Shown: piece by piece, positions 1 to 64,000 of the stretch
Layout: each line of letters begins with the position of its first letter
How positions within the stretch are numbered: position 1 is the stretch's first letter
Assembly: GCF_900129655.1 (NCBI RefSeq)
Contig: NZ_FQWK01000004.1
Span: forward strand, 248,001-312,000
Origin: Bacteroides clarus YIT 12056
GTDB lineage: Bacteria; Bacteroidota; Bacteroidia; Bacteroidales; Bacteroidaceae
Direction of reading: 5' to 3'
Length of the DNA stretch: 64,000 bases
Notes under the pieces: model-generated
Told to the model about the DNA's origin: nothing
The model's input: only the letters and a program-made list of their open reading frames with translations
Database searches by the model: none
Translations under genes and position numbers: made by a program

Positions 1-2
1 AT

Positions 3-3000
3 CAGGCGTTGGAGAAAGAGGCGGGACAACTGAACCTGCTGCTTTTCTGTGTGATTACGGGACTTATTTTGGTGCTGGTGTTCTTCTGGTTCTTTAATAA
101 ACGCTCCAAACTGCGCAACAGATTACACCTGCACCGCTTGCAGTCCATGCTGGATATTTGTCAGGGAATAACCGCATCCATCCCCGCTGATGCGCAGACT
201 GAGGAAGACATCACGGATGCGATTCTGACGGCTGTACGTCCGGGATTGAAATGCCTGTTCGGTACAGAAGAGGTATGTATCAAAAACAGAGAATTGGTAT
301 TCGCACGGCGTATGGGGAAAGACGAGCAGGCTATGGTGCAGGTAATCAACCCCTATATCCAATGGGCGCTGGACAACGGAATGACGTCCATCTCTCTCGG
401 CGAGGAACAGCGCAGGCTGGAAAAGCAACGCTATATCCATGAACAGCATATCGCCGGAAACAAACGGCAGAATCTGATTAAAAAGGCTTGTCTTTCCATT
501 GTCAATGGCATTCATCCTTACATCGACCGTATTCTGAACGAGGTGCATAAGCTGATACGCATGGGATATATCCATGATGAAACTATCAAAAAAGAGAAGT
601 ATCAGTATATTGATGAACTTGTCACCACCATTAACGAATATAATGATATTCTGGCTTTGTGGATTAAGATGAAGCAAGGTACGCTGAGCCTGAACATCGA
701 GGCTTTTGAGCTGAATGAACTTTTTGAATTGTTGAGGAAAGGGAACCGGGCTTTCGAGATGAAGCGGCTGGATTTGGAAGTGGAGCCGACCGATGCCTGC
801 GTGAAAGCGGACAAGGCCTTGACTCTCTTTATGATAAATACATTGGCCGAGAATGCGCGCAAATATACTCCTAAGGGGGGTAAGGTGAAAATCTACGCCC
901 GTCGGGAGAGTGATTATGTGGAAATATCCGTTGAGGACAACGGCTGCGGCCTGTCTCCGGAAGATGTCGCCCATATCATAGGCGAGAAAGTATATGATTC
1001 CAAAGCCATCGGAATGAACGACGCGCCCGACCGGGAAGAATTGCGAAAGAATAAGGGCAGCGGGTTCGGTTTAATGAATTGTAAGGGTATCATTGAGAAA
1101 TATAAGAAGACGAATCCTATTTTTAATGTGTGCCTGTTCGATGTAGAGAGTACGTTGGGGCAGGGCAGCCGCTTCTATTTCAGGCTGCCGGCAGGAGTAC
1201 GCAAGGTTTTGACGGCAATGCTGCTTGCATTCTCTTTGGGTATGGTTTCTTGCGGCAAAGCGACAGATAACGATATGCCGAAGGAAACGCTTACCGATTC
1301 TCTGACATCGGCCTTGCAGGCAGAATATGAACTTTTACTGAATCGGGCTTCCGACTATGCCAATGAAGCCTATTACTGTAATGTGGACGGTGAATATGCG
1401 ATGGCTTTGCAATATATAGACTCCGCGATGATTTGCTTGAATGAGCATTACGGAAAGTATGCCGAAGAACCGCGTCGCTATATGGCTTTGGCCGGGGATG
1501 ACACGCCTGCCGAGCTGGATTGGTGGAATAGGATGTTTAATTCGGACTTTCATGTGATACTGGATATCCGGAACGAGGCGGCGGTTGCTTTTCTCGCTTT
1601 GAAGCAGTGGGATGAGTACAGTTACAATAATGCCGCTTATACTACTTTGTACAAGTTGCTGGGCGAAGACCAGTCTTTGGAAGATTTCTGCCGTGAGTTG
1701 GAACGCTCTACGAATAATAAGATGGTGAGCATCCTGCTGGTGATTATTTTGCTGGTTACGCTATGTCTGGGGTATTATGTTCTGTATTTCCGCAGGAGAT
1801 TGGTAAACCGTTGGAACCTGGAACAGGTCTTGGAAATCAACAAGCAGGTGTTTTCCGCCTCTGTAATGCCTGTATCCGAAAACGAGGAGATGCTGCAACG
1901 GGAAGAAGATACGCTGAAAGGTATTCCGCAACACATAGCGGATAATGCATTCGACGCGGTTAACGAGTTGTTGGGTATAGAGCGGTTGAGTATTGCGGTG
2001 TATAACGAGGCTGCCCATAGGTTGGAGTACGCGTCCAACCCTTTGGAAGGAGCGGCGGAGAATAAATCCGTGTGGAAAGACTTGATGCAACGCTGTTTTG
2101 AAGAACAGAGGTATCTGTCGGAAAGTGGAATGCAGGCATTGCCTCTCATTGTGAAAGCCGGAAACTCCAGTCAGTGCATAGGGGTGTTGTGCCTGGTAAG
2201 AAGCGAGGCGCAGCAGGAGTCCGACCACTTGTTGCTGGAGCTGATAGCCCGTTACGTTGCGATCGTGATATTCAATGCGGTAGTGAAGCTGGCAACGAAA
2301 TACCGGGATATCGAAACGGCTCAGGATGAAGCGCGCCGTGCATCGTGGGAAGACAGTGTGCTGCATGTGCAAAATATGGTACTCGACAACTGTTTGTCTA
2401 CCATCAAGCATGAAACGATTTATTATCCGAACAGAATAAAGCAACTGATAGGCAAACTCCGTTCCGGTGAATTGTCGGAAACGGAAGAGCGGGAAACGGT
2501 AACGGCTATCAGCGAACTGATAGAGTATTATAAGGGGGTATTCTCCATTTTGAGCCAATGCGCATCCCGCCAATTGGAAGAGGTTACTTTCAGGCGTACG
2601 GTGATTCCTGTTTCCGAGTTATCGGAAGCTGCGGAGAAGTATTTCCGCAAGGCGGGCAGGGGAGTTGCGGCTTCTGTTGTTTTCAGTACGGAAACGGTAG
2701 ACGAATCGGTTGTCGGCGATGTAAACCAATTGCGTTTTCTGTTGGAGAACTTGATTGATGAAGCTTTGTCTGTACCTGTTTCGGGAAAAATCAGCCTGAC
2801 TTGTGCAGTAGAAGATGATTTTGTGCGTTTTCTTTTTACAGACACGCGGCGGGAGAAGACAAGGGAAGAGCTGAACCAACTGTTTTATCCGAATCTGGCG
2901 CGTATGACGGCCGGTAAAAGAGGAGAGTTGCACGGTACGGAGTATCTGCTATGCAAACAGATTATTCGCGACCATGACGAATTCGCCGGAAGAAGAGGAT

Positions 3001-3080
3001 GCCGCATTAACGCGGAACCTGCGGAGAAAGGGGGATTTGTCGTATACTTTACGCTGCCCCGTTATCTAAAAAGAATTTAG
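3..3080 (+). CDS. Tandem sensor histidine kinase-like membrane protein (5' partial)
   Basis: The frame is open to the left edge, so the true start lies outside the window. Residue numbers here count from the TTG at base 9. A membrane segment (about 9-27) is followed by a cytoplasmic kinase module with candidate phospho-acceptor His169 and a complete HATPase domain (N box NTLAENARKY, G1 box DNGCGL, G2 box GSGFGL). A second hydrophobic stretch (about 398-415) ends in a lipobox-like SCG and precedes a TPR-like, probably periplasmic region. A third membrane segment (572-594), a GAF-like region and a second dimerisation-like block with His801 (motif IKHETIYYP) follow. The last ATPase-like region lacks recognisable G boxes and looks degenerate. 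The middle and C-terminal parts resemble the Bacteroides families DUF5112/DUF5113 (from memory). The response regulator starts 64 bp downstream, so the two probably form a two-component pair. The stimulus is unknown. Confidence 0.8.
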   Translation, partial: QALEKEAGQLNLLLFCVITGLILVLVFFWFFNKRSKLRNRLHLHRLQSMLDICQGITASIPADAQTEEDITDAILTAVRPGLKCLFGTEEVCIKNRELVFARRMGKDEQAMVQVINPYIQWALDNGMTSISLGEEQRRLEKQRYIHEQHIAGNKRQNLIKKACLSIVNGIHPYIDRILNEVHKLIRMGYIHDETIKKEKYQYIDELVTTINEYNDILALWIKMKQGTLSLNIEAFELNELFELLRKGNRAFEMKRLDLEVEPTDACVKADKALTLFMINTLAENARKYTPKGGKVKIYARRESDYVEISVEDNGCGLSPEDVAHIIGEKVYDSKAIGMNDAPDREELRKNKGSGFGLMNCKGIIEKYKKTNPIFNVCLFDVESTLGQGSRFYFRLPAGVRKVLTAMLLAFSLGMVSCGKATDNDMPKETLTDSLTSALQAEYELLLNRASDYANEAYYCNVDGEYAMALQYIDSAMICLNEHYGKYAEEPRRYMALAGDDTPAELDWWNRMFNSDFHVILDIRNEAAVAFLALKQWDEYSYNNAAYTTLYKLLGEDQSLEDFCRELERSTNNKMVSILLVIILLVTLCLGYYVLYFRRRLVNRWNLEQVLEINKQVFSASVMPVSENEEMLQREEDTLKGIPQHIADNAFDAVNELLGIERLSIAVYNEAAHRLEYASNPLEGAAENKSVWKDLMQRCFEEQRYLSESGMQALPLIVKAGNSSQCIGVLCLVRSEAQQESDHLLLELIARYVAIVIFNAVVKLATKYRDIETAQDEARRASWEDSVLHVQNMVLDNCLSTIKHETIYYPNRIKQLIGKLRSGELSETEERETVTAISELIEYYKGVFSILSQCASRQLEEVTFRRTVIPVSELSEAAEKYFRKAGRGVAASVVFSTETVDESVVGDVNQLRFLLENLIDEALSVPVSGKISLTCAVEDDFVRFLFTDTRREKTREELNQLFYPNLARMTAGKRGELHGTEYLLCKQIIRDHDEFAGRRGCRINAEPAEKGGFVVYFTLPRYLKRI

Positions 3081-3144
3081 CCGGGAAGATAATTGTTTTT
3101 CCTCGGAGCAAATCGGAATAGGTAAGGATGAAAGGATATGAAAT

Positions 3145-3873
3145 ATGGAAGCAAAGAAATTTAAAGTCATTATTGTAGAGGACGTAAAGCTGGAGTTAAA
3201 GGGGACGGAAGAGATATTCCGTCACGAAATACCGGATGCGGAAGTTATCGGTACCGCCATGACGGAACAGGAGTTCTGGGGTTTGATGGAAACCGGTGTA
3301 CCGGACCTTGTTTTACTGGATTTGGGCTTGGGCGGTTCCACCACTATCGGCGTGGAGATTTGCCGCAATATCTTTAAGCGCTATCCGGGTGTGCATGTGT
3401 TGATATTCACCGGAGAGATTTTGAATGAGAAACTATGGGTGGATGTCCTTGATGCGGGAGCCGACGGTATCATTCTGAAGACCGGAGAACTGCTGACCAA
3501 GACGGATGTACAGGCCGTTATGGACGGGAAGAAACTCGTTTTCAATTATCCCATATTGGAAAAGATTGTAGAACGCTTTAAAACTTCCGTCCGGAATGAT
3601 GCGAAACGGCAGGAAGCCGTTATCAGTTATGATATAGACGAATACGACGAACGCTTTCTCCGTCATCTTGCTTTGGGGTACACCAAGGAGATGATTGCCA
3701 ATCTGAAAGGAATGCCGTTTGGCGTGAAGTCTTTGGAGAAACGGCAGAATGATTTGATAGGACGCCTTTTTGGAGATTATGAACGAGTGGGAGTAAATGC
3801 TACGCGCCTGGTGGTGCGTGCGCTCGAGCTACGTATTCTTGATATTGACAATCTGGAAGCGGATGAGGAATAA
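3145..3873 (+). CDS. Response regulator with receiver domain and LuxR-like C-terminus
   Basis: The 242-residue protein starts with a CheY-like receiver: acidic pair Glu12-Asp13, phospho-acceptor Asp59 in LVLLDLGLGG, a Thr in LIFTGE, and a Lys in IILKTG. The C-terminal third (LRHLALGYTKEMIANLKG) resembles the recognition region of LuxR-type helix-turn-helix domains, so it probably binds DNA. It lies directly after the membrane kinase gene and is most likely its partner. The following transporter gene starts within about 20 bp of its stop, or overlaps it if the earlier ATG is used. The regulated genes cannot be read from the sequence; the transporter is the obvious first candidate. Confidence 0.85.
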   Translation: MEAKKFKVIIVEDVKLELKGTEEIFRHEIPDAEVIGTAMTEQEFWGLMETGVPDLVLLDLGLGGSTTIGVEICRNIFKRYPGVHVLIFTGEILNEKLWVDVLDAGADGIILKTGELLTKTDVQAVMDGKKLVFNYPILEKIVERFKTSVRNDAKRQEAVISYDIDEYDERFLRHLALGYTKEMIANLKGMPFGVKSLEKRQNDLIGRLFGDYERVGVNATRLVVRALELRILDIDNLEADEE

Positions 3874-3892
3874 TCCCGGATACCGAATAGTT

Positions 3893-5350
3893 ATGAGGAA
3901 TAAATGGCGCATGCCCCATCCCGCAACGATGTTCTTCCTGCTGACGCTGGGAGTTATCTTTCTGTCGTGGATATTCGATGTCTACGGTTTGAGTGTGCGT
4001 CTGCCTCAGACAGGCGAGGAGATACGTGTACAGAGTTTGTTGAGCCCGGAAGGTATTCGATGGCTGTTGCGCCATGTGGTAACGAATTTTACGGGTTTCG
4101 CCCCGTTGGGGCTGGTTATCGTGGCGATGTTCGGGATAGGAGTTGCGCAACATTCCGGGTTTATAGATGCGTGTATACGCAAAGGCATACGCGGCCGGGG
4201 ACGTAATCCGTGGCGTATCGTACTCAGTGTTATTGTTTTGGGGTTGCTGTCCAATGTAGTGGGGGATGCCGGATATATCATATTGCTGCCTATCGCCGCA
4301 ACGTTATTCCATTCGGTAGGATTGCATCCCGTAGGCGGAATTATAGCTGCTTATGTATCGGTGTCGTGCGGTTATAGTGCCAATATACTTTTGAGTACGC
4401 TCGATCCTATGCTTGCCGCCGCAACACAAGAGGCTGCCGATATGACGGATGTGTCGGGCGGACGGGTCGGACCTCTGTGCAATTATTATTTCTTTTGCGC
4501 ATCTACTTTCCTATTGGTACTCATTATTTACCATATAACCCGTAGAAGACTATTGCCGGGTTTAGGGGAATACAATGGAAGTAATGCGTTCTGCGGTTAT
4601 AAGCAGTTGTCCCGAAAGGAGCAGAGAGCTTTGTTGGGAGCTGTCATTGTCGGTTTGCTCTATGCGGCGCTTGTTCTGTGGGCTACATTCTCTTCGTGGG
4701 GGATATTGAGAGGCGTTAATGGCGGGCTGATCCGTTCGCCGTTTATTGTCGGTATCCTATTCCTGCTATCTTTGGGGATAGGGTTGATGGGAATGGTGTA
4801 TGGATTCGCTTCCGGACGTTATCGTACGGACGGTGATGTGATAGAGGGGCTGACCCAACCGATGAAATTATTGGGCGTTTATTTCGTAATCGCTTTTTTT
4901 GCTGCCCAGATGTTCGCTTGCTTTGAGTATTCACATCTGGATAAGTGTATCGCAATAATGGGAGCGAATATGCTTTCTTCCGTTCGTTCGGACAGTTTGT
5001 GGATACTGATATTATTTATTTTGTTTACTGCTCTTATTAACCTCATTATGGTTTCTTCCACATCGAAGTGGGCGTTTATGTCGTTCATTTTCGTTCCGGT
5101 ATTGGCCGGTATGGGGATTTCTCCGGATATGACACAGTGCGCGTATCGCATCGGTGATAGCGCAACGAATGCGATTACTCCTTTCATGTTTTATATGCCG
5201 CTTGTTCTGACGTATATGCAGCAGTACGATAAGCAGTCTACTTATGGTTCGCTGCTTAAATATACGTGGAGATATTCATTGGCCATTCTTATTGCCTGGA
5301 CTGTTTTGTTTGTGCTTTGGTATCTTTGTAAACTGCCGCTGGGATTGTAA
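3893..5350 (+). CDS. abgT: AbgT family transporter (p-aminobenzoyl-glutamate type)
   Basis: This is a multi-spanning inner-membrane protein with the AbgT family pattern: NKWRMPHPATMF at the N-terminus, FTGFAPLGLVI, GDAGYIILLP, SCGYSANILLSTLDP, and a C-terminal half with SSTSKWAFMSFIFVP and GDSATNAITPFMFY. AbgT members import p-aminobenzoyl-glutamate; some relatives export sulfonamides, so the direction is open. The chosen ATG at 3893 puts the conserved MPHP motif a few residues in, as in E. coli AbgT. An ATG at 3863 would overlap the regulator stop by 11 bp and is also possible. An upstream extension to 3797 is in frame but would lie inside the regulator gene. Probably co-transcribed with the kinase and regulator. 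Confidence 0.85.
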   Translation: MRNKWRMPHPATMFFLLTLGVIFLSWIFDVYGLSVRLPQTGEEIRVQSLLSPEGIRWLLRHVVTNFTGFAPLGLVIVAMFGIGVAQHSGFIDACIRKGIRGRGRNPWRIVLSVIVLGLLSNVVGDAGYIILLPIAATLFHSVGLHPVGGIIAAYVSVSCGYSANILLSTLDPMLAAATQEAADMTDVSGGRVGPLCNYYFFCASTFLLVLIIYHITRRRLLPGLGEYNGSNAFCGYKQLSRKEQRALLGAVIVGLLYAALVLWATFSSWGILRGVNGGLIRSPFIVGILFLLSLGIGLMGMVYGFASGRYRTDGDVIEGLTQPMKLLGVYFVIAFFAAQMFACFEYSHLDKCIAIMGANMLSSVRSDSLWILILFILFTALINLIMVSSTSKWAFMSFIFVPVLAGMGISPDMTQCAYRIGDSATNAITPFMFYMPLVLTYMQQYDKQSTYGSLLKYTWRYSLAILIAWTVLFVLWYLCKLPLGL

Positions 5351-5375
5351 GTCGGGATTGTTTTCGCGCGTATCT

Positions 5376-6077
5376 TTATTCTGCGGTAATAATCTCAACA
5401 TCATAACCAATGAAAAGCCCGCTTTCAATGACTCCCGTAATGGATTTGAGCTGTTGTTCCAAACCGGAGCCGATGGTGTCGAAACGGACATCCAAGATAA
5501 AGTTACCGTTTTCGGTCAGTATCGGACCGTCTTTCCCAACAGCAAGCCGCAATGTTATTTCAGAAGCTCCCAACCGACGAATCTCCTGCTCCGCATGATT
5601 GAGCGCACCGGGAAAGACTTCCACCGGAACAGGAAATTTACTTCCCAAACGCTCCACCTTCTTGCTTGGGTCGATGATGATGTAACTTTTGTCGCTGCTT
5701 TTAATCAGCAATTTTTCTTTGAACATGGCACCGCCGCGACCTTTAATCAGGTTATGTTGCGGATCGACCTCGTCGGCTCCGTCAAAAGTCCAGTCGGGGC
5801 GTTTATTCCAAAGGGTGGTTTGTGGTATGTTCAGTTGTATGCAGGTCATTGAAATCTCATTGGAAGCGGGTATTATCTCTATGTGGAGCGCTTCCTTGCG
5901 TATCCGTTCGGCCAATGCGAATAAAGTCAGGTAGACAGTAGAGCCGGAACCGGCACCGATTATATCTCCGTTTTTGGCTATATCGGCTACTTCTTTGGCA
6001 ACACGCTCTTTGCCGGCTCTGTTGATAATAGTATTTGACCATTGCAACTGTTCTATGAGTTGATTGTTCCACTTCAT
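5376..6077 (-). CDS. rpiA: Ribose-5-phosphate isomerase A
   Basis: Interconverts ribose 5-phosphate and ribulose 5-phosphate in the non-oxidative pentose phosphate pathway, in the cytoplasm. The 233-residue length is normal for RpiA. Diagnostic motifs are present: GAGSGST (41-47, phosphate binding), DGADEVD (99-105, catalytic Asp), KGRGGA (112-117) and the Glu-Lys pair in FKEKLL. The stop is 25 bp from the convergent abgT stop. The gene lies 81 bp downstream of the heparinase-like gene on the same strand and may have its own promoter in that gap, though I see no clear one. Confidence 0.95.
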   Translation of the reverse strand: MKWNNQLIEQLQWSNTIINRAGKERVAKEVADIAKNGDIIGAGSGSTVYLTLFALAERIRKEALHIEIIPASNEISMTCIQLNIPQTTLWNKRPDWTFDGADEVDPQHNLIKGRGGAMFKEKLLIKSSDKSYIIIDPSKKVERLGSKFPVPVEVFPGALNHAEQEIRRLGASEITLRLAVGKDGPILTENGNFILDVRFDTIGSGLEQQLKSITGVIESGLFIGYDVEIITAE

Positions 6078-6158
6078 ACCTTTTACTGTTTCTTATATTG
6101 TTATTATAACATAACTTTAAAGAAAAAAGTTTGCCAAGAATGTTTTCTGTTTCATTGG

Positions 6159-8336
6159 TTAACGGACTTTGTAAATAGGCTGTTCATTAAGGCTATAATT
6201 TAAGTCGTATGGGTGACCGTCTATTTTTATATTGATAGATACATTGTCCTTGTTCCCGGTTTCTTTAAACTGACCCTCGATTGTGTGACCTGTGGCAGAG
6301 CGTACGGGGTATAGTACTGTAATATATCGTACAGGACTGTTATCTGGCTTCCGCATGACAACCGCATAGGACTTTCTTTGTTCATATTTTCTGTCTGTCT
6401 GGTAGGATATGCGACCATCAAATTCTTTGAAGATAAGATTCTTATTTATTTCTCCGAATGTACGAACTAACAGGTTATTGTCACCATTGAAGGTGGTATG
6501 AGCGCCAAATACTTCCTTATCCAAAAGAACATTGTCAACTGACTTTTCATCGCAAAGATGGAAATATAATTTTGCATATCCGGTGGCTGTCCCGAATCCT
6601 TCATCTACAAGTACAAAGAATTCTTGTGGCTGTTTGACGTAGAAGATGGCTCGACGGTGTTTGAAGTTGGTATATCCTTGATTTTCCGTCACAATAAGTT
6701 GGTATTCATTTTCATCTTTGGATAATAATAAGGTTCCGGCTGCTTTATTGATGTTTTCCGCTCCGGTCTCTTCATGTTCCGCAGTCTTGCCTAAAACCAT
6801 CGTGTTATGCGCTTTGGTCTGGCGGAACCATCTGCGTAACTCCATTACATTTTCATTACCCTCTGCCATATATGCACAAACACCGGAGTCGGGGAAGAAG
6901 TTACGCCCGTTACGATATAGCTCAAACGTACCGTTGTCAAGCTGGTTATGGCTCGAATCGCCCAATTTTGAAGAAATATTATTACTGTGAATCAATACGG
7001 TAGATTGTGAGTCCCAACCGCTACGCAGTACATAAAAGCCTGAAGATTGGAACGTTTTTATTTGTGTGCTCGGACAAGCGCCGCTTTTGCTATATGTGTA
7101 CATATATTCAAACTCGGAATCTTCAGGAAACATTTCCATATATTTCTTGAAATTCTTATTTAGCACGCTTCGGGTTTTCACCCATGAATCGTTGAAAGCA
7201 GGGCTGCAATCTTTACTGTTTTTCGTGAAATAGCTGGGGTAAGTGAAGTGCATCACTACCTTTGCCGCTTTTAAAAGTACCTCATTGAGATTTGGTGAAA
7301 GTAAATTCTCCGGAACTTTGTTCAGAAGAAGCAGTCGTTTGAGGTCATACAGTCCGTCTAATATACCGATATGATAATGTAGAGACAAGTCGTTTGTCAT
7401 ACCATCTTCCAAAAACAGTTTTGAAGTTTGGTCATTGATAATATCACAACCTGTTTTTTGCCATTGTGAGGCATTCTTCAACTCAGGGAACAAAGTTCCT
7501 GCAAACACTAATGCCACTGCTTGGCTTAGCAAGATATTATTTTCACCGGCATATTTGTATTTGGATAAATAATCGGCATGCTCCGCAAAGTGTACCAGGA
7601 AAAAAGAGAGCCACTCCGGCGTAAAGTTGGGAGAACTTTTGAAATATTCAAATGACTCCGTCTGACCCATAATGCGTGTGGACACTTGAAGCTGATACCA
7701 TTTAAACTTATCAGGACTGCCTTCGGGCAGAGGGTGCTTGGCAATCCAATCGGTATATACTTCTTTCCATGAAAGCATATATTTCTCATCATGAGAATCT
7801 TGATAGGTTTTTCCTTGAAGCGGCATCCAATTGTGGCGATGCAATTGCTTCTGATATTCATTATCCGCACCTTTAGGCGCAAATTCCCAATTGATTGTTT
7901 TATCGCTGTTTTGTAGGGAATAAGGCTTTTTCAGATTCTTATCTTCCAAATAGTTATCGTTTACATAAAAACGGTATTCATCTATGGCATAGTCCGCATA
8001 ACCACGCTCTACCTCACTGGGAGAAGCTGATGTGACATTGGGATTCTTTATATTCTCTCTGTTTATGTAGTAAGCCAACAGTTCTTTTAAGGCAGTATTA
8101 TCATCACCTGCTTCATACAGCGATTTGACAGTACCCAATCCGGGATAGTCCAGATTAAGAATATTGAATAGGGTTACTTCTGTATCTTCGTCTGGGGGCA
8201 GAGCGGGCTTTTCTTCATCCTCTACGGGCGGTTTCTCTTCTTCCTTATCTTTTATGGGTATGTCGTTATCTGTACATCCGAACATAATGATAGAAGATAG
8301 GAATGCACAAATGTAAAAATGGCGCTTGAATATCAT
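6159..8336 (-). CDS. Heparinase II/III-like polysaccharide lyase lipoprotein
   Basis: A 725-residue secreted lipoprotein. The signal peptide ends in a lipobox with Cys21 (IIMFGC), and the residues that follow are strongly acidic, resembling the Bacteroidetes lipoprotein export signal, which suggests exposure on the cell surface. The N-terminal alpha-toroid begins with a DYPGLGTVK-type motif seen in heparinase II/III proteins. The C-terminal beta-sheet part has the family signature around DSSHNQLDNGTFELYRNG and KAHNTMVLG. The fold predicts cleavage of acidic glycans such as heparan sulfate (PL12-like) or of alginate-type substrates; the exact substrate cannot be told. No SusC/SusD pair, sulfatase or regulator lies next to it, so it is an orphan outside any polysaccharide utilisation locus in the window. 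Confidence 0.8.
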   Translation of the reverse strand: MIFKRHFYICAFLSSIIMFGCTDNDIPIKDKEEEKPPVEDEEKPALPPDEDTEVTLFNILNLDYPGLGTVKSLYEAGDDNTALKELLAYYINRENIKNPNVTSASPSEVERGYADYAIDEYRFYVNDNYLEDKNLKKPYSLQNSDKTINWEFAPKGADNEYQKQLHRHNWMPLQGKTYQDSHDEKYMLSWKEVYTDWIAKHPLPEGSPDKFKWYQLQVSTRIMGQTESFEYFKSSPNFTPEWLSFFLVHFAEHADYLSKYKYAGENNILLSQAVALVFAGTLFPELKNASQWQKTGCDIINDQTSKLFLEDGMTNDLSLHYHIGILDGLYDLKRLLLLNKVPENLLSPNLNEVLLKAAKVVMHFTYPSYFTKNSKDCSPAFNDSWVKTRSVLNKNFKKYMEMFPEDSEFEYMYTYSKSGACPSTQIKTFQSSGFYVLRSGWDSQSTVLIHSNNISSKLGDSSHNQLDNGTFELYRNGRNFFPDSGVCAYMAEGNENVMELRRWFRQTKAHNTMVLGKTAEHEETGAENINKAAGTLLLSKDENEYQLIVTENQGYTNFKHRRAIFYVKQPQEFFVLVDEGFGTATGYAKLYFHLCDEKSVDNVLLDKEVFGAHTTFNGDNNLLVRTFGEINKNLIFKEFDGRISYQTDRKYEQRKSYAVVMRKPDNSPVRYITVLYPVRSATGHTIEGQFKETGNKDNVSINIKIDGHPYDLNYSLNEQPIYKVR

Positions 8337-8361
8337 CGTATTAAGTATTTAGTTTATTTGT

Positions 8362-8370
8362 GCAAATATA
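8362..8370 (-). promoter_or_regulatory. Predicted -7 box for the heparinase-like gene
   Basis: On the minus strand the sequence reads TATATTTGC, a full match to the Bacteroides -7 consensus TAnnTTTGC, 26 bp before the start codon. A -33 TTTG at the usual distance is not seen. Confidence 0.45.
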
Positions 8371-8486
8371 AGAAGTTTATCACCGAGTGCCGTTCAGTAA
8401 TGTGTATATCCTAACTACAAATAGGAGTTGAATTATTAATTTGGTTGAATATGTTATTAGAATTGTCTTTTAGAAAGAGAGAGGAA

Positions 8487-8540
8487 ATGCCGAAACAAGA
8501 AAAGAACTCATTTACCGTTGATATCAGTTTAAAGAAATGA
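8487..8540 (+). CDS. Possible 17-residue micro-ORF
   Basis: An ATG preceded by the purine-rich AGAGAGGAA opens a 17-codon frame (MPKQEKNSFTVDISLKK) that ends in TGA. It lies in an otherwise gene-free AT-rich stretch. No promoter with both boxes is visible. The spacing to the AGGA sequence is good for translation, but an ORF of this length can arise by chance. I do not recognise the peptide. Transcription data would be needed to take it as real. Confidence 0.15.
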   Translation: MPKQEKNSFTVDISLKK

Positions 8541-8713
8541 TTTAGAAAAACATAGACAATCGTTAGTAACGGATCTAATAGGCTGTAATGACTTGAATTA
8601 CATTTACATTACACTTCTCAGAGGGAAGTTCTTATTAGAAATATGTTTGGTATAATATATTGTAATGGTAAATATTATTTGCAAATAATAGCTAAGAAGT
8701 CATGGCGATATAT

Positions 8714-8722
8714 TATTTTTGC
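8714..8722 (+). promoter_or_regulatory. Predicted -7 box for the 60-residue ORF
   Basis: TATTTTTGC matches TAnnTTTGC and sits 47 bp before the ATG at 8770. The nearest TTTG upstream (8678-8681) is 32 bp away, too far for a standard -33 box, so the promoter is only half supported. Confidence 0.4.
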
Positions 8723-8769
8723 CAAAAAAAGATATTTAATAATGATACTATAATAATCATTGAGTAAAT

Positions 8770-8952
8770 ATGAAAACGGAGTTAATAGAAAATTTAGACT
8801 TTACAGAGAAAGATTATAATGAGAAAACAGCAGGTGAGGATATTGCTTCTTTCAACGAGTTTATAGATGCTATTATCGCATTTGTAGAACAAAGTGGCGG
8901 TACTTTGGAAGATGCAATCATTATGGCTGACGACGCTTATTACCAATTATGA
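8770..8952 (+). CDS. Small acidic protein of unknown function
   Basis: A 60-residue, strongly acidic protein. It has two parts: a charged N-terminal half, and a C-terminal half (FNEFIDAIIAFVEQSGGTLEDAIIMADDAYYQL region) that looks like two amphipathic helices. I do not recognise the family. A -7 box lies 47 bp upstream, and the reading frame uses ordinary codons despite the AT-rich surroundings. It has no signal peptide or membrane segment. The gene stands alone between the heparinase-like gene and tRNA-Arg, a position where mobile or horizontally acquired DNA often lands, but no attachment-site duplication of the tRNA end is visible nearby. Confidence 0.45.
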   Translation: MKTELIENLDFTEKDYNEKTAGEDIASFNEFIDAIIAFVEQSGGTLEDAIIMADDAYYQL

Positions 8953-9074
8953 TGCAACTCTTTTAAAAAAATATTATGTATGTATAAAGTATTGTGTTTC
9001 AGTAATACAACTATTTGCTTGCCATATAGAAGACTATCATTTTAATACAAACAATAAATATTTTGAATGTAAAA

Positions 9075-9106
9075 TTTGTAGTTTTCATAAAAAAACGTAC
9101 CTTTGC
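9075..9106 (+). promoter_or_regulatory. Promoter of tRNA-Arg
   Basis: TTTG at 9075-9078 and TACCTTTGC at 9098-9106 are separated by 19 bp, a textbook Bacteroides sigma-ABfr promoter. Transcription would start around 9113, just before the tRNA. Confidence 0.8.
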
Positions 9107-9121
9107 ACCGCAATTAAGGCT

Positions 9122-9195
<74 letters not shown>

Positions 9196-9196
9196 C

Positions 9197-9245
9197 AACG
9201 AAAAGGCAAGCAGTCGATAAAAACTGCTTGCCTTTCGTCGTTTTA
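9197..9245 (+). terminator. Intrinsic terminator after tRNA-Arg
   Basis: GGCAAGCAG (9205-9213) pairs with CTGCTTGCC (9224-9232), extended by flanking CGAAA/TTTCG, and is followed by a short T run at 9240-9244. Confidence 0.8.
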
Positions 9246-9359
9246 TAGTCTTAATGAATTTTCTTCCCGATAAACCGCTATCATCCCGTCAATATCTTTG
9301 TTTACGTAAAATAACACTTGTTACTACTCTCGTAAAAAGCTCAAAAAAGGTAAAAAGGT

Positions 9360-9390
9360 TTTGCTCCTACGTTATAGGCTGCTAACTTTG
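9360..9390 (+). promoter_or_regulatory. Promoter of the TPR-protein gene
   Basis: TTTG at 9360-9363 and TAACTTTG at 9383-9390 with 19 bp between them fit the Bacteroides consensus. The expected start near 9397 leaves a 5' leader of about 24 nt. Confidence 0.75.
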
Positions 9391-9420
9391 GAATATCAAC
9401 TTTTAAAATAATAAAAGCAT

Positions 9421-10134
9421 ATGAAAAAATTAATCTTATCTCTTGCACTATGTTGTGCAGCTACTAATTTCTTTGCGCAGAATGCTGACCCTGCACAATT
9501 GGTCAACGAAGGTAAAGCCGCACTTGAGGCTAAAAATTATCAAGAAGCATTCACAAAATTCAGTACTTATCTGACACAGACCAACAACCAAGACTCTGTA
9601 ATCGCTTTTAACTGCGGTGTTTGCGCCGATAAAATTAAGAAGCCGGCGGACGCTTTGAAATATTTCGATATAGCCGTACAGAAAAAGTATAACTTGGCCA
9701 ATGCTTATATCGGTAAAGCCGGTGCATTGAAGGATTTGAAGAAGAATGATGAATATGTAGCTACTCTGAAAGAAGGTCTGGAAGCAGTTCCCGGAAATAA
9801 AACATTGACCAAGCTGTATGCCACTTACTATGTAAATCAAGGTATTTTGGCACAAAGAGCCAAGAAAAACAGTGCCGCAGAAGAAGCTTTCAAACAAGCG
9901 GTTTCTATTCAGCCCGACAATGTAAACGCACTCAATAGCTTAGGCTCATTATACTACAATCAAGGCGCAACTCTGCTGAAAACAGATGCAGATAAAGCAA
10001 AAGAGGAATTTAAACAAGCCAAGGAATATTTGGATAAACTGATTCCGTTATTGTCTGCCGACAAACCGGCTCAAAAGAAAATGAAAGACAATGCAAATAC
10101 AATGTTGAATTTCATCAATTCCCAATTACAGTAA
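9421..10134 (+). CDS. Secreted tetratricopeptide-repeat protein
   Basis: A 237-residue protein with a signal peptide (1-19, ending FFAQ) and no lipobox, so it is probably periplasmic. The mature part is made of degenerate TPR helices: NEGKAALEAKNYQEAFTKF at about 28-46, ALKYFDIAVQKKYNLANAYIGKA in the middle, and AAEEAFKQAVSIQPDNVNALNSLGSLYYNQGA at about 148-180. TPR proteins are protein-interaction scaffolds; no catalytic domain is present and the partner cannot be told. It is a single-gene unit with a strong promoter and a bidirectional terminator behind it, which suggests steady high expression. Confidence 0.8.
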   Translation: MKKLILSLALCCAATNFFAQNADPAQLVNEGKAALEAKNYQEAFTKFSTYLTQTNNQDSVIAFNCGVCADKIKKPADALKYFDIAVQKKYNLANAYIGKAGALKDLKKNDEYVATLKEGLEAVPGNKTLTKLYATYYVNQGILAQRAKKNSAAEEAFKQAVSIQPDNVNALNSLGSLYYNQGATLLKTDADKAKEEFKQAKEYLDKLIPLLSADKPAQKKMKDNANTMLNFINSQLQ

Positions 10135-10153
10135 ATATTTTCAAGAAGATAGC

Positions 10154-10199
10154 AAAAGAGAGGCAGGTACTGAATTACAATTACCTGCCTCTCTCTTTA
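10154..10199. terminator. Bidirectional terminator between TPR gene and glgB
   Basis: AGAGAGGCAGGTA (about 10157-10169) pairs with TACCTGCCTCTCT (10182-10194), with A-rich sequence on one side and T-rich on the other. It can end transcripts from both convergent genes. Confidence 0.8.
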
Positions 10200-10213
10200 T
10201 TCTACCACTTGTA

Positions 10214-12223
10214 TCATTTGGTCTTTCTCAATACCACTGCCGTACGTGCCGGAATATAGAGCTTCAGCCACTCCTTCTTTTCTTTCTTATACAGAGGGTC
10301 CGATAGAGTGAAATGCTTCACTGTATCATCGGTAAGGCCGTTACCGCCATAATCCGGATTATCCGTATTTAATATAACCTCATAAGAACCTGCCGGAACC
10401 AAGAAGCCATAATCAGTGAAAGACTGTTTAGGATTGAAGTTGAATACAAATATCAAATCCTTACGCATATACGCCAATATCTGATCGCCGTCATTATGCC
10501 AGATTTCCTGAACCGGTGTAGCCTGGAAATTCTTCACGCTCTTGATGACTCCCAACATGGCGCAATCGAAATCACCCAGATAATGATATGCCAGATTCTT
10601 ATTATCTACCAAATCCCATTGACGGCGGGCATACTTGCACGACCAGCCGTTACCTTCACGAGGAAAGTCTATCCATTCGGGATGGCCGAATTCATTACCC
10701 ATGAAATTAAGATAACCGCCATTAATAGTCGTCGCTGTCAGCAAACGTATCATTTTGTGCAAAGCGATGCCGCGATGTACCGTATAGTTTTCATCACCCT
10801 TCTGCATGTGCCAATACATATCGGCGTCTATCAAGCGGAAAACAATGGTTTTGTCACCTACCAATGCCTGGTCGTGGCTTTCCGCATAAGATATTGTTTT
10901 TTCGTCCTGACGGCGATTGGTTACTTCCCAGAACATGCTGGACGGTTTCCAGTCTTCATCTATCTTTTCTTTGATAGTCTTAATCCAATAATCGGGAACA
11001 TTCATAGCCATGCGATAATCAAACCCATAGCCGCCGTCCTCAAACTTGGCAGCCAGCCCCGGCATTCCCGATACTTCCTCCGCAATGGTTATTGCTTTAG
11101 GATTAACTTGATGAATCAAGCGGTTGGCAAGCGTCAGATAACAGATGGCGTTGTCGTCCTGATGACCGTTGAAATAATCTCCATAATTACAGAATGCTTC
11201 ACCTAAGCCGTGACTGTAATACAACATGGAAGTCACACCGTCAAAACGGAAGCCGTCGAAGTGATATTCTTCCATCCAGTACTTGCAGTTGGACAGTAAG
11301 AAATGAATTACTTCATTCTTGCCATAATCAAAGCAAAGTGAGTCCCATGCCGGATGTTCGCGACGGGCGCCCGGGTAGAAATATTGATTCGGATCACCGG
11401 CAAAGTTCCCCAAGCCTTCAACCTCGTTTTTCACTGCATGTGAATGAACAATATCCATGATAACGGCAATACCCATGCTGTGGGCTGTATCAATCAATTC
11501 TTTCAGTTCTTCCGGAGTACCGAAACGGGAAGAAGCCGCAAAGAAACTGGAAACATGATAGCCGAAACTTCCGTAATACGGATGTTCCTGAATCGCCATA
11601 ATCTGAATACAATTATATCCGTCCTTGGCAATGCGCGGAAGAATCTTTTCCTGAAACTCTTTGTAGCTGCCTACTTTTTCCTCCTGTTGCGCCATACCGA
11701 TGTGGCATTCATAAATCAACAACGGGTCGGTAGCGGCCTTGAAGCTCTTTTTCTTCATCTTGTACGGTTTCTCCGGAGACCATACTTGCGCGCTGAATAT
11801 CTTGGTTTGCTCATCTTGAACAACCCGATTGGCCCATGCCGGAATGCGTTCGCCGCAACCACCGTCCCAATGCACCATCAACTTATATAAATCGCCGTGT
11901 TTCATGGCGTCGGCGGGGAGCTTTATTTCCCAGTTGCCGTTCGCCTTACGTTTCAGGCTGTATTTTTTCTCTTCTTTCCAATCGTTGAATGTGCCAATCA
12001 GGAAAATTTGGGTGGCATTAGGCGCCCATTCGCGAAACACCCAGCCGTCATCTGTGCGATGTAAACCAAAATAAAGATAGCCGGATGCAAAATCCGATAA
12101 TGTCTGCTTTCCCTTGTTGGTCAACTCAGCCTCTTTTTCAGCGGCATGTTTATGGCGTCCGTTTATGGCATCTGCATAAGGTTCCAGCCAAGGATCGTTT
12201 TTAATCAAATTCAATGTTTCCAT
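10214..12223 (-). CDS. glgB: 1,4-alpha-glucan branching enzyme
   Basis: Makes alpha-1,6 branches in glycogen. The 669-residue protein has an N-terminal CBM48 module (about 60-150, FREWAPNATQIFLIGTFNDW) and a GH13 barrel with the catalytic residues in place: Asp328 in GFRFDGVTS, Glu382 in TIAEEVSGMP, and an Asp in ESHDQALVGDK. The wording DGFRFDGVTSMLYYSHG and the long stretch after it resemble the eukaryotic/archaeal-type branching enzymes (GBE1-like) more than E. coli GlgB. A cytosolic GH13 enzyme lies nearby on the same strand, consistent with a storage-glucan role. A small YhcH-type gene lies 26 bp upstream and may be co-transcribed. Confidence 0.92.
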   Translation of the reverse strand: METLNLIKNDPWLEPYADAINGRHKHAAEKEAELTNKGKQTLSDFASGYLYFGLHRTDDGWVFREWAPNATQIFLIGTFNDWKEEKKYSLKRKANGNWEIKLPADAMKHGDLYKLMVHWDGGCGERIPAWANRVVQDEQTKIFSAQVWSPEKPYKMKKKSFKAATDPLLIYECHIGMAQQEEKVGSYKEFQEKILPRIAKDGYNCIQIMAIQEHPYYGSFGYHVSSFFAASSRFGTPEELKELIDTAHSMGIAVIMDIVHSHAVKNEVEGLGNFAGDPNQYFYPGARREHPAWDSLCFDYGKNEVIHFLLSNCKYWMEEYHFDGFRFDGVTSMLYYSHGLGEAFCNYGDYFNGHQDDNAICYLTLANRLIHQVNPKAITIAEEVSGMPGLAAKFEDGGYGFDYRMAMNVPDYWIKTIKEKIDEDWKPSSMFWEVTNRRQDEKTISYAESHDQALVGDKTIVFRLIDADMYWHMQKGDENYTVHRGIALHKMIRLLTATTINGGYLNFMGNEFGHPEWIDFPREGNGWSCKYARRQWDLVDNKNLAYHYLGDFDCAMLGVIKSVKNFQATPVQEIWHNDGDQILAYMRKDLIFVFNFNPKQSFTDYGFLVPAGSYEVILNTDNPDYGGNGLTDDTVKHFTLSDPLYKKEKKEWLKLYIPARTAVVLRKTK

Positions 12224-12249
12224 AGAGGATTAATTTTGGATATTTGATA

Positions 12250-12696
12250 TTATGCTTTAACTTTCACAATTACTTTTTTCACGCCGTCCGGAGTGATACC
12301 GGGAGCGTGTCCGTCTTGTGGGAAGAAAATGGCAAACATACCTGGTTTTACTTCGATATAGCTTTCCGCCAGACCGGCAAAGAAAGTAATATCCTTTTCC
12401 GCGTTGTAAGGAGCATCGGCCGGAACGCAGTCTTTGGCAGCGGTATACCCCATTAATTCGGTTCCTGATAGAGGTATCTGGATGTCAATAAAGTCTCTGT
12501 GAGTTTCCAGCTTGGCATCTTCTTTTGCTTTCGGTTTGGTTTGCGCTACATTTACAAGCAAATCTTTACCTTTGAGCTCGGTTTTTCCCACTTCCAAAGC
12601 GTTTAAGTCGTGCGATTTCAAAAACTCGATGGCCTGTGCGAATAAAGGATTCAGCGAAGCGTATTTCTCTATGTTTTCAAGTCTGTCTACTACCAT
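12250..12696 (-). CDS. YhcH/YjgK/YiaL family protein
   Basis: A 148-residue cupin-like protein of the YhcH/YjgK/YiaL (DUF386) family. Key features are ETHRDFIDIQIPLSGTELMGY, a DITFFAG segment and the C-terminal KPGMFAIFFPQDGHAPGI, where His residues would bind a metal. Family members are linked to catabolism of sialic acid and other sugars and to anomer conversion, but the reaction is not settled for this one. It lies between glgB and the DUF2461 gene on the same strand with short gaps, which points to a shared transcript rather than a shared pathway. Confidence 0.85.
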   Translation of the reverse strand: MVVDRLENIEKYASLNPLFAQAIEFLKSHDLNALEVGKTELKGKDLLVNVAQTKPKAKEDAKLETHRDFIDIQIPLSGTELMGYTAAKDCVPADAPYNAEKDITFFAGLAESYIEVKPGMFAIFFPQDGHAPGITPDGVKKVIVKVKA

Positions 12697-12735
12697 AATT
12701 CAAATATTTTTTAGTTAGTTATAAATAGGTAATTA

Positions 12736-13401
12736 TTATTCAAAGTCGTCTATTGTGTAATTCACAAAGTCGGAAAAACGTTTCATCTGCTTGAAGACGT
12801 CATCTGTACGCTCCAGAAAGTCGGGAGCCAGAAAGAAGCTGTCAGGCTGATAACAAGTAACGGTGTATTCCTTACATTGCAGATACTTCAGGTACGGATA
12901 ATCTTTTGGGAAACCTTTCGGGGCCGTCTTTAGAAAATTCTCTCCGATAACGGGAAAGTATTGCTTGAAAGCAGGATCCTCGACAATCCCCCGAAATTCA
13001 TCCATATTATCATAAACAGCCTGTCTCAGGGCTTTCAGCAAGGGAGAGGGCGGACAATAGCTGCCACCCGCCAAGAGGCAGTTTCCCGGTTGCAGATGAA
13101 CATAGTATCCGCAGTGGTCTGATTTTTTCCCTTTGGCATTGATGTAGCCGCCGAAATGATTTTTATAAGGCGTTTTGTCTTCCGTAAAGCGTGTATCCCG
13201 GTAGATGCGGTATGTGCAGTCCCTGGCTTCGATGCCACGAACACTTTCGTCAAACAATGAGATACGGGAGATAATAACTGTCAGCAGGTTCTCAAACTCG
13301 TTCCGGGCATTTTCATACTGCTCCCGGTGAGCATTGAACCATTCACGATTGTTGTTGGCGGATAGTTCTTTCAGAAATTGAAATATAACAGGGATGTTCA
13401 T
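12736..13401 (-). CDS. DUF2461 family protein
   Basis: A 221-residue cytoplasmic protein that matches the DUF2461 (TIGR02453) family: FLKELSANNNREWFNAHREQYE at the start, RIYRDTRFTEDKTPYKNHFGGYI in the first half, GYYVHLQPGNCLLAGGSYCPP in the middle and FFLAPDFLERTDDVFKQM near the end. The biochemical function of the family is unknown. The 40-bp gap to the downstream YhcH gene suggests an operon with glgB. No signal or membrane segment. Confidence 0.85.
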   Translation of the reverse strand: MNIPVIFQFLKELSANNNREWFNAHREQYENARNEFENLLTVIISRISLFDESVRGIEARDCTYRIYRDTRFTEDKTPYKNHFGGYINAKGKKSDHCGYYVHLQPGNCLLAGGSYCPPSPLLKALRQAVYDNMDEFRGIVEDPAFKQYFPVIGENFLKTAPKGFPKDYPYLKYLQCKEYTVTCYQPDSFFLAPDFLERTDDVFKQMKRFSDFVNYTIDDFE

Positions 13402-13465
13402 ATCATATAAATCCTTATTTCTGCCAAATTTACGGATAATATTTCTAACATGCTACAAACAGACG

Positions 13466-13500
13466 TAAAAAAAAAGCATCGGCTCTGGTAAACCGATGCT
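13466..13500 (-). terminator. Orphan intrinsic terminator reading leftward
   Basis: AGCATCGG (13475-13482) pairs with CCGATGCT (13493-13500). On the minus strand the hairpin is followed by nine T residues, a strong intrinsic terminator. No minus-strand gene ends directly before it: the nearest one upstream (amylase, ending at 13968) has its own hairpin and an oppositely oriented gene in between. Confidence 0.7.
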
Positions 13501-13674
13501 CCTTACACATTTATCAATCAAACAGACGCTTCTGTTTTTTGATGTACTTACTTATCACAAGCGGGTACGTCTCTTTTAATTAATCTTATATCTAATACTA
13601 TGAAAAACACATTTATATAACATTACACTTTCAGATTTTGTTCATGGGGGTAAGCATATCTTTAGCAATTGTTA

Positions 13675-13683
13675 TATCTTTGC
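13675..13683 (+). promoter_or_regulatory. Predicted -7 box for the 79-residue gene
   Basis: TATCTTTGC matches the consensus exactly and lies 17 bp before the ATG at 13701, giving a very short leader of about 10 nt. No clear TTTG is found at the -33 distance. Confidence 0.5.
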
Positions 13684-13700
13684 AAGAAAATATGTAAAAT

Positions 13701-13940
13701 ATGAAAGAGTATAAATACGACGAAGAAAGCGTTAACGCTCTGATAGAGTGGACTAAAACGGCGTCATTCCCCGAACAGGTCATGTTAAGCGAAGCGGAGA
13801 ATATATTTGATGTGAAAAGGTATGTACAGGCCAATCTGAGCGATATAGCCGCTCATTATCCGGATGAATTCTATAATCCGGCCATCACCCGCCTGTATCA
13901 ATTAAAGGATAAGATGGAAGGTAAAGATAATGCAGAGTGA
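13701..13940 (+). CDS. Small conserved-looking protein of unknown function
   Basis: A 79-residue soluble protein, mostly predicted helical. A visible pattern is ESVNALIEWTKTASFPEQVMLSEAENIFDVKRYVQANLSDIAAHYPDEFYNPAITRLYQLKD, which reads like one compact helical domain. I recall similar small proteins in Bacteroides genomes but can give no function. It has its own -7 box and ends in a hairpin that overlaps its stop codon, so it is a monocistronic unit between two minus-strand genes. Confidence 0.65.
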   Translation: MKEYKYDEESVNALIEWTKTASFPEQVMLSEAENIFDVKRYVQANLSDIAAHYPDEFYNPAITRLYQLKDKMEGKDNAE

Positions 13941-13966
13941 TTGGGTTCACCCTGCATTATCTATCT
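13926..13966. terminator. Hairpin at the end of the 79-residue gene and the amylase
   Basis: GATAATGCAG (13926-13935) pairs with CTGCATTATC (13952-13961), with inner GTG/CAC pairing and a T-rich tail on the plus strand. It includes the stop codon of the plus-strand gene and lies just beyond the convergent amylase stop, so it may serve both. Confidence 0.65.
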
Positions 13967-13967
13967 T

Positions 13968-15665
13968 TTATAGTTTTATTTTGAGAATCTTACCGCTGCA
14001 TCCCTCTACGGATACTTCCGTTGCCTTATAGGGCAATAGGCTTATTTTTTCTTCCTTACCGGTCAATAAATCCACGGCCTGATATTGGTCCATCTGCGGT
14101 ATTTGCAGAAAATCGAAAGCATGGGAAGGAATATTGATTGCAAGGTCGGCCGATATATGGTCGAAGTTCACGACAAACAGCAATAAATCCCGTCCGAACT
14201 TACGCAGGAAAGTATATTGCCTATGTTCGTTGAAGCGCCAGCCGTTGACGTTGGCATACATCAAATCAAAAAAGTCTCCTTGCGCAATCGCCTTTTCCTC
14301 GTTGCATAACGTCAATATGCGTTGATAGACGCTATACAAATGTTTCTGATTTTCCGTCAGCATCTTCCCGTCGAATTTCCCGCCATTGCGCCAGCGACGG
14401 ATAGTATCTACGCTCCAATAATCAAAGATAGTGGTACGTCCGTCCCTGCCGCTGAATCCTTCGCTATCCATACCCAGTTCGCCGAACTCCTGTCCGAAAT
14501 AAATCATCATGGGATTTACATTCATACAAGCCGATACGATAAGGGCGGGAATAGCCTTGCGCGGATTACTCGCAAAGAAATCGGAAGCGATACGCTGCTC
14601 ATCATGGTTTTCCAGGAAATTCAACATCCGTTTTTCTATTCCGCCCAGACTTTGCCATGCCCGTGTAATGGCGGTAGCGGACTCGTTGCCGCAAACTATC
14701 GCGCGGAGCGTGTCATATAGTCCCACTTTGTCATAGAGATAATCAAATTTTCCGCGAAACAGATAGTTGCCGTATTCTTTCGGATTGTATACCTCGGCGA
14801 TAAAGAGTAGGGCGGGGTACTTGGCCTTTACCTGCGGAATAGCCCATTCCCAAAACTCAACGGGAACCATTTCCGCCATATCGCAGCGGAAGCCGTCGAT
14901 ATTCTTATCCGCCCAAAACAGCAGAATGTCCAGCATTTTGGTCCATGTATCGGGAACGGGATTGAAATGACAGGTACCGCCATTCTGATAATCCACGCCA
15001 TAATTTAGTTTGACCGTTTCGTACCAGTCGTTGATGTTAGGATACGCATCGAAACGGTTGTTACCCGTAGCCTTGGCGGGAAACTCTTTATAAGGTTCGG
15101 CGGCAGCGCCTTTCATGTCGAATTGTCCATGCAGTTCCGACTGCGGAATATAATAGAAGTTATTATAAGGACTGAACGCATAGCTCGTATCATCGTTTGC
15201 TCCCAACTGGGAAGTACCGTCCGGCTGCATATCCGAATGGTATTGACGTGCCACATGATTGGGTACGAAATCTATGATTACCTTCAGTCCGCTGCGATGC
15301 GTACGTTGCACCAGATTTTCAAATTCCTTCATACGTTCGGGAACATCTTTCGCCAAATCAGGGTCTACATCATAATAGTCCTTTATGGCGTAGGGCGAAC
15401 CGGCCTTACCCTTTACGATAGCCGGATGATCGGGCTGGATATTATAGCGACGGTAATCCGTTTGCGTTGCGTGTTCAATGATACCTGTATACCAAATGTG
15501 GGTAGCACCCAGTTTTTTGATTTCTCCTAATGCCTTGGCGGTGAAATCCGCCATCTTGCCGCATCCGTTTTCGGCGATACTGCCGTTATTGATGCAGTGG
15601 TTATTGTTGTTTCCGAATAATCGGGTAAACACTTGATAAATAATCAGTTTTTTTTCGTCGCTCAT
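13968..15665 (-). CDS. Cytosolic alpha-amylase family glycoside hydrolase (GH13)
   Basis: A 565-residue GH13 enzyme without a signal peptide, so it acts in the cytoplasm. The barrel carries the catalytic triad: Asp262 in DGFRCDMAEM, Glu291 in LFIAEVYNP and Asp355 in LENHDEQR, together with IDFVPNHV (region I). Likely substrates are maltodextrins or glycogen, which fits the branching enzyme gene 1.7 kb away, but subfamily and specificity cannot be read with certainty. The patatin-like gene starts its stop 27 bp upstream on the same strand, so the two may share a transcript. Confidence 0.88.
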   Translation of the reverse strand: MSDEKKLIIYQVFTRLFGNNNNHCINNGSIAENGCGKMADFTAKALGEIKKLGATHIWYTGIIEHATQTDYRRYNIQPDHPAIVKGKAGSPYAIKDYYDVDPDLAKDVPERMKEFENLVQRTHRSGLKVIIDFVPNHVARQYHSDMQPDGTSQLGANDDTSYAFSPYNNFYYIPQSELHGQFDMKGAAAEPYKEFPAKATGNNRFDAYPNINDWYETVKLNYGVDYQNGGTCHFNPVPDTWTKMLDILLFWADKNIDGFRCDMAEMVPVEFWEWAIPQVKAKYPALLFIAEVYNPKEYGNYLFRGKFDYLYDKVGLYDTLRAIVCGNESATAITRAWQSLGGIEKRMLNFLENHDEQRIASDFFASNPRKAIPALIVSACMNVNPMMIYFGQEFGELGMDSEGFSGRDGRTTIFDYWSVDTIRRWRNGGKFDGKMLTENQKHLYSVYQRILTLCNEEKAIAQGDFFDLMYANVNGWRFNEHRQYTFLRKFGRDLLLFVVNFDHISADLAINIPSHAFDFLQIPQMDQYQAVDLLTGKEEKISLLPYKATEVSVEGCSGKILKIKL

Positions 15666-15692
15666 TGCTTGTTATTTAGAGAATGGTTATTT

Positions 15693-16502
15693 TTATTCTT
15701 TCCATATGGTGCCTTTTTCTATTTGCAGGCGTTCAAGTATGTCGTTGGTGGCATTGTATCCCTGCATAAATATCTCTTCCGCCTTTTCCAGCTCCCGGTT
15801 GCTGTAACCGTCCAGATTATAAGGCTCTATCAACAGGTCGGCTTTTTCCCGTTCGGGAAACGAGTTGGAGCGGAACATGAAGTTGTACGAACGCAAGGCT
15901 ACGCTTACGATATTCATTTTGTACTTAGGCGCCATTAAAGGGCTGACATTGATTGCTACAACCTTTTCGCATACCCGCCGAATGGTAGTTACAGGCAGGT
16001 TCATCAGCAAGCCGCCGTCCACGTAATACGTCTCGTCTATCTTTACGGGCGCAAACAGTACAGGCATACAGCAAGATGCGGCTACACGCTCCGCAATATC
16101 CCCTTTATGAAAATGCGCAAGACGCCCGTGGTCCAAATCCGTAGCGGTGATAATCAACGGCAATTTCAGCTCTTCCAGCTTTTTCGCCTTCAGGTTGCTT
16201 TTCAGGAAGTCTTTGAATTCACTAAGCTCAAACAAGCCCACTTTGGGAATAACCAGTTTCGTTAAATCCTGGAATTTATGCCCGGCAAAATAATCCAATA
16301 CTTTATGGGGCTCGTTACCGTCCGCATAAAAAACACCGGCCAGCGCACCCGCACTGACGCCGGAAATTATGTCGGGCTTAATATCGTGCTCCAATAAAGC
16401 CTGCATGGCTCCTAAATGGGCAAAACCTTTAATGAAACCGCCGCTCAGGGCATAACCGATAGAATATTTGTTTGAGAACCAGTTGTTCGTTACTACTTCC
16501 AT
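15693..16502 (-). CDS. Patatin-like phospholipase
   Basis: A 269-residue serine lipase of the patatin family with the Ser-Asp dyad: Ser50 in GVSAGALAG (GxSxG) and Asp162 in VDGGLLMNLP. The oxyanion-hole glycines are in ALSGGFIKGFAHLGAM near the N-terminus. No signal peptide is seen, so it is probably a cytoplasmic esterase or phospholipase acting on membrane lipids, similar to the RssA group. The substrate is unknown. It is followed on the same strand by the GH13 gene. Confidence 0.88.
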   Translation of the reverse strand: MEVVTNNWFSNKYSIGYALSGGFIKGFAHLGAMQALLEHDIKPDIISGVSAGALAGVFYADGNEPHKVLDYFAGHKFQDLTKLVIPKVGLFELSEFKDFLKSNLKAKKLEELKLPLIITATDLDHGRLAHFHKGDIAERVAASCCMPVLFAPVKIDETYYVDGGLLMNLPVTTIRRVCEKVVAINVSPLMAPKYKMNIVSVALRSYNFMFRSNSFPEREKADLLIEPYNLDGYSNRELEKAEEIFMQGYNATNDILERLQIEKGTIWKE

Positions 16503-16589
16503 GTTGTTAAAATCTACTGTTTTTGTTCGGTACGAAATTAGTTATTTTATCGTAGTAAGAAAGGAAAATAGTAGAAAAATGTTCATTTA

Positions 16590-16985
16590 TTATAGTATCC
16601 ACGGGAATTTGAAACACGCTTCATCAAACAACGCATAGTCGGCCGTACCGTTTACCGCAAAGGTTTTGATGCTGCGCGCCTCTTTCAGCAATTCACGCGC
16701 CAGCTTTATGGTAGACCCCGTTTTTATGCGGTCGTCCACCAGTAAAATGCTCTTTCCCTTGAAATCAAAATCAACGGGAGCCAGCAATTGCGGAGTATCG
16801 TATTTAGGATGTTGGTATTCGTCCCTCAAATTGATGCGCAGCAGATGCACTTCTTTTTGTAAACGCTGATTGATGATGCCGGCCGGAACAATACCGCCAT
16901 TGGCAATAGCTACAATCATATCAAAATCATCGTGGAACTCGATCGTGCGGAAACGCTCCAGCACTTCTTCCATTGTTTTTGCCAT
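16590..16985 (-). CDS. Phosphoribosyltransferase
   Basis: The start is set at the ATG at 16985 (MAKTMEEVLERF), because an upstream extension to 17114 would run into the DUF362 gene and adds residues unlike the family. The 131-residue protein is a short type I phosphoribosyltransferase fold with PRPP loop ILLVDDRIKTGST and an early IVAIANGGIVPAGII segment that binds pyrophosphate. The acceptor base cannot be assigned; it is shorter than typical purine enzymes. It begins 14 bp after the stop of the DUF362 gene and is probably translated from the same message. Confidence 0.8.
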   Translation of the reverse strand: MAKTMEEVLERFRTIEFHDDFDMIVAIANGGIVPAGIINQRLQKEVHLLRINLRDEYQHPKYDTPQLLAPVDFDFKGKSILLVDDRIKTGSTIKLARELLKEARSIKTFAVNGTADYALFDEACFKFPWIL

Positions 16986-16999
16986 AAGAGTAATGCGGT

Positions 17000-18121
17000 T
17001 TATATTTTTATCAACTCGTAATTCATTGTTCCCAAGCCTATTTTTTCGGCATGACGCAATCCGGCAAGCCAGTCCGTATCGGGATGTATCATGTGGAATT
17101 TGTCGCAGCCGCACAAGTCTTCGTGCTCGTGTTTCTTGGCAAGCACATTATCGCTGTGCAGTACGGGAGCCTGAATCACCAAATCCGCGCAAGCCTTATC
17201 CAGCGCTACGGGGTCTGCCGACGCCAGCATGCCGAGGTCGGGAATGATGGCGGCATCATTATGGTTCCAGCAATCGCATTCCGGCGATACGTTCATAATG
17301 AAACTGATGTGGAAGTGCGGCTTGTCTTTCAGTACGGCAACGGAATATTCCGCTATTTTGTAGTTCAGACGTTCGGACGTATCCCAGTCGCTTACTACGG
17401 CAGCGTCATGCTGGCACAGGGCTACGCATTGTCCGCATCCCACACATTTTGCATAGTCTATTTCCGCTTTACGTCCGGCGTTCAGATGTATGGCGTCATG
17501 GGCGCAATGCTTTACGCATATATTGCATCCGATGCAGTTTTCGATATCCACCTTGGGCTGCGATGAAGCGTGCAATTCCAGTTTACCGCCTACGCTGGCG
17601 CATCCCATTCCAAGATTTTTCAGAGCGCCGCCAAATCCGGCCTGCTCATGTCCTTTAAAGTGATTCATGCTGATGATGATATCGGCATCGGCAATGGCGG
17701 TACCTATCTTGGGAGCAGGGCAGTATTCCCCGTCTACCGGTATTTCCCTGTAATCCGTACCCTTCAGCCCGTCGGCAATAATCACCTGACATTGGGCGGA
17801 TATAGGATTGAAACCGTTCTCCATGGCGCTCTGCAAATGGTCTACCGCATTGGAGCGACGTCCGGAATACAACGTATTGCAATCCGTCAGAAAAGGTTTG
17901 GCTCCGAAACTACGGAGCAGGTTTGCCATGCGTGCGGCATAATTAGGACGGATATACGCCAAATTACCCGGTTCTCCGAAATGTATCTTGATAGCGGTAA
18001 AACTGTCTTTCAAAGGAAGTTGTCCGATGCCTGCACGTTTAAGCAGGCGTTCCATCTTGTCTAAAAGATTAGAGGTGGGAGAGGTTCGTAAGTCTGAAAA
18101 ATATACTTTGGCTTTTTCCAT
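17000..18121 (-). CDS. DUF362 domain protein with two [4Fe-4S] clusters
   Basis: A 373-residue cytoplasmic iron-sulfur protein. The first half is a DUF362 domain (IKIHFGEPGNLAYIRP, SMNHFKGHEQAGFGGALKNLGMGC). The middle carries two ferredoxin motifs of the form CxxCxxCxxxC: CIGCNICVKHC and CVGCGQCVALC. The C-terminal part contains more Cys/His residues (ECDCWNHNDAA, HEHEDLCGCDKFH). The family is widespread in anaerobes and predicted to be redox-active, but no reaction is established. It leads a two-gene unit with the phosphoribosyltransferase. Confidence 0.88.
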   Translation of the reverse strand: MEKAKVYFSDLRTSPTSNLLDKMERLLKRAGIGQLPLKDSFTAIKIHFGEPGNLAYIRPNYAARMANLLRSFGAKPFLTDCNTLYSGRRSNAVDHLQSAMENGFNPISAQCQVIIADGLKGTDYREIPVDGEYCPAPKIGTAIADADIIISMNHFKGHEQAGFGGALKNLGMGCASVGGKLELHASSQPKVDIENCIGCNICVKHCAHDAIHLNAGRKAEIDYAKCVGCGQCVALCQHDAAVVSDWDTSERLNYKIAEYSVAVLKDKPHFHISFIMNVSPECDCWNHNDAAIIPDLGMLASADPVALDKACADLVIQAPVLHSDNVLAKKHEHEDLCGCDKFHMIHPDTDWLAGLRHAEKIGLGTMNYELIKI

Positions 18122-18192
18122 ATATATACCTGTTTATTGTGATTATTTTTGCAAAAATAATAGATAAAATTAAATAATGACAGGTATATGAA

Positions 18193-18225
18193 ATAAAAAA
18201 AGCAGCGGAACAAAATCCGCTGCTT
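18193..18225 (-). terminator. Terminator after the HU-like gene
   Basis: AGCAGCGGA (18201-18209) pairs with TCCGCTGCT (18216-18224). On the minus strand it is followed by a run of seven T residues. Confidence 0.85.
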
Positions 18226-18269
18226 TACACTCTTTTCGTGTGGAAGAGCCATGTCTTCCTATTTGACGA

Positions 18270-18749
18270 TTAACCTAACGGGTTCTCTTCCTCGCCGCCG
18301 TTCCCTGAACCGCCGCCGCTATTATTACCGCCGTTACTGCTTCCGTCCGTATAGTCTGTGTCGACAGGTACGGAACGGGTAACGCTCATTTCATCCAGCG
18401 TACGGTGGAATATCTTTCCCGGAGTAAAAACGATACGCTTGGAAAGGATATTACTTGCCTTGACGGCATCTGCGGCATCGGCGCTCTTCGTTTTAATGGT
18501 AGGGCGGAACAATCCGAATTCACCCATTTGTACGGTTTTACCGTCGTCAATATCCTCTGCCATCATGTCTACCAGACCGCTCACCACTAAATCCACCACT
18601 TTGCGATGAATACCGCACAGACGGCTGACCTTTGCGCACATTTTGTCGAAACTCACCTGTCCCGAACCGACAGATCGCGCTACATACTTTTCCGCTTTTG
18701 TCTTGTCAAAGCCAAACACTCTTTTGGTTACTACATACTCTAAAGCCAT
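18270..18749 (-). CDS. HU-family DNA-binding protein with Gly/Asn-rich tail
   Basis: A 159-residue nucleoid protein of the HU-like group common in Bacteroides. The DNA-binding domain covers about residues 1-125 (VVDLVVSGLVDMMAEDIDDGKTVQMGEFGLFRPTIKT in the middle). A low-complexity tail of Gly, Asn, Ser and Glu (about 135-159) follows and is probably disordered. Such paralogues have a diverged HU arm, and their targets are unknown. It is monocistronic: a -7 box TATCTTTGC lies upstream (18814-18822, minus strand) and a strong terminator downstream. Confidence 0.85.
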   Translation of the reverse strand: MALEYVVTKRVFGFDKTKAEKYVARSVGSGQVSFDKMCAKVSRLCGIHRKVVDLVVSGLVDMMAEDIDDGKTVQMGEFGLFRPTIKTKSADAADAVKASNILSKRIVFTPGKIFHRTLDEMSVTRSVPVDTDYTDGSSNGGNNSGGGSGNGGEEENPLG

Positions 18750-18813
18750 AATTGTTAAAGTTTTATTGGTTAAAAAAATAAGGTTTACTATTGCCGTTTA
18801 TTTCAACGACTAT

Positions 18814-18822
18814 GCAAAGATA
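18814..18822 (-). promoter_or_regulatory. Predicted -7 box for the HU-like gene
   Basis: On the minus strand TATCTTTGC, 65 bp before the start codon, matches the consensus. A -33 TTTG is not seen at the usual distance. Confidence 0.5.
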
Positions 18823-19024
18823 CAATAGGTCTTTATTGCCATAGTCCCCTTTTAAACCCTTTAGAAGTATGTTTTTTAAGAAAAGTCATAATCCATTGAT
18901 TGCTAAATCTTTTTCTTTTTGAGTTACAGACTGTTTCTGCGGTTTCCGACTTTCTAACGGAAAGAAGTCAAGGTAGTAATAAAAGTTTAAGCCGCCGATA
19001 GATAAATATGATATCATTAATTAG

Positions 19025-19033
19025 TATATTTGC
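19025..19033 (+). promoter_or_regulatory. Predicted -7 box for the broken vWA gene
   Basis: TATATTTGC lies 28 bp before the ATG at 19061 and matches the consensus exactly. The upstream -33 region is not convincing. Confidence 0.5.
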
Positions 19034-19060
19034 AGTTATAAAGTAGAAAACCTTAAAGAT

Positions 19061-20875
19061 ATGAAAACAAAACATTGGACGATTGTAGTACTCGCTTTAC
19101 TGACGGCAATGATGTCAGTGGCGCCTGCCAGCGCAAAACCTGTAACTGTAAAAGGAAAGGTGACGGCAAAAGAAGATGGTTCCGTCATAATAGGCTGCAG
19201 TGTACTTATAAAAGGAACCCGAAACGGAACACTGACCGATGCTGACGGAAAGTATGCTATCAGCGCCAATACAGGCGATACACTCGTGTTCTCTTATATA
19301 GGCTGCATTACCCAAGAGAAAACGGTGAAGTCTGCCAAACTCAATGTTGTGTTGCAGGAGTCTCCTGAAGCGCTCAAAGAATCCATGGTCACCGGTTATA
19401 CGGTAGGAGAATCTGTGGAAGATGTATCCTCGGAGGAAATACGGATAATGTATGTTCCGGTTCGGTAGGAACTTCCTTCCGAAGAATACAATGAAATCGT
19501 AGAAAACGGATTCATGAAAGTAAAGGATACGCCGCTGTCCACTTTTTCCATTGATGTCGATGCAGCGGCTTACGGCAATATGCGCCGCTACCTTAACAAA
19601 GGACAGCTGCCGCCGGCAGATGCCGTCCGTACGGAAGAATTGATAAATTATTTTTCCTATGATTATGCGAAACCGACGGGAGACGCTCCTGTAAAGATTA
19701 CGACCGAAGTAGGTGCATGTCCTTGGAATCCAGTTCATCGGTTGGTTCGTATCGGTTTGAAAGCCAGAGAAATTCCTACGGAAAATCTGCCGGTATCCAA
19801 TTTGGTGTTTCTGATTGATGTTGGCGCCGAACGTTTGGATTTGGTAAAGTCATCGCTTAAACTTTTGGTAAATAATCTTCGTGATAAAGACAGAGTAGCC
19901 ATTGTGGTCTATTCAGGGGCTGCGGGCGAAAGATTGCCTTCCACTTCCGGCAGTGACAAACAAAAGATTAAAGATGCCATTGACGAACTCGAGGCAGGAG
20001 GTTCCACAGCGGGTGGCGCGGGTATTGAACTTGCTTATAAAATAGCCCGGAAGAATTTTGTGCCCGGTGGCAATAACCGTATCATTCTTTGTACGGACGG
20101 AGATTTCAATGTAGGCATATCATCCGGAAAAGCTCTTGAAAAATTGATAGAGAAAGAGCGTGAAACGGGCGTTTTTCTTACGGTATTGGGATATGGAATG
20201 GGCAATTACAAAGACGGTAAAATGCAGGTGCTCGCTGAAAAAGGAAATGGTAACCATGCTTATATAGATAATTTGCAGGAAGCCAATCGGGTACTGGTGA
20301 ATGAATTTGGCGCAACGATGCATACGGTGGCAAAAGATGTGAAATTGCAGGTTGAATTCAATCCGGCACAGGTACAGGCTTATCGGCTGATAGGCTACGA
20401 AAGCCGTTTGTTGCAGGACGAAGACTTTAACAATGATGCGAAAGATGCAGGAGAAATGGGAGCCGGACATACGGTAACCGCTTTTTACGAAGTGATTCCC
20501 GCAGGAGTAGAAAGCGACTATGCAGGTAAGGTGGACGAATTGAAATACCAAAAACCGGAAAAGACTGTTCCCGTATCACTTTCCAAGGAATTATTGACAG
20601 TGAAACTTCGCTACAAACAACCGGATGGGGATAGTAGTAAGAGAATAGAGATTACTCTTGCGGATGATAAAGCAAATAAAGTATCGGTGGATTTTCATTT
20701 TGCTTCGGCAGTGGCAATGTTCGGCCAGTTACTTCGCGATTCCGACTATAAGGGAACAGCCACTTATGACAAAATTATTTCCCTTACTAAGACCGGTCTT
20801 GGTAAGGATGCCAAAGGATATAAAAGAGAATTTATCCGCTTGGTGGAAATAGCTAAAGAATTGGATAAAGAATAG
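19061..20875 (+). pseudogene. von Willebrand factor A domain protein, interrupted by an amber codon
   Basis: The stretch reads as one gene cut by a TAG at 19466-19468. The first part (19061-19468, 135 residues) has a signal peptide and a carboxypeptidase-regulatory-like beta domain (VTVKGKVTAKEDGSVIIGCSVLIKGT). Translation in the same frame continues after the TAG through ELPSEEYNEIVENGF into the second part, which can restart at 19514 and runs 453 residues with the YfbK-type vWA domain and its C-terminal extension. Homologues have DVSGSM-type MIDAS residues (DxSxS); here the segment reads LIDVGAERLDLVK, so about five residues including both serines are missing, while GGSTAGGAG and CTDGDFNVG remain. 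Two independent lesions argue for a dying gene. Stop-codon readthrough or an independent second protein is possible but less likely. Confidence 0.75.
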
Positions 20876-20946
20876 AAACAGGAATTGTTATACAAAAAAG
20901 TAAAATGATGATACAACTAAAATATCCTTATTAATGAGTGTGTTTT

Positions 20947-20999
20947 GAATTTTACTATAATTCTGGAAAAATTATAGTAAATTCTTCCAAAATTTATTA
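20947..20999. repeat. Dispersed palindromic repeat, copy A
   Basis: TTTACTATAATT (20951-20962) and AATTATAGTAAA (20970-20981) form a perfect 12-bp inverted repeat inside a roughly 53-bp unit. The same unit recurs at 44123-44176, starting with the identical 18 bases GAATTTTACTATAATTCT and ending in AATTTATTA-like sequence. This copy lies between genes, downstream of the broken vWA gene. Confidence 0.75.
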
Positions 21000-21043
21000 G
21001 TAGGTATTTCTGAGGTTATAAATGAATTCATTGAAATATAGGT

Positions 21044-21088
21044 ACAAAAAAACGGCAAATCACAGTGTGAAATGCCGTTTTTTTTATG
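21044..21088. terminator. Bidirectional terminator between vWA and DUF4248 genes
   Basis: AAAAAACGGCA (about 21046-21056) pairs with TGCCGTTTTTT (about 21072-21082), with an inner CACAG/TGTG region. T runs on both strands allow termination from both sides. Confidence 0.8.
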
Positions 21089-21101
21089 TCTTTTCATAAG
21101 T

Positions 21102-21326
21102 TTAATCGGGGTAAGGATCTCCTAAATTCTCAAAAATAAGCGCTTGCTGTCTGGGCGAAATCCAACGGTGATTGTATGGAAGATAACCTGTTTCGGCTAA
21201 TAATGTTGCCAATTTTGTACATCTTTTGATACTGCGTTGCAAGCATCTTACCGCATTTTTGGGAGTAGAGCACCCGGGGAAATACATCTGCGCCAATTCG
21301 GAAAAAGAAGAAATAGATTTTGCCAT
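21102..21326 (-). CDS. DUF4248 family protein
   Basis: A 74-residue basic protein of the DUF4248 family, which is found almost only in Bacteroidales. The typical wording is FSELAQMYFPGCSTPKNAVRCLQRSIKRCTKLATLL followed by WISPRQQALIFENLGDPYPD. The helical pattern resembles a small DNA-binding domain, but no function is known. Many Bacteroides genomes have several copies, often next to capsule or mobile genes; here it stands alone with a -7 box upstream and a shared terminator. Confidence 0.8.
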   Translation of the reverse strand: MAKSISSFSELAQMYFPGCSTPKNAVRCLQRSIKRCTKLATLLAETGYLPYNHRWISPRQQALIFENLGDPYPD

Positions 21327-21365
21327 TTGCTAAGTTTTAGGTTAATGTTATCAGTTGTTCAGAAT

Positions 21366-21399
21366 ACAAATATACGAAATCAGGATACCCTTTGTCAAG
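21366..21399 (-). promoter_or_regulatory. Predicted promoter of the DUF4248 gene
   Basis: On the minus strand TATATTTGT (21366-21374) is preceded, 21 bp upstream, by CTTG (21396-21399), one mismatch from the -33 TTTG. Confidence 0.5.
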
Positions 21400-21541
21400 T
21401 GTTTCGGGCTTTAATTATGAAGTTTCTCAAAATTAGTTTATACGCTCTGAATGACAGAGTGTTTTGATATAAACCGATTCTCAATATCGACTTATAAGTT
21501 TTATCTTTATCTCAATTCTGCTTATTATTTAAGAACTGAGT

Positions 21542-22342
21542 TTATTCCCCGGAAAAGAAATGGCATAGAGGCCCGTTTCCATGTCCGATATGCAGGTCTT
21601 TACCATAATAAATAGCTTTGCCTATATAGGCTTTGGCTTGACGGATAGCTTCTTCAAGTCCGTTGTTGCGGGCAGCAAAGGTGGCGATGGCGGAAGAAAG
21701 CGTACATCCCGTACCATGAAGGTTGTAACTCTCTATTTTTTGCTGTTCAAACAGGCTGACACTACCGTTGTTGTACAATACATCACACATTGTGCCGCCG
21801 GATAAGTGACCGCCCTTCACCAGTACGGCGCAATGATAGCGGTTTGCCAGCTCACGAGCGGCGTGTTTCATTTCCTCCAGGTCCGTAACGGGGTTGGAAA
21901 GAAGCAAAGACGCTTCGCTCAAATTGGGAGTTATCAGGGAACAGAGGGGGAACAGTTCGTTTTGGATAGCGCAAACGGTATCTTCCGTCATTAGTTTTCG
22001 CCCGCTGGTGGATACCATAACGGGGTCATAGACGACAAAACGAGACCGGTACTTTTGCAAACATTCTGCTATGGTATGCACGATAGCGGCATTGTGTACC
22101 ATTCCTATCTTGATAGCGGCAGGCTGCAAATCGTCTGTTACGGATATTATCTGTGCTCGAACAATATCCGGCGGGATAGGGTAGACAGCTTGAACTCCCG
22201 TTGTGTTTTGCGCTGTAACGGCGGTAATGACAGAGGCGGCGTACCCTTTCAGCGCAGAAATCGTTTTAATATCCGCTTGTATGCCTGCACCGCCGGAACA
22301 GTCGGAACCGGCAATGGTGAGAATGACAGGAATAGTTGACAT
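21542..22342 (-). CDS. thiD: Hydroxymethylpyrimidine/phosphomethylpyrimidine kinase
   Basis: Phosphorylates HMP and HMP-phosphate to HMP-pyrophosphate for thiamine synthesis. The 266-residue ribokinase-fold protein has the ThiD start ILTIAGSDCSGGAGIQADIKT, substrate-side VVYDPVMVSTSGRKL, and the C-terminal GTGCTLSSAIATF with the anion hole and catalytic base. It is the last gene of the thi operon, 21 bp after the ThiE-like gene. Expression is expected to be shut down by thiamine pyrophosphate through the riboswitch at 28.4 kb. Confidence 0.94.
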   Translation of the reverse strand: MSTIPVILTIAGSDCSGGAGIQADIKTISALKGYAASVITAVTAQNTTGVQAVYPIPPDIVRAQIISVTDDLQPAAIKIGMVHNAAIVHTIAECLQKYRSRFVVYDPVMVSTSGRKLMTEDTVCAIQNELFPLCSLITPNLSEASLLLSNPVTDLEEMKHAARELANRYHCAVLVKGGHLSGGTMCDVLYNNGSVSLFEQQKIESYNLHGTGCTLSSAIATFAARNNGLEEAIRQAKAYIGKAIYYGKDLHIGHGNGPLCHFFSGE

Positions 22343-22363
22343 GATAATATAAATGTTTGATGA

Positions 22364-22957
22364 TTAAAATAAAGACGCCAAACGGAGTAATTCCTTGAAG
22401 TGCCCGATAAAATCCGTTCCCGTCCGTTTCCATATATCTCCCAAAAGAACCGCACCGCCGAAACCTGATGAACTGATTTCGGGGAAATGCGCTGCCGTGA
22501 CACCACCCAATGCCATTACTTTAGCGTCTATAATGCCTGCTTGCCGCGCCTTTTGCAGGGTGTCGGGAGTATAGGCAGAGGAATACCCCTTTTTGGAAAT
22601 ACTATCGTATATGGGGCTGAGGAATACGTAATCGCAGGTTGTTTTGTATTTTGAGACTTCTTCCAATGAATGGCAGGAGCGGCTGATGTGTCCGGTAAAG
22701 CCTGCCGGCGCTACCGGGTTGCGTCCGTTCAGATGGATACCTTTCAAATTTAGGAAAGACGCCAGTTGGAAATGCTCGTGAGTGACGATACGTTCCAGAT
22801 ACTCCGACGGAAGCTTGTTCAATAATTTTTCCATATCTTCATAAGAAGCGCCGGGTTTCCGAAGATGCAGAATCTCAAGCCCTGCATCGAACAGGGAAGT
22901 GATTGCTTCGGCTTCTTCTTCAAAGAATACAGGTAGGGTAATCGTTATCAGTTTCAT
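22364..22957 (-). CDS. Thiamine phosphate synthase-like (TenI/ThiE) protein
   Basis: A 197-residue TIM-barrel protein related to ThiE and TenI. Recognisable are LHLRKPGASYEDMEKLL near the start, GIHLNGRNP, DYVFLSPIYDSISKKGYSSAY and VMALGGVTAAHFPEISSSGFGGAVLLGDIW. It is shorter than the second ThiE in this operon (27429-28076) and its pyrophosphate-binding segment differs, so it may act as a TenI-like thiazole tautomerase rather than a synthase. I infer this from the duplication and the divergence; the sequence alone does not settle it. The 109-bp gap upstream is the longest in the operon. Confidence 0.82.
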   Translation of the reverse strand: MKLITITLPVFFEEEAEAITSLFDAGLEILHLRKPGASYEDMEKLLNKLPSEYLERIVTHEHFQLASFLNLKGIHLNGRNPVAPAGFTGHISRSCHSLEEVSKYKTTCDYVFLSPIYDSISKKGYSSAYTPDTLQKARQAGIIDAKVMALGGVTAAHFPEISSSGFGGAVLLGDIWKRTGTDFIGHFKELLRLASLF

Positions 22958-23066
22958 ACTTTTCGGGATATTGCTTTTAGGTAAGTAAATGTTGAGAATT
23001 AATTTATATCAAGATAGTATAAACTAATTATGCGCATTTACTTATTAAAGGGCAAATCATTCGTTT

Positions 23067-23762
23067 TCACAATGAAAGAACGAACGATTGCATGGTTCTT
23101 AAATCCACAGTCCATAATTTCCCTGCCAAGACCTCGCCGTAGCCGCAAATGAGCTTCATCGTTTCACTCGCTTCCACACTGCCTACGATGGCAGGGGTAA
23201 CACCTACGACGGAGTTGTCGGGAGCGGGCATTTGCAATGTTGCGGTTTCGTCGGGAAACAAATCCCTGTATGTCTTGGGTCGCTCACCGTAACAGAATAC
23301 GGAAACTTGCCCTTCAAATCCCTGAATAGCGCCGTATACATAAGGCTTGTTCAGCGAGCTGCAACTGTCGCTAATCAGATAACGGGTGGAGAAGTTATCG
23401 CATCCGTCTACAATGATGTCATATTCGGCAACCAGACGGCGGGCATTCTCCTGATTGAGACGGAAAGGATAGGCATGTACTTTTACATCACCGTTCAAAG
23501 CCTGCAATCTTTGGGCGGCACAGTGTACCTTAGGTTGTCCTACCTCGTTTTCCGTGTACAATATCTGGCGTTGCAGGTTGCTGATACCGACCGTGTCATC
23601 GTCCACCAAACCTATTGTACCTACCCCTGCACCTGCAAGATAGAGGGCGGCAGGGGAACCAAGTCCGCCTGCGCCTACTATCAGAACTCTTGCCTTATGC
23701 AGTTTTTCCTGTCCGTCTTCTCCTATTTCGGGAAGAGAGGTTTGTCTGCTGTATCGGGTCAT
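23067..23762 (-). CDS. thiF: ThiF/HesA/MoeB family adenylyltransferase
   Basis: Activates the ThiS C-terminus by adenylation so that sulfur can be added for thiazole synthesis. The 231-residue E1-like protein has the nucleotide-binding start LIVGAGGLGSPAALYLAGAGVG, VDDDTVGISNLQRQILY with the conserved Arg/Gln, and DGCDNFSTRYLISDSC. The two CxxC zinc pairs of E. coli ThiF are not seen, which is common in short ThiF/HesA forms. It is followed by the TenI-like gene and preceded by thiH with a 30-bp gap. Confidence 0.9.
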   Translation of the reverse strand: MTRYSRQTSLPEIGEDGQEKLHKARVLIVGAGGLGSPAALYLAGAGVGTIGLVDDDTVGISNLQRQILYTENEVGQPKVHCAAQRLQALNGDVKVHAYPFRLNQENARRLVAEYDIIVDGCDNFSTRYLISDSCSSLNKPYVYGAIQGFEGQVSVFCYGERPKTYRDLFPDETATLQMPAPDNSVVGVTPAIVGSVEASETMKLICGYGEVLAGKLWTVDLRTMQSFVLSL

Positions 23763-23792
23763 GATGAGAATTATAAGTATAAAGAAAGAGGC

Positions 23793-24920
23793 TTAAACCC
23801 GTTTCAGGTCGAAACTGGCATCCCAGTCTTTCCATACGGGTTCGCGGCCTAAACTTTTTAAGGCTTTGTCCACTTCCACGGCTTTGCGTTCATCGCTGAC
23901 GTGGAATTGCTCCAATGTCTGCGGATAGCTGTAATATCCGCCCGGTTCCGTCTTGCTTTCCGCGCTCATGGTGGTTACTCCCAGAGTAGCCATGTGATCG
24001 CGTATGAAAGCCGGTTCGCGGGTAGAATAGGATATATCCACATCATGGTCGAATATCCGCATGGCGAATGTAACTTGCGCCAGTTCTCGGTCGCTCATAA
24101 TCACGTTGGGTTGGAAACCACCGTTTTCCGAGGGACGCATGCGCGGGAAGTTGACGCTATACTTTGTTTTCCAGTAATGTTTCTGGAGATAGCGCAAGTG
24201 GTATGCCATCATGCAAATATCGGTTCTCCACTCTTTCTCCAAACCGATAAGCACTCCCATACCGATGGAATGTACGTCCGCCTGTCCCATACGGTCAAAA
24301 CCGTTGACACGCCATTCGAATTTGGACTTCATGCCGCGCGGGTGATAGATGTTATAGTTTGCTTTATGGTAGGTTTCCTGAAAGCAGATAACGCCGTTCA
24401 TGCCATGCTCTTTCAGCTCGGCATACTCTTCGGCTTTCAGGGGCATTACCTCAATCTTCAGGTTACTGAAATAAGGCTTTGCCAAATCGAGTGCGCGGGC
24501 GATATAGGGAACGCCGGCTTTGGCGGGGTTTTCACCCGTAACCAGCAACAGGTTCTCAAAGGGAGCGAGCTTTTTGATAGCCTTGTATTCGTTCACAATT
24601 TCCTCTTCCGTCAATATGGTGCGGGGCATGGGATTACTGATATGAAAGCCGCAGTACACGCAGGAGTTGGTACAGGAGTTCGTAATATACAACGGCACAA
24701 ACATGGAAATCGTTTTGCCGAAACGTTCCTCCGTATACTTTTTGCTTAAACGCGCCATCGTTTCCAGATAGGGGACGGCGGCCGGTGAGATGAGTGCCAT
24801 AAAGTCCTCTACGTCACAATGTTCTTTGGAAAGAGCACGACGTACGTCCGCATCTGTTTTGGAGTGGATGCGGTCGGTCGTCTCTTCCCAGGATATTTTT
24901 TCTAATTCGTCTGAAAACAT
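23793..24920 (-). CDS. thiH: 2-iminoacetate synthase (tyrosine lyase)
   Basis: A radical SAM enzyme that cleaves tyrosine to give dehydroglycine, the glycine-derived part of the thiazole in anaerobes. The 375-residue protein has the cluster motif CTNSCVYC (CxxxCxxC), preceded by PLYITNSC and followed by GFHISNPMPRTILTEEE. The middle GVICFQETYH and the end fit ThiH. It lies 18 bp after thiC and 30 bp before thiF. The use of ThiH rather than the oxygen-dependent ThiO fits an anaerobe. Confidence 0.94.
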   Translation of the reverse strand: MFSDELEKISWEETTDRIHSKTDADVRRALSKEHCDVEDFMALISPAAVPYLETMARLSKKYTEERFGKTISMFVPLYITNSCTNSCVYCGFHISNPMPRTILTEEEIVNEYKAIKKLAPFENLLLVTGENPAKAGVPYIARALDLAKPYFSNLKIEVMPLKAEEYAELKEHGMNGVICFQETYHKANYNIYHPRGMKSKFEWRVNGFDRMGQADVHSIGMGVLIGLEKEWRTDICMMAYHLRYLQKHYWKTKYSVNFPRMRPSENGGFQPNVIMSDRELAQVTFAMRIFDHDVDISYSTREPAFIRDHMATLGVTTMSAESKTEPGGYYSYPQTLEQFHVSDERKAVEVDKALKSLGREPVWKDWDASFDLKRV

Positions 24921-24938
24921 ATAATTCTTTTTATTGAA

Positions 24939-26627
<1,689 letters not shown>

Positions 26628-26644
26628 TTATTTAATAATGTGTT

Positions 26645-27421
26645 TTATTCATTGAGAAAGGCTGTAAGGGGAGAACTGGCCTCGGCCACAAAGTTATCGG
26701 CCTGCAATCCTAAACCGGCTTCATAAGCCATGCGTCCTGCTTCTACGGCTTGTTTGAAAGCCTCTGCCATGGCTACGGGATTGCCCGCTACGGCAATAGC
26801 CGTGTTGACCAGACAGGCGGAAGCGCCCATTTCCATTGCTTCGGCGGCATGGCTGGGAGCACCGATGCCGGCATCTACCACCACAGGTATGGTGGCCTGT
26901 TCGATGATAATCCGCAGGAAGTCGCGGGTCTGCAATCCTTTATTCGTACCGATAGGCGCACCCAGCGGCATGACGGTGGCGGCTCCGGCTTCTTCCAGAC
27001 GTTTGCAAAGCGTAGGGTCTGCCTGACAATAGGGAAGAACTATAAAGCCTAACTTTACCAGCTCTTCCGCTGCTTTCAGGGTTTCGGTGGAGTCGGGAAG
27101 AAGATAGCGCGGATCGGGGTGGATTTCCAGTTTCAGCCAGTTGGTTCCGAATGCTTCGCGTGCCATTTGCGCGGCAAATACGGCTTCTTCGGCGTTGCGC
27201 ACGCCGGAAGTGTTGGGCAGAAGCTGGATATGGGGATGACGGATATGCTTCAGCATGTCATCTTCTTTATTCTCCAGCTCTATACGTTTCATGGCCACCG
27301 TCACCATTTCCGTGCCGGATGCCAGAATGGACTGCTCCATGATTTCATTGGAATTGAACTTTCCCGTTCCCAAAAACAGGCGGGAGTTGAATTCACGTCC
27401 CGCAATGATTAATTTCTCCAT
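26645..27421 (-). CDS. thiG: Thiazole synthase
   Basis: Combines deoxyxylulose phosphate, dehydroglycine and ThiS-bound sulfur to give the thiazole phosphate. The 258-residue TIM-barrel protein shows [31 protein letters not shown] near the start, [16 protein letters not shown] and [30 protein letters not shown], which are typical of ThiG. The gap to thiE is 7 bp and to thiC 20 bp, so translation is probably coupled to its neighbours. Confidence 0.95.
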
Positions 27422-27428
27422 ATCTTAT

Positions 27429-28076
27429 TTATTTGTTAGTTCGGTGATTGTCTGTTTGATTGATTGCCGCAAGTATTCTCCACATTTCTTCCGCCGGATT
27501 ATCCGCCCGCAGCACGGTACCCGAAAGGGCAATGCCCGTAATTCCTGTCTGCATGACAGACGGAATATCTGCGAAGGTAATTCCGCCGATAGCGACGATA
27601 GGCAGGTTGATGTTCTCCGCGCGCATTTGACGGATAATCTCTTTATATCCTTCCAAACCCAGAATAGGACTGAGCTTTTGTTTGGTGGTGGTATATCTGA
27701 ACGGTCCGCAGCCGATGTAATTTACTCCGTCGAGCCAATGCTTCTTTATATCTTCGTATGTGTTGGCCGTACCGCCTATGATATATTCGTCTCCGAGTAT
27801 GCGCCGCGCTTCGGCAACGGGCATATCATTCTTGCCGAGATGTACGCCGTCAGCACGGATTTCCCTGACCAGTTCCACATGGTCGTCGATAATGAATATT
27901 GCGCCGCAATCATTGCATAATTTTCGTATTTCCGTCGCTATGGGCAGTATCTCCTCTTTTCCGGCATCTTTCATGCGCAGTTGTATCCATCGGCAACCGC
28001 CTTCCAAAGCCATACGGGCCGAGTCGAGGTAGGAATACCTTTCGGTGTAATGTGTAATGAACTGAAGTGATTTCAT
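27429..28076 (-). CDS. thiE: Thiamine phosphate synthase
   Basis: Joins HMP-pyrophosphate and thiazole phosphate to thiamine phosphate. The 215-residue TIM-barrel protein has RWIQLRMKDAGKEEI, FIIDDHVELVREIRADGVHLGKNDMP with the conserved Asp residues, and IGCGPFRYTTTKQKLSPILGLEGYKEI with the pyrophosphate-binding TTTK. The start lies 4 bp after the thiS stop. It is the better candidate for the true synthase of the two ThiE-like proteins in this operon. Confidence 0.93.
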   Translation of the reverse strand: MKSLQFITHYTERYSYLDSARMALEGGCRWIQLRMKDAGKEEILPIATEIRKLCNDCGAIFIIDDHVELVREIRADGVHLGKNDMPVAEARRILGDEYIIGGTANTYEDIKKHWLDGVNYIGCGPFRYTTTKQKLSPILGLEGYKEIIRQMRAENINLPIVAIGGITFADIPSVMQTGITGIALSGTVLRADNPAEEMWRILAAINQTDNHRTNK

Positions 28077-28080
28077 AGGC

Positions 28081-28278
28081 TTATCCGCCGCAGGCAGCTT
28101 TTATTATAACGATAGATATTCCTTCGGACAGAGCATAATCCGTCCATTCCGCACGTGGAACCATGCGGTTATCGACAGCAACGGCGACGCCTTGCGCTGG
28201 CAGGGAAAGTTCATTTGTCAGTTGTAAAAGGGTAACGGCCTCGGTTTCCACTTCTTTGTTGTTGATTAATACTTTCAT
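28081..28278 (-). CDS. thiS: Sulfur carrier protein ThiS
   Basis: A 65-residue ubiquitin-fold sulfur carrier. It starts MKVLINNKEVE, has the GVAVAVDNRMVPRAEWTDYALSEG core and ends in the Gly-Gly needed for adenylation and thiocarboxylate formation (AACGG). It is the first gene of the thi operon, about 80 bp downstream of the TPP riboswitch, so ThiS translation or transcription is the first step under control. Confidence 0.95.
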   Translation of the reverse strand: MKVLINNKEVETEAVTLLQLTNELSLPAQGVAVAVDNRMVPRAEWTDYALSEGISIVIIKAACGG

Positions 28279-28355
28279 GTTTTGTTTCTGTTAAGTAAAA
28301 CAATGGAAGTAAATACAAAGAAGTACCGTTAAGGTAAGTTCCAAGAAGAAAAAAT

Positions 28356-28436
28356 ATCCAATTCCTACGGCAGTACTAACTGCATCAGGTTCGAGGGTAT
28401 AATCTCAGCCCGTCGGGGCACCCCTTTGTCTTTACG
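28356..28436 (-). ncRNA. TPP riboswitch (THI element)
   Basis: On the minus strand the conserved thi-box pieces occur in order: GGGGTGCCC (P1/P2 side), GGGCTGAGAT (the CUGAGA pyrimidine sensor), ACCCTCGAACCTGATGCAGTTA (ACCCnnnGAACCUGAnnnnGUUA core) and the closing GTAGGAATT. The promoter -7 box lies directly upstream at 28440-28448, so the aptamer begins almost at the transcript start. It sits about 80 bp before thiS and is expected to switch the operon off when thiamine pyrophosphate binds. No clear terminator hairpin is seen between aptamer and thiS, so control may be at translation. Confidence 0.93.
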
Positions 28437-28439
28437 GTG

Positions 28440-28475
28440 GCAAAGGTAAAGGAAAATAAAATATAAAAAACAAAA
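28440..28475 (-). promoter_or_regulatory. Promoter of the thi operon
   Basis: On the minus strand TACCTTTGC (28440-28448) is preceded by TTTTG (28471-28475) with 22 bp between them. The predicted start near 28434 coincides with the 5' edge of the TPP aptamer. Confidence 0.7.
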
Positions 28476-28510
28476 GGAGAGGATTTTTTATCAAAGGGAA
28501 GCAAAATGAA

Positions 28511-28556
28511 TAAAAAAGATGGGGATGTGCCAATCGAAATTTTGACACATCCCCAC
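28511..28556 (-). terminator. Terminator after fabD
   Basis: GGGGATGTG (28521-28529) pairs with CACATCCCC (28546-28554). On the minus strand it is followed by a T run at 28512-28518. It separates fabD from the thi promoter. Confidence 0.85.
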
Positions 28557-28590
28557 CGGAAGTAACTCCAAAAGGAATTTCTTTTATGGA

Positions 28591-29478
28591 TTATGCAATG
28601 CCATGAGCCGTTGCACTGGCATCAATCTTCTTGATAAGCCCTTGCAGAACTGCACCCGGACCGCATTCCGTAAAGTCGGTAGCACCGTCGGCAACCATAT
28701 TCTTGACTGTTTGAGTCCAGCGTACGGAAGCTGTCAGCTGAGCCACAAGATTCTTCTTGATTTCAGCCGGATCCGTGTGGGGAAGAGCGTCTACATTCTG
28801 ATAGACAGGACATTTCGGAGTATGGATTTCAGTAGCGTTGATAGCTGCTTCCAATTCGACCTTGGCAGGGTTCATCAGCGGAGAGTGGAATGCACCGCCT
28901 ACCTTTAAAGGCAAAGCGCGCTTCGCTCCGGCAGCTTTCATCAGTTCGCAAGCCTTGTTGATGCCTTCAATGGAACCTGAGATTACGATTTGTCCCGGAC
29001 AGTTGTAATTGGCAGCCACGCAAACCTCGCCTTCCGCACTTACCTGTGCGCAGATTTCTTCCACTTTTTCGTCCGGCAAAGCAATGATGGCGGCCATAGT
29101 GGAAGGCTGCGCTTCACAAGCTTTCTGCATTGCCATGGCACGGGCATATACAAGTTTCAGACCGTCTTCAAAGCTCAACGCGCCGGCGGCAACCAATGCG
29201 GAAAACTCACCGAGTGAGTGACCGGCAGTCATTTCCGGTTTGAAATCATCGCCCATACAAAGCGCGGAAATTACCGAGTGAAGGAATACGGCAGGTTGCG
29301 TTACTTTGGTTTGGCGCAAATCTTCGTCCGTGCCGTTGAACATAATATCTGTAATACGATATCCGAGGATATCGTTTGCTTTTTCAAAAAGTTCTTTGGC
29401 TAAAGCCGAATTTTCGTACAAGTCTTTACCCATTCCTACGAACTGAGCACCTTGACCTGGAAATACAAATGCTTTCAT
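28591..29478 (-). CDS. fabD: Malonyl-CoA:ACP transacylase
   Basis: Moves malonyl from CoA to acyl carrier protein at the start of fatty acid elongation. The 295-residue protein has AFVFPGQGAQFVGMGKDL at the N-terminus, the nucleophile Ser88 in GHSLGEFSAL, and a catalytic His in GGAFHSPLM. It is a stand-alone gene with its own -7 box and terminator; other fab genes are not next to it. Confidence 0.95.
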   Translation of the reverse strand: MKAFVFPGQGAQFVGMGKDLYENSALAKELFEKANDILGYRITDIMFNGTDEDLRQTKVTQPAVFLHSVISALCMGDDFKPEMTAGHSLGEFSALVAAGALSFEDGLKLVYARAMAMQKACEAQPSTMAAIIALPDEKVEEICAQVSAEGEVCVAANYNCPGQIVISGSIEGINKACELMKAAGAKRALPLKVGGAFHSPLMNPAKVELEAAINATEIHTPKCPVYQNVDALPHTDPAEIKKNLVAQLTASVRWTQTVKNMVADGATDFTECGPGAVLQGLIKKIDASATAHGIA

Positions 29479-29514
29479 ATTTACTTATTTTTAGTGTTTA
29501 ATTAAAAAAGTGGT

Positions 29515-29523
29515 GCAAAGGTA
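29515..29523 (-). promoter_or_regulatory. Predicted -7 box for fabD
   Basis: On the minus strand TACCTTTGC lies 37 bp before the start codon. A TTTG on that strand (28-31 bases away) is 24 bp upstream, slightly beyond the usual range. Confidence 0.55.
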
Positions 29524-29820
29524 TAGGTTTTTCTGATAACCACCGCACAAATGGACGTTTTTTGTGCAATGCACTATTTTTACATGTGGTTAGAATACAA
29601 TATGTACCACTTTCGAAGGACAGGCAGGCAAGCGGTAAAATCCTTATAAATTAAGCAGTTTACAGTTATTGTATATCTTACAATTACTTATGCCGGGTAT
29701 CCGCTTAAATTACATATTGTATTTTATACGATAACACAATAAGTTCATATTGTAAAATGTATGATATGTATTTACCTGTAAAATAATGCTTTATAACATC
29801 ATTAAAATATTCTTTTTCTT
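29524..29820. promoter_or_regulatory. Intergenic region with clustered ATTGTA/TACAAT boxes
   Basis: This gap between fabD and the xylose operon is AT-rich and has no gene. It holds ATTGTA boxes at 29668-29673, 29716-29721 and 29749-29754, and TACAAT at 29596-29601 and 29679-29684. ATTGTA-TATCT-TACAAT at 29668-29684 is a palindrome. Two 20-bp direct repeats that begin CATATTGTA (29713-29732 and 29746-29765, 15 of 20 identical) are spaced 33 bp apart. They may be binding sites for a regulator of the operon. Confidence 0.4.
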
Positions 29821-29853
29821 TATTGCAAATTAGAAAAACCTCATTATATTTGC
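29821..29853 (+). promoter_or_regulatory. Promoter of the xylose operon
   Basis: TATATTTGC (29845-29853) is an exact -7 box; ATTG at 29822-29825 lies 19 bp upstream and has one mismatch to TTTG. The predicted start is near 29860. Confidence 0.65.
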
Positions 29854-29873
29854 AGCCGTTAAACATAAATATT

Positions 29874-30605
29874 ATGCAAAACATGGAACATAACATGCCG
29901 TTGGCCAACAATCATATTTCCGTAGATTGTGTAGTGATCGGTTTTGACGGAGAGCAATTGAAAGTTCTGCTGATTAAACGGGCGGGAGAGGAAGAAGGTG
30001 AAATCTTTCATGACATGAAACTTCCCGGCAGTTTGATTTATATGGACGAGGATTTGGATGAAGCTGCCCAACGGGTACTGAACGAATTGACAGGTCTCAA
30101 AAATGTAAATCTGATGCAGTTCAAGGCATTCGGTTCCAAAAACCGCACCAAAGACCCTAAGGATGTGCACTGGCTGGAGCGGGCCATGCAGTCCAAAGTG
30201 GAGCGTATCGTAACCATCGCATACCTCTCGCTGGTAAAGATAGACCGTGCGCTGAATCGCGATTTGGACGATTATATGGCAAGTTGGGTGGCTTTGCCGG
30301 ACATCAAAGCGCTGGCATTCGACCATAACCTTATCATCAAAGAGGCTATGACCTACATCCGCCAATATATAGAGTTTAATCCATCGTCATTGTTTGATTT
30401 GCTGCCGCGTAAATTTACGGCATCCCAGCTTCGCACCTTATACGAATTATTGTACGGCAAACAGATTGATGTGCGCAATTTCCATAAAAAGATAGCCCTC
30501 ATGGAATATGTGGTTCCCTTGGAAGAAAAACAACAAGGCGTAGCCCACCGCGCTGCACGGTATTATCGGTTTGACAAAAAGATATATAATAAGGTGAGAC
30601 GATGA
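29874..30605 (+). CDS. Nudix-type transcriptional regulator of the xylose operon
   Basis: The ATG at 29874 is chosen because the predicted transcript start (about 29860) lies downstream of the farthest upstream in-frame start at 29823. The 243-residue protein has a Nudix-like fold (HISVDCVVIGFDGEQLKVLLIKR, KLPGSLIYMDEDLDEAAQRVLNELTGL) followed by a C-terminal winged-helix part (PRKFTASQLRTLYELLYGKQIDVRNFHKKIALMEYV). The Nudix box lacks the full catalytic Glu pattern, as in NrtR/AraR-type regulators of Bacteroidetes. By context it is the likely sensor and regulator of xylose catabolism; the effector is not shown. Confidence 0.82.
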   Translation: MQNMEHNMPLANNHISVDCVVIGFDGEQLKVLLIKRAGEEEGEIFHDMKLPGSLIYMDEDLDEAAQRVLNELTGLKNVNLMQFKAFGSKNRTKDPKDVHWLERAMQSKVERIVTIAYLSLVKIDRALNRDLDDYMASWVALPDIKALAFDHNLIIKEAMTYIRQYIEFNPSSLFDLLPRKFTASQLRTLYELLYGKQIDVRNFHKKIALMEYVVPLEEKQQGVAHRAARYYRFDKKIYNKVRR

Positions 30606-30643
30606 AATCATAAATCATAAATTAAAAATCATAAATCTTCATC
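30606..30643 (+). repeat. Short AATCATAA repeats before xylB
   Basis: Between the regulator stop and the xylB start, AATCATAA-type units occur three times. They fill the leader of xylB and leave no obvious Shine-Dalgarno sequence. Confidence 0.6.
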
Positions 30644-32131
30644 ATGTATTTATTAGGTTATGACATCGGCAGCTCGTCCGTAAAAGCGAGTTTGGTAAAC
30701 GCAGAAAGTGGTAAATGTGTCTCTTCTGCATTCTTTCCGAAAACAGAGGCGGAAATTATCGCCGTAAAACCGGGTTGGGCGGAACAAAATCCGGAAAACT
30801 GGTGGGAAAACTTAAAATTGGCTACGCAAGCCGTATTGGCAGATTCCCGTGTGGATGCGGCAGATATCAAAGCAATCGGCATCTCTTACCAGATGCATGG
30901 ACTGGTGTGCGTTGACAAAGACCAACATGTATTGCGCCCGGCAATCATCTGGTGTGATTCAAGAGCAGTGCCTTACGGACAAAAAGCTTTTGAAACGTTG
31001 GGAGAGGAAGTGTGCCTTTCTCATCTGTTGAACTCTCCGGGTAACTTCACGGCATCCAAACTTGCCTGGATAAAGGAAAATGAGCCTTCTGTCTATGAGA
31101 AGATATACAAGATTATGCTGCCCGGCGATTACATTGCCATGAAGTTGAGCGGTACAATCTGCACTACCGTATCAGGCTTGTCGGAAGGTATGTTCTGGGA
31201 TTTCAAGAACAACCGGGTAGCGGACTTCCTGATGAAATATTATGGTTTTGACCATTCGTTGATAGCCGATATCAAACCGACTTTTTCCGAACAAGGACGT
31301 GTAAATGCTACGGCTGCACAGGAATTGGGTTTGAAAGAGGGTACGCCAATTACATACCGTGCCGGTGACCAGCCTAATAACGCATTGTCACTGAATGTAT
31401 TCAATCCCGGTGAAATTGCATCTACCGCAGGAACATCCGGAGTAGTGTACGGTGTGAACGGTGAAGTGAATTATGACCCGAAATCACGTGTCAACACCTT
31501 TGCGCACGTCAATCACACCGCAGAACAAACCCGTTTGGGAGTTCTCTTGTGCATCAACGGTACGGGTATTCTCAACTCGTGGGTGAAACGCACCGTTGCT
31601 CCCGAAGGTATTTCTTACAACGACATGAATATTCTTGCGGCTCAAGCTCCCATCGGCAGTGCAGGTGTCAGTATCCTGCCTTTTGGCAACGGTGCAGAGC
31701 GTATGCTGGAAAACAAGGAGATAGGTTGTTCCGTTCAGGGTGTCAACTTTAACCAGCATGGCAAGCAGCACATTATCCGTGCCGCACAGGAAGGAATCGT
31801 ATTCTCCTTTAAATATGGTATCGATATTATGGAGCAAATGGGTATTCCGGTACAAAAAATCCATGCGGGCAAGGCCAATATGTTCCTCAGTCCGCTGTTC
31901 CGCGAAACACTGGCCGGCGTAACGGGAGCGGTAATCGAACTTTATGATACCGACGGTTCGGTAGGTGCGGCCAAAGGCGCAGGTATAGGCGCGGGTATTT
32001 ATAAAGACAATAACGAAGCTTTTGCAACATTGGAGAAACTGGAAATCATAGAGCCGAAGCAGTCCGACCGTCAGGCTTACGCAGATGCGTATGCACGTTG
32101 GAAACAATGTCTGGACATCAATATGAAATAG
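30644..32131 (+). CDS. xylB: Xylulokinase
   Basis: Phosphorylates D-xylulose to xylulose 5-phosphate. The 495-residue FGGY kinase has the ATP/phosphate loops [18 protein letters not shown] at the start, the substrate segment [12 protein letters not shown], and [27 protein letters not shown] in the middle. The C-terminal FGGY-like block is [43 protein letters not shown]. It lies 38 bp after the regulator gene and 49 bp before xylA. Confidence 0.95.
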
Positions 32132-32180
32132 CAAACAGTTAAACAGTAAATATATTAATCCTTTAAAAACAATTAGAATT

Positions 32181-33497
32181 ATGGCAACAAAAGAGTATTT
32201 TCCCGGTATAGGAAAAATTAAATTCGAAGGTAAAGAAAGTATGAATCCGATGGCATTCCGCTATTACGATGCAGAAAAAGTCATCATGGGTAAGAAAATG
32301 AAAGACTGGTTGAAGTTTGCCATGGCATGGTGGCACACACTCTGCGCAGAAGGCGGCGACCAGTTTGGCGGCGGCACAAAACAGTTCCCCTGGAATGGTG
32401 ATGCCGACAAAGTACAGGCTGCCAAGAATAAAATGGACGCAGGTTTTGAATTCATGCAAAAGATGGGCATCGAATACTATTGCTTCCACGACGTAGACCT
32501 TTGCGAAGAAGCCGCTACCATTGAAGAATATGAAGCAAACTTGAAAGCTATCGTTGCTTACGCAAAGCAAAAACAGGCAGAAACCGGCATCAAACTGCTG
32601 TGGGGTACTGCCAACGTATTCAGCCACGCACGTTATATGAACGGTGCCGCTACCAATCCCGATTTCGACGTTGTAGCCCGCGCCGCCGTTCAAATTAAGA
32701 ACGCCATCGACGCTACAATCGAATTAGGCGGTTCAAACTATGTATTCTGGGGCGGACGCGAAGGTTATATGTCTTTGCTGAACACCGACCAGAAACGTGA
32801 AAAGGAACACCTTGCACAAATGTTGACTATCGCACGCGACTATGCCCGTGCACGTGGCTTCAAAGGCACGTTCCTGATTGAGCCGAAACCGATGGAACCG
32901 ACCAAGCATCAATATGATGTGGATACGGAAACTGTTATCGGCTTCCTGAAAGCTCACGGTTTGGATAAAGATTTCAAAGTGAATATCGAAGTAAACCACG
33001 CTACACTGGCAGGCCATACATTCGAACACGAACTTGCCGTTGCCGTAGATAACGGTATGTTGGGTTCTATCGACGCCAACCGTGGTGATTACCAGAACGG
33101 TTGGGATACAGACCAATTCCCTATCGACAACTACGAACTGACGCAAGCCATGATGCAAATCATCCGCAATGACGGTTTGGGTAACGGCGGTACTAACTTC
33201 GACGCTAAAACCCGTCGTAACTCTACCGACCTCGAAGATATCTTCATCGCTCACATTGCCGGTATGGACGCTATGGCACGTGCCTTGGAAAGCGCTGCCA
33301 AGTTGCTCGAAGAATCTCCTTATAAGAAAATGCTCGCTGACCGTTACGCTTCTTTCGACGGCGGTAAGGGTAAGGAATTTGAAGATGGCAAGCTGACTTT
33401 GGAAGATGTCGTGGCTTATGCGAAAGCTAACGGCGAGCCGAAGCAAACCAGCGGCAAGCAAGAATTGTACGAAGCAATCGTAAATATGTATTGCTGA
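32181..33497 (+). CDS. xylA: Xylose isomerase
   Basis: Converts D-xylose to D-xylulose. At 438 residues it is a class II xylose isomerase. The metal and substrate residues are present: [57 protein letters not shown], and [17 protein letters not shown]. Codons are strongly biased to those of highly expressed genes, such as repeated GGT and GCT, unlike the neighbouring regulator. Followed by a 122-bp gap with an inverted-repeat element. Confidence 0.96.
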
Positions 33498-33505
33498 TAA
33501 ATAGG

Positions 33506-33613
33506 GGTTAGTGACGAGTGATTAGCGGTTAGTGATTAGTGATAATTGTTTATCACCCATCACTTATCATTAATCGCTCATCACTAATCCCTAATCACTA
33601 ACTCCTAATCACT
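33506..33613 (+). repeat. GTGATTAG/CTAATCAC imperfect inverted repeat between xylA and xylE
   Basis: The left arm (33506-33545) contains several GTGATTAG or TTAGTGA units; the right arm (33552-33613) contains their complements CACTAATC and CTAATCAC. The whole can fold into one long imperfect hairpin in the mRNA, ending only a few bases before the xylE start. Confidence 0.75.
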
Positions 33614-33619
33614 ATTATC

Positions 33620-35095
33620 ATGAATTATACAGAAAAAGGTAGCAAGCTCTACCTCTTCTCTATCGTACTTGTGGCCGTCATTGGCGGTCTGCTTTTCGGT
33701 TATGATACCGCGGTTATCTCCGGCGCTGAAAAGGGACTGCAAGCTTTTTTTATGGGGGCCGATTTTGAATACACAGATGCAATACACGGCATTACATCAT
33801 CCAGCGCACTGATAGGTTGTATCATCGGTAGTGCCGTCTCCGGTTTTTTTGCTTCCAGATTAGGGCGCAAGAACTCTCTCTTTTTGGCCGGTATCCTGTT
33901 CTTTTTATCGGCGCTGGGTTCATATTACCCGGAATTCCTGTTCTTCGAACACGGCGTTCCTTCCTATTCTCTTTTGGTAGCGTTCAACTTTTACCGGGTT
34001 TTGGGTGGTGTAGGCGTAGGACTGGCTTCTGCCATTTGTCCGATGTACATTGCCGAAATTGCTCCGAGTAACATTCGCGGAACATTGGTGTCATGGAACC
34101 AGTTTGCCATTATCTTCGGTCAGTTGGTGGTGTATTTCGTGAACTTCCTGATTTTGGGCAGTCATGCCAATCCTGTAATCGATTTGGTGAACGGAGTAAA
34201 TCAGATAATGAACCCCGAAGCTGCTGCATGGACCACAGAAACCGGTTGGCGTTTGATGTTTGTCAGCGAGGCTGTTCCGGCGGGATTATTCGCATTGCTG
34301 GTATTGCTGGTTCCTGAAACGCCGCGTTACCTTGCCATGTGCGGCAGAGATGAAAAGGCTCTGAATGTATTGAGCCGAATCAACGGTTCGTCACAAGCCA
34401 AAGTAATTCTGGCCGAGATAAAAGCCACTACCGAAGAAAAGACGGAAAAACTATTTACGTACGGTTGGATGGTTATCTTCATCGGCATCATGTTGAGCGT
34501 ATTCCAACAGGCTGTCGGTATCAATGCCGTACTGTATTTTGCCCCGCGTATATTCGATACAATGGGGATGGCTAATCCTATGGTGCAGACAGTGCTCATG
34601 GGTGTCGTGAATATCCTGTTTACCTTGCTGGCCGTATTCACTGTTGAGAAATGGGGACGCAAGCCGTTGCTTATTTCCGGTTCCATCGGTATGGCCGTAG
34701 GAGCTTTCGGTGTGGCGCTTTGCAACATCGTCACAGGACTTCCGGCGATAATCTCCGTTATCAGCATTATGATTTACAGCGCTTCGTTTATGTTCAGTTG
34801 GGGACCCATCTGCTGGGTATTGATTGCCGAAATCTTCCCGAATACCATCCGTGGTGCTGCAGTAGCTATTGCGGTGGCATTCCAATGGATTTTCAACTTC
34901 ATTGTTTCGTCTACTTTCCTACCGATGTACAACATGCGCCTCGGGGAAATGGGAGATAAGTTCGGCCACATGTTCGCCTATGCTCTTTATGGCATTATCT
35001 GCGTAGTGGCGGCCATCTTCGTATGGAAGCTCGTACCCGAAACGAAAGGCAAGACTTTGGAAGATATGACCAAGCTTTGGAAGAAAAAGAAATAA
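33620..35095 (+). CDS. xylE: D-xylose:proton symporter
   Basis: A 491-residue MFS sugar transporter with 12 membrane segments in the inner membrane. Sugar-porter signatures are visible: GGLLFGYDTAVISGAEKGL near the start, SRLGRKNSLFLAG after helix 2-3, YRVLGGVGVGLASAICPMYIAEIAP, PETPRYLAMCGRDEKAL before the central loop, FQQAVGINAVLYFAPRIFD, VEKWGRKPLLISG, and PETKGKTLEDM at the C-terminus. It closely resembles E. coli XylE. Last gene of the operon, followed by a terminator. Confidence 0.95.
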   Translation: MNYTEKGSKLYLFSIVLVAVIGGLLFGYDTAVISGAEKGLQAFFMGADFEYTDAIHGITSSSALIGCIIGSAVSGFFASRLGRKNSLFLAGILFFLSALGSYYPEFLFFEHGVPSYSLLVAFNFYRVLGGVGVGLASAICPMYIAEIAPSNIRGTLVSWNQFAIIFGQLVVYFVNFLILGSHANPVIDLVNGVNQIMNPEAAAWTTETGWRLMFVSEAVPAGLFALLVLLVPETPRYLAMCGRDEKALNVLSRINGSSQAKVILAEIKATTEEKTEKLFTYGWMVIFIGIMLSVFQQAVGINAVLYFAPRIFDTMGMANPMVQTVLMGVVNILFTLLAVFTVEKWGRKPLLISGSIGMAVGAFGVALCNIVTGLPAIISVISIMIYSASFMFSWGPICWVLIAEIFPNTIRGAAVAIAVAFQWIFNFIVSSTFLPMYNMRLGEMGDKFGHMFAYALYGIICVVAAIFVWKLVPETKGKTLEDMTKLWKKKK

Positions 35096-35125
35096 GTTCG
35101 TAAGGACTTCATTCAACAGAATATG

Positions 35126-35166
35126 AAAGGCTGTGCGATTCGAAATGAATTGCACAGCCTTTTGCG
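35126..35166 (+). terminator. Terminator after xylE
   Basis: AAAGGCTGTGC (35126-35136) pairs with GCACAGCCTTT (35152-35162), followed by a short T/G-rich tail. It ends the xylose operon. Confidence 0.8.
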
Positions 35167-35190
35167 TTTAAACCTCTCGACTTTTGATGC

Positions 35191-35305
35191 CTACCATCAG
35201 GTGGTACTGCTCGTACCAAGGCATGGTACGGAGACTGCCACCCGGTGGTACACCGCGTACCTCAACATGGTACGGTCGGTACCAAGGCATGAAATAAGTT
35301 GGTAC
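35191..35305. repeat. 22-bp periodic GGTAC/GTACC box array 1
   Basis: GGTAC boxes start at 35203, 35225, 35247 and 35269, exactly 22 bp apart. Each is followed after five variable bases by GTACC (35213, 35257, 35279; CTGCC at 35235 is degenerate). A further partial box CTACC lies at 35191. The right end has degenerate GAAAT at 35291 and GGTAC at 35301. Spacers differ between units. It lies in a convergent intergenic region after the xylE terminator. See the finding for details. Confidence 0.85.
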
Positions 35306-35337
35306 ATGCAGTTATTTGATTATAAGCATGCCGTTGC

Positions 35338-36531
35338 CTATCGTAATATATCCCTGATTCGTTCAAACTGTCCGTCGGTTTTTTCCGGAACAATCTGCAA
35401 AAGATAGGATAAAAGGGGATAGATGTCTACATTCACAAAACCTTTGGCAGTATATCCTGTTTTAAAATCCGGTCCGATGGCACGAAACATCACCTGCATA
35501 TCGGGACTTTGAGGGAAATATCCATGCGCGCCTTTGGTGTCACGCGCCACATCCGTGAACTGCCATCCAAGTTCCGGAGCAACGACAATATCTCCTATGC
35601 GGTCACTGCTGCCGTAATGCAGTTCTGCGGGAATCTCCTCTTTTTTCCATACGTTGATATGGGCCGCTTTTTTCAGTGTATTATAGATAGAATCACGATA
35701 TTCGGGTTTAGAAAATATGGAAGTAGGCGTACGGCCGTCTACCACTTCACACCATTCCGGTTTTAAATAATCATTTATATTGACTACACGCTCAGCGCTG
35801 ATATCGGTCATGCCGTGGTCTGAAGTGACAATAAGATTGACATCTCCGGCAAAAGGAAGGGCTTCTATCTTTTTTCTCAATACTCCCATCAGGCTGTCCA
35901 TACGCTGAACCACTGCGCCTGTCTGCGAACTGCGCAGACCGTTATGATGTCCGCTGCCGTCAGGTTCTTCAAAATACAACATGACAAGTCCGGGACGTTC
36001 TTCCTCGGGCTTTTGCAGCCAGGTCAGCACAGTATCTATTCGTTGTTCAAAACTCAGAAAAGGTTTGGCGTTCCAAGGCCTGTAATAAGTGGGATGATTG
36101 TTTTTGATGGCAATGTCAGCACCTACCCAATACATGTTGCCGGTTTTAATACCTTGTTTCTGGGCTGTAATCCATATCGGCTCCCCTAAGTAATATTCCG
36201 GATTGTTACGGGTGACGGAATCGCCCATCGAATACTGCCGTTTGTTTTTTGCATCCCAAAAGGTATTGTTGATTATGCCGTGATGGTCGGGAACCAACCC
36301 GGTAGCCAGGGTATAGTGATTGGGAAATGTAGAAGCGGGATAGGAGGGAAGCATTACGGCTTTTACCCCATCTGCCGCCATACGGTCTAAATTGGGAGTT
36401 CGGTACATGGCGGGATAGTCCCAACGAAAACCGTCCAGTGAAACAATAACGGTGTAGTGCTTTTTCGGATTTGCCGCATTCAGTGAAAGCAAAAATAAAG
36501 CGCTGAATGCCAACATCATAAGTTTACGCAT
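35338..36531 (-). CDS. Secreted alkaline phosphatase superfamily (nucleotide pyrophosphatase/phosphodiesterase)
   Basis: A 397-residue protein with a cleavable signal peptide (about 1-20). It matches the NPP branch of the alkaline phosphatase superfamily: metal ligand in VIVSLDGFRWDYP, nucleophile Thr in YPASTFPNHYTLATG, ligand-rich EEPDGSGHHNG, and TSDHGMTD, with a final His in KGAHGYFP. The predicted reaction is hydrolysis of phosphodiesters or pyrophosphates (for example nucleotides or glycerophosphodiesters) in the periplasm. The substrate is not resolved. It is monocistronic and convergent with the xylose operon. Confidence 0.9.
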   Translation of the reverse strand: MRKLMMLAFSALFLLSLNAANPKKHYTVIVSLDGFRWDYPAMYRTPNLDRMAADGVKAVMLPSYPASTFPNHYTLATGLVPDHHGIINNTFWDAKNKRQYSMGDSVTRNNPEYYLGEPIWITAQKQGIKTGNMYWVGADIAIKNNHPTYYRPWNAKPFLSFEQRIDTVLTWLQKPEEERPGLVMLYFEEPDGSGHHNGLRSSQTGAVVQRMDSLMGVLRKKIEALPFAGDVNLIVTSDHGMTDISAERVVNINDYLKPEWCEVVDGRTPTSIFSKPEYRDSIYNTLKKAAHINVWKKEEIPAELHYGSSDRIGDIVVAPELGWQFTDVARDTKGAHGYFPQSPDMQVMFRAIGPDFKTGYTAKGFVNVDIYPLLSYLLQIVPEKTDGQFERIRDILR

Positions 36532-36629
36532 ATCTTATTTATATTTAGTATGTGCGGGGATAAATATCATTTTGGCGGTAAAGGTAGGAAAAAATCATAT
36601 CCATAAAGATTAATGTATCGGTAAAACTG

Positions 36630-36638
36630 TAACTTTGC
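36630..36638 (+). promoter_or_regulatory. Predicted -7 box for the GNAT-nitrilase gene
   Basis: TAACTTTGC lies 27 bp before the ATG at 36665. No clear -33 TTTG is seen. Confidence 0.5.
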
Positions 36639-36664
36639 ACTGTTTTTAATTCAGATGTAACACA

Positions 36665-38206
36665 ATGAGTATGGACGAAATGAAAATCAATAAAGTGCAG
36701 ATACGTAATCTGCAAATAGAAGATTATGACCAATTGGCACAATCCTTCACGCGTGTTTATTCAGACGGAAGTGATGTTTTTTGGACGCATAAACAGATAG
36801 AGAAGCTGATCCGTATCTTTCCGGAAGGGCAGATTGTGACGGTTGTCGATGAGAAGATAGTGGGATGCGCGCTTTCCATCATCGTAAACTATGACGATGT
36901 GAAGAATGACCATACCTATGCTCAGGTTACGGGTAAGGAAACTTTCAATACGCATAATCCCAAAGGTAACATTCTATACGGTATCGAAGTTTTTATCCAT
37001 CCTCAATACCGCGGATTGCGTCTGGCACGCCGTATGTACGAATACCGCAAGGAAATCTGCGAAACGCTGAACCTGAAAGCCATCATGTTCGGCGGACGCA
37101 TTCCCAATTACCATAAATACGCCGACCAAATACGCCCTAAGGAGTATATCGATAAAGTAAAACAAAAAGAGATTTACGACCCCGTACTGACTTTCCAGTT
37201 GAGCAACGACTTCCACGTGCGTAAAGTGATGCGCAACTATCTCCCTAACGATGAGGAATCCAAGCACTACGCCTGCCTCTTGCAATGGGATAATATTTAT
37301 TACCAGCCGCCTACGCAGGAGTATATTAGTCCGAAAACCACCGTGCGCGTCGGTCTGGTGCAATGGCAGATGCGTACTTACAAAACATTGGACGATTTAT
37401 TCGAACAGGTGGAGTTTTTCGTGGATGCCGTATCCGACTACAAGAGCGACTTTGTACTTTTCCCGGAGTATTTCAATGCGCCGTTAATGGCGAAATTCAA
37501 TGACGAGGGAGAGTCGGAAGCCATCCGCGGACTGGCCGCTTATACCAATGAAATCAGAGAACGGTTTGTAAAACTGGCCATCAGTTACAACATCAATATC
37601 ATTACAGGCAGTATGCCGCTTATCAAAGAAGAGGACGGACGTTTGTACAACGTAGGTTTTCTGTGCCGTCGCGACGGAACATACGAAATGTACGAAAAGA
37701 TACATGTCACTCCCGATGAGATTAAAAGCTGGGGATTGAGCGGCGGTAAATCCTTGCAGACATTCGACACGGATTGCGCCAAAATCGGTGTGCTGATATG
37801 TTATGATGTGGAGTTCCCGGAACTATCACGTATCATGGCAGACCAGGGAATGCAAATATTGTTTGTTCCGTTCCTTACCGATACGCAGAACGCCTACTCG
37901 CGTGTGAAGGTATGCGCTCACGCCCGTGCCATTGAAAACGAGTGTTTCGTTGTCATTGCGGGCAGTGTGGGTAATCTTCCCCGTGTACACAATATGGATA
38001 TACAATATGCCCAGTCGGGTGTGTTTACTCCTTGCGACTTCGCTTTCCCCACAGACGGAAAGCGTGCCGAAGCCACTCCGAACACGGAAATGATTCTTGT
38101 GTCCGACGTGGATTTGGATTTATTGAACGAGCTACACACTTATGGCAGCGTTCGTAACCTGAAAGACCGCAGAAATGATTTATATGAAGTGAGGATGAAG
38201 AAGTAA
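36665..38206 (+). CDS. Fused GNAT acetyltransferase and carbon-nitrogen hydrolase
   Basis: A 513-residue cytoplasmic protein with two domains. The N-terminal part (about 8-215) is a GNAT-like domain with the acetyl-CoA segment VFIHPQYRGLRLARRMYEYRK. The C-terminal part (about 230-505) is a nitrilase-family amidase with the catalytic triad: Glu in LFPEYFN, Lys in YEKIHVTPDE and Cys in VLICYDVEFPE. Natural fusions of this kind are known (YhcX-like), with substrate unproven. The gene has its own -7 box and stands between a phosphodiesterase and ileS. Confidence 0.9.
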   Translation: MSMDEMKINKVQIRNLQIEDYDQLAQSFTRVYSDGSDVFWTHKQIEKLIRIFPEGQIVTVVDEKIVGCALSIIVNYDDVKNDHTYAQVTGKETFNTHNPKGNILYGIEVFIHPQYRGLRLARRMYEYRKEICETLNLKAIMFGGRIPNYHKYADQIRPKEYIDKVKQKEIYDPVLTFQLSNDFHVRKVMRNYLPNDEESKHYACLLQWDNIYYQPPTQEYISPKTTVRVGLVQWQMRTYKTLDDLFEQVEFFVDAVSDYKSDFVLFPEYFNAPLMAKFNDEGESEAIRGLAAYTNEIRERFVKLAISYNINIITGSMPLIKEEDGRLYNVGFLCRRDGTYEMYEKIHVTPDEIKSWGLSGGKSLQTFDTDCAKIGVLICYDVEFPELSRIMADQGMQILFVPFLTDTQNAYSRVKVCAHARAIENECFVVIAGSVGNLPRVHNMDIQYAQSGVFTPCDFAFPTDGKRAEATPNTEMILVSDVDLDLLNELHTYGSVRNLKDRRNDLYEVRMKK

Positions 38207-38313
38207 GGATAAATCCGCGTAACCGGCGGCGAGCTTTTGTCGCGATACACGTATGCAACAATGCATCATTTTAAAATTATCTATTCAAAAATCTCTTTTC
38301 TCTAACTTTTTTG

Positions 38314-38322
38314 TAAATTTGC
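38314..38322 (+). promoter_or_regulatory. Predicted -7 box for ileS
   Basis: TAAATTTGC lies about 100 bp upstream of the ileS ATG, giving a 5' leader of about 94 nt (from about 38329). A -33 TTTG is not seen. Confidence 0.55.
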
Positions 38323-38328
38323 ACCCTT

Positions 38329-38422
38329 AAAACAAAGAGGATAGCTCCAGGTGCGCTGAAAAGACTCCTCGGGCTATCTCTAAGAGTAGTAAATCGTAAA
38401 TAGTCAAATCGTAAATATCAAG
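38329..38422 (+). promoter_or_regulatory. Structured leader of ileS
   Basis: The leader contains two helices that exclude each other: GAGGA (38337-38341) with TCCTC (38366-38370), and GATAGCTC (38340-38347) with GGGCTATC (38371-38378). It is followed by a direct repeat of AAATCGTAAAT at 38391-38401 and 38406-38416 just before the start codon. No T-box consensus is present. Confidence 0.4.
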
Positions 38423-41400
38423 ATGGGTAAGAAGTTTGCCGAATATTCAAAGTTTGACCTTTCGGAAGTAAATAAGGAAGTGTTGAAGAAATGGGACGAA
38501 AACCAGGTTTTCGCCAAGAGTATGACAGAACGTGAAGGTTGTCCTTCTTTCGTGTTTTTCGAAGGACCTCCCTCGGCCAACGGTATGCCGGGTATTCACC
38601 ATGTAATGGCTCGCTCCATTAAGGATATTTTCTGCCGCTACAAAACCATGAAAGGTTTCCAGGTGAAGCGTAAGGCCGGGTGGGACACACACGGGCTTCC
38701 TGTGGAACTGGGTGTGGAAAAAGCGCTCGGCATTACCAAAGAGGATATCGGTAAGACTATCTCCGTTGCCGAATATAACGCCGCATGCCGCAAGGACGTG
38801 ATGAAGTTCACCAAAGAGTGGGAAGACCTTACCCACAAAATGGGTTATTGGGTGGATATGCAGAACCCTTATATCACCTATGACAATCGTTACATCGAAA
38901 CCTTGTGGTGGCTGTTGAAGCAACTTCATAAAAAAGGACTTCTTTATAAAGGGTATACCATACAACCGTACTCTCCGGCTGCAGGAACCGGTTTGAGCTC
39001 TCACGAGTTAAACCAGCCCGGTTGCTATCGCGATGTAAAAGATACAACCGTGGTAGGACAGTTCAAGATGAAGAACCCGAAGCCTGAAATGGCGGAGTGG
39101 GGTACTCCTTATTTCTTGGCATGGACTACAACTCCTTGGACATTGCCCTCAAATACCGCTCTCTGCGTAGGTCCGAAAATCGACTACGTAGCCGTACAGA
39201 CCTATAACGGCTATACGGGTGAAAAGATGACTGTGGTGCTTGCCAAAGCATTGCTCTATACTCACTTCAACAAAAAAGCGGAAGGACTTGCATTAGAGGA
39301 TTATAAACCCGGTGATAAACTGATTCCGTTCAAGATTGTAGGCGAATATAAAGGCCCGGATTTGGTAGGAATGGAATATGAACAACTCATTCCGTGGGTG
39401 AAACCGGTGGACGTGGATAATGACGGTAATTGGAGCGTCAGCGACAAAGGCTTCCGTGTAATCCTCGGTGACTATGTGACCACGGAAGACGGTACGGGTA
39501 TCGTACACATCGCTCCCACATTCGGTGCGGATGATGCTTTCGTAGCCCGTGCGGCAGGTATCCCTTCCTTGTTCATGATTAACAAGCGCGGTGAAACCCG
39601 TCCTATGGTAGACCTTACCGGTAAGTTCTATTTATTAGACGAACTGGATGAGAAGTTCGTGAAAGAATGCGTCGATACAGATGCTTACAAAGAATATCAG
39701 GGCCGTTGGGTGAAGAATGCCTACGACCCTCAATTTACCGTTGACGGCAAATATGATGAGAAAGCCGCGCAAGCTGCCGAAACTCTCGACATATATATAT
39801 GTATGATGATGAAGGCAGCCAACCAGGCATTCAAGATAGAGAAGCACGTGCACAACTATCCGCATTGCTGGCGTACGGACAAACCCGTATTGTATTATCC
39901 GTTGGATAGCTGGTTTATCCGCAGTACCGCCTGCAAGGAACGTATGATAGAGCTGAACAAGACTATCAACTGGAAACCGGAAAGTACCGGTACGGGACGT
40001 TTCGGCAAATGGCTGGAGAACCTGAACGACTGGAATCTGAGCCGTTCACGTTACTGGGGTACTCCGTTGCCTATCTGGCGTACGGAAGACGGTGATGAGG
40101 AGAAGTGTATCGAATCCGTGGAAGAACTCTACAACGAGATAGAGAAATCCGTTGCAGCCGGACTGATGGCGTCCAATCCTTACAAGGAGAAAGACTTCCG
40201 CCCGGGTGTGTACACGCAGGAGAACTATGACAAGATAGACCTTCACCGTCCTTACGTGGATGATATCATCCTCGTATCCAAAGACGGCAAGCCTATGAAG
40301 CGCGAATCAGACTTGATTGACGTATGGTTCGACTCCGGTTCCATGCCGTATGCGCAGATACACTATCCGTTTGAAAACAAGGAATTGCTGGATAGCCATC
40401 AGGTATATCCCGCCGATTTCATCGCAGAAGGCGTAGACCAGACACGCGGTTGGTTCTTCACCCTGCACGCTATCGCCACAATGGTATTCGACAGCATATC
40501 TTATAAGGCTGTAATCTCAAACGGTCTGGTGCTCGACAAGAACGGTAATAAGATGTCCAAGCGTTTGGGCAATGCCGTAGACCCGTTCTCTACTATCGAG
40601 AAATACGGTTCCGACCCCCTACGCTGGTATATGATTACCAATTCTTCTCCGTGGGACAACCTGAAGTTCGACGTAGACGGAGTGGAAGAAGTACGCCGTA
40701 AGTTCTTCGGTACCTTATATAATACGTATTCTTTCTTCGCCCTCTACGCAAATGTGGACGGATTTGAATACAAGGAAGCCGATGTACCGATGGCGGAACG
40801 TCCGGAAATAGACCGTTGGATTATCTCCGTACTGAACACGCTGGTGAAAGACGTAGACAACTGCTACAACGAATACGAGCCGACCAAAGCCGGACGATTG
40901 ATTTCGGACTTTGTGAACGACAACCTTTCTAACTGGTATGTCCGCCTGAACCGTAAACGTTTCTGGGGTGGTGGCATGACACAAGATAAGCTGTCTGCTT
41001 TCCAAACGCTCTATACCTGTCTGGAAACCGTAGCCAAACTAATGGCGCCTATCGCTCCGTTCTATGCCGATATGCTCTATTCGGACCTGATAGCGGCAAC
41101 CAGACGTGACAATGTCGTGTCCGTTCACTTGGCCAAATTCCCCGAATGCGAGGAAGAAGCGATAGACAAGGAGCTGGAAGCACGCATGCAAATGGCACAG
41201 GACGTTACTTCTATGGTATTGGCTTTGCGCCGCAAGGTGAACATCAAAGTGCGCCAGCCGCTGCAATGCATCATGATTCCGGTTGTGGACGAAGAGCAAC
41301 GTGCCCACATCGAAGCCGTAAAAGCGCTTATCATGAACGAGGTGAATGTAAAGGAAATCCGGTTTGTGGACGGTGCGGCCGGGGTACTCGTGAAGAAAGT

Positions 41401-41911
41401 GAAGTGCGACTTCAAGAAGCTGGGCCCGAAATTCGGCAAGCAAATGAAAGCTGTTGCCGCCGCCGTAGCCGAAATGCCGCAGGAAGCCATCGCCGAACTG
41501 GAAAAGAACGGTTCTTATACACTGAACCTGGACGGCGCGGAAGCCGTAATCGAAACATCCGACGTGGAAATCTTCAGTGAAGATATTCCGGGCTGGCTGG
41601 TTGCCAATGAAGGCAAGCTGACTGTCGCTCTGGAAGTTACCATAACCGAGGAGCTTCGTCGCGAGGGTATCGCCCGCGAATTGGTGAACCGTATCCAGAA
41701 TATCCGCAAGTCAAGCGGCTTTGAGATAACGGATAAAATAAAGATTACATTATCAAAAAATCCGCAAACAGATGATGCGGTAAATGAATATAAAGACTAT
41801 ATTTGTAACCAGGTTTTAGGAACCTCACTGACGCTGGCAGACGATGTAGAAAGCGGTACAGAACTTGAGTTCGACGATTTCAAACTGTATGTAAGCGTTG
41901 TAAAAGAATAA
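38423..41911 (+). CDS. ileS: Isoleucyl-tRNA synthetase
   Basis: Charges tRNA-Ile. The 1162-residue length and the motif wording GPPSANGMPGIHH (HIGH box, about 48-60) and KMSKR (710-714) fit the long, eukaryotic-like IleRS type rather than the roughly 940-residue E. coli type. The CP1 editing domain lies between about 200 and 420 (GTPYFLAWTTTPWTLPSNTALCVG, VTTEDGTGIVHIAPTFGADD). The C-terminus carries a beta-rich domain. It is followed 33 bp later by the DksA-like gene, so the transcript likely continues into lspA. Confidence 0.96.
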   Translation: MGKKFAEYSKFDLSEVNKEVLKKWDENQVFAKSMTEREGCPSFVFFEGPPSANGMPGIHHVMARSIKDIFCRYKTMKGFQVKRKAGWDTHGLPVELGVEKALGITKEDIGKTISVAEYNAACRKDVMKFTKEWEDLTHKMGYWVDMQNPYITYDNRYIETLWWLLKQLHKKGLLYKGYTIQPYSPAAGTGLSSHELNQPGCYRDVKDTTVVGQFKMKNPKPEMAEWGTPYFLAWTTTPWTLPSNTALCVGPKIDYVAVQTYNGYTGEKMTVVLAKALLYTHFNKKAEGLALEDYKPGDKLIPFKIVGEYKGPDLVGMEYEQLIPWVKPVDVDNDGNWSVSDKGFRVILGDYVTTEDGTGIVHIAPTFGADDAFVARAAGIPSLFMINKRGETRPMVDLTGKFYLLDELDEKFVKECVDTDAYKEYQGRWVKNAYDPQFTVDGKYDEKAAQAAETLDIYICMMMKAANQAFKIEKHVHNYPHCWRTDKPVLYYPLDSWFIRSTACKERMIELNKTINWKPESTGTGRFGKWLENLNDWNLSRSRYWGTPLPIWRTEDGDEEKCIESVEELYNEIEKSVAAGLMASNPYKEKDFRPGVYTQENYDKIDLHRPYVDDIILVSKDGKPMKRESDLIDVWFDSGSMPYAQIHYPFENKELLDSHQVYPADFIAEGVDQTRGWFFTLHAIATMVFDSISYKAVISNGLVLDKNGNKMSKRLGNAVDPFSTIEKYGSDPLRWYMITNSSPWDNLKFDVDGVEEVRRKFFGTLYNTYSFFALYANVDGFEYKEADVPMAERPEIDRWIISVLNTLVKDVDNCYNEYEPTKAGRLISDFVNDNLSNWYVRLNRKRFWGGGMTQDKLSAFQTLYTCLETVAKLMAPIAPFYADMLYSDLIAATRRDNVVSVHLAKFPECEEEAIDKELEARMQMAQDVTSMVLALRRKVNIKVRQPLQCIMIPVVDEEQRAHIEAVKALIMNEVNVKEIRFVDGAAGVLVKKVKCDFKKLGPKFGKQMKAVAAAVAEMPQEAIAELEKNGSYTLNLDGAEAVIETSDVEIFSEDIPGWLVANEGKLTVALEVTITEELRREGIARELVNRIQNIRKSSGFEITDKIKITLSKNPQTDDAVNEYKDYICNQVLGTSLTLADDVESGTELEFDDFKLYVSVVKE

Positions 41912-41944
41912 ATTATTAATACTAACGATTAAACACGTAAAGTT

Positions 41945-42325
41945 ATGGCAGAAAAGACAAGATACTCGGATGCTGAATTGGAAGAATTCCGCGCCATTAT
42001 TATGGAAAAGTTAGAGTTGGCACAACGCGATTATGAATTGCTGAAAGCCAGCCTGACAGGTGCAGACGGTAACGATACCGACGATACATCTCCAACGTAC
42101 AAAGTACTGGAAGAAGGGGCTAATACCTTGTCTAAGGAAGAAACGACACGTTTGGCGCAACGCCAGCTGAAGTTCATCCAGGGTTTACAGGCGGCTTTGG
42201 TACGTATCGAGAACAAAACGTATGGTATCTGCCGCGAAACAGGTAAACTGATTCCCGCCGAACGTCTGCGTGCGGTGCCTCATGCAACATTAAGCATTGA
42301 AGCTAAAAACAACGGCAAGAAATAA
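41945..42325 (+). CDS. DksA/TraR-like protein
   Basis: A 126-residue protein with the DksA/TraR coiled-coil and C-terminal region (LRYGICRETGKLIPAERLRAVPHATLSIEAKNN-like ending). Only one Cys remains of the four zinc-binding Cys of classical DksA, so the finger is probably metal-free. Family members bind RNA polymerase in the secondary channel and modulate transcription during the stringent response; this role is inferred. It lies 2 bp before lspA and is translated from the same message. Confidence 0.88.
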   Translation: MAEKTRYSDAELEEFRAIIMEKLELAQRDYELLKASLTGADGNDTDDTSPTYKVLEEGANTLSKEETTRLAQRQLKFIQGLQAALVRIENKTYGICRETGKLIPAERLRAVPHATLSIEAKNNGKK

Positions 42326-42327
42326 GG

Positions 42328-42957
42328 ATGAAGAAATTTTTCACGAAAGGGCGGATAGCCTTACTCGTTATTTTCTCGGTATTGATTATCGACCAAGTAA
42401 TCAAGGTGATTGTTAAGACGCAAATGTATTGGCATGAGAGTATACGCATCACCGATTGGTTCTATATCTATTTTACCGAAAACAACGGTATGGCTTTCGG
42501 CTTGGAGATATTCGGGAAATTGTTCCTTACTTCATTTCGAATCGTTGCGGTAGGAGTGATAGGCTGGTTCCTGTATAAGTTCATAAAGCATGGTATGAAG
42601 ACGGGATTTATTGTCTGTGTTTCACTCATTCTGACGGGAGCATTGGGCAATATCATCGACAGCGTATTCTACGGAGTGCTGTTTAATGAAAGCACCTATT
42701 CGCAACTGGCAACTTTCATGCCCGAAGGCGGCGGATATGCTCCGCTGTTCTACGGCAAAGTGGTCGATATGTTCTATTTCCCCATTATCGAAACAAACTG
42801 GCCTGAATGGATGCCGTTCATAGGTGGAAACCATTTCATCTTCTTCAGCCCGATTTTCAACTTTGCCGATGCTGCGATCAGTTGCGGTATCATAGCACTG
42901 TTGCTGTTTTACAGTAAATATTTGAATGATTCCTATCATGTTATAAAGAAATCATGA
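42328..42957 (+). CDS. lspA: Lipoprotein signal peptidase
   Basis: Inner-membrane aspartyl protease that cleaves the signal peptide of lipoproteins. The 209-residue protein has four membrane helices and the two catalytic Asp segments: NIIDSVFYG (first) and FNFADAAIS (second); ENNGMAFGLE after helix 1 is also typical. It is longer than E. coli LspA, by an insertion around 110-160 common in Bacteroidetes. It overlaps the next gene by 4 bp. Confidence 0.95.
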   Translation: MKKFFTKGRIALLVIFSVLIIDQVIKVIVKTQMYWHESIRITDWFYIYFTENNGMAFGLEIFGKLFLTSFRIVAVGVIGWFLYKFIKHGMKTGFIVCVSLILTGALGNIIDSVFYGVLFNESTYSQLATFMPEGGGYAPLFYGKVVDMFYFPIIETNWPEWMPFIGGNHFIFFSPIFNFADAAISCGIIALLLFYSKYLNDSYHVIKKS

Positions 42958-43889
42958 AAAGGAAAAAACGGATTCAATGGTATAGCGTAATCCTTTTGGC
43001 GTTCGGTCTGACAGCGTGTCAGGTTAAAAGACCTGATACGGTTATACCGGACGCCAAAATGGAAAACGTGCTTTATGACTTCCACATTGCAAAGGCAATG
43101 GGAGAGGAAGTTCCTTATAGCGACAGTTACAAGCGTGTGCTGTACATTGAATCGGTTTACAGGAAACACGGCATCACTCAAGCCGATTTCGACACCTCAA
43201 TGGTGTGGTATGCCCGCCATCCGGATGCTCTCACAAAAGTCTACGAGAAAGTGAACCAACGGTTAAAGGCCGAGAGAGACGGTATCAACCATTTAATAGC
43301 CTTGCGTGACAACAAGCCCAAAGAATCTCTTCCGGGCGACAGTATCGACGTATGGATAGGCCGGCATATCTATCATCTTACCGGAACGCCGTTGGACAAC
43401 AAGCTGGCCTTTACGCTTCCTTCGGATACCAACTTCAAGGACAGGGATACACTGCGGTGGACGGTTCGTTTTCGTTTCTTGAGCGGAACGCCCGACAGCC
43501 TGCATGCTCCATTAATGGCCATGCAGATTCTTTATGCCAAAGATACGCTGAACGAGATGCTTAAAGTAAAGCGATCGGGTACGGAAACCATTTCTTTATT
43601 TGCCGATACATTGGGAGAAATAAAAGAAATACGAGGTTTTATCTATTATCCTGCACAGAAATCTGCGCAGAGTATATTAGCAGACCGTATCAGCCTGATG
43701 CGTTATCATGCAACGGACACCTTGTTTAACGTTGATAAAGAAAGTCTGAAAATCGATGATAAGGAGATAAAGAAAGATATGGTTCCGGGCAAACCCGTAG
43801 AATTGAAGAAACAGGATGAAAAGAAAGACAGTATCCGCCGTCCTGAAATGCGTCCTCGTCCGAGATTACGCCAAACTACCGAAAAGTAA
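42954..43889 (+). CDS. DUF4296 family lipoprotein
   Basis: A 311-residue protein with a short signal and lipobox (LTAC, Cys at about 22). The N-terminal domain of about 90 residues (PDAKMENVLYDFHIAKAMGEE, YRKHGITQADFDTSMVWYARHPD, YEKVNQRLKAE) is DUF4296, common in Bacteroidetes. The rest has beta-rich sequence of no known fold and a charged C-terminus (Lys, Arg, Pro). Function unknown; the localisation is probably the outer membrane inner leaflet. It overlaps lspA and touches the next small gene (ATGA overlap). Confidence 0.82.
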   Translation: MKRKKRIQWYSVILLAFGLTACQVKRPDTVIPDAKMENVLYDFHIAKAMGEEVPYSDSYKRVLYIESVYRKHGITQADFDTSMVWYARHPDALTKVYEKVNQRLKAERDGINHLIALRDNKPKESLPGDSIDVWIGRHIYHLTGTPLDNKLAFTLPSDTNFKDRDTLRWTVRFRFLSGTPDSLHAPLMAMQILYAKDTLNEMLKVKRSGTETISLFADTLGEIKEIRGFIYYPAQKSAQSILADRISLMRYHATDTLFNVDKESLKIDDKEIKKDMVPGKPVELKKQDEKKDSIRRPEMRPRPRLRQTTEK

Positions 43890-44293
43890 TGAAACGCTTC
43901 GCTTCCCATTTTTTGTTCTTGCCCGCATATGGCTATCTAAAGCAATATGCGGTAGAAACGGAAGAAGGTGTGGTTGTACGTTTATTTCCATTAACCGAGG
44001 AGATGGAAAATGTGGAATGGTTGCCGGGGGCTATCGTACTGCTGACGCAAGAAGAGTTGAAAGAACCTGACATAAATTCCCCCATACCAAACGCTCAACA
44101 AAATTATAGTAAAACGTCCGCAGAATTTTACTATAATTCTAAAAAAAATATAGTAAAATTCCCCCGGAATTTATTAATGGCTCCGCCGCCCTCTATTAAC
44201 GGGAGTTGCAGACTGCGACCCGTCTATTTCTCTAATTTTGACATTACAACAATGCTGCCTGTCGACGGAACTCGGCACAAACTACTGCGGTAG
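43889..44293 (+). CDS. Small protein of unknown function carrying an in-frame repeat
   Basis: The ATG overlaps the previous stop by one base. The 134-residue protein has a conserved-looking N-terminus (MKRFASHFLFLPAYGYLKQYAVETEEGVVVRLFPLTEEMENVEWLPGAIVLL) and C-terminus (RPVYFSNFDITTMLPVDGTRHKLLR), as I recall for small Bacteroides proteins. About 28 residues (QQNYSKTSAEFYYNSKKNIVKFPRNLLM) between them are encoded by the dispersed repeat at 44100-44176 and probably do not belong to the family. The reading frame stays open. The last 50 bp overlap the convergent methyltransferase gene. Confidence 0.65.
   Translation: MKRFASHFLFLPAYGYLKQYAVETEEGVVVRLFPLTEEMENVEWLPGAIVLLTQEELKEPDINSPIPNAQQNYSKTSAEFYYNSKKNIVKFPRNLLMAPPPSINGSCRLRPVYFSNFDITTMLPVDGTRHKLLR
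44099..44176. repeat. Dispersed palindromic repeat, copy B (inside a coding sequence)
   Basis: The 54-bp part at 44123-44176 aligns with copy A at 20947-20999, starting with the same 18 bases. It has an extra inverted half upstream: AAATTATAGTAAAA (44101-44114) pairs with TTTTACTATAATT (about 44126-44138). It lies in frame in the 134-residue gene. Confidence 0.75.
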
Positions 44294-45005
44294 CAATGGC
44301 AACATTCAAAGATTCGGAAGTTTCACGTTCCGACGGATAGTTGGGAATATAAAGTTTACGATTGATAAGCTGCTCCACCTCGTTTCCTATACCGTTGCCT
44401 TCATTTCCCATAACAATCAATCCATGAGCCGAAAGCGGTTGAGTATACATGTTTGCCCCATCCAAAAAAGTACCGTATACCGGTATGTCTTTTAATGAAC
44501 CTATCAGTTCGGGTAGGGAAGTATAATGCAGTTTTACCCGTGCAATGCCGCCCATAGTGGCCTGTACGGTCTTGGGGTTATAGACATCCACCGTATTGGG
44601 CGAACAGAAGATATGCTCGATACCAAACCAGTCGGCAAGGCGGATGATAGTGCCCAGATTACCGGGATCCTGTACATCGTCCAATGCCAGACAGAGGGAA
44701 CGGCTTATAACGGAAGCATCCATTGCTTCTTCCGGTTGTTCAAACACGGCGAGTACCTGTTGCGGAGTTTTCAACAGACTGGCGCGTGAGAGTTCCTCTT
44801 CGGAGACTTCGGTTATGTCTTCTACCGATAGATGTTTGTGTGCGGAAAGCCATTCTGCCGTTGCAATCAGAAAGCGGCAACGGAAGTGCCCCAACAAATC
44901 GCCTACCAGCTTCGGCCCCTCCGCCAGAAATACTTTATCAGCCTTACGATTCTTCTTCAACTCCAATGAACGGATATATTTGATACGATTCTTACTCAGT
45001 GCCAT
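44244..45005 (-). CDS. TrmH/SpoU family RNA 2'-O-methyltransferase
   Basis: The ATG at 45005 (MALSKNRIKYIRSLELKKNRK) is chosen; the TTG at 45029 lies inside the predicted -7 box. The 253-residue SPOUT enzyme has an N-terminal substrate-binding domain (FLAEGPKLVGDLL) and a C-terminal knot with LALDDVQDPGNLGTIIRLADWFG, LIVMGNEGNGIG and LNVAIATAVVCAEF, the three SpoU motifs. It probably methylates 23S rRNA or tRNA; the position is unknown. It runs convergently into the small gene before it. Confidence 0.9.
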   Translation of the reverse strand: MALSKNRIKYIRSLELKKNRKADKVFLAEGPKLVGDLLGHFRCRFLIATAEWLSAHKHLSVEDITEVSEEELSRASLLKTPQQVLAVFEQPEEAMDASVISRSLCLALDDVQDPGNLGTIIRLADWFGIEHIFCSPNTVDVYNPKTVQATMGGIARVKLHYTSLPELIGSLKDIPVYGTFLDGANMYTQPLSAHGLIVMGNEGNGIGNEVEQLINRKLYIPNYPSERETSESLNVAIATAVVCAEFRRQAALL

Positions 45006-45021
45006 AAGTTGTTTGGTTTTA

Positions 45022-45055
45022 TTTGGCAAAAGTACACGATTATTTCTATATTTGC
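45022..45055 (+). promoter_or_regulatory. Promoter of tamL, overlapping a divergent promoter
   Basis: TTTG (45022-45025) and TATATTTGC (45047-45055) with 21 bp between them drive tamL. On the other strand TACTTTTGC (45026-45034) is a -7 box for the methyltransferase gene. The two promoters overlap in the 45.02-45.06 kb gap. Confidence 0.7.
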
Positions 45056-45085
45056 AGTAATTTATGCGCCAATTAATAACTTAGT

Positions 45086-47398
45086 ATGAAGAAAGGCTTT
45101 CGCTACGCACTACTTGCTACCGCCATACTTTTATTAGCTTCATGTTCTGCCACGAAATATGTGCCGGAAGGTTCGTATTTATTGGACGAAGTGCGCATAC
45201 AAACGGACAACAAGGAAATCAAGCCTTCAAGCCTCTCGATGTATGTCCGCCAAAATCCGAATGCCAAATGGTTCAGCCTGATAAAGACACAGCTGTATGT
45301 TTACAACTGGTCGGGCAGGGATTCCACGCGCTGGATAAATCGTACCTTGCGACGAATGGGAGACGCGCCGGTTATCTACAAGGCGGAGGAAACCGAACGG
45401 TCCGGTGAGGAAATGACAAAGGCCATACAAAACATGGGCTATATGAGTGCCACCGTAGAACCGGTTACACATGTCAAGAAGAAGAAATTAAAGTTGACTT
45501 ATAAGGTTTCCAGCGGAAAGCCCTATAAAATCCGTTCGCTTAAATACGACATCAAAGATGAGAAAATCAAGGAATACATGCGACAGGATTCGGCAGACAC
45601 CTATCTGACCGAAGGCATGTACTTTGATGTGAACCGTTTGGATGCAGAGCGTCAGCGCATTACGGACAATCTTCTTCGTAACGGATATTATAAGTTCAAC
45701 AAGGAATACATCTCATATACGGCAGATACGGTACGGAATACCTACCAAGTGGACGTAACCATGCATTTGGCGCCTTTTCGGCAGCACAATGACGATACCC
45801 CGCAAAATCATCGGCAGTACTACATCAACAAGGTAAATTTTATAACGGACTACAATGTGTTGGAATCATCTGCTTTGAGCAGTATAGAAATCAACGACTC
45901 CATACATTACAAGGGCTTTCCCATATATTATAAGGATAAACTCTATCTGCGCCCGAAGGTACTGACCAATAATCTGCGTATTGTACCGGGCAGCTTGTAC
46001 AACGAACCGGATGTGCAACGTACCTACTCCAATTTCGGACGCTTGCAGGCATTGAAATATACCAATATCCGTTTCTTTGAAACGCAGGTAGGCGATACCG
46101 CCAAGTTGAATGCTTATGTGATGCTGACGAAAGGGAAATACCAGTCCGTATCGTTTGAGTTGGAAGGAACCAATTCTGCGGGAGACTTGGGTGCTGCCGC
46201 ATCCGTATCATTCCAGAACCGGAATATGTTCAAGGGTTCCGAAACCTTTATGATAAAGCTGCGTGGCGCATACGAAGCGGTATCTGGTTTGCAGGGCGGT
46301 TATAATCACGAGGATTATACGGAGTTAGGAGCGGAAGCAACCATAAATTTCCCGCGTTTCCTCTTTCCGTTCCTCTCCAACGACTTCCGGAGGAAAATAC
46401 GCGCCACTACGGAATTCGGCGTACAGTACAATTATCAGATACGTCCGGAGTTTTCACGCATCATCGCCTCTGCCAGTTGGAGCTACAAATGGGGGTTGCA
46501 ACGCCAGAGAGCACAGCACCGCATTGACTTACTGGACATCAACTATCTGTACATGCCTTCCATTTCGCAGGAGTTTCGCGACAAATATTTGAATAACGAG
46601 CAGAATTATATTTTAAAATACAACTACGACGACCGTCTGATTGTTCGCACAGGGTATAGTTATACATACAATAGCGCAGGACAAGCCCTGATGAATAATG
46701 CAATCATCGGCAATTCATACTCTATTCGCTTTAATTTTGAGTCGGCAGGCAATCTTTTGTATGCTTTTGCCAAAATGACAAACATGAAGAAGAATGAAGA
46801 CGGGGAATATTCATTACTGAGTATCCCATTCGCACAATATGTCAAGGGAGATTTTGACTTTGCCAAGAATGTCGTTATAGACAACCGTAACTCCATTGCG
46901 TTCCATGTGGGAGCCGGTATTGCCGTACCTTACGGCAATGCAACGATTGTACCTTTTGAAAAGCGTTATTTCTCCGGCGGTGCAAACAGCGTACGCGGCT
47001 GGTCGGTACGTGATTTGGGTCCGGGTGTGTTTCCCGGTGACGGAAACTTCATGAATCAGTCGGGAGATATTAAACTGGATGCAAACATAGAATATCGCAC
47101 GCGCCTGTTCTGGAAGTTCAGAGGAGCAGTCTTTGTGGACGCGGGTAATATCTGGACATTGCGCGATTACAAAGACCAGCCGGGCGGTAAGTTCGAATTC
47201 AATAAATTCTATAAGCAGATAGCCGTAGCTTACGGTTTGGGATTACGATTGGACCTGGATTTCTTTGTTCTGCGTTTTGACGGTGGTATGAAAGCTGTCA
47301 ACCCGGTGTACAACAACAGAAAAGAACATTTTCCTATTATACATCCCAAATTCAGTCGTGACTTCGCATTCCATTTTGCAGTGGGATATCCGTTCTAA
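45086..47398 (+). CDS. tamL: Outer-membrane assembly lipoprotein TamL (Omp85 family)
   Basis: A 770-residue outer-membrane protein. It has a lipobox (LLLASC, Cys20), POTRA-like repeats in the first half (KPYKIRSLKYDI, GMYFDVNRLDAERQRITDNLLRNGYYKF, PGSLYNEPDVQRTYSNFGRLQALKYTNIRF) and a C-terminal 16-strand barrel with RFFSGGANSVRGWSVRDLGPG-like YFSGGANSVRGW, ending in Phe. Bacteroidetes TamL replaces TamA and works with TamB in envelope assembly (known from the family). Signal and tail are as expected for an outer-membrane barrel. Single-gene unit with a strong promoter. Confidence 0.9.
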   Translation: MKKGFRYALLATAILLLASCSATKYVPEGSYLLDEVRIQTDNKEIKPSSLSMYVRQNPNAKWFSLIKTQLYVYNWSGRDSTRWINRTLRRMGDAPVIYKAEETERSGEEMTKAIQNMGYMSATVEPVTHVKKKKLKLTYKVSSGKPYKIRSLKYDIKDEKIKEYMRQDSADTYLTEGMYFDVNRLDAERQRITDNLLRNGYYKFNKEYISYTADTVRNTYQVDVTMHLAPFRQHNDDTPQNHRQYYINKVNFITDYNVLESSALSSIEINDSIHYKGFPIYYKDKLYLRPKVLTNNLRIVPGSLYNEPDVQRTYSNFGRLQALKYTNIRFFETQVGDTAKLNAYVMLTKGKYQSVSFELEGTNSAGDLGAAASVSFQNRNMFKGSETFMIKLRGAYEAVSGLQGGYNHEDYTELGAEATINFPRFLFPFLSNDFRRKIRATTEFGVQYNYQIRPEFSRIIASASWSYKWGLQRQRAQHRIDLLDINYLYMPSISQEFRDKYLNNEQNYILKYNYDDRLIVRTGYSYTYNSAGQALMNNAIIGNSYSIRFNFESAGNLLYAFAKMTNMKKNEDGEYSLLSIPFAQYVKGDFDFAKNVVIDNRNSIAFHVGAGIAVPYGNATIVPFEKRYFSGGANSVRGWSVRDLGPGVFPGDGNFMNQSGDIKLDANIEYRTRLFWKFRGAVFVDAGNIWTLRDYKDQPGGKFEFNKFYKQIAVAYGLGLRLDLDFFVLRFDGGMKAVNPVYNNRKEHFPIIHPKFSRDFAFHFAVGYPF

Positions 47399-47428
47399 CA
47401 TGAGAATATCCGCCTGAAAAAAATATAA

Positions 47429-47475
47429 AACAAAAGGCTGCGCAATATTCTTTAAAGAACCGCGCAGCCTTCTGT
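47429..47475. terminator. Bidirectional terminator between tamL and DUF3332 gene
   Basis: AAGGCTGCGC (47433-47442) pairs with GCGCAGCCTT (47461-47470), with A/T-rich flanks on both sides, so it can end both convergent genes. Confidence 0.8.
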
Positions 47476-47502
47476 TTTATCTTAATTCTTATTTTTCAGT
47501 TC

Positions 47503-48060
47503 TCAACGTGCGGCATAATACGTATTGATCATAGTTGCCTGGCGAGCGGCAGATACACCTTGAGCGTCCAAAGTAACAGTCATATCTTCACCGTTAGGTA
47601 AAGTCATCTGTGCCGTACCGTCATTGTTCATCTGCAAAAGTTCGGTACTTACGCCGTCTGCTACAACATTCCAGGTATTTAAATCCTTATCGTAGATTAA
47701 CTCCATAGATGCGGTTTCATCACCTTCTTTTGTGATGGAATAACCGTTTTCAAGAGTTTCTACCAGGTAGTTTCCGTTTTCGCCTTTTACTTTCTTTACA
47801 TCACCGATACTTGCCAAAGGATTATTTCCACTCCAGAATTCGATAGAGTTGATCACCAAAGCATCTGCCAAGTAGCATACGCCATACACCGGAATGATGT
47901 TGAACGCAAGAAAAACAAGTTCATTGACAAACTTATTGCTGACACCCTGGTTCCAACTTAACAACTTGCCGTGCAAGGCAAAAGAACCGATACATGAACT
48001 GAAAAGAAAAGCACCGCATACCATTACAGTTGCGGCCAATTTCAAATTGAACTTTTTCAT
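47503..48060 (-). CDS. DUF3332 family protein
   Basis: The ATG at 48060 (MKKFNLKLAATVMVCGAFLFSSC) is preferred over the GTG at 48066. The roughly 185-residue protein has a lipobox-like signal (FSSC), a second hydrophobic stretch (FVNELVFLAFNIIPVYGVCYLADALVI) and a beta-rich C-terminal half. It fits the DUF3332 family of unknown function. It is probably membrane-anchored. Monocistronic; the terminator behind it is shared with tamL. Confidence 0.85.
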   Translation of the reverse strand: MKKFNLKLAATVMVCGAFLFSSCIGSFALHGKLLSWNQGVSNKFVNELVFLAFNIIPVYGVCYLADALVINSIEFWSGNNPLASIGDVKKVKGENGNYLVETLENGYSITKEGDETASMELIYDKDLNTWNVVADGVSTELLQMNNDGTAQMTLPNGEDMTVTLDAQGVSAARQATMINTYYAAR

Positions 48061-48207
48061 AATCACTTTCTTTTATTTTACTGTATTTATTGAGATAGTA
48101 TCTCATTATCTATTTATAGGTTAGTGCAAATATAACCATTTTTATAAAAAAACACAAAAAAGCCGCGAAAAACAACATTTTGTAAAATAAAAGAGGAGCC
48201 TTTCTCT

Positions 48208-48636
48208 CTATTTGCGAGAAAGGGATTTGGAAATCCAGCGGTCTACCGCAAATTTACCCGGGCCTATGATATACATCAGTACAAATACTACCAAATAAAC
48301 GAACGCAAGTTCTTTTACCGCAAACGGGTCGCTGCCATGAACGACGAAGAATGCCACACACATTGTAAATATCATGGGAATCATGGCCAGTCTGTATAAG
48401 AAACCGGTAATAAACGCCATTGAACACGCCAGCTCACCAAAAATAGCCAAGCCGAGAGAAAGGGGACTGCCGATACCGAGAGGGTCAGGGAATACCGTGG
48501 ATAGTTCCTGATAGTTTGCCCATTTATCAATGCCGTGGTTCATCATCAGAATGCCGAACACAACTCTGACCGTTAATAATATAACAGATATAAAGGTACC
48601 GTCCGGTTTAGAGGGGAATAAAAATCGCTTTAACAT
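48208..48636 (-). CDS. DoxX family membrane protein
   Basis: The start is set at the ATG at 48636 (MLKRFLFPSKPDG); an ATG at 48642 is also possible. The protein of about 142 residues has four membrane segments and the DoxX pattern (LTVRVVFGILMMNHGIDKW, LGLAIFGELACSMAFITGFLYRLAMIPMIFTMCVAFFVVH, ELAFVYLVVFVLMYIIGPGKFAVD). DoxX-like proteins are linked to redox or sulfur metabolism but have no settled reaction. It follows the NDH-2 gene on the same strand with a 57-bp gap and may be co-transcribed with it. Confidence 0.88.
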   Translation of the reverse strand: MLKRFLFPSKPDGTFISVILLTVRVVFGILMMNHGIDKWANYQELSTVFPDPLGIGSPLSLGLAIFGELACSMAFITGFLYRLAMIPMIFTMCVAFFVVHGSDPFAVKELAFVYLVVFVLMYIIGPGKFAVDRWISKSLSRK

Positions 48637-48693
48637 AATCATTCGTTTTTTTAAGTTGATATATACTCTTAACAAATAAGAATGAATAAATGT

Positions 48694-49980
48694 TTACTCC
48701 CGCTTCAATGGTTTGATGATTATCCGTAATGACGGATCGTAAGTAAAGTAGCTCCACATCCAGTCTACAAATATAAACAAGCGGTTTTTTACGCCCACAA
48801 TACTCATTAAATGAATAAACAACCATACAGCCCATGCCGGAAAACCGCCAAAACGCAGTTTTTTTAATTCAACAACCGCATGATTACGGCCGATGGTGGC
48901 CATAGAACCTTTGCTGTGATAAACAAAAGGTTGCAAAGGCAGACCTTGCTCGATACGTTGCAGGTTTATTATTAAATTCCTTGCTTGCTGAATGGCAGGT
49001 TGGACAACTTGCGGATGCCCTTTGGGAAAAACATCGGAAGTCATCAAAGCTGTATCGCCAATGGCAAAAATATCGGGATACTCATACAAACGGTTATAAT
49101 TGTCTACTTTCAGGCGGTTTCCCGGTCCGTAGGCTTCAGCCGGTAAGCCTTGCAGGCTGTTTGCCTTTACACCGGCCACCCAAAATACATTTTTCGTGTC
49201 GATTACGGGGCCCTCGCTCAGTACAAGCTTATTGTCTTCATAATTCATCACGCGCGCGTTCAGCTTTATCTCTACATCCCGGCTTCGCAGGTAGTCCGTC
49301 ACCTCTTGAGAGGATTTTTCTGAAAAGGCGGACAAGAGGCGGGAAGCGCCGTCTATCAGAATGATACGCATTTCGTTGATATTCAAGTCCGGATAGTCTT
49401 GCGGCAATACAAATTTTCGCATTTCCGCCAAAGCGCCTGCCAACTCTATCCCCGTAGCTCCACCACCCACTATGGCGAATGTCATCAGACGCTTACGCTC
49501 TTCCTGATTTCCGGTATTTTGAGCTTGTTCAAAACTGTCCAGAATTTGATTACGGTTGAACAGGGCTTCCGATGTATTCTTTAGAGCCATGGTCTGCTTG
49601 GCCATATCGTTGTTGCCAAAATAGTTTGTATCGCATCCGGTGGCGATCACCAGATAGTCATAAGCCAGCGTACCGATAGAAGTTTCCAATAAGTCGTTCT
49701 CCGGAATTACGCGTTGAGCTTCACAAATACGTATGTGGAAATGGTCTCTTTTCTTAAAGATTTTGCGGTAAGGAAAGGAAATGGCGCTTGGCTCGATACC
49801 TGCCGTAGCCACTTGATAGAGTAGAGGTTGGAAAATATGGTGGTTGTTCTTATCCAGTAAGACGACCTGATACTTATCACTCTTTAGTTTTCTTGCCAGT
49901 TTCAGTCCGCCAAAACCGCCACCTACAATGACCAGTCGTTTACGTCCCTCTTTATCGGGGATATCCATTGCTGTTTTCAT
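48694..49980 (-). CDS. ndh: Type II NADH dehydrogenase
   Basis: A 428-residue non-proton-pumping NADH:quinone oxidoreductase on the inner face of the membrane. The FAD-binding site is VIVGGGFGGLKLARKLKSDKYQ, the NADH-binding site is FAIVGGGATGIELAGALAEMRK, and ATAGIEPSAISFPYRKIF and FAIGDTALM are further family motifs. The C-terminal hydrophobic/amphipathic part (AVWLFIHLMSIVGVKNRLFIFVDWMWSYF) anchors it. It probably reduces menaquinone in Bacteroides. Followed by the DoxX gene. Confidence 0.92.
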   Translation of the reverse strand: MKTAMDIPDKEGRKRLVIVGGGFGGLKLARKLKSDKYQVVLLDKNNHHIFQPLLYQVATAGIEPSAISFPYRKIFKKRDHFHIRICEAQRVIPENDLLETSIGTLAYDYLVIATGCDTNYFGNNDMAKQTMALKNTSEALFNRNQILDSFEQAQNTGNQEERKRLMTFAIVGGGATGIELAGALAEMRKFVLPQDYPDLNINEMRIILIDGASRLLSAFSEKSSQEVTDYLRSRDVEIKLNARVMNYEDNKLVLSEGPVIDTKNVFWVAGVKANSLQGLPAEAYGPGNRLKVDNYNRLYEYPDIFAIGDTALMTSDVFPKGHPQVVQPAIQQARNLIINLQRIEQGLPLQPFVYHSKGSMATIGRNHAVVELKKLRFGGFPAWAVWLFIHLMSIVGVKNRLFIFVDWMWSYFTYDPSLRIIIKPLKRE

Positions 49981-50117
49981 ATTTCAAGTTGTTCTTTGTT
50001 CATTATAAAGAAACACAAGGAATTAAGGAATGTTCTGTCAAGACCCGGGTTAAAATACTCTAAGGAAATTATAGACACTAAATAGGAAGAAATGGAAACA
50101 AAAAGGCTCGTAACATT

Positions 50118-50150
50118 GTTGTAACATGGATTATTTACAACTAACTTTGC
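50118..50150 (+). promoter_or_regulatory. Promoter of the Omp85-like gene
   Basis: TAACTTTGC (50142-50150) is an exact -7 box; GTTG at 50118-50121 lies 20 bp upstream, with one mismatch from TTTG. The start is expected near 50157. Confidence 0.65.
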
Positions 50151-50175
50151 CCCGAAGTTTTCTTAGCAATAGAGA

Positions 50176-51369
50176 ATGAGCACAAAACTAAAAGGATGTC
50201 TATTATCTTTAATCTTGTTGGTGACTGTAACTGCTGTTCATGCACAAACACGTTTGGCAGAAGCAAATACTTCGGCCGACAAGGATTCTGCCATCACCCT
50301 TGACTCTGTTCCTGCAAAGCGGAACTTCTTTAAAAAGTTCCTGAATTACTTCAATGACGCCAATAAAGAAAAGAAAAACAAGAAATTCGATTTCAGCATT
50401 ATCGGCGGACCGCACTACTCCAGCGACACCAAATTAGGACTGGGACTGGTAGCTGCGGGACTTTACCGCTCCGACCGGAACGATACGATTCTTCCGCCTT
50501 CCAATGTTTCACTGTACGGAGATGTTTCTACGGTAGGTTTTTATCTGTTGGGAATACGCGGAACGCATCTGTTTCCTCATGACAGATACCGTTTGAATTA
50601 CAACCTGTATTTCTATTCTTTTCCCAGTTTGTATTGGGGAACAGGGTATGACAACGGAGCCAACAGCGATAATGAAAGCGACTATGACCGTTTTCAGGCA
50701 CAAATGAAAGCCGACTTCATGTTTCGGCTGGCTCCGAACTTCTACATAGGTCCTATGGCTGTATTCGATTATATATACGGACATGATTTTGAAAAACCGG
50801 AATTATGGGAAGGCATGAGCGCACGTACTACCAATCTCAGTTTAGGCTTGTCGTTGCTTTATGATTCGCGCGACTTTCTGACGAACGCATACAAAGGATA
50901 CTACCTGAGAATAGACCAGCGTTTCAGCCCTGCCTTTTTAGGAAATAAATATGCGTTCAGCAGCACAGAACTGGATACAAGGTACTATCATACCGTATGG
51001 AAAGGCGGTGTTCTGGCCGGACAGTTTCATACGTTGCTGAATTATGGAAATCCTCCCTGGGGACTGATGGCAACTTTAGGCAGTTCGTATTCCATGCGCG
51101 GCTATTATGAAGGACGTTATCGCGACAAATGCGCGATGGATGCCCAAATAGAACTTCGCCAGCATGTGTGGAAACGGAACGGAGTGGCCGTATGGGTAGG
51201 AGCAGGTACTGTTTTCCCGAAGGTCTCCGAGTTCGATGTGAAACATATTCTTCCCAATTATGGTTTCGGCTATCGCTGGGAATTTAAGAAGAGAGTGAAT
51301 GTACGTTTGGATTTAGGGTTTGGCAAACACCAGACCGGATTTATATTTAATATCAATGAAGCTTTTTAG
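50176..51369 (+). CDS. Outer-membrane beta-barrel protein of the BamA/TamA (Omp85 C-terminal) type
   Basis: A 397-residue protein with a signal peptide (1-23) and no POTRA domains. After a charged linker (FFKKFLNYFNDANKEKKNKK), the rest is a barrel with alternating aromatic strands, ending in Phe. GYYLRIDQRFSP, SYSMRGYYEGRYRDK and the RG turn resemble the L6 loop motif (xRGxxxG...) of Omp85 proteins. The function is unknown; such short barrels may export substrates or lipids. It overlaps the following gene by 14 bp, a sign of translational coupling. Confidence 0.82.
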   Translation: MSTKLKGCLLSLILLVTVTAVHAQTRLAEANTSADKDSAITLDSVPAKRNFFKKFLNYFNDANKEKKNKKFDFSIIGGPHYSSDTKLGLGLVAAGLYRSDRNDTILPPSNVSLYGDVSTVGFYLLGIRGTHLFPHDRYRLNYNLYFYSFPSLYWGTGYDNGANSDNESDYDRFQAQMKADFMFRLAPNFYIGPMAVFDYIYGHDFEKPELWEGMSARTTNLSLGLSLLYDSRDFLTNAYKGYYLRIDQRFSPAFLGNKYAFSSTELDTRYYHTVWKGGVLAGQFHTLLNYGNPPWGLMATLGSSYSMRGYYEGRYRDKCAMDAQIELRQHVWKRNGVAVWVGAGTVFPKVSEFDVKHILPNYGFGYRWEFKKRVNVRLDLGFGKHQTGFIFNINEAF

Positions 51370-53062
51370 AGAAATCAAAAAATGGTTTGAAAACCAAGAG
51401 AATTTGTTTTATTTGTTCCTGATAATTCTGATAGTACCCAATATTGTACTATGCTTTACGGAACCTATGCCGCCGGTGGCAAAAACGTGTAATGTGCTAT
51501 TGCCATTCTCCGTCTATTATATAGTGATGAGCCGGTCGAGGAATTGCGGCAAGACTTTCTGGATATTGTTCCCTTTTTTGTTTTTCGGAGCATTCCAAAT
51601 CGTATTGTTATACCTTTTCGGACAGTCCATCATTGCGGTAGATATGTTTCTCAATTTGGTAACGACCAATTCCAGTGAAGCATTGGAATTACTGGATAAT
51701 CTGATTCCCGCCATTGTCATCGTAGTATTGCTGTACATTCCGGCGTTGATTCTGGCTGCGGTATCTGTCATCAGGAAACGGAAACTGCCGGAACCGTTCA
51801 TCCACAGAGAGCGCAGACGTGCCCGGATAGCGATAATCATCGGAGTCCTGTCATTGGGAACCGCCTATCTGTTCGATTCCCGCTATGAATTGAAATCGGA
51901 TTTATATCCGGCCAATGTGTGCTATAACATTGCACTGGCCTTTCAACGTACCGCACAGACACAGAACTATGCAGAGACCTCGAAAGATTTCACTTATCAG
52001 GCAAAAGCCGTTCATTCGGGAGAGGATAGGGAAGTCTACGTCATGGTAATTGGAGAAACATCCCGTGCCGCCAACTGGTCGCTTTATGGTTATAATCGTG
52101 AAACGAACCCGAAACTTTCCAAAATAGAGGGGTTGACAGCCTTTTGCCACGTGTTGACCGAGTCTAATACCACGCACAAAAGCGTACCGATGCTGATGTC
52201 TCCGATTTCGGCTCATGACTTCAATTCCATTTATCAACAAAAAGGAGTTATTACAGCATTCAAGGAAGCGGGATATCGAACGGCTTTTTTCTCCAACCAG
52301 CGCTATAACCATTCATTTATCGACTTTTTTGGAAAAGAAGCCGATACGTACGATTTTATTAAAGAAGATGCGGGAGACGCCAACTATAATCCTTCTGACG
52401 ATGAACTATTGAAGCTGGTAGCTGCCGAATTGGCCAACAATGCTTCCAAACAATTTATTGTTCTCCACACCTATGGCTCTCATTTCAATTACCGGGAACG
52501 TTATCCGTCGGACAATGCTTACTTCCTGCCGGATTTTCCGGTAGATGCAGAAGTGAGATATAAGGATAATCTGGTAAATGCCTATGATAACTCCATCCGC
52601 TATACGGATGATTTTCTGGCACGTCTCATTGAGATGTTGCAAGAGCAGAATGTAGATGCGGCAATGCTCTATACTTCAGACCATGGAGAAGATATTTTCG
52701 ATGATAACCGTCGTCTTTTCCTGCACGCATCACCGGTACCGTCCTATTATCAGATACACGTACCTTTCCTTGTATGGATGTCTGACGGATACCGACGGAA
52801 TTATCCGGTTCTTCTGCGAAACGCTGAAGCAAACAAACAGAAAAACATTTCATCCAGCGCGTCTTTCTTTCAGACTATGCTGGAACTGGGAGGAGTGGAG
52901 ACGCCTTACCGGAATGATTCATTATCCGTTACAAGCGCTTTGTATTCCGAAAAGCCCGGCGTATATCTCAACGACCACAATGAAGCCCGGTCTTTGGATG
53001 ATATAGGAATGCGTAAAGAAGATTTTGAAATGCTGCAGAAGCAAGGAATAATATATCGGTAA
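51356..53062 (+). CDS. Phosphoethanolamine transferase (EptA/PmrC-like, sulfatase fold)
   Basis: The ATG at 51356 overlaps the previous gene by 14 bp. The roughly 568-residue inner-membrane protein has five N-terminal helices, then a periplasmic sulfatase-fold domain with metal ligand VIGETSRAANWSLYGYNRETNP, nucleophile Thr in ESNTTHKSVPMLM, and TSDHGEDIFDD and LHASPVP. EptA-like enzymes add phosphoethanolamine to lipid A, giving polymyxin resistance in many bacteria (family knowledge). Coupling to the barrel protein suggests joint work in the envelope. The acceptor is not shown. Confidence 0.88.
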   Translation: MKLFREIKKWFENQENLFYLFLIILIVPNIVLCFTEPMPPVAKTCNVLLPFSVYYIVMSRSRNCGKTFWILFPFLFFGAFQIVLLYLFGQSIIAVDMFLNLVTTNSSEALELLDNLIPAIVIVVLLYIPALILAAVSVIRKRKLPEPFIHRERRRARIAIIIGVLSLGTAYLFDSRYELKSDLYPANVCYNIALAFQRTAQTQNYAETSKDFTYQAKAVHSGEDREVYVMVIGETSRAANWSLYGYNRETNPKLSKIEGLTAFCHVLTESNTTHKSVPMLMSPISAHDFNSIYQQKGVITAFKEAGYRTAFFSNQRYNHSFIDFFGKEADTYDFIKEDAGDANYNPSDDELLKLVAAELANNASKQFIVLHTYGSHFNYRERYPSDNAYFLPDFPVDAEVRYKDNLVNAYDNSIRYTDDFLARLIEMLQEQNVDAAMLYTSDHGEDIFDDNRRLFLHASPVPSYYQIHVPFLVWMSDGYRRNYPVLLRNAEANKQKNISSSASFFQTMLELGGVETPYRNDSLSVTSALYSEKPGVYLNDHNEARSLDDIGMRKEDFEMLQKQGIIYR

Positions 53063-53088
53063 AACCAAATATTCCGAACACTAAAACA

Positions 53089-53140
53089 ACAAAGAGGGGC
53101 AGAACGAATTTCAAACCTTATTCTGCCCCTCGGTTTGTAT
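53089..53140. terminator. Bidirectional terminator between phosphoethanolamine transferase and flavodoxin-like genes
   Basis: GAGGGGCAGAA (53093-53103) pairs with TTCTGCCCCTC (53121-53131), with A-rich and T-rich flanks. It separates two convergent genes. Confidence 0.85.
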
Positions 53141-53141
53141 A

Positions 53142-53699
53142 TTACCAATCACTGCCTGCGTGATTCTTTCCAATCAGAGATTCTATCTTCAGTTTGTAAT
53201 TATTAGCCCCTTCCGCAATATTCTTTCCGGCGTCTGCCGTTCCCATACCATACGCGACGACAGGAGTTTGCCATACCATTCCGGCATGTATGGCGCTTCC
53301 CTGATAAGGTCTTAATAATTCATCTATCGTAAAGTTGTTTCTTCCGCCGCTACGATATGCGCTGTATTCGGAACCGGTAGTAACCGCCACCAACAACGCC
53401 TTGCCCGCCACCGCCGGAGTCTTAGCCAGATAAGTAAACACCTCATCCTGCCATTTCTTCAACAAAGAAGGAGCCGACATCCAATATAGCGGAAACTGAA
53501 ACACAAGAGTAGACGCCTGGGATATAATCTTGCTCCATAAATCTACATTAAAAGCGTCTTCGGGACGCATTTCATACAAATTGTATATCGCCACTTCTTC
53601 CAACTCTTTGATGGCATCCGCCAATGCCTTATTGGCTTGCGAACTTTTAATATCGGGGTGTGCCAGAAGAACCACGACTTGTTTTGCACTTTTATCCAT
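53142..53699 (-). CDS. NAD(P)H dehydrogenase/flavodoxin-fold quinone reductase
   Basis: A 185-residue flavodoxin-like protein of the NQO1/KefF/MdaB group. The FMN/FAD phosphate loop is VLLAHPDIKSSQANKALADAI; the substrate side is LVFQFPLYWMSAPSLLKKWQDEVFTYL, and GSEYSAYRSGGRNNFTIDELLRPYQ is also typical. It reduces quinones or other electron-poor compounds, probably as protection. Monocistronic, with a well-formed promoter at 53738-53769. Confidence 0.88.
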   Translation of the reverse strand: MDKSAKQVVVLLAHPDIKSSQANKALADAIKELEEVAIYNLYEMRPEDAFNVDLWSKIISQASTLVFQFPLYWMSAPSLLKKWQDEVFTYLAKTPAVAGKALLVAVTTGSEYSAYRSGGRNNFTIDELLRPYQGSAIHAGMVWQTPVVAYGMGTADAGKNIAEGANNYKLKIESLIGKNHAGSDW

Positions 53700-53737
53700 A
53701 GTGTATTTTATAAATTAGAAATATCTGTTGATTAGTC

Positions 53738-53769
53738 ACAAAGATAGAAAAACATGGATATATAACAAA
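53738..53769 (-). promoter_or_regulatory. Promoter of the flavodoxin-like gene
   Basis: On the minus strand TTTG (53766-53769) and TATCTTTGT (53738-53746) are 19 bp apart, a full match. The -33 box overlaps the start of the tRNA-Lys terminator. Confidence 0.75.
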
Positions 53770-53800
53770 AAAGGAACAACTATTGTTGTTCCTTTTTTAA
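53766..53800 (-). terminator. Terminator after tRNA-Lys
   Basis: AAAAAAGGAACAAC (53768-53781) pairs with GTTGTTCCTTTTTT (53785-53798). On the minus strand it ends with a T run. Confidence 0.8.
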
Positions 53801-53801
53801 G

Positions 53802-53874
53802 TACACCCTCAGGGATTCGAACCCTGGACCCACTGATTAAGAGTCAGTTGCTCTACCAACTGAGCTAAGAGTGC
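53802..53874 (-). tRNA. tRNA-Lys (anticodon CTT)
   Basis: A 73-nt cloverleaf can be drawn on the minus strand. The acceptor stem GCACTCT pairs with AGGGTGT (with G-T pairs) and is followed by A. The D arm is GCTCAGTTGGTAGAGC. The anticodon stem ACTGA/TCAGT holds loop CTCTTAA with anticodon CTT, and the T arm contains GTTCGAATC. A complete promoter and a terminator flank it. Confidence 0.95.
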
Positions 53875-53897
53875 ATTCTTATTTCCTGTTTGCGGGT

Positions 53898-53930
53898 GCA
53901 AAGGTAAGTCCTTTTATTTTATTCCGCAAA
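53898..53930 (-). promoter_or_regulatory. Promoter of tRNA-Lys
   Basis: On the minus strand TTTG (53927-53930) and TACCTTTGC (53898-53906) are separated by 20 bp, a full match to the consensus. Confidence 0.8.
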
Positions 53931-53967
53931 CAATTCCAGGACTTTTTTCGATGGAATCGGTATCTTT

Positions 53968-54771
53968 TTATTCAAACTCGTATAGTTCGGAAGGAGTAGT
54001 CCTCTTTAAAGCACAGAGTTGCACGTCTTTACCTACAATGATACCTTTCTCTCTCAATTTCCATTCAACGGTTTTATAGGCCAGTTCCGGATGGTTGTTA
54101 TCTTTGCTTAAATGGCAAAGCCAGATATATTGCAAATGCTCAGTGATATTTTCAGCAAGAAACTCTGCGGTGGCGATGTTACTCATGTGTCCGGTACGGC
54201 TGGTGATACGCTCCTTTAAGTATTGGGGATAAGTACCCATGCGCAGCATTTCGTCATCGTAATTGGCTTCCAATATCAGATAATTGGCTTTGCAGATATA
54301 ATGCGCCGCGGTAGGAGTGATTTCTCCAAGGTCGGTAAGGAAAGAGAACACTTTTCCGTCTATCTCGATACAATAACCTACATTGTCCGTACCGTCATGG
54401 GGAACTTCAAAAGATTCGATATGGAAATCTTCCAACTGCATAGGTTGTTGCTTTTCCAGATAACGGACGGACGAATGCAGCTTCTCCGTCATACAGTAAC
54501 TTTTGTTTATACCTTCGTGAATGCGCGCCGTCGTATAAATAGGTATATTCAGTTTCTCTCCCAGTCCGCCTACCGCCTTTATATGGTCGGCATGGTCATG
54601 GGTAACGAACACCGCACGTATCATTTCCATATTGATACCTGCCTCTTTTAATCCTTTTTTTATGATACGGACAGCGATACCGGCATCAATAAGTATTCCG
54701 TATTTCTCTGTGCCTATATAGTAACAATTGCCACTGCTACCACTTGCAAGGCTTATAAATCTTACTTTCAT
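53968..54771 (-). CDS. Metallo-beta-lactamase fold hydrolase (WalJ/YycJ-like)
   Basis: A 267-residue cytoplasmic metallo-hydrolase. It has ASGSSGNCYYIGTEKYGILIDAG near the start, the metal motif VTHDHADH (HxHxDH), the downstream His in VPHDGTD and Asp in LTDLG, and RTGHMSNIATAEFLAE. This wording matches the WalJ/YycJ group, thought to act on DNA (5' exonuclease) and to coordinate cell division and DNA replication. That role is inferred from the family. Confidence 0.88.
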   Translation of the reverse strand: MKVRFISLASGSSGNCYYIGTEKYGILIDAGIAVRIIKKGLKEAGINMEMIRAVFVTHDHADHIKAVGGLGEKLNIPIYTTARIHEGINKSYCMTEKLHSSVRYLEKQQPMQLEDFHIESFEVPHDGTDNVGYCIEIDGKVFSFLTDLGEITPTAAHYICKANYLILEANYDDEMLRMGTYPQYLKERITSRTGHMSNIATAEFLAENITEHLQYIWLCHLSKDNNHPELAYKTVEWKLREKGIIVGKDVQLCALKRTTPSELYEFE

Positions 54772-54790
54772 TCTAATCTACTTAATTACA

Positions 54791-54828
54791 AAAAGCCGTC
54801 ACTTTTTTGAGAAAAAATGACGGCGAAG
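54791..54828 (-). terminator. Terminator after the POT transporter gene
   Basis: GCCGTCA (54795-54801) pairs with TGACGGC (54818-54824), with an inner A/T stem. On the minus strand it ends in a T run. Confidence 0.75.
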
Positions 54829-54931
54829 ACAGTGCAAATGAGGGCAGAATTAAGCGTACTTAAATTATGCCGAAAGCAGCCTGTCTTCGCATTGGGCGAC
54901 AAATATACGGAAAAATATGCAATATAAAAGA

Positions 54932-56314
54932 TTATACTTTCTTCTTTTTGTCGATGAATTCGGTGGTTTTGGCAAAAATCAACAGAGCTACGGCGGCCAC
55001 CAATCCTATTCCCGCAAAATAATACCAGATATAATGCGCGTTCATACTGGCCGCTTCCCAAGCTTCCCGACTTGCAAACAAAGCCGGATCGGGACAGTAT
55101 TTGGTCAGTAACACACCCGCTATGCCAAATCCGAAAATGGATGACAGAAAAGAATGGAGATGGCTGAACCCGAGATACATACCTTCTTCTCCCTCTGGAG
55201 CCTGCAATGAGAAATATTCCAAATATCGCGGAGAAATAAAACATTCCGCCAACGCTTGTACCACAATACCGAGTATCATCATCAAGGTAATATTGCTCAT
55301 TCCCGCAATAACATCGCTGCCCAACAGATTTCCGCATGCCATCAGCAATGCAGAAACAGGAATCAGGAACATACCGATATTCATGGAAGTAATGGCCGTG
55401 CGTTTGGCCATCCATCTGGTGATGAAACTTACACAACAAACCACCACAAAAGGATTTACATTGGCTATCCAACCCGGTTTGGCAGTTTCGCCGGCCATAC
55501 GGATAACATATTTAGGCATTGTGGCGTACAGTTGCTGTTGCACCATCCAGAATCCCGTTACAATAAGGATAAGAATCAATAAACGCCAGTTTGTGATGAT
55601 GCGCAGAAAACCTCGTCCTATCTCACTCATACTTTTACCTTCACCTGCCGTATGCGCCGATTTATACAGAAGAATAACGGACAACAACGCCAGAATGGTC
55701 ATTGAGGCGGAAAAGAAATTGATATAGATATAAGCCTGCTCGCCGATAGCGTTGCGCAACGGATCGATAATGGTCTTTCCTGTAAAAGCGCCGAAGTTCA
55801 CCATCATATAAAAGATGGAATAACCGCGGGCACGGGTTGCTTCGGTGGTTTCTTTCGCCACCGATGCGGAAATAACAGACTTAATGAACGAACCGCCAAG
55901 CATGATGACAAACAGCACAGGAACAATCATCCAGCGTTCACTGCTATCGGTCAGTCCCGAAAAGCGTGTCACTTCTCCATATTCCACCAGTCCGGCTGCT
56001 TCCAGCAAGGTAGGCAACACTCCCAAGCCCAAATAACCCGCAGACAACAAAGAGAATGCGATAATCATCGATTTACGGAAACCTATCTTATCGGCATAAG
56101 CTCCGGTAAATATGGGAAGCAGATACAGCCCGCCCGAGAACAGACCGGAAATCATACTCGCCTCAAAATCATTGAAACCTAAAATACTGGACAGATAAAT
56201 GGTGAGAACAATAAATACGGCATAATACGCCATGCGTTCAAAAAGTTCTACCGTGTTGCTTACCCAAAAGGCCTTGCTAAAACCTTTGGCATTAGTTTGG
56301 GGTGATTGAGTCAT
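54932..56314 (-). CDS. POT/PTR family MFS transporter
   Basis: A 460-residue membrane protein with 12 or more helices. The N-terminal VSNTVELFERMAYYAVFIVLTIYLS resembles the ExxERFxYY proton-coupling motif of peptide transporters. GAYADKIGFRKSMIIAFSLLSAGYLGLG is the MFS loop 2-3 signature, and the C-terminal FISPRYLEYFSLQAPEGEEGMYLGFSH also fits. The substrate is probably a small peptide, but related Bacteroidetes proteins may carry other solutes. Its promoter is face to face with that of the HAD gene. Confidence 0.85.
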   Translation of the reverse strand: MTQSPQTNAKGFSKAFWVSNTVELFERMAYYAVFIVLTIYLSSILGFNDFEASMISGLFSGGLYLLPIFTGAYADKIGFRKSMIIAFSLLSAGYLGLGVLPTLLEAAGLVEYGEVTRFSGLTDSSERWMIVPVLFVIMLGGSFIKSVISASVAKETTEATRARGYSIFYMMVNFGAFTGKTIIDPLRNAIGEQAYIYINFFSASMTILALLSVILLYKSAHTAGEGKSMSEIGRGFLRIITNWRLLILILIVTGFWMVQQQLYATMPKYVIRMAGETAKPGWIANVNPFVVVCCVSFITRWMAKRTAITSMNIGMFLIPVSALLMACGNLLGSDVIAGMSNITLMMILGIVVQALAECFISPRYLEYFSLQAPEGEEGMYLGFSHLHSFLSSIFGFGIAGVLLTKYCPDPALFASREAWEAASMNAHYIWYYFAGIGLVAAVALLIFAKTTEFIDKKKKV

Positions 56315-56347
56315 CCTTTACTGATTAATTATTACGTTTTTATTACT

Positions 56348-56366
56348 TATCTTTGCGGCAAAGATA
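56348..56366. promoter_or_regulatory. Face-to-face -7 boxes of the POT and HAD genes
   Basis: TATCTTTGC (56348-56356, plus strand) and its exact reverse complement GCAAAGATA (56358-56366) are separated by one base. The plus box would drive the HAD gene and the minus box the POT gene. Each predicted transcript start falls inside or next to the other box. No good -33 boxes are seen for either. Confidence 0.6.
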
Positions 56367-56392
56367 GACAATAACAATAAAACGGACAACGT

Positions 56393-57085
56393 ATGACAGA
56401 CAAAATAGAAGTTGTGGCATTCGATGCGGACGATACCCTTTGGGAAAACGAGCTTTATTTTCAGGAGTTCGAACATAAGTTCTGTGATTTGCTAAAAGCA
56501 TATCAGCCATCGGCAACAGTCTCGCAGGAACTGTTTAAGACAGAGATGAAGAACCTGCACATGTATGGATATGGTCTGAAAAGCATGATGCTCAGTATGA
56601 TTGAAACCGCATGCCGGATTACCGACGGAACAGAAAACATGCATTGCGTGGAAGAAATCATCAAATTGGGACAGGAACTTCTGCAAAAGCCCGTCATGCT
56701 TTTAGACGGAGTGGAAGATGTATTACTCCAACTGCAAGGAAAATACAAGCTGGTACTGGCAACCAAAGGAGACCTGTTCGACCAAAGAAGAAAGGTGATG
56801 AGCTCGGGACTGATGAAGTACTTCTGCCACGTTGAAATAATGAGTGACAAGAAAGAAGCCGATTATCAAAAACTTCTTGACACCATGAAATGCAATCCGC
56901 GAAATTTCCTGATGCTGGGAAACTCCGTCAAATCGGATATACTGCCGGTATTGGAGTTAGGCGGATATGCCGCCCACATTCCTTACCATATTACCTGGCA
57001 ATATGAAACCCATGACGGAAACATAACAAGCCCCAACTTCATCCAATTAAAGAACATCAAAGATATAACGGAATACCTCTTATAA
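56393..57085 (+). CDS. HAD family hydrolase
   Basis: A 230-residue phosphatase of the haloacid dehalogenase superfamily. Motif I is VVAFDADDTLWENE (nucleophile Asp and DxDxT form), motif II lies in KLVLATKGD, motif III is the Lys in DKKEADYQKLL, and motif IV is NFLMLGNSVKSDILPVLELG. The cap is helical (subclass I). The substrate is unknown, as for most small HAD enzymes. Monocistronic, ending in a bidirectional terminator. Confidence 0.88.
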   Translation: MTDKIEVVAFDADDTLWENELYFQEFEHKFCDLLKAYQPSATVSQELFKTEMKNLHMYGYGLKSMMLSMIETACRITDGTENMHCVEEIIKLGQELLQKPVMLLDGVEDVLLQLQGKYKLVLATKGDLFDQRRKVMSSGLMKYFCHVEIMSDKKEADYQKLLDTMKCNPRNFLMLGNSVKSDILPVLELGGYAAHIPYHITWQYETHDGNITSPNFIQLKNIKDITEYLL

Positions 57086-57156
57086 GGTAACCTGTCATTC
57101 AGAGCGCAACGAAGAATGACAGATAGTATAAGTCTAAAATCAGCAGTATTTAATAA

Positions 57157-57206
57157 AAAGCCCTTCCACGCTCGCCATAAAGCATCAAGCGTGGAAGGGC
57201 TGATTT
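57157..57206. terminator. Bidirectional terminator between HAD gene and uxaC
   Basis: AGCCCTTCCACGCT (57159-57172) pairs perfectly with AGCGTGGAAGGGCT (57188-57201), with T-rich and A-rich flanks. Confidence 0.85.
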
Positions 57207-57225
57207 TAATTATCTCGTCCTTGTC

Positions 57226-58632
57226 TTAGAACTGGAAGAACTTCTTAGCGTTGTAGTAGCTGATATCTTCAATCATCTGATTTACGCGTTCCATTTCAGC
57301 AACAGGAATTTCGCCGTTTTCCACATCACGACCTACGAGGTTACACAATGTACGACGGAAATATTCATGACGCGGATAGGAGAGGAAAGAACGTGAGTCT
57401 GTCAACATACCTACGAAACGGCTCAGCAAGCCAAGTACGGAAAGTGCGTTCATTTGCTTTTCCATACCGTCTTTCTGGTCGAGGAACCACCAGCCTGAAC
57501 CGAACTGAATCTTACCGGCAATCGTACCGTCCTGGAAGTTACCCAGCATAGTAGCGATTACTTCATTGGCACACGGGTTCAGATTATAAAGAATGGTCTT
57601 GGTCAGTTTGCCTGCCGAATTCAAGCGGTCGAGGAACTTAGCCATTGCTTTAGCGGTAGTAAACTCACCGATAGAGTCAAAACCGGTGTCAGGGCCGAGC
57701 AACTTGAACATTTTACTGTTGTTGTTGCGGATGGCTCCATAGTGGAATTGCTGTGTCCAGCCCTTCTCCCAATCCATTTCACCAAAGGCAATCAGCATAG
57801 CCGACTTGAACTTCAGGATTTCTTCCTTGGTCAATTCGGCGCCGCCATACACTTTATTGAAGATTGCCTTGATTTCCGCATCCGTATAATCTTCCGCATA
57901 GAATTCTTCGATACCATGGTCGGACAGTTTACATCCTTGAGCGGCGAAGAAGTCATGACGCTTGCGCAAAGCGGCAATCATATCGTCGAAAGTAGAAATA
58001 GCCACACCGCTCACTTCCGCCAGCTTCTCTACATAAGTGCGGAAATCAGCAGGAACTTCTACCGCCATCGCCTTGTCGGGACGCCAAGTAGGCAACATCT
58101 TGATTTCAAAGCCGCTTTCACGGGTCTTGATATGATATTCCAGTGAATCGACGGGGTCATCGGTCGTACAAACAGCTTCCACGTTATAACGGCGCATCAT
58201 GCCGCGAGCCGAGTATTCGGGTTGTTTCAGCTTCTCGTTACATTCGTCATAGATTTCACGTGCGGTTTTAGGGTTCAAAATCTTGTCGATGCCGAATGCA
58301 GTCTTCAATTCCAAGTGCGTCCAGTGGTACAAAGGATTACGGAAAGTATAAGGTACGGTTTCCGCCCATTTCTCGAACTTTTCCCAATCGGTGGTGTCCT
58401 TACCGGTGCAGAAACGTTCGTCCACGCCGTTGGTACGCATTGCGCGCCATTTGTAGTGGTCGCCACCCAACCAGATTTCCGTCAGTGACTTGAATTGGTA
58501 ATCGTCTGCTACCATTTGTGGAATTAAGTGACAGTGATAGTCGATAATCGGCATTTTAGCCGCATGTTCGTGGTACAACTTCTGTGCGGTTTCTGTCTGC
58601 AACAGGAAGTTCTCGTCCATAAAGTTTTTCAT
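57226..58632 (-). CDS. uxaC: Glucuronate/galacturonate isomerase
   Basis: Converts D-glucuronate to fructuronate and D-galacturonate to tagaturonate. At 468 residues it has UxaC length. The N-terminal metal motif is MPIIDYHCHLIPQMVADDYQF, then WLGGDHYKWRAMRTNGVDE, VCTTDDPVDSLEYH, MLPTWRPDKAM and the C-terminal TDSRSFLSYPRHEYFRR. It is transcribed away from the LacI regulator gene. With uxaB nearby it gives the first two steps of galacturonate breakdown. Altronate dehydratase (uxaA) is not in the window. Confidence 0.95.
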   Translation of the reverse strand: MKNFMDENFLLQTETAQKLYHEHAAKMPIIDYHCHLIPQMVADDYQFKSLTEIWLGGDHYKWRAMRTNGVDERFCTGKDTTDWEKFEKWAETVPYTFRNPLYHWTHLELKTAFGIDKILNPKTAREIYDECNEKLKQPEYSARGMMRRYNVEAVCTTDDPVDSLEYHIKTRESGFEIKMLPTWRPDKAMAVEVPADFRTYVEKLAEVSGVAISTFDDMIAALRKRHDFFAAQGCKLSDHGIEEFYAEDYTDAEIKAIFNKVYGGAELTKEEILKFKSAMLIAFGEMDWEKGWTQQFHYGAIRNNNSKMFKLLGPDTGFDSIGEFTTAKAMAKFLDRLNSAGKLTKTILYNLNPCANEVIATMLGNFQDGTIAGKIQFGSGWWFLDQKDGMEKQMNALSVLGLLSRFVGMLTDSRSFLSYPRHEYFRRTLCNLVGRDVENGEIPVAEMERVNQMIEDISYYNAKKFFQF

Positions 58633-58749
58633 CTTCTTGTGTTTTAAGTATCTAAAAAAATTACTTTCTTGTTATTACACCTATATAGTATTGATTGTAA
58701 AGCTGATAGGCCTGATAAGGCTTTTTGCTTTTATTAACCGTTATCGAAC

Positions 58750-58798
58750 ACAAAAGTAGAAATTTTACTTGGAGAAACAAAATAATTCGTATCTTTGC
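58750..58798. promoter_or_regulatory. Overlapping divergent promoters of uxaC and the LacI gene
   Basis: Minus strand: TTTG (58778-58781) and TACTTTTGT (58750-58758) with 19 bp between them drive uxaC. Plus strand: CTTG (58768-58771) and TATCTTTGC (58790-58798) with 18 bp between them drive the regulator. The promoters interlock, so one bound regulator could control both directions. Confidence 0.7.
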
Positions 58799-58862
58799 GG
58801 CAAATATTTATAATATTTAAGTTTTGAACGTAAGACCTTTAAACGCCTTTAGGTAGGAGAGA

Positions 58863-59924
58863 ATGGAAAACAAGAATTATACGATAAAGGACATTGCACG
58901 TATGGCAGGCGTGTCTGCCGGAACTGTAGACCGTGTGCTCCATAACCGGGGCGACGTATCCCGCGCAAGCAGAGAAAAGGTTCAGAAAGTTCTTGATGAA
59001 ATAGATTATCATCCCAATATGTTTGCCATAGGTCTGGCGGCCAAAAAGCGTTATCATGTGGTATGTATCATACCTTATTATATAGAGCATGATTACTGGC
59101 ATTCCGTGGCGCAGGGAATAGACCGCGCCGCGCAGGAAATGCGTCCGTTCAACGTAGGCGTGGATTACCTGTTTTACAGCCATGCAAACAAGCCTTCTTA
59201 TCAAGAGGCATGCACGCGGCTTCAATCCGAGTCCGTCGATGCGGTATTGATTGCTCCGAATTTTCAGGACGATACTTTGAAACTGACATCGTATCTGGAA
59301 AGCAAGAATATACCTTACGCCTTTATCGACTTCAACATGGAGCAGACCCATGCTTTATGTTATATAGGCCAGGACTCTCAGGTCAGCGGATACATTGCGG
59401 CCAAGATACTGATGCGCCGTTACCGGGAAGGCCAGGAGCTGGTGCTTTTCCTGAACAACCAAAAGAACAGCCCCGCCGAGGTGCAGATGCAACGCCGCCT
59501 GGAAGGTTTTATGCAATACCTTGCCGCCGAGCACCGGAATCTGATTGTACACGACTTTGTTCTCCACAAAGAAAACACCGACGCTAATGAAAAGCAGCTG
59601 GATACTTTCTTTGCCGAACATCCCAAAGTCGCTTTAGGAGCCGTCTTCAACTCTCGCGTATATCAAGTGGCAGGCTACTTGCAGAGAAAGAAGCAAAAGC
59701 TGGACGCGCTGGTAGGTTACGACCTGCTTCAAAAGAATGTGGAATACCTGAAAAGCGGCGAGGTGAACTATCTCATCGGACAACGCCCCGGATTGCAAGG
59801 ATATTGCGGCGTTAAAGCGTTATGCAATCACATCGTATTCAAGAAGCCGGTGACTGCCGTAAAGTATATGCCCATCGACGTTCTGATGAAAGAAAACATC
59901 GACTTCTACTTCGAATTCGAGTAG
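58863..59924 (+). CDS. LacI family transcriptional regulator
   Basis: A 353-residue DNA-binding regulator. The N-terminal HTH and hinge are YTIKDIARMAGVSAGTVDRVLHNRGDVSRASREKVQKVLDEIDYHPNMFA; the effector domain from about 62 on is periplasmic-binding-protein-like (VCIIPYYIEHDYWHSVAQGIDRAAQ, CYIGQDSQVSGYIAAKILM). It differs from classic sugar-phosphate regulators by its length of the C-terminal part and by the last residues. By position between uxaC and uxaB it probably senses a hexuronate or its product and controls these genes. Confidence 0.9.
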   Translation: MENKNYTIKDIARMAGVSAGTVDRVLHNRGDVSRASREKVQKVLDEIDYHPNMFAIGLAAKKRYHVVCIIPYYIEHDYWHSVAQGIDRAAQEMRPFNVGVDYLFYSHANKPSYQEACTRLQSESVDAVLIAPNFQDDTLKLTSYLESKNIPYAFIDFNMEQTHALCYIGQDSQVSGYIAAKILMRRYREGQELVLFLNNQKNSPAEVQMQRRLEGFMQYLAAEHRNLIVHDFVLHKENTDANEKQLDTFFAEHPKVALGAVFNSRVYQVAGYLQRKKQKLDALVGYDLLQKNVEYLKSGEVNYLIGQRPGLQGYCGVKALCNHIVFKKPVTAVKYMPIDVLMKENIDFYFEFE

Positions 59925-59942
59925 TTCCCCAAGCATCGTACA

Positions 59943-59985
59943 ATTTAAATCATAATCCATAAATCATAATTAAAATCAGTTTTAA
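59943..59985 (+). repeat. AAATCATAAT direct repeat before uxaB
   Basis: AAATCATAAT occurs at 59947-59956 and 59961-59970, with related AATCC/AAATC sequence around it. The repeats fill the gap between the regulator gene and uxaB, as in the leaders of xylB and ileS. Confidence 0.55.
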
Positions 59986-59986
59986 G

Positions 59987-61465
59987 ATGAAAGCATTAAA
60001 CAAACAGACGGCTCCCAAGTCCGTTGCTCCCGAGCGAATTATCCAATTCGGTGAAGGTAACTTCCTTCGTGCATTTGTAGACTGGATTGTTTACAACATG
60101 AATCAGAAAACCGACTTCAACAGTAGCGTTGTAGTGGTTCAGCCCATAGAAAGAGGTATGGCAGAATGGCTGAACGGCCAGGACTGTCTTTACCACGTCA
60201 ATCTGCAAGGCCGTCTGAACGGTGAGGCTGTCAACAGCCTCACGCGTATCGACTGTATCAGCCGCGCATTGAATCCGTACTCTCAAAACTCCGCATTCAT
60301 GGCGCTTGCCGACCAGCCCGAGATACGTTTCGTTATCTCCAACACAACGGAAGCCGGTATTGCATTCGACCCGAATTGCAAATTCACCGACGCTCCCGCA
60401 TCGTCTTATCCGGGCAAACTGACTCAGCTTCTGTACCGTCGTTTCAAAACTTTCAAGGGCGACAAGAGCAAAGGTCTTATCATCATGCCTTGCGAATTGA
60501 TTTTCCTGAACGGCCATCACCTGAAAGAATGCATCTATCAGTACATCGAACTGTGGAAAGACGACTTCGGCGCAGATTACGAGAAGTTCAAGACCTGGTT
60601 CACAAAGTACTGCTACGTATGCGCTACTCTGGTAGACCGTATCGTTCCGGGCTTCCCGCGTAAGGAAATCGCGCAGATTCAGAAGAAAATCTGTTATGCC
60701 GACAACTTGGTTGTACAGGCCGAAATCTTCCATCTGTGGGTTATCGAAGCTGCCGAGAACCTCTCTCTCCGCCAGTTGGCAGAGGAATTCCCCGCAAACA
60801 AGGCAGGCATGAACGTACTCTTCGTGAAGTCCGAGGCTCCTTACCACGAAAGAAAGGTAACCTTGCTGAACGGTCCTCACACCGTGCTTTCTCCGGTGGC
60901 TTACCTCAGTGGCGTAAACATCGTGCGCGACGCCTGTAACCACCCTGTTATCGGCAAGTACGTCCGCAAAGTACAGTTCGACGAACTGATGCAGACATTG
61001 AATCTGCCCATGGACGAATTGAAGAAATTCGCCGCCGATGTATTGGAACGTTTCGACAATCCTTACGTAGAACATCAGGTGACCAGCATCATGCTGAACT
61101 CCTTCCCGAAATACCAAACCCGCGACCTGCCGGGCTTGAAGACTTATCTGGAACGCAAAGGCGAACTTCCGAAAGGACTCGTGCTCGGTCTTGCCGCCAT
61201 CATCACATATTATAAGGGCGGTGTGCGTGCCGACGGTGCGGAAATCACTCCGAACGACGCTCCCGAAATCATGCAATTACTGAAAGACCTTTGGGCGACA
61301 GGCGACACCCGCAAAGTAGCGGAAGGCGTATTGGCAGCCAAAGACCTTATTTGGGGCGAACACGGGGACTTGAACACCATCCCGGGATTAACGGATATGG
61401 TTACCGGTTTCTTGAACTCCATTCAAGAAAAGGGTATGCTGGAAACAGTGAAAGGTATTCTCTAA
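59987..61465 (+). CDS. uxaB: Tagaturonate reductase (altronate oxidoreductase)
   Basis: Reduces tagaturonate to altronate with NADH. The 492-residue long-chain mannitol dehydrogenase-type protein has APERIIQFGEGNFLRAFVDWIVYNM at the N-terminus, FVISNTTEAGIAFD, the catalytic Lys region LVDRIVPGFPRKE, and KVTLLNGPHTVLSPVAYLSG. It follows the regulator gene by 62 bp and lies on the opposite strand from uxaC. The codon use is biased as in highly expressed genes. Confidence 0.93.
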   Translation: MKALNKQTAPKSVAPERIIQFGEGNFLRAFVDWIVYNMNQKTDFNSSVVVVQPIERGMAEWLNGQDCLYHVNLQGRLNGEAVNSLTRIDCISRALNPYSQNSAFMALADQPEIRFVISNTTEAGIAFDPNCKFTDAPASSYPGKLTQLLYRRFKTFKGDKSKGLIIMPCELIFLNGHHLKECIYQYIELWKDDFGADYEKFKTWFTKYCYVCATLVDRIVPGFPRKEIAQIQKKICYADNLVVQAEIFHLWVIEAAENLSLRQLAEEFPANKAGMNVLFVKSEAPYHERKVTLLNGPHTVLSPVAYLSGVNIVRDACNHPVIGKYVRKVQFDELMQTLNLPMDELKKFAADVLERFDNPYVEHQVTSIMLNSFPKYQTRDLPGLKTYLERKGELPKGLVLGLAAIITYYKGGVRADGAEITPNDAPEIMQLLKDLWATGDTRKVAEGVLAAKDLIWGEHGDLNTIPGLTDMVTGFLNSIQEKGMLETVKGIL

Positions 61466-61488
61466 ACAAGAACCGATATATAACGAAA

Positions 61489-61528
61489 GAAAACAGGGTA
61501 AGACTTCGGTTTTACCCTGTTTTTTATA
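61489..61528 (+). terminator. Terminator after uxaB
   Basis: AAACAGGGTAA (61491-61501) pairs with TTACCCTGTTT (61512-61522), enclosing a TTCG-containing loop, and is followed by a T run. Confidence 0.85.
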
Positions 61529-61627
61529 CCTGCCACACTAAATATAACAGTAGTTATATGATGCCCGGCCGACTTTTTTCATGTACCTTTACCAGATAAT
61601 ACATATTCATTAAAATCCGAACAAATA

Positions 61628-62062
61628 ATGGAAAACAACTCCGACTTAAACAACCAGGCAGCCCGATACACCCTATGCTTCAACGACTGCTGCGCTAAGG
61701 CCGAAAGCTGCTTGCGACACAGTATGACACAATACAATACGGCGAAAAACATCCGACTGTCCGTTATCAATCCCCTCTGTTATCCGGAAGCGGGAAAGGA
61801 ATGCCCGCATTTCCGTACAAACAAGAAGATACGGGTAGCGTGGGGTTTCAAAAACCTGTACGATGACATGCCCGCACGCATTTCCCGCGCCATCCACCTC
61901 AATTTGGAAGCCGTCTTCAATCATTCTCCCTATTACCGATACCGCAATCAAAAGTTGGGACTTACTCCGAAGCAACAGGAATGTATCCGCCAAGTGTGCA
62001 GGAAACATGGTTGGAACAAGGAGATCGCTTTCGACCGATACACCGAAGAATACGACTGGTAG
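61628..62062 (+). CDS. DUF6078-like small cysteine-rich protein
   Basis: A 144-residue soluble protein. The N-terminal part has a Cys-rich pattern CFNDCCAKAESCLRH and later CYPEAGKECPHF, which may bind a metal. The C-terminal half (KNLYDDMPARISRAIHLNLEAVFNHSPYYRYRNQKLGLTPKQQECIRQVCRKHGW) looks helical with a DNA-binding-like region. I recall this family as DUF6078 in Bacteroides, without known function. No operon partners; the GGTAC array follows it. Confidence 0.6.
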   Translation: MENNSDLNNQAARYTLCFNDCCAKAESCLRHSMTQYNTAKNIRLSVINPLCYPEAGKECPHFRTNKKIRVAWGFKNLYDDMPARISRAIHLNLEAVFNHSPYYRYRNQKLGLTPKQQECIRQVCRKHGWNKEIAFDRYTEEYDW

Positions 62063-62122
62063 GCATCCCGCCCGCGTTTCCCTGCGGAACCGCCGATTTT
62101 CTCCCGCATGATATTTTAATTT

Positions 62123-62256
62123 CCAACGGTTGGTACAAGGAATACCAACCGTTGGTACGTCTTGTACCTTACTATGGTACACGTCGTACCACAGTAGGGT
62201 ACAGGCCGTACCACGCTGAGGTACGGGACGTACCAAAGGCAGGAACTCCCTGGTAC
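62123..62256. repeat. 22-bp periodic GGTAC/GTACC box array 2
   Basis: GGTAC boxes start at 62132, 62154, 62176, 62198 and 62220, exactly 22 bp apart, and GGAAC at 62242 continues the series. Each is followed after five variable bases by GTACC (62164, 62186, 62208, 62230; ATACC at 62142). The last position (62252) has GGTAC. The left end has a perfect 13-bp hairpin, CCAACGGTTGGTA (62123-62135) with TACCAACCGTTGG (62143-62155). It lies between two genes in the same direction. Confidence 0.85.
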
Positions 62257-62314
62257 ATACACAGGTCTGATAGACAGTGAAGTATACAATATGAATTTGC
62301 GAACATATTTTTCC

Positions 62315-62323
62315 TATCTTTGT
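62315..62323 (+). promoter_or_regulatory. Predicted -7 box for the small membrane protein
   Basis: TATCTTTGT lies 36 bp before the ATG at 62359. TTTG at 62296-62299 is only 15 bp upstream, so the -33 match is weak. Confidence 0.45.
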
Positions 62324-62358
62324 TCCCTGTATCAGTAAGATTACCCAAATATAGAAAA

Positions 62359-62811
62359 ATGAAATACGGAGTAAACAGGAAAGTATTGCTTATCACCGCC
62401 GGAATCGTGTGGATGGCAGCCGGAGCCAATATCCTCCGGATAGGAATCGTGACATGGCTGACGGATTCACAATATTGGCTGTTCAAGATAGGAGAGGCTA
62501 CGGTTGTATTTCTTCTGTTCTTTTTGCTGGTCTTCAAGAAACTCTACTACAAGCACACCAAACGTATCGAACAAAAAAAGAAAGAGAAGAATTGCCCTTT
62601 TTCTTTCTTCGATGTAAAAGGTTGGATTGTAATGGTCTTTATGATAACGTTCGGCATTACGATACGCTCGTTCCATTTATTGCCGGACGCGTTTATTTCG
62701 GTATTCTATACCGGGCTTTCGCTTGCACTCATGTCCACCGGGGTATTGTTTATACGCTATTGGTGGGTAAGCAGAAAAAGCAATCTGCTTACTCCGCCGC
62801 CCGAAGAATGA
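62359..62811 (+). CDS. Small membrane protein of unknown function
   Basis: The ATG at 62359 is used; the upstream TTG at 62320 lies in the promoter. The 150-residue protein has four predicted membrane helices (about 8-28, 42-62, 92-112, 118-140) with a Lys-rich cytoplasmic loop (YYKHTKRIEQKKKEKN) between the second and third. I do not recognise the family. The last 23 bp overlap the end of the FHA gene on the other strand. The GGTAC array lies directly upstream. Confidence 0.65.
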   Translation: MKYGVNRKVLLITAGIVWMAAGANILRIGIVTWLTDSQYWLFKIGEATVVFLLFFLLVFKKLYYKHTKRIEQKKKEKNCPFSFFDVKGWIVMVFMITFGITIRSFHLLPDAFISVFYTGLSLALMSTGVLFIRYWWVSRKSNLLTPPPEE

Positions 62812-63310
62812 AGGTGGTGGCGCCGATGGTTACAATAGCTCCGTCCTCAATACGGACACGGTCTTTATCGCCCAGAATTTCATTGTTAAGGAAAGTACCC
62901 GTCAGGCTCGGAGCGTCACGCAGCGTATAAACGAGTTTGCCCTGCTTGTTGCGTTTCACGTTGATAACACAGTGGTTGCGGTCCATGCTCATATCCGAGG
63001 TTTCTATCGGGACATTGATAACCGTTCCTACGCAGCGACGGCCTATCTTATTGTCGCCCTCTTGCAAAGGCAGCACTTGCTTGAAGCCAAAGACATTCTC
63101 AATGACCGTAATGTTTCCGAAAGCTTCCTTGTATTCGGTCTCGTCCGGATTCTCTTCTTTCTGCGGCGCTTTCATTTTCGTCTTGCCCAAACGTATGCTG
63201 AATTGCTTTTTGCAGTTCTCGCAAACAAACACCAAGGACTGGCCTTCCGTGTATTTTGTTTCGTCGAAAGTCAGATAGTTCTCACATTTGGGGCAACGGA
63301 TACGTTTCAT
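62789..63310 (-). CDS. FHA domain protein with N-terminal zinc ribbon
   Basis: A 173-residue cytoplasmic protein. The N-terminal part is a zinc ribbon with two Cys pairs (CPKC and CENC, about residues 5-36), similar to MJ0042-type fingers. The C-terminal part (about 80-170) is an FHA domain (KIGRRCVGTVINVPIETSDMSMDRNHCVI with the conserved Gly-Arg, Ser and Asn-His; later NNEILGDKDRVRIEDGAIVTIG). FHA domains bind phospho-threonine, so it probably works with a Ser/Thr kinase not seen in the window. It lies 45 bp after the SPOR protein gene. Confidence 0.87.
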   Translation of the reverse strand: MKRIRCPKCENYLTFDETKYTEGQSLVFVCENCKKQFSIRLGKTKMKAPQKEENPDETEYKEAFGNITVIENVFGFKQVLPLQEGDNKIGRRCVGTVINVPIETSDMSMDRNHCVINVKRNKQGKLVYTLRDAPSLTGTFLNNEILGDKDRVRIEDGAIVTIGATTFILRAAE

Positions 63311-63355
63311 TGAATTGATGGATAGTTGGTAATTAATAATTCGCTATGGAGAAAG

Positions 63356-64000
63356 TCATCTTTTCAGCACCCAGGCGTTCTGAAACGCTTCATCCTGACG
63401 AATCTTGTTTAAAGCGCGATAGGCTTCCGCTTCTGTGGCGCACGACTGAATGCTGACACGCATTTTGCCGTCACCGATAATCGCTTTGGCGCCGGCATGG
63501 CCTTTGGCAATCAACCGCTGCGCCATGGCATCGGCATCCTTTTCGGTTCCTACGCTGGCAATGATGATATGGTAAGGCGTCTTGGCGGCCTGAACGACAG
63601 AAACGGCAGCTGTCGTTTCCGTTTTAGGCTGAACGGGAGCCGCTGCGGACTGCCGGCGGACTTTCACTTCTTTCACGGCAACAGGGGCGACGACTTTTTT
63701 ACCCGCAGACTGCGACAAGCCGGTTTGAGAGGCTTTCGCCTTCTTAGCGGTTGCCTGCTGATGAACGACAATCGGAGTAATAACCAGCGATTGCTTTTCT
63801 ATCTGCTCGAATAACTCACCGGGCAGCAGACGGGCATAGTTGGCCTCCACCACTTCCGTATTCTCTATGGGCGCGGAAAAGAAGAAGAACAGAGCCACAA
63901 TGGCAATCATGGCAACCGCATTGGTCAGATAAGAGGGGTTGATACGAATCTCGTACTTACGCTTCTTTTCTTCCCGGACAACGGGTGCGAAAGGAATGGT
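63356..64000 (-). CDS. SPOR domain protein with membrane anchor (5' partial)
   Basis: The frame is open to the right edge, so the start lies outside the window. The visible part begins with a basic stretch (KKRKYEIRINPSYLTNAVA), then a membrane segment (MIAIVALFFFFSA), a Lys/Ala-rich linker (about 50-110) and a SPOR domain at the end (YHIIIASVGTEKDADAMAQRLIAKGHAGAKAI...SIQSCATEAEAYRALNKIRQ). SPOR domains bind peptidoglycan stripped of peptides at the division site. Similar Bacteroides proteins have an N-terminal HU-like domain, which would be in the missing part. The gene precedes the FHA gene and may share a transcript. Confidence 0.85.
   Translation of the reverse strand, partial: TIPFAPVVREEKKRKYEIRINPSYLTNAVAMIAIVALFFFFSAPIENTEVVEANYARLLPGELFEQIEKQSLVITPIVVHQQATAKKAKASQTGLSQSAGKKVVAPVAVKEVKVRRQSAAAPVQPKTETTAAVSVVQAAKTPYHIIIASVGTEKDADAMAQRLIAKGHAGAKAIIGDGKMRVSIQSCATEAEAYRALNKIRQDEAFQNAWVLKR

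Follow-up and report, generated by a model that had tools for sequence, protein, structure and literature searches.

What is a strictly periodic run of short inverted boxes in the chromosome of Bacteroides clarus YIT 12056, and is it read as DNA or as RNA? The initial annotation of the stretch of DNA analysed here (64 kb, hereafter the window) described such an array and proposed either a ladder of dimer-binding sites or a chain of RNA hairpins. These proved to be the right candidates, but the array does not stand in isolation. Our results show that it belongs to a family of 22-bp two-box repeats that is dispersed between genes in Bacteroides and conserved locus by locus.

Structure of the arrays

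By direct reading, the array in the window comprises five GGTAC-N5-RTACC units that repeat exactly every 22 bp. Its parts, and those of a second array in the window, are as follows.

62120..62131, no strand: degenerate leading box TTTCC (62120-62124, ahead of unit 1) with the palindromic spacer AACGGTT, by direct reading; spacer and partner change together between species
62132..62146, no strand: unit 1, GGTAC AAGGA ATACC
62154..62168, no strand: unit 2, GGTAC GTCTT GTACC
62176..62190, no strand: unit 3, GGTAC ACGTC GTACC
62198..62212, no strand: unit 4, GGTAC AGGCC GTACC
62220..62234, no strand: unit 5, GGTAC GGGAC GTACC
62242..62256, + strand: polar terminal half-unit GGAAC TCCCT GGTAC, the second box direct, not inverted
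62257..62278, + strand: diverged copy of a tail common to other arrays, consensus about NTGTATCTNTTTGATTATAAG, from the 19-locus tail statistic
35203..35283, no strand: second array of the same family, four units, shared at its locus with two further species (L105, L121)
35291..35326, + strand: terminal half-unit GAAAT AAGTT GGTAC of the second array, with tail ATGCAGTTATTTGATTATAAG

Direct reading confirmed the GGTAC boxes recorded at 62132, 62154, 62176, 62198 and 62220, the RTACC box 10 bp after each of them (ATACC in unit 1, GTACC in units 2-5), and the statement that the N5 and N7 spacers differ in every unit. GGAAC is present at 62242, and the box that starts 10 bp after it reads GGTAC (62252) instead of GTACC. 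One statement needed correction: the 15-bp palindrome ascribed to every unit is imperfect in unit 1 (GGTAC..ATACC).

The two-unit pattern with up to three mismatches had 7 matches in the window: 4, overlapping one another, in the window array and 3 at 35203-35283. Shuffled sequence had been proposed as a control; no match occurred in 100 dinucleotide-preserving shuffles of the window. Tandem Repeats Finder reported no more than a weak 22-bp array (score 60), because the spacers differ between units. Downstream of the window array, 62296-62322 reads TTTG ... TATCTTTG ahead of a + strand gene at 62359, and we take this to be the Bacteroides-type promoter of that gene.

We then considered the spacing between strong boxes. 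The N5 gap was exactly 5 in 276/327 steps, with two near misses (2 or 7), and the N7 gap was exactly 7 in 274/351 steps, with seven near misses (5, 6 or 8); most arrays were found through the box pattern in 22-bp register, so that spacing, like box conservation, is partly ascertained. Larger steps, at 17-18, 27 and 29, mostly corresponded to a skipped weak box or to the terminal half-unit. The strict gaps favour a ladder of sites, because the linkers of RNA hairpins need no fixed length.

The arrays have a polarity. On one strand, position 5 of the left box is variable and its partner remains G; this asymmetry was concordant within arrays (162/193 vs 141 expected by shuffling). A terminal half-unit with a direct GGTAC followed by the tail was also seen in many arrays of the GGTAC type, its expression being matched by 39/74 arrays (35 had no match) and by 10 of the 16 arrays listed for the own genome. 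Over 22 positions at 19 independent loci, the tail held 11.2 bits, against a mean of 2.1 and a maximum of 3.65 among 2000 shifted controls; this statistic covers arrays matching the terminal expression, with 5 MAG rows left out of the 19 loci. At the array end opposite the tail, which was present at 19 loci, no conserved module was identified. A replication-strand rule for the polarity was rejected: dnaA lies at base 376 of the relatives G443 and G355, and array polarity did not visibly follow local GC skew (judged by eye and unscored).

Copies in the genome and their gene contexts

The two-unit pattern was present at 67 places in the own genome (3.75 Mb) with up to three mismatches, and at 36 exact places with GGTAY/RTACC boxes, compared with 0 for the reversed control pattern. 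At least 16 arrays of 4 to 7 units each were found, with 90 units in the 16 listed. The gapped-pattern search of Bacteroidales genomes that the initial annotation had suggested returned further arrays in relatives, Prevotella and Bacteroidales MAGs. By gene calls made here, 16/16 listed own-genome arrays were intergenic, although the end of the L020 array overlaps the next gene by a few bases.

Five of these 16 arrays lay between convergent, five between divergent and six between co-directional gene pairs. A Pfam scan of 30 of the 32 nearest neighbour proteins revealed no common function; five had no Pfam hit, and none of the 30 was a transposase. The neighbours included a sugar transporter, a phosphodiesterase, PhoU with an ABC ATPase, ClpB with gyrase A, and trigger factor, as well as RmuC with an M24 peptidase, a MutS-like protein, a SusD-like protein, a TonB receptor and glycosidases. 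With every gene orientation represented and neighbours that are unrelated, no single transcript position or regulon fits the 16 arrays.

Conservation, loss and length change at the same loci

The window locus was recovered by whole-locus similarity, not by the box pattern, in Bacteroides propionicigenes NSJ-90 (G378), G443, G022 and G355, and the array was present in 4/4; among the loci, it alone is free of box-pattern ascertainment in relatives. Against the four recovered stretches (L037-L040), box identity was 98, 92, 85 and 85%, compared with flank identity of 79, 61, 45 and 45%, and no gap fell inside the array.

The flanks of 53 stretches from five relatives were compared with the own-genome array loci. 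The results showed that 40 had a match and 13 did not (L089, L097, L102, L108, L112-L118, L120 and L123); at these 13 the own genome may be empty, or it may carry arrays beyond the at least 16 listed. All 16 listed own-genome loci were matched in at least one relative, with a maximum of four (window locus, L030). For L020 and L029, the match to G443 borders the array on a single side; L119 matched as a locus but had no array called there. Arrays occupy the same loci in several species and are therefore old.

Substitutions were pooled over 30 of the 40 ortholog pairs, those with flanks at least 60% identical; the other 10, with flanks below 60%, were left out. Boxes were mismatched at 191/1593 sites (12%) and flanks at 863/3217 (27%), and the spacers at 292/795 (37%) for N5 and 285/916 (31%) for N7. 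Array length differences between species often consisted of whole 22-bp units, and gaps in multiples of 22 made up 8/18 of those within arrays vs 3/44 in near flanks.

Certain species lack an array at one locus or another, so a single array is dispensable. At the L026 locus, B. propionicigenes and G022 have no array, and G018, G443 and G355 have one. In G018, boxes of the GAAAC/GTTTC type replace GGTAC/GTACC, representing a box switch at an orthologous locus. Comparison by eye of occupied and empty forms at this one locus revealed no clear inverted ends and no clear target duplication, and loss in B. propionicigenes fits the distribution as well as gain. At the L020 locus, B. propionicigenes has five GAAAC-N5-GTACC units, G355 retains a single GTTCC-N7-GAAAC, and G022, G361, G365 and G014 have none. 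In the corresponding gap between the ABC ATPase and PhoU genes (L020 3755-3935), G000, G443 and G378 carry an array; in G355, G022, G361, G365 and G014 this gap is short. The L158 array is built of non-palindromic GAAAC..GTACC units. At the L032 locus, the array is missing in B. propionicigenes. That genome also has a distinct dispersed repeat, some 37 bp long, which matches part of the L032 left flank (query 2366-2402) at more than 12 places.

Two box alphabets and their spread

The GAAAC-N5-GTTTC-N7 pattern (two units, at most two mismatches) was detected in 77/153 Bacteroides genomes, of which some are noise, since the reversed control was non-zero in 26/153 and sometimes at or above the forward count (e.g. 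G435, 17 vs 15; G032, 7 vs 9). At least 5 places together with a reversed control of 0 were found in 43/153. The pattern reached 104 places in one genome and occurred at 24 in the own genome, with none within the 64-kb window.

The GGTAC pattern with at most two mismatches was found in 4/60 Bacteroides genomes, the own genome included, one of the four having unlike, near-constant spacers. This Bacteroides stretch (G019:C162:15401-15459) carries GGTACAGGTTGTACC units and is unlike the other arrays. At the same threshold, 2/295 genomes of the order matched, again including the own genome; the other was G325, with one place at two mismatches. With loosened boxes, the pattern was present in 5/6 chosen relatives. 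Of the 8 stretches returned by an exact three-unit scan of named genomes, six came from Prevotella or other Bacteroidales MAGs, one was from B. propionicigenes, and one was judged unrelated. The six MAG stretches (L011, L013 and L015-L018) resemble the family, and 5/6 have the terminal half-unit. The stretch judged unrelated, L012 6811-7044 from a Thermoanaerobaculia MAG, is a GGTAC..GTACC 22-bp minisatellite with near-constant spacers.

Three viral contigs (L033, L034 and L035) also match the two-unit pattern; all carry phage-like genes beside GGTAC-N5-GTACC units, and in two of them the units are alike. They were judged unrelated, and a phage origin was rejected.

Symmetry and folding

Symmetry was analysed in 68 GGTAC arrays (366 units) and in 245 GAAAC units from 70 loci. 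The initial annotation had held that each box can pair with either neighbour, which proved true only in part, as symmetry lay around N7 in GGTAC arrays and at the N5 edges in GAAAC arrays. Across N5, the two boxes of the 366 GGTAC units did not covary (z 0.5 at the variable column), and this absence ruled out box pairing as a constraint in GGTAC arrays. Their N5 was not self-complementary (z -2.4), and their N7 was (z 9.0). All three N7 pairs, including the innermost, were symmetric over 298 junctions (z 4.5, 6.2 and 5.4); the values were 1.5, 3.7 and 3.9 over 241 unique junctions and dropped to 0.8-2.6 with each spacer word counted once, the symmetry leaning on a few frequent words (AACSGTT, TTASTAA). 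A hairpin with a loop of one base could not form that innermost pair. In GAAAC arrays, N7 symmetry was not significant (z 1.0-1.3), and the N5 edge bases covaried (124/245 vs 75.5 expected, z 7.2), as would a 6-bp stem with a 3-base loop.

Predicted folding was compared with controls in which the boxes were fixed and the spacers and flanks shuffled. With a z of -2 or lower on at least one strand as the criterion, 8/16 own-genome arrays were predicted to fold more strongly than the controls and the remaining 8 were not; the window array gave z -2.4/-3.5. A paired change was observed around unit 1 between the window and B. propionicigenes. Over stem columns 1-5, the strand signs of G-U vs A-C cells were concordant within arrays (p 0.0014 for GGTAC, p 0.0006 for GAAAC). 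We rejected a G-U wobble rule, since the effect rests on one column, giving p 0.26 without column 5 (GGTAC) and p 0.21 with the sixth pair (GAAAC).

The evidence on DNA versus RNA recognition is therefore split: strict gaps, mixed gene contexts and the innermost N7 symmetry favour recognition of duplex DNA, and stem-edge covariation and folding favour hairpins.

Comparison with known repeat families

A search of window positions 58000-64000 against Rfam gave no family at threshold; the top matches over the array, mir-3138 and mir-50, were far below the cut-off. No such repeat was described in the open-licence literature searched, including PMC5771137 and PMC2267715, both examined by term, in agreement with the initial annotation, which knew of no element of this form. 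The window array belongs to an apparently undescribed interspersed repeat family with a BOX- or BrickBuilt-like build and a geometry of its own.

Porphyromonas gingivalis belongs to the same order as Bacteroides. According to the consulted sections of its description, the BrickBuilt MITE of this species has 19 dispersed intergenic copies in one strain, built of tandem 23-nt units (about two helical turns) with conserved and non-conserved positions, a leader and a tail, and it undergoes whole-unit expansion and contraction at conserved loci (Klein 2015, PMC4596501). The same sections give a direct repeat without spacer regions, a limited host range, and terminal inverted repeats most similar to ISPg1 and ISPg9 (PMC4596501). 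The arrays share with BrickBuilt, so described, the dispersed intergenic tandem units, the pitch of about two turns, the tail and the length change by whole units. They differ in having a 22-bp pitch, inverted boxes and variable N5 and N7 spacers rather than a 23-nt direct repeat without spacers; the inverted two-box design is absent from the consulted description of BrickBuilt. The two families are set apart here by their described design.

The boxB modules of BOX elements are longer than 22 bp. In the consulted parts of their description, the BOX elements of Streptococcus pneumoniae are dispersed, consist of boxA, a variable number of boxB and boxC, carry terminal inverted repeats with target duplications, are predicted to form stem-loops if transcribed, and are proposed to be parasitic (Croucher 2011, PMC3049150). 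On that partial description, dispersal and variable unit number are common to both, the tail may correspond to an end module, and the strict 22-bp pitch with variable spacers sets the present arrays apart.

REP and BIME elements, as far as the consulted text describes them, are short palindromes outside genes that often occur in clusters, show variants of the stem and carry GTAG/CGTC tags (PMC3733652). The arrays resemble them in the first three respects, and neither GTAG nor CGTC was a constant unit end. The RAYT family PF01797 was found in 4/16 genomes (G000, G018, G378 and G012) and not in G443, G355 or G022, and no GGTAC unit lay in the 3.3 kb around the gene (L076-L078). A RAYT-driven REP family was rejected, as G443 and G355, both complete and array-rich, lack the gene and, by eye, a different repeat lies beside it in genomes that have it; the local RAYT transposase is thus unlikely as the mover of the arrays. 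On either side of the RAYT-like Y1 transposase gene of the own genome and two relatives (L076 1450-2060, L077 and L078) lies another family of palindromic repeats (GCCCTGAAAGGGC / CCCGGGGTAACACCCCGGG / AAGGCTTTCAGCCTT).

Plasmid iterons, for example at the R6K and RK2 origins, are binding sites spaced about 22 bp apart, with an AT-rich stretch next to them; they are whole direct repeats at one origin with the Rep gene adjacent. The likeness, several sites at a similar pitch, concerns a possible way of working only, whereas here only inverted boxes are kept, in at least 16 chromosomal copies. CRISPR arrays have identical repeats of roughly 20-50 bp and acquired spacers. The arrays share regular repeats with differing spacers, but CRISPR was rejected because the repeats are 5 bp, the spacers are 5 and 7 bp, and the spacers at the window locus are inherited between species.

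Discussion

Our leading reading, which we hold tentatively and at somewhat less than an even chance, is that the arrays are one-faced ladders of inverted duplex-DNA sites for a putative DNA-binding protein. Such a protein would read the boxes as duplex DNA; with two helical turns per unit, all sites would lie on one face, so that copies of the protein could stack side by side, and the tail might give the ladder a direction. The role would then be structural, in chromosome organisation or in insulation between genes, rather than in one regulon. In favour of this reading are the strict gaps, the slow change of boxes at the window locus, the innermost N7 symmetry and the mixed gene contexts; against it stand the stronger folding of half the own-genome arrays, the N5-edge covariation of GAAAC units, the paired change at unit 1, the non-palindromic units of L158 and the dispensability of single arrays.

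It is possible, though unlikely, that the arrays instead act as a chain of RNA or single-stranded-DNA hairpins, which would probably act on the transcripts next to them, by stabilising, terminating or processing these, or give rise to a small RNA. Such a chain would be consistent with folding stronger than box-preserving shuffles in 8/16 arrays, the covariation at stem edges of GAAAC arrays, whose loop would seem to have three bases, the paired change at unit 1, the strand polarity and the G-U/A-C concordance. However, that concordance is confined to one column, the boxes of GGTAC units do not covary, the linkers have a strict length, 10 of the 16 contexts are convergent (5) or divergent (5), and no Rfam family reached threshold.

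We regard as equally doubtful that the arrays are relics of a BOX- or BrickBuilt-like mobile element without host function, which would have spread with the tail and would now change length by slippage or recombination. Dispersed intergenic copies, a polar tail, whole-unit changes in copy number and absence at some loci are all in keeping with such relics, as are the 13/53 stretches of relatives without a counterpart among the own-genome arrays listed and the same build of BOX and BrickBuilt in the consulted parts of their descriptions. On the other hand, the boxes change less rapidly than the flanks beside them, including at the locus found without the box pattern, many loci are common to several species, 0/30 scanned neighbour proteins is a transposase, and the RAYT gene is missing from two complete array-rich genomes.

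That the arrays serve a classical transcription regulator in the control of the genes on either side is disfavoured and very improbable: inverted sites near promoters would suit a dimeric repressor, but 5/16 arrays lie between convergent genes and the neighbours (among them ClpB, gyrase A, trigger factor, RmuC, PhoU, ABC ATPase, SusD-like, sugar transporter) have no theme, so that a promoter regulon was rejected.

An extension of the duplex-DNA ladder to the whole genus is a bolder proposal, and we consider it improbable. The arrays would then constitute an architectural code of polar two-turn ladders at fixed intergenic addresses, with a lineage-specific box alphabet (GGTAC or GAAAC) and a co-evolving putative protein that polymerises on one helix face, by which the chromosome would be organised or insulated.

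Bacteroides are major gut bacteria, and this repeat family was not found described in the open-licence literature searched. If the arrays are relics of mobile elements, they would provide a natural series of alleles, matched by locus and counted in units, that could serve strain typing and help to follow the birth and death of short repeats in genomes. If the ladders bind protein, they would mark fixed chromosomal addresses and offer a direct handle on a nucleoid or insulation factor.
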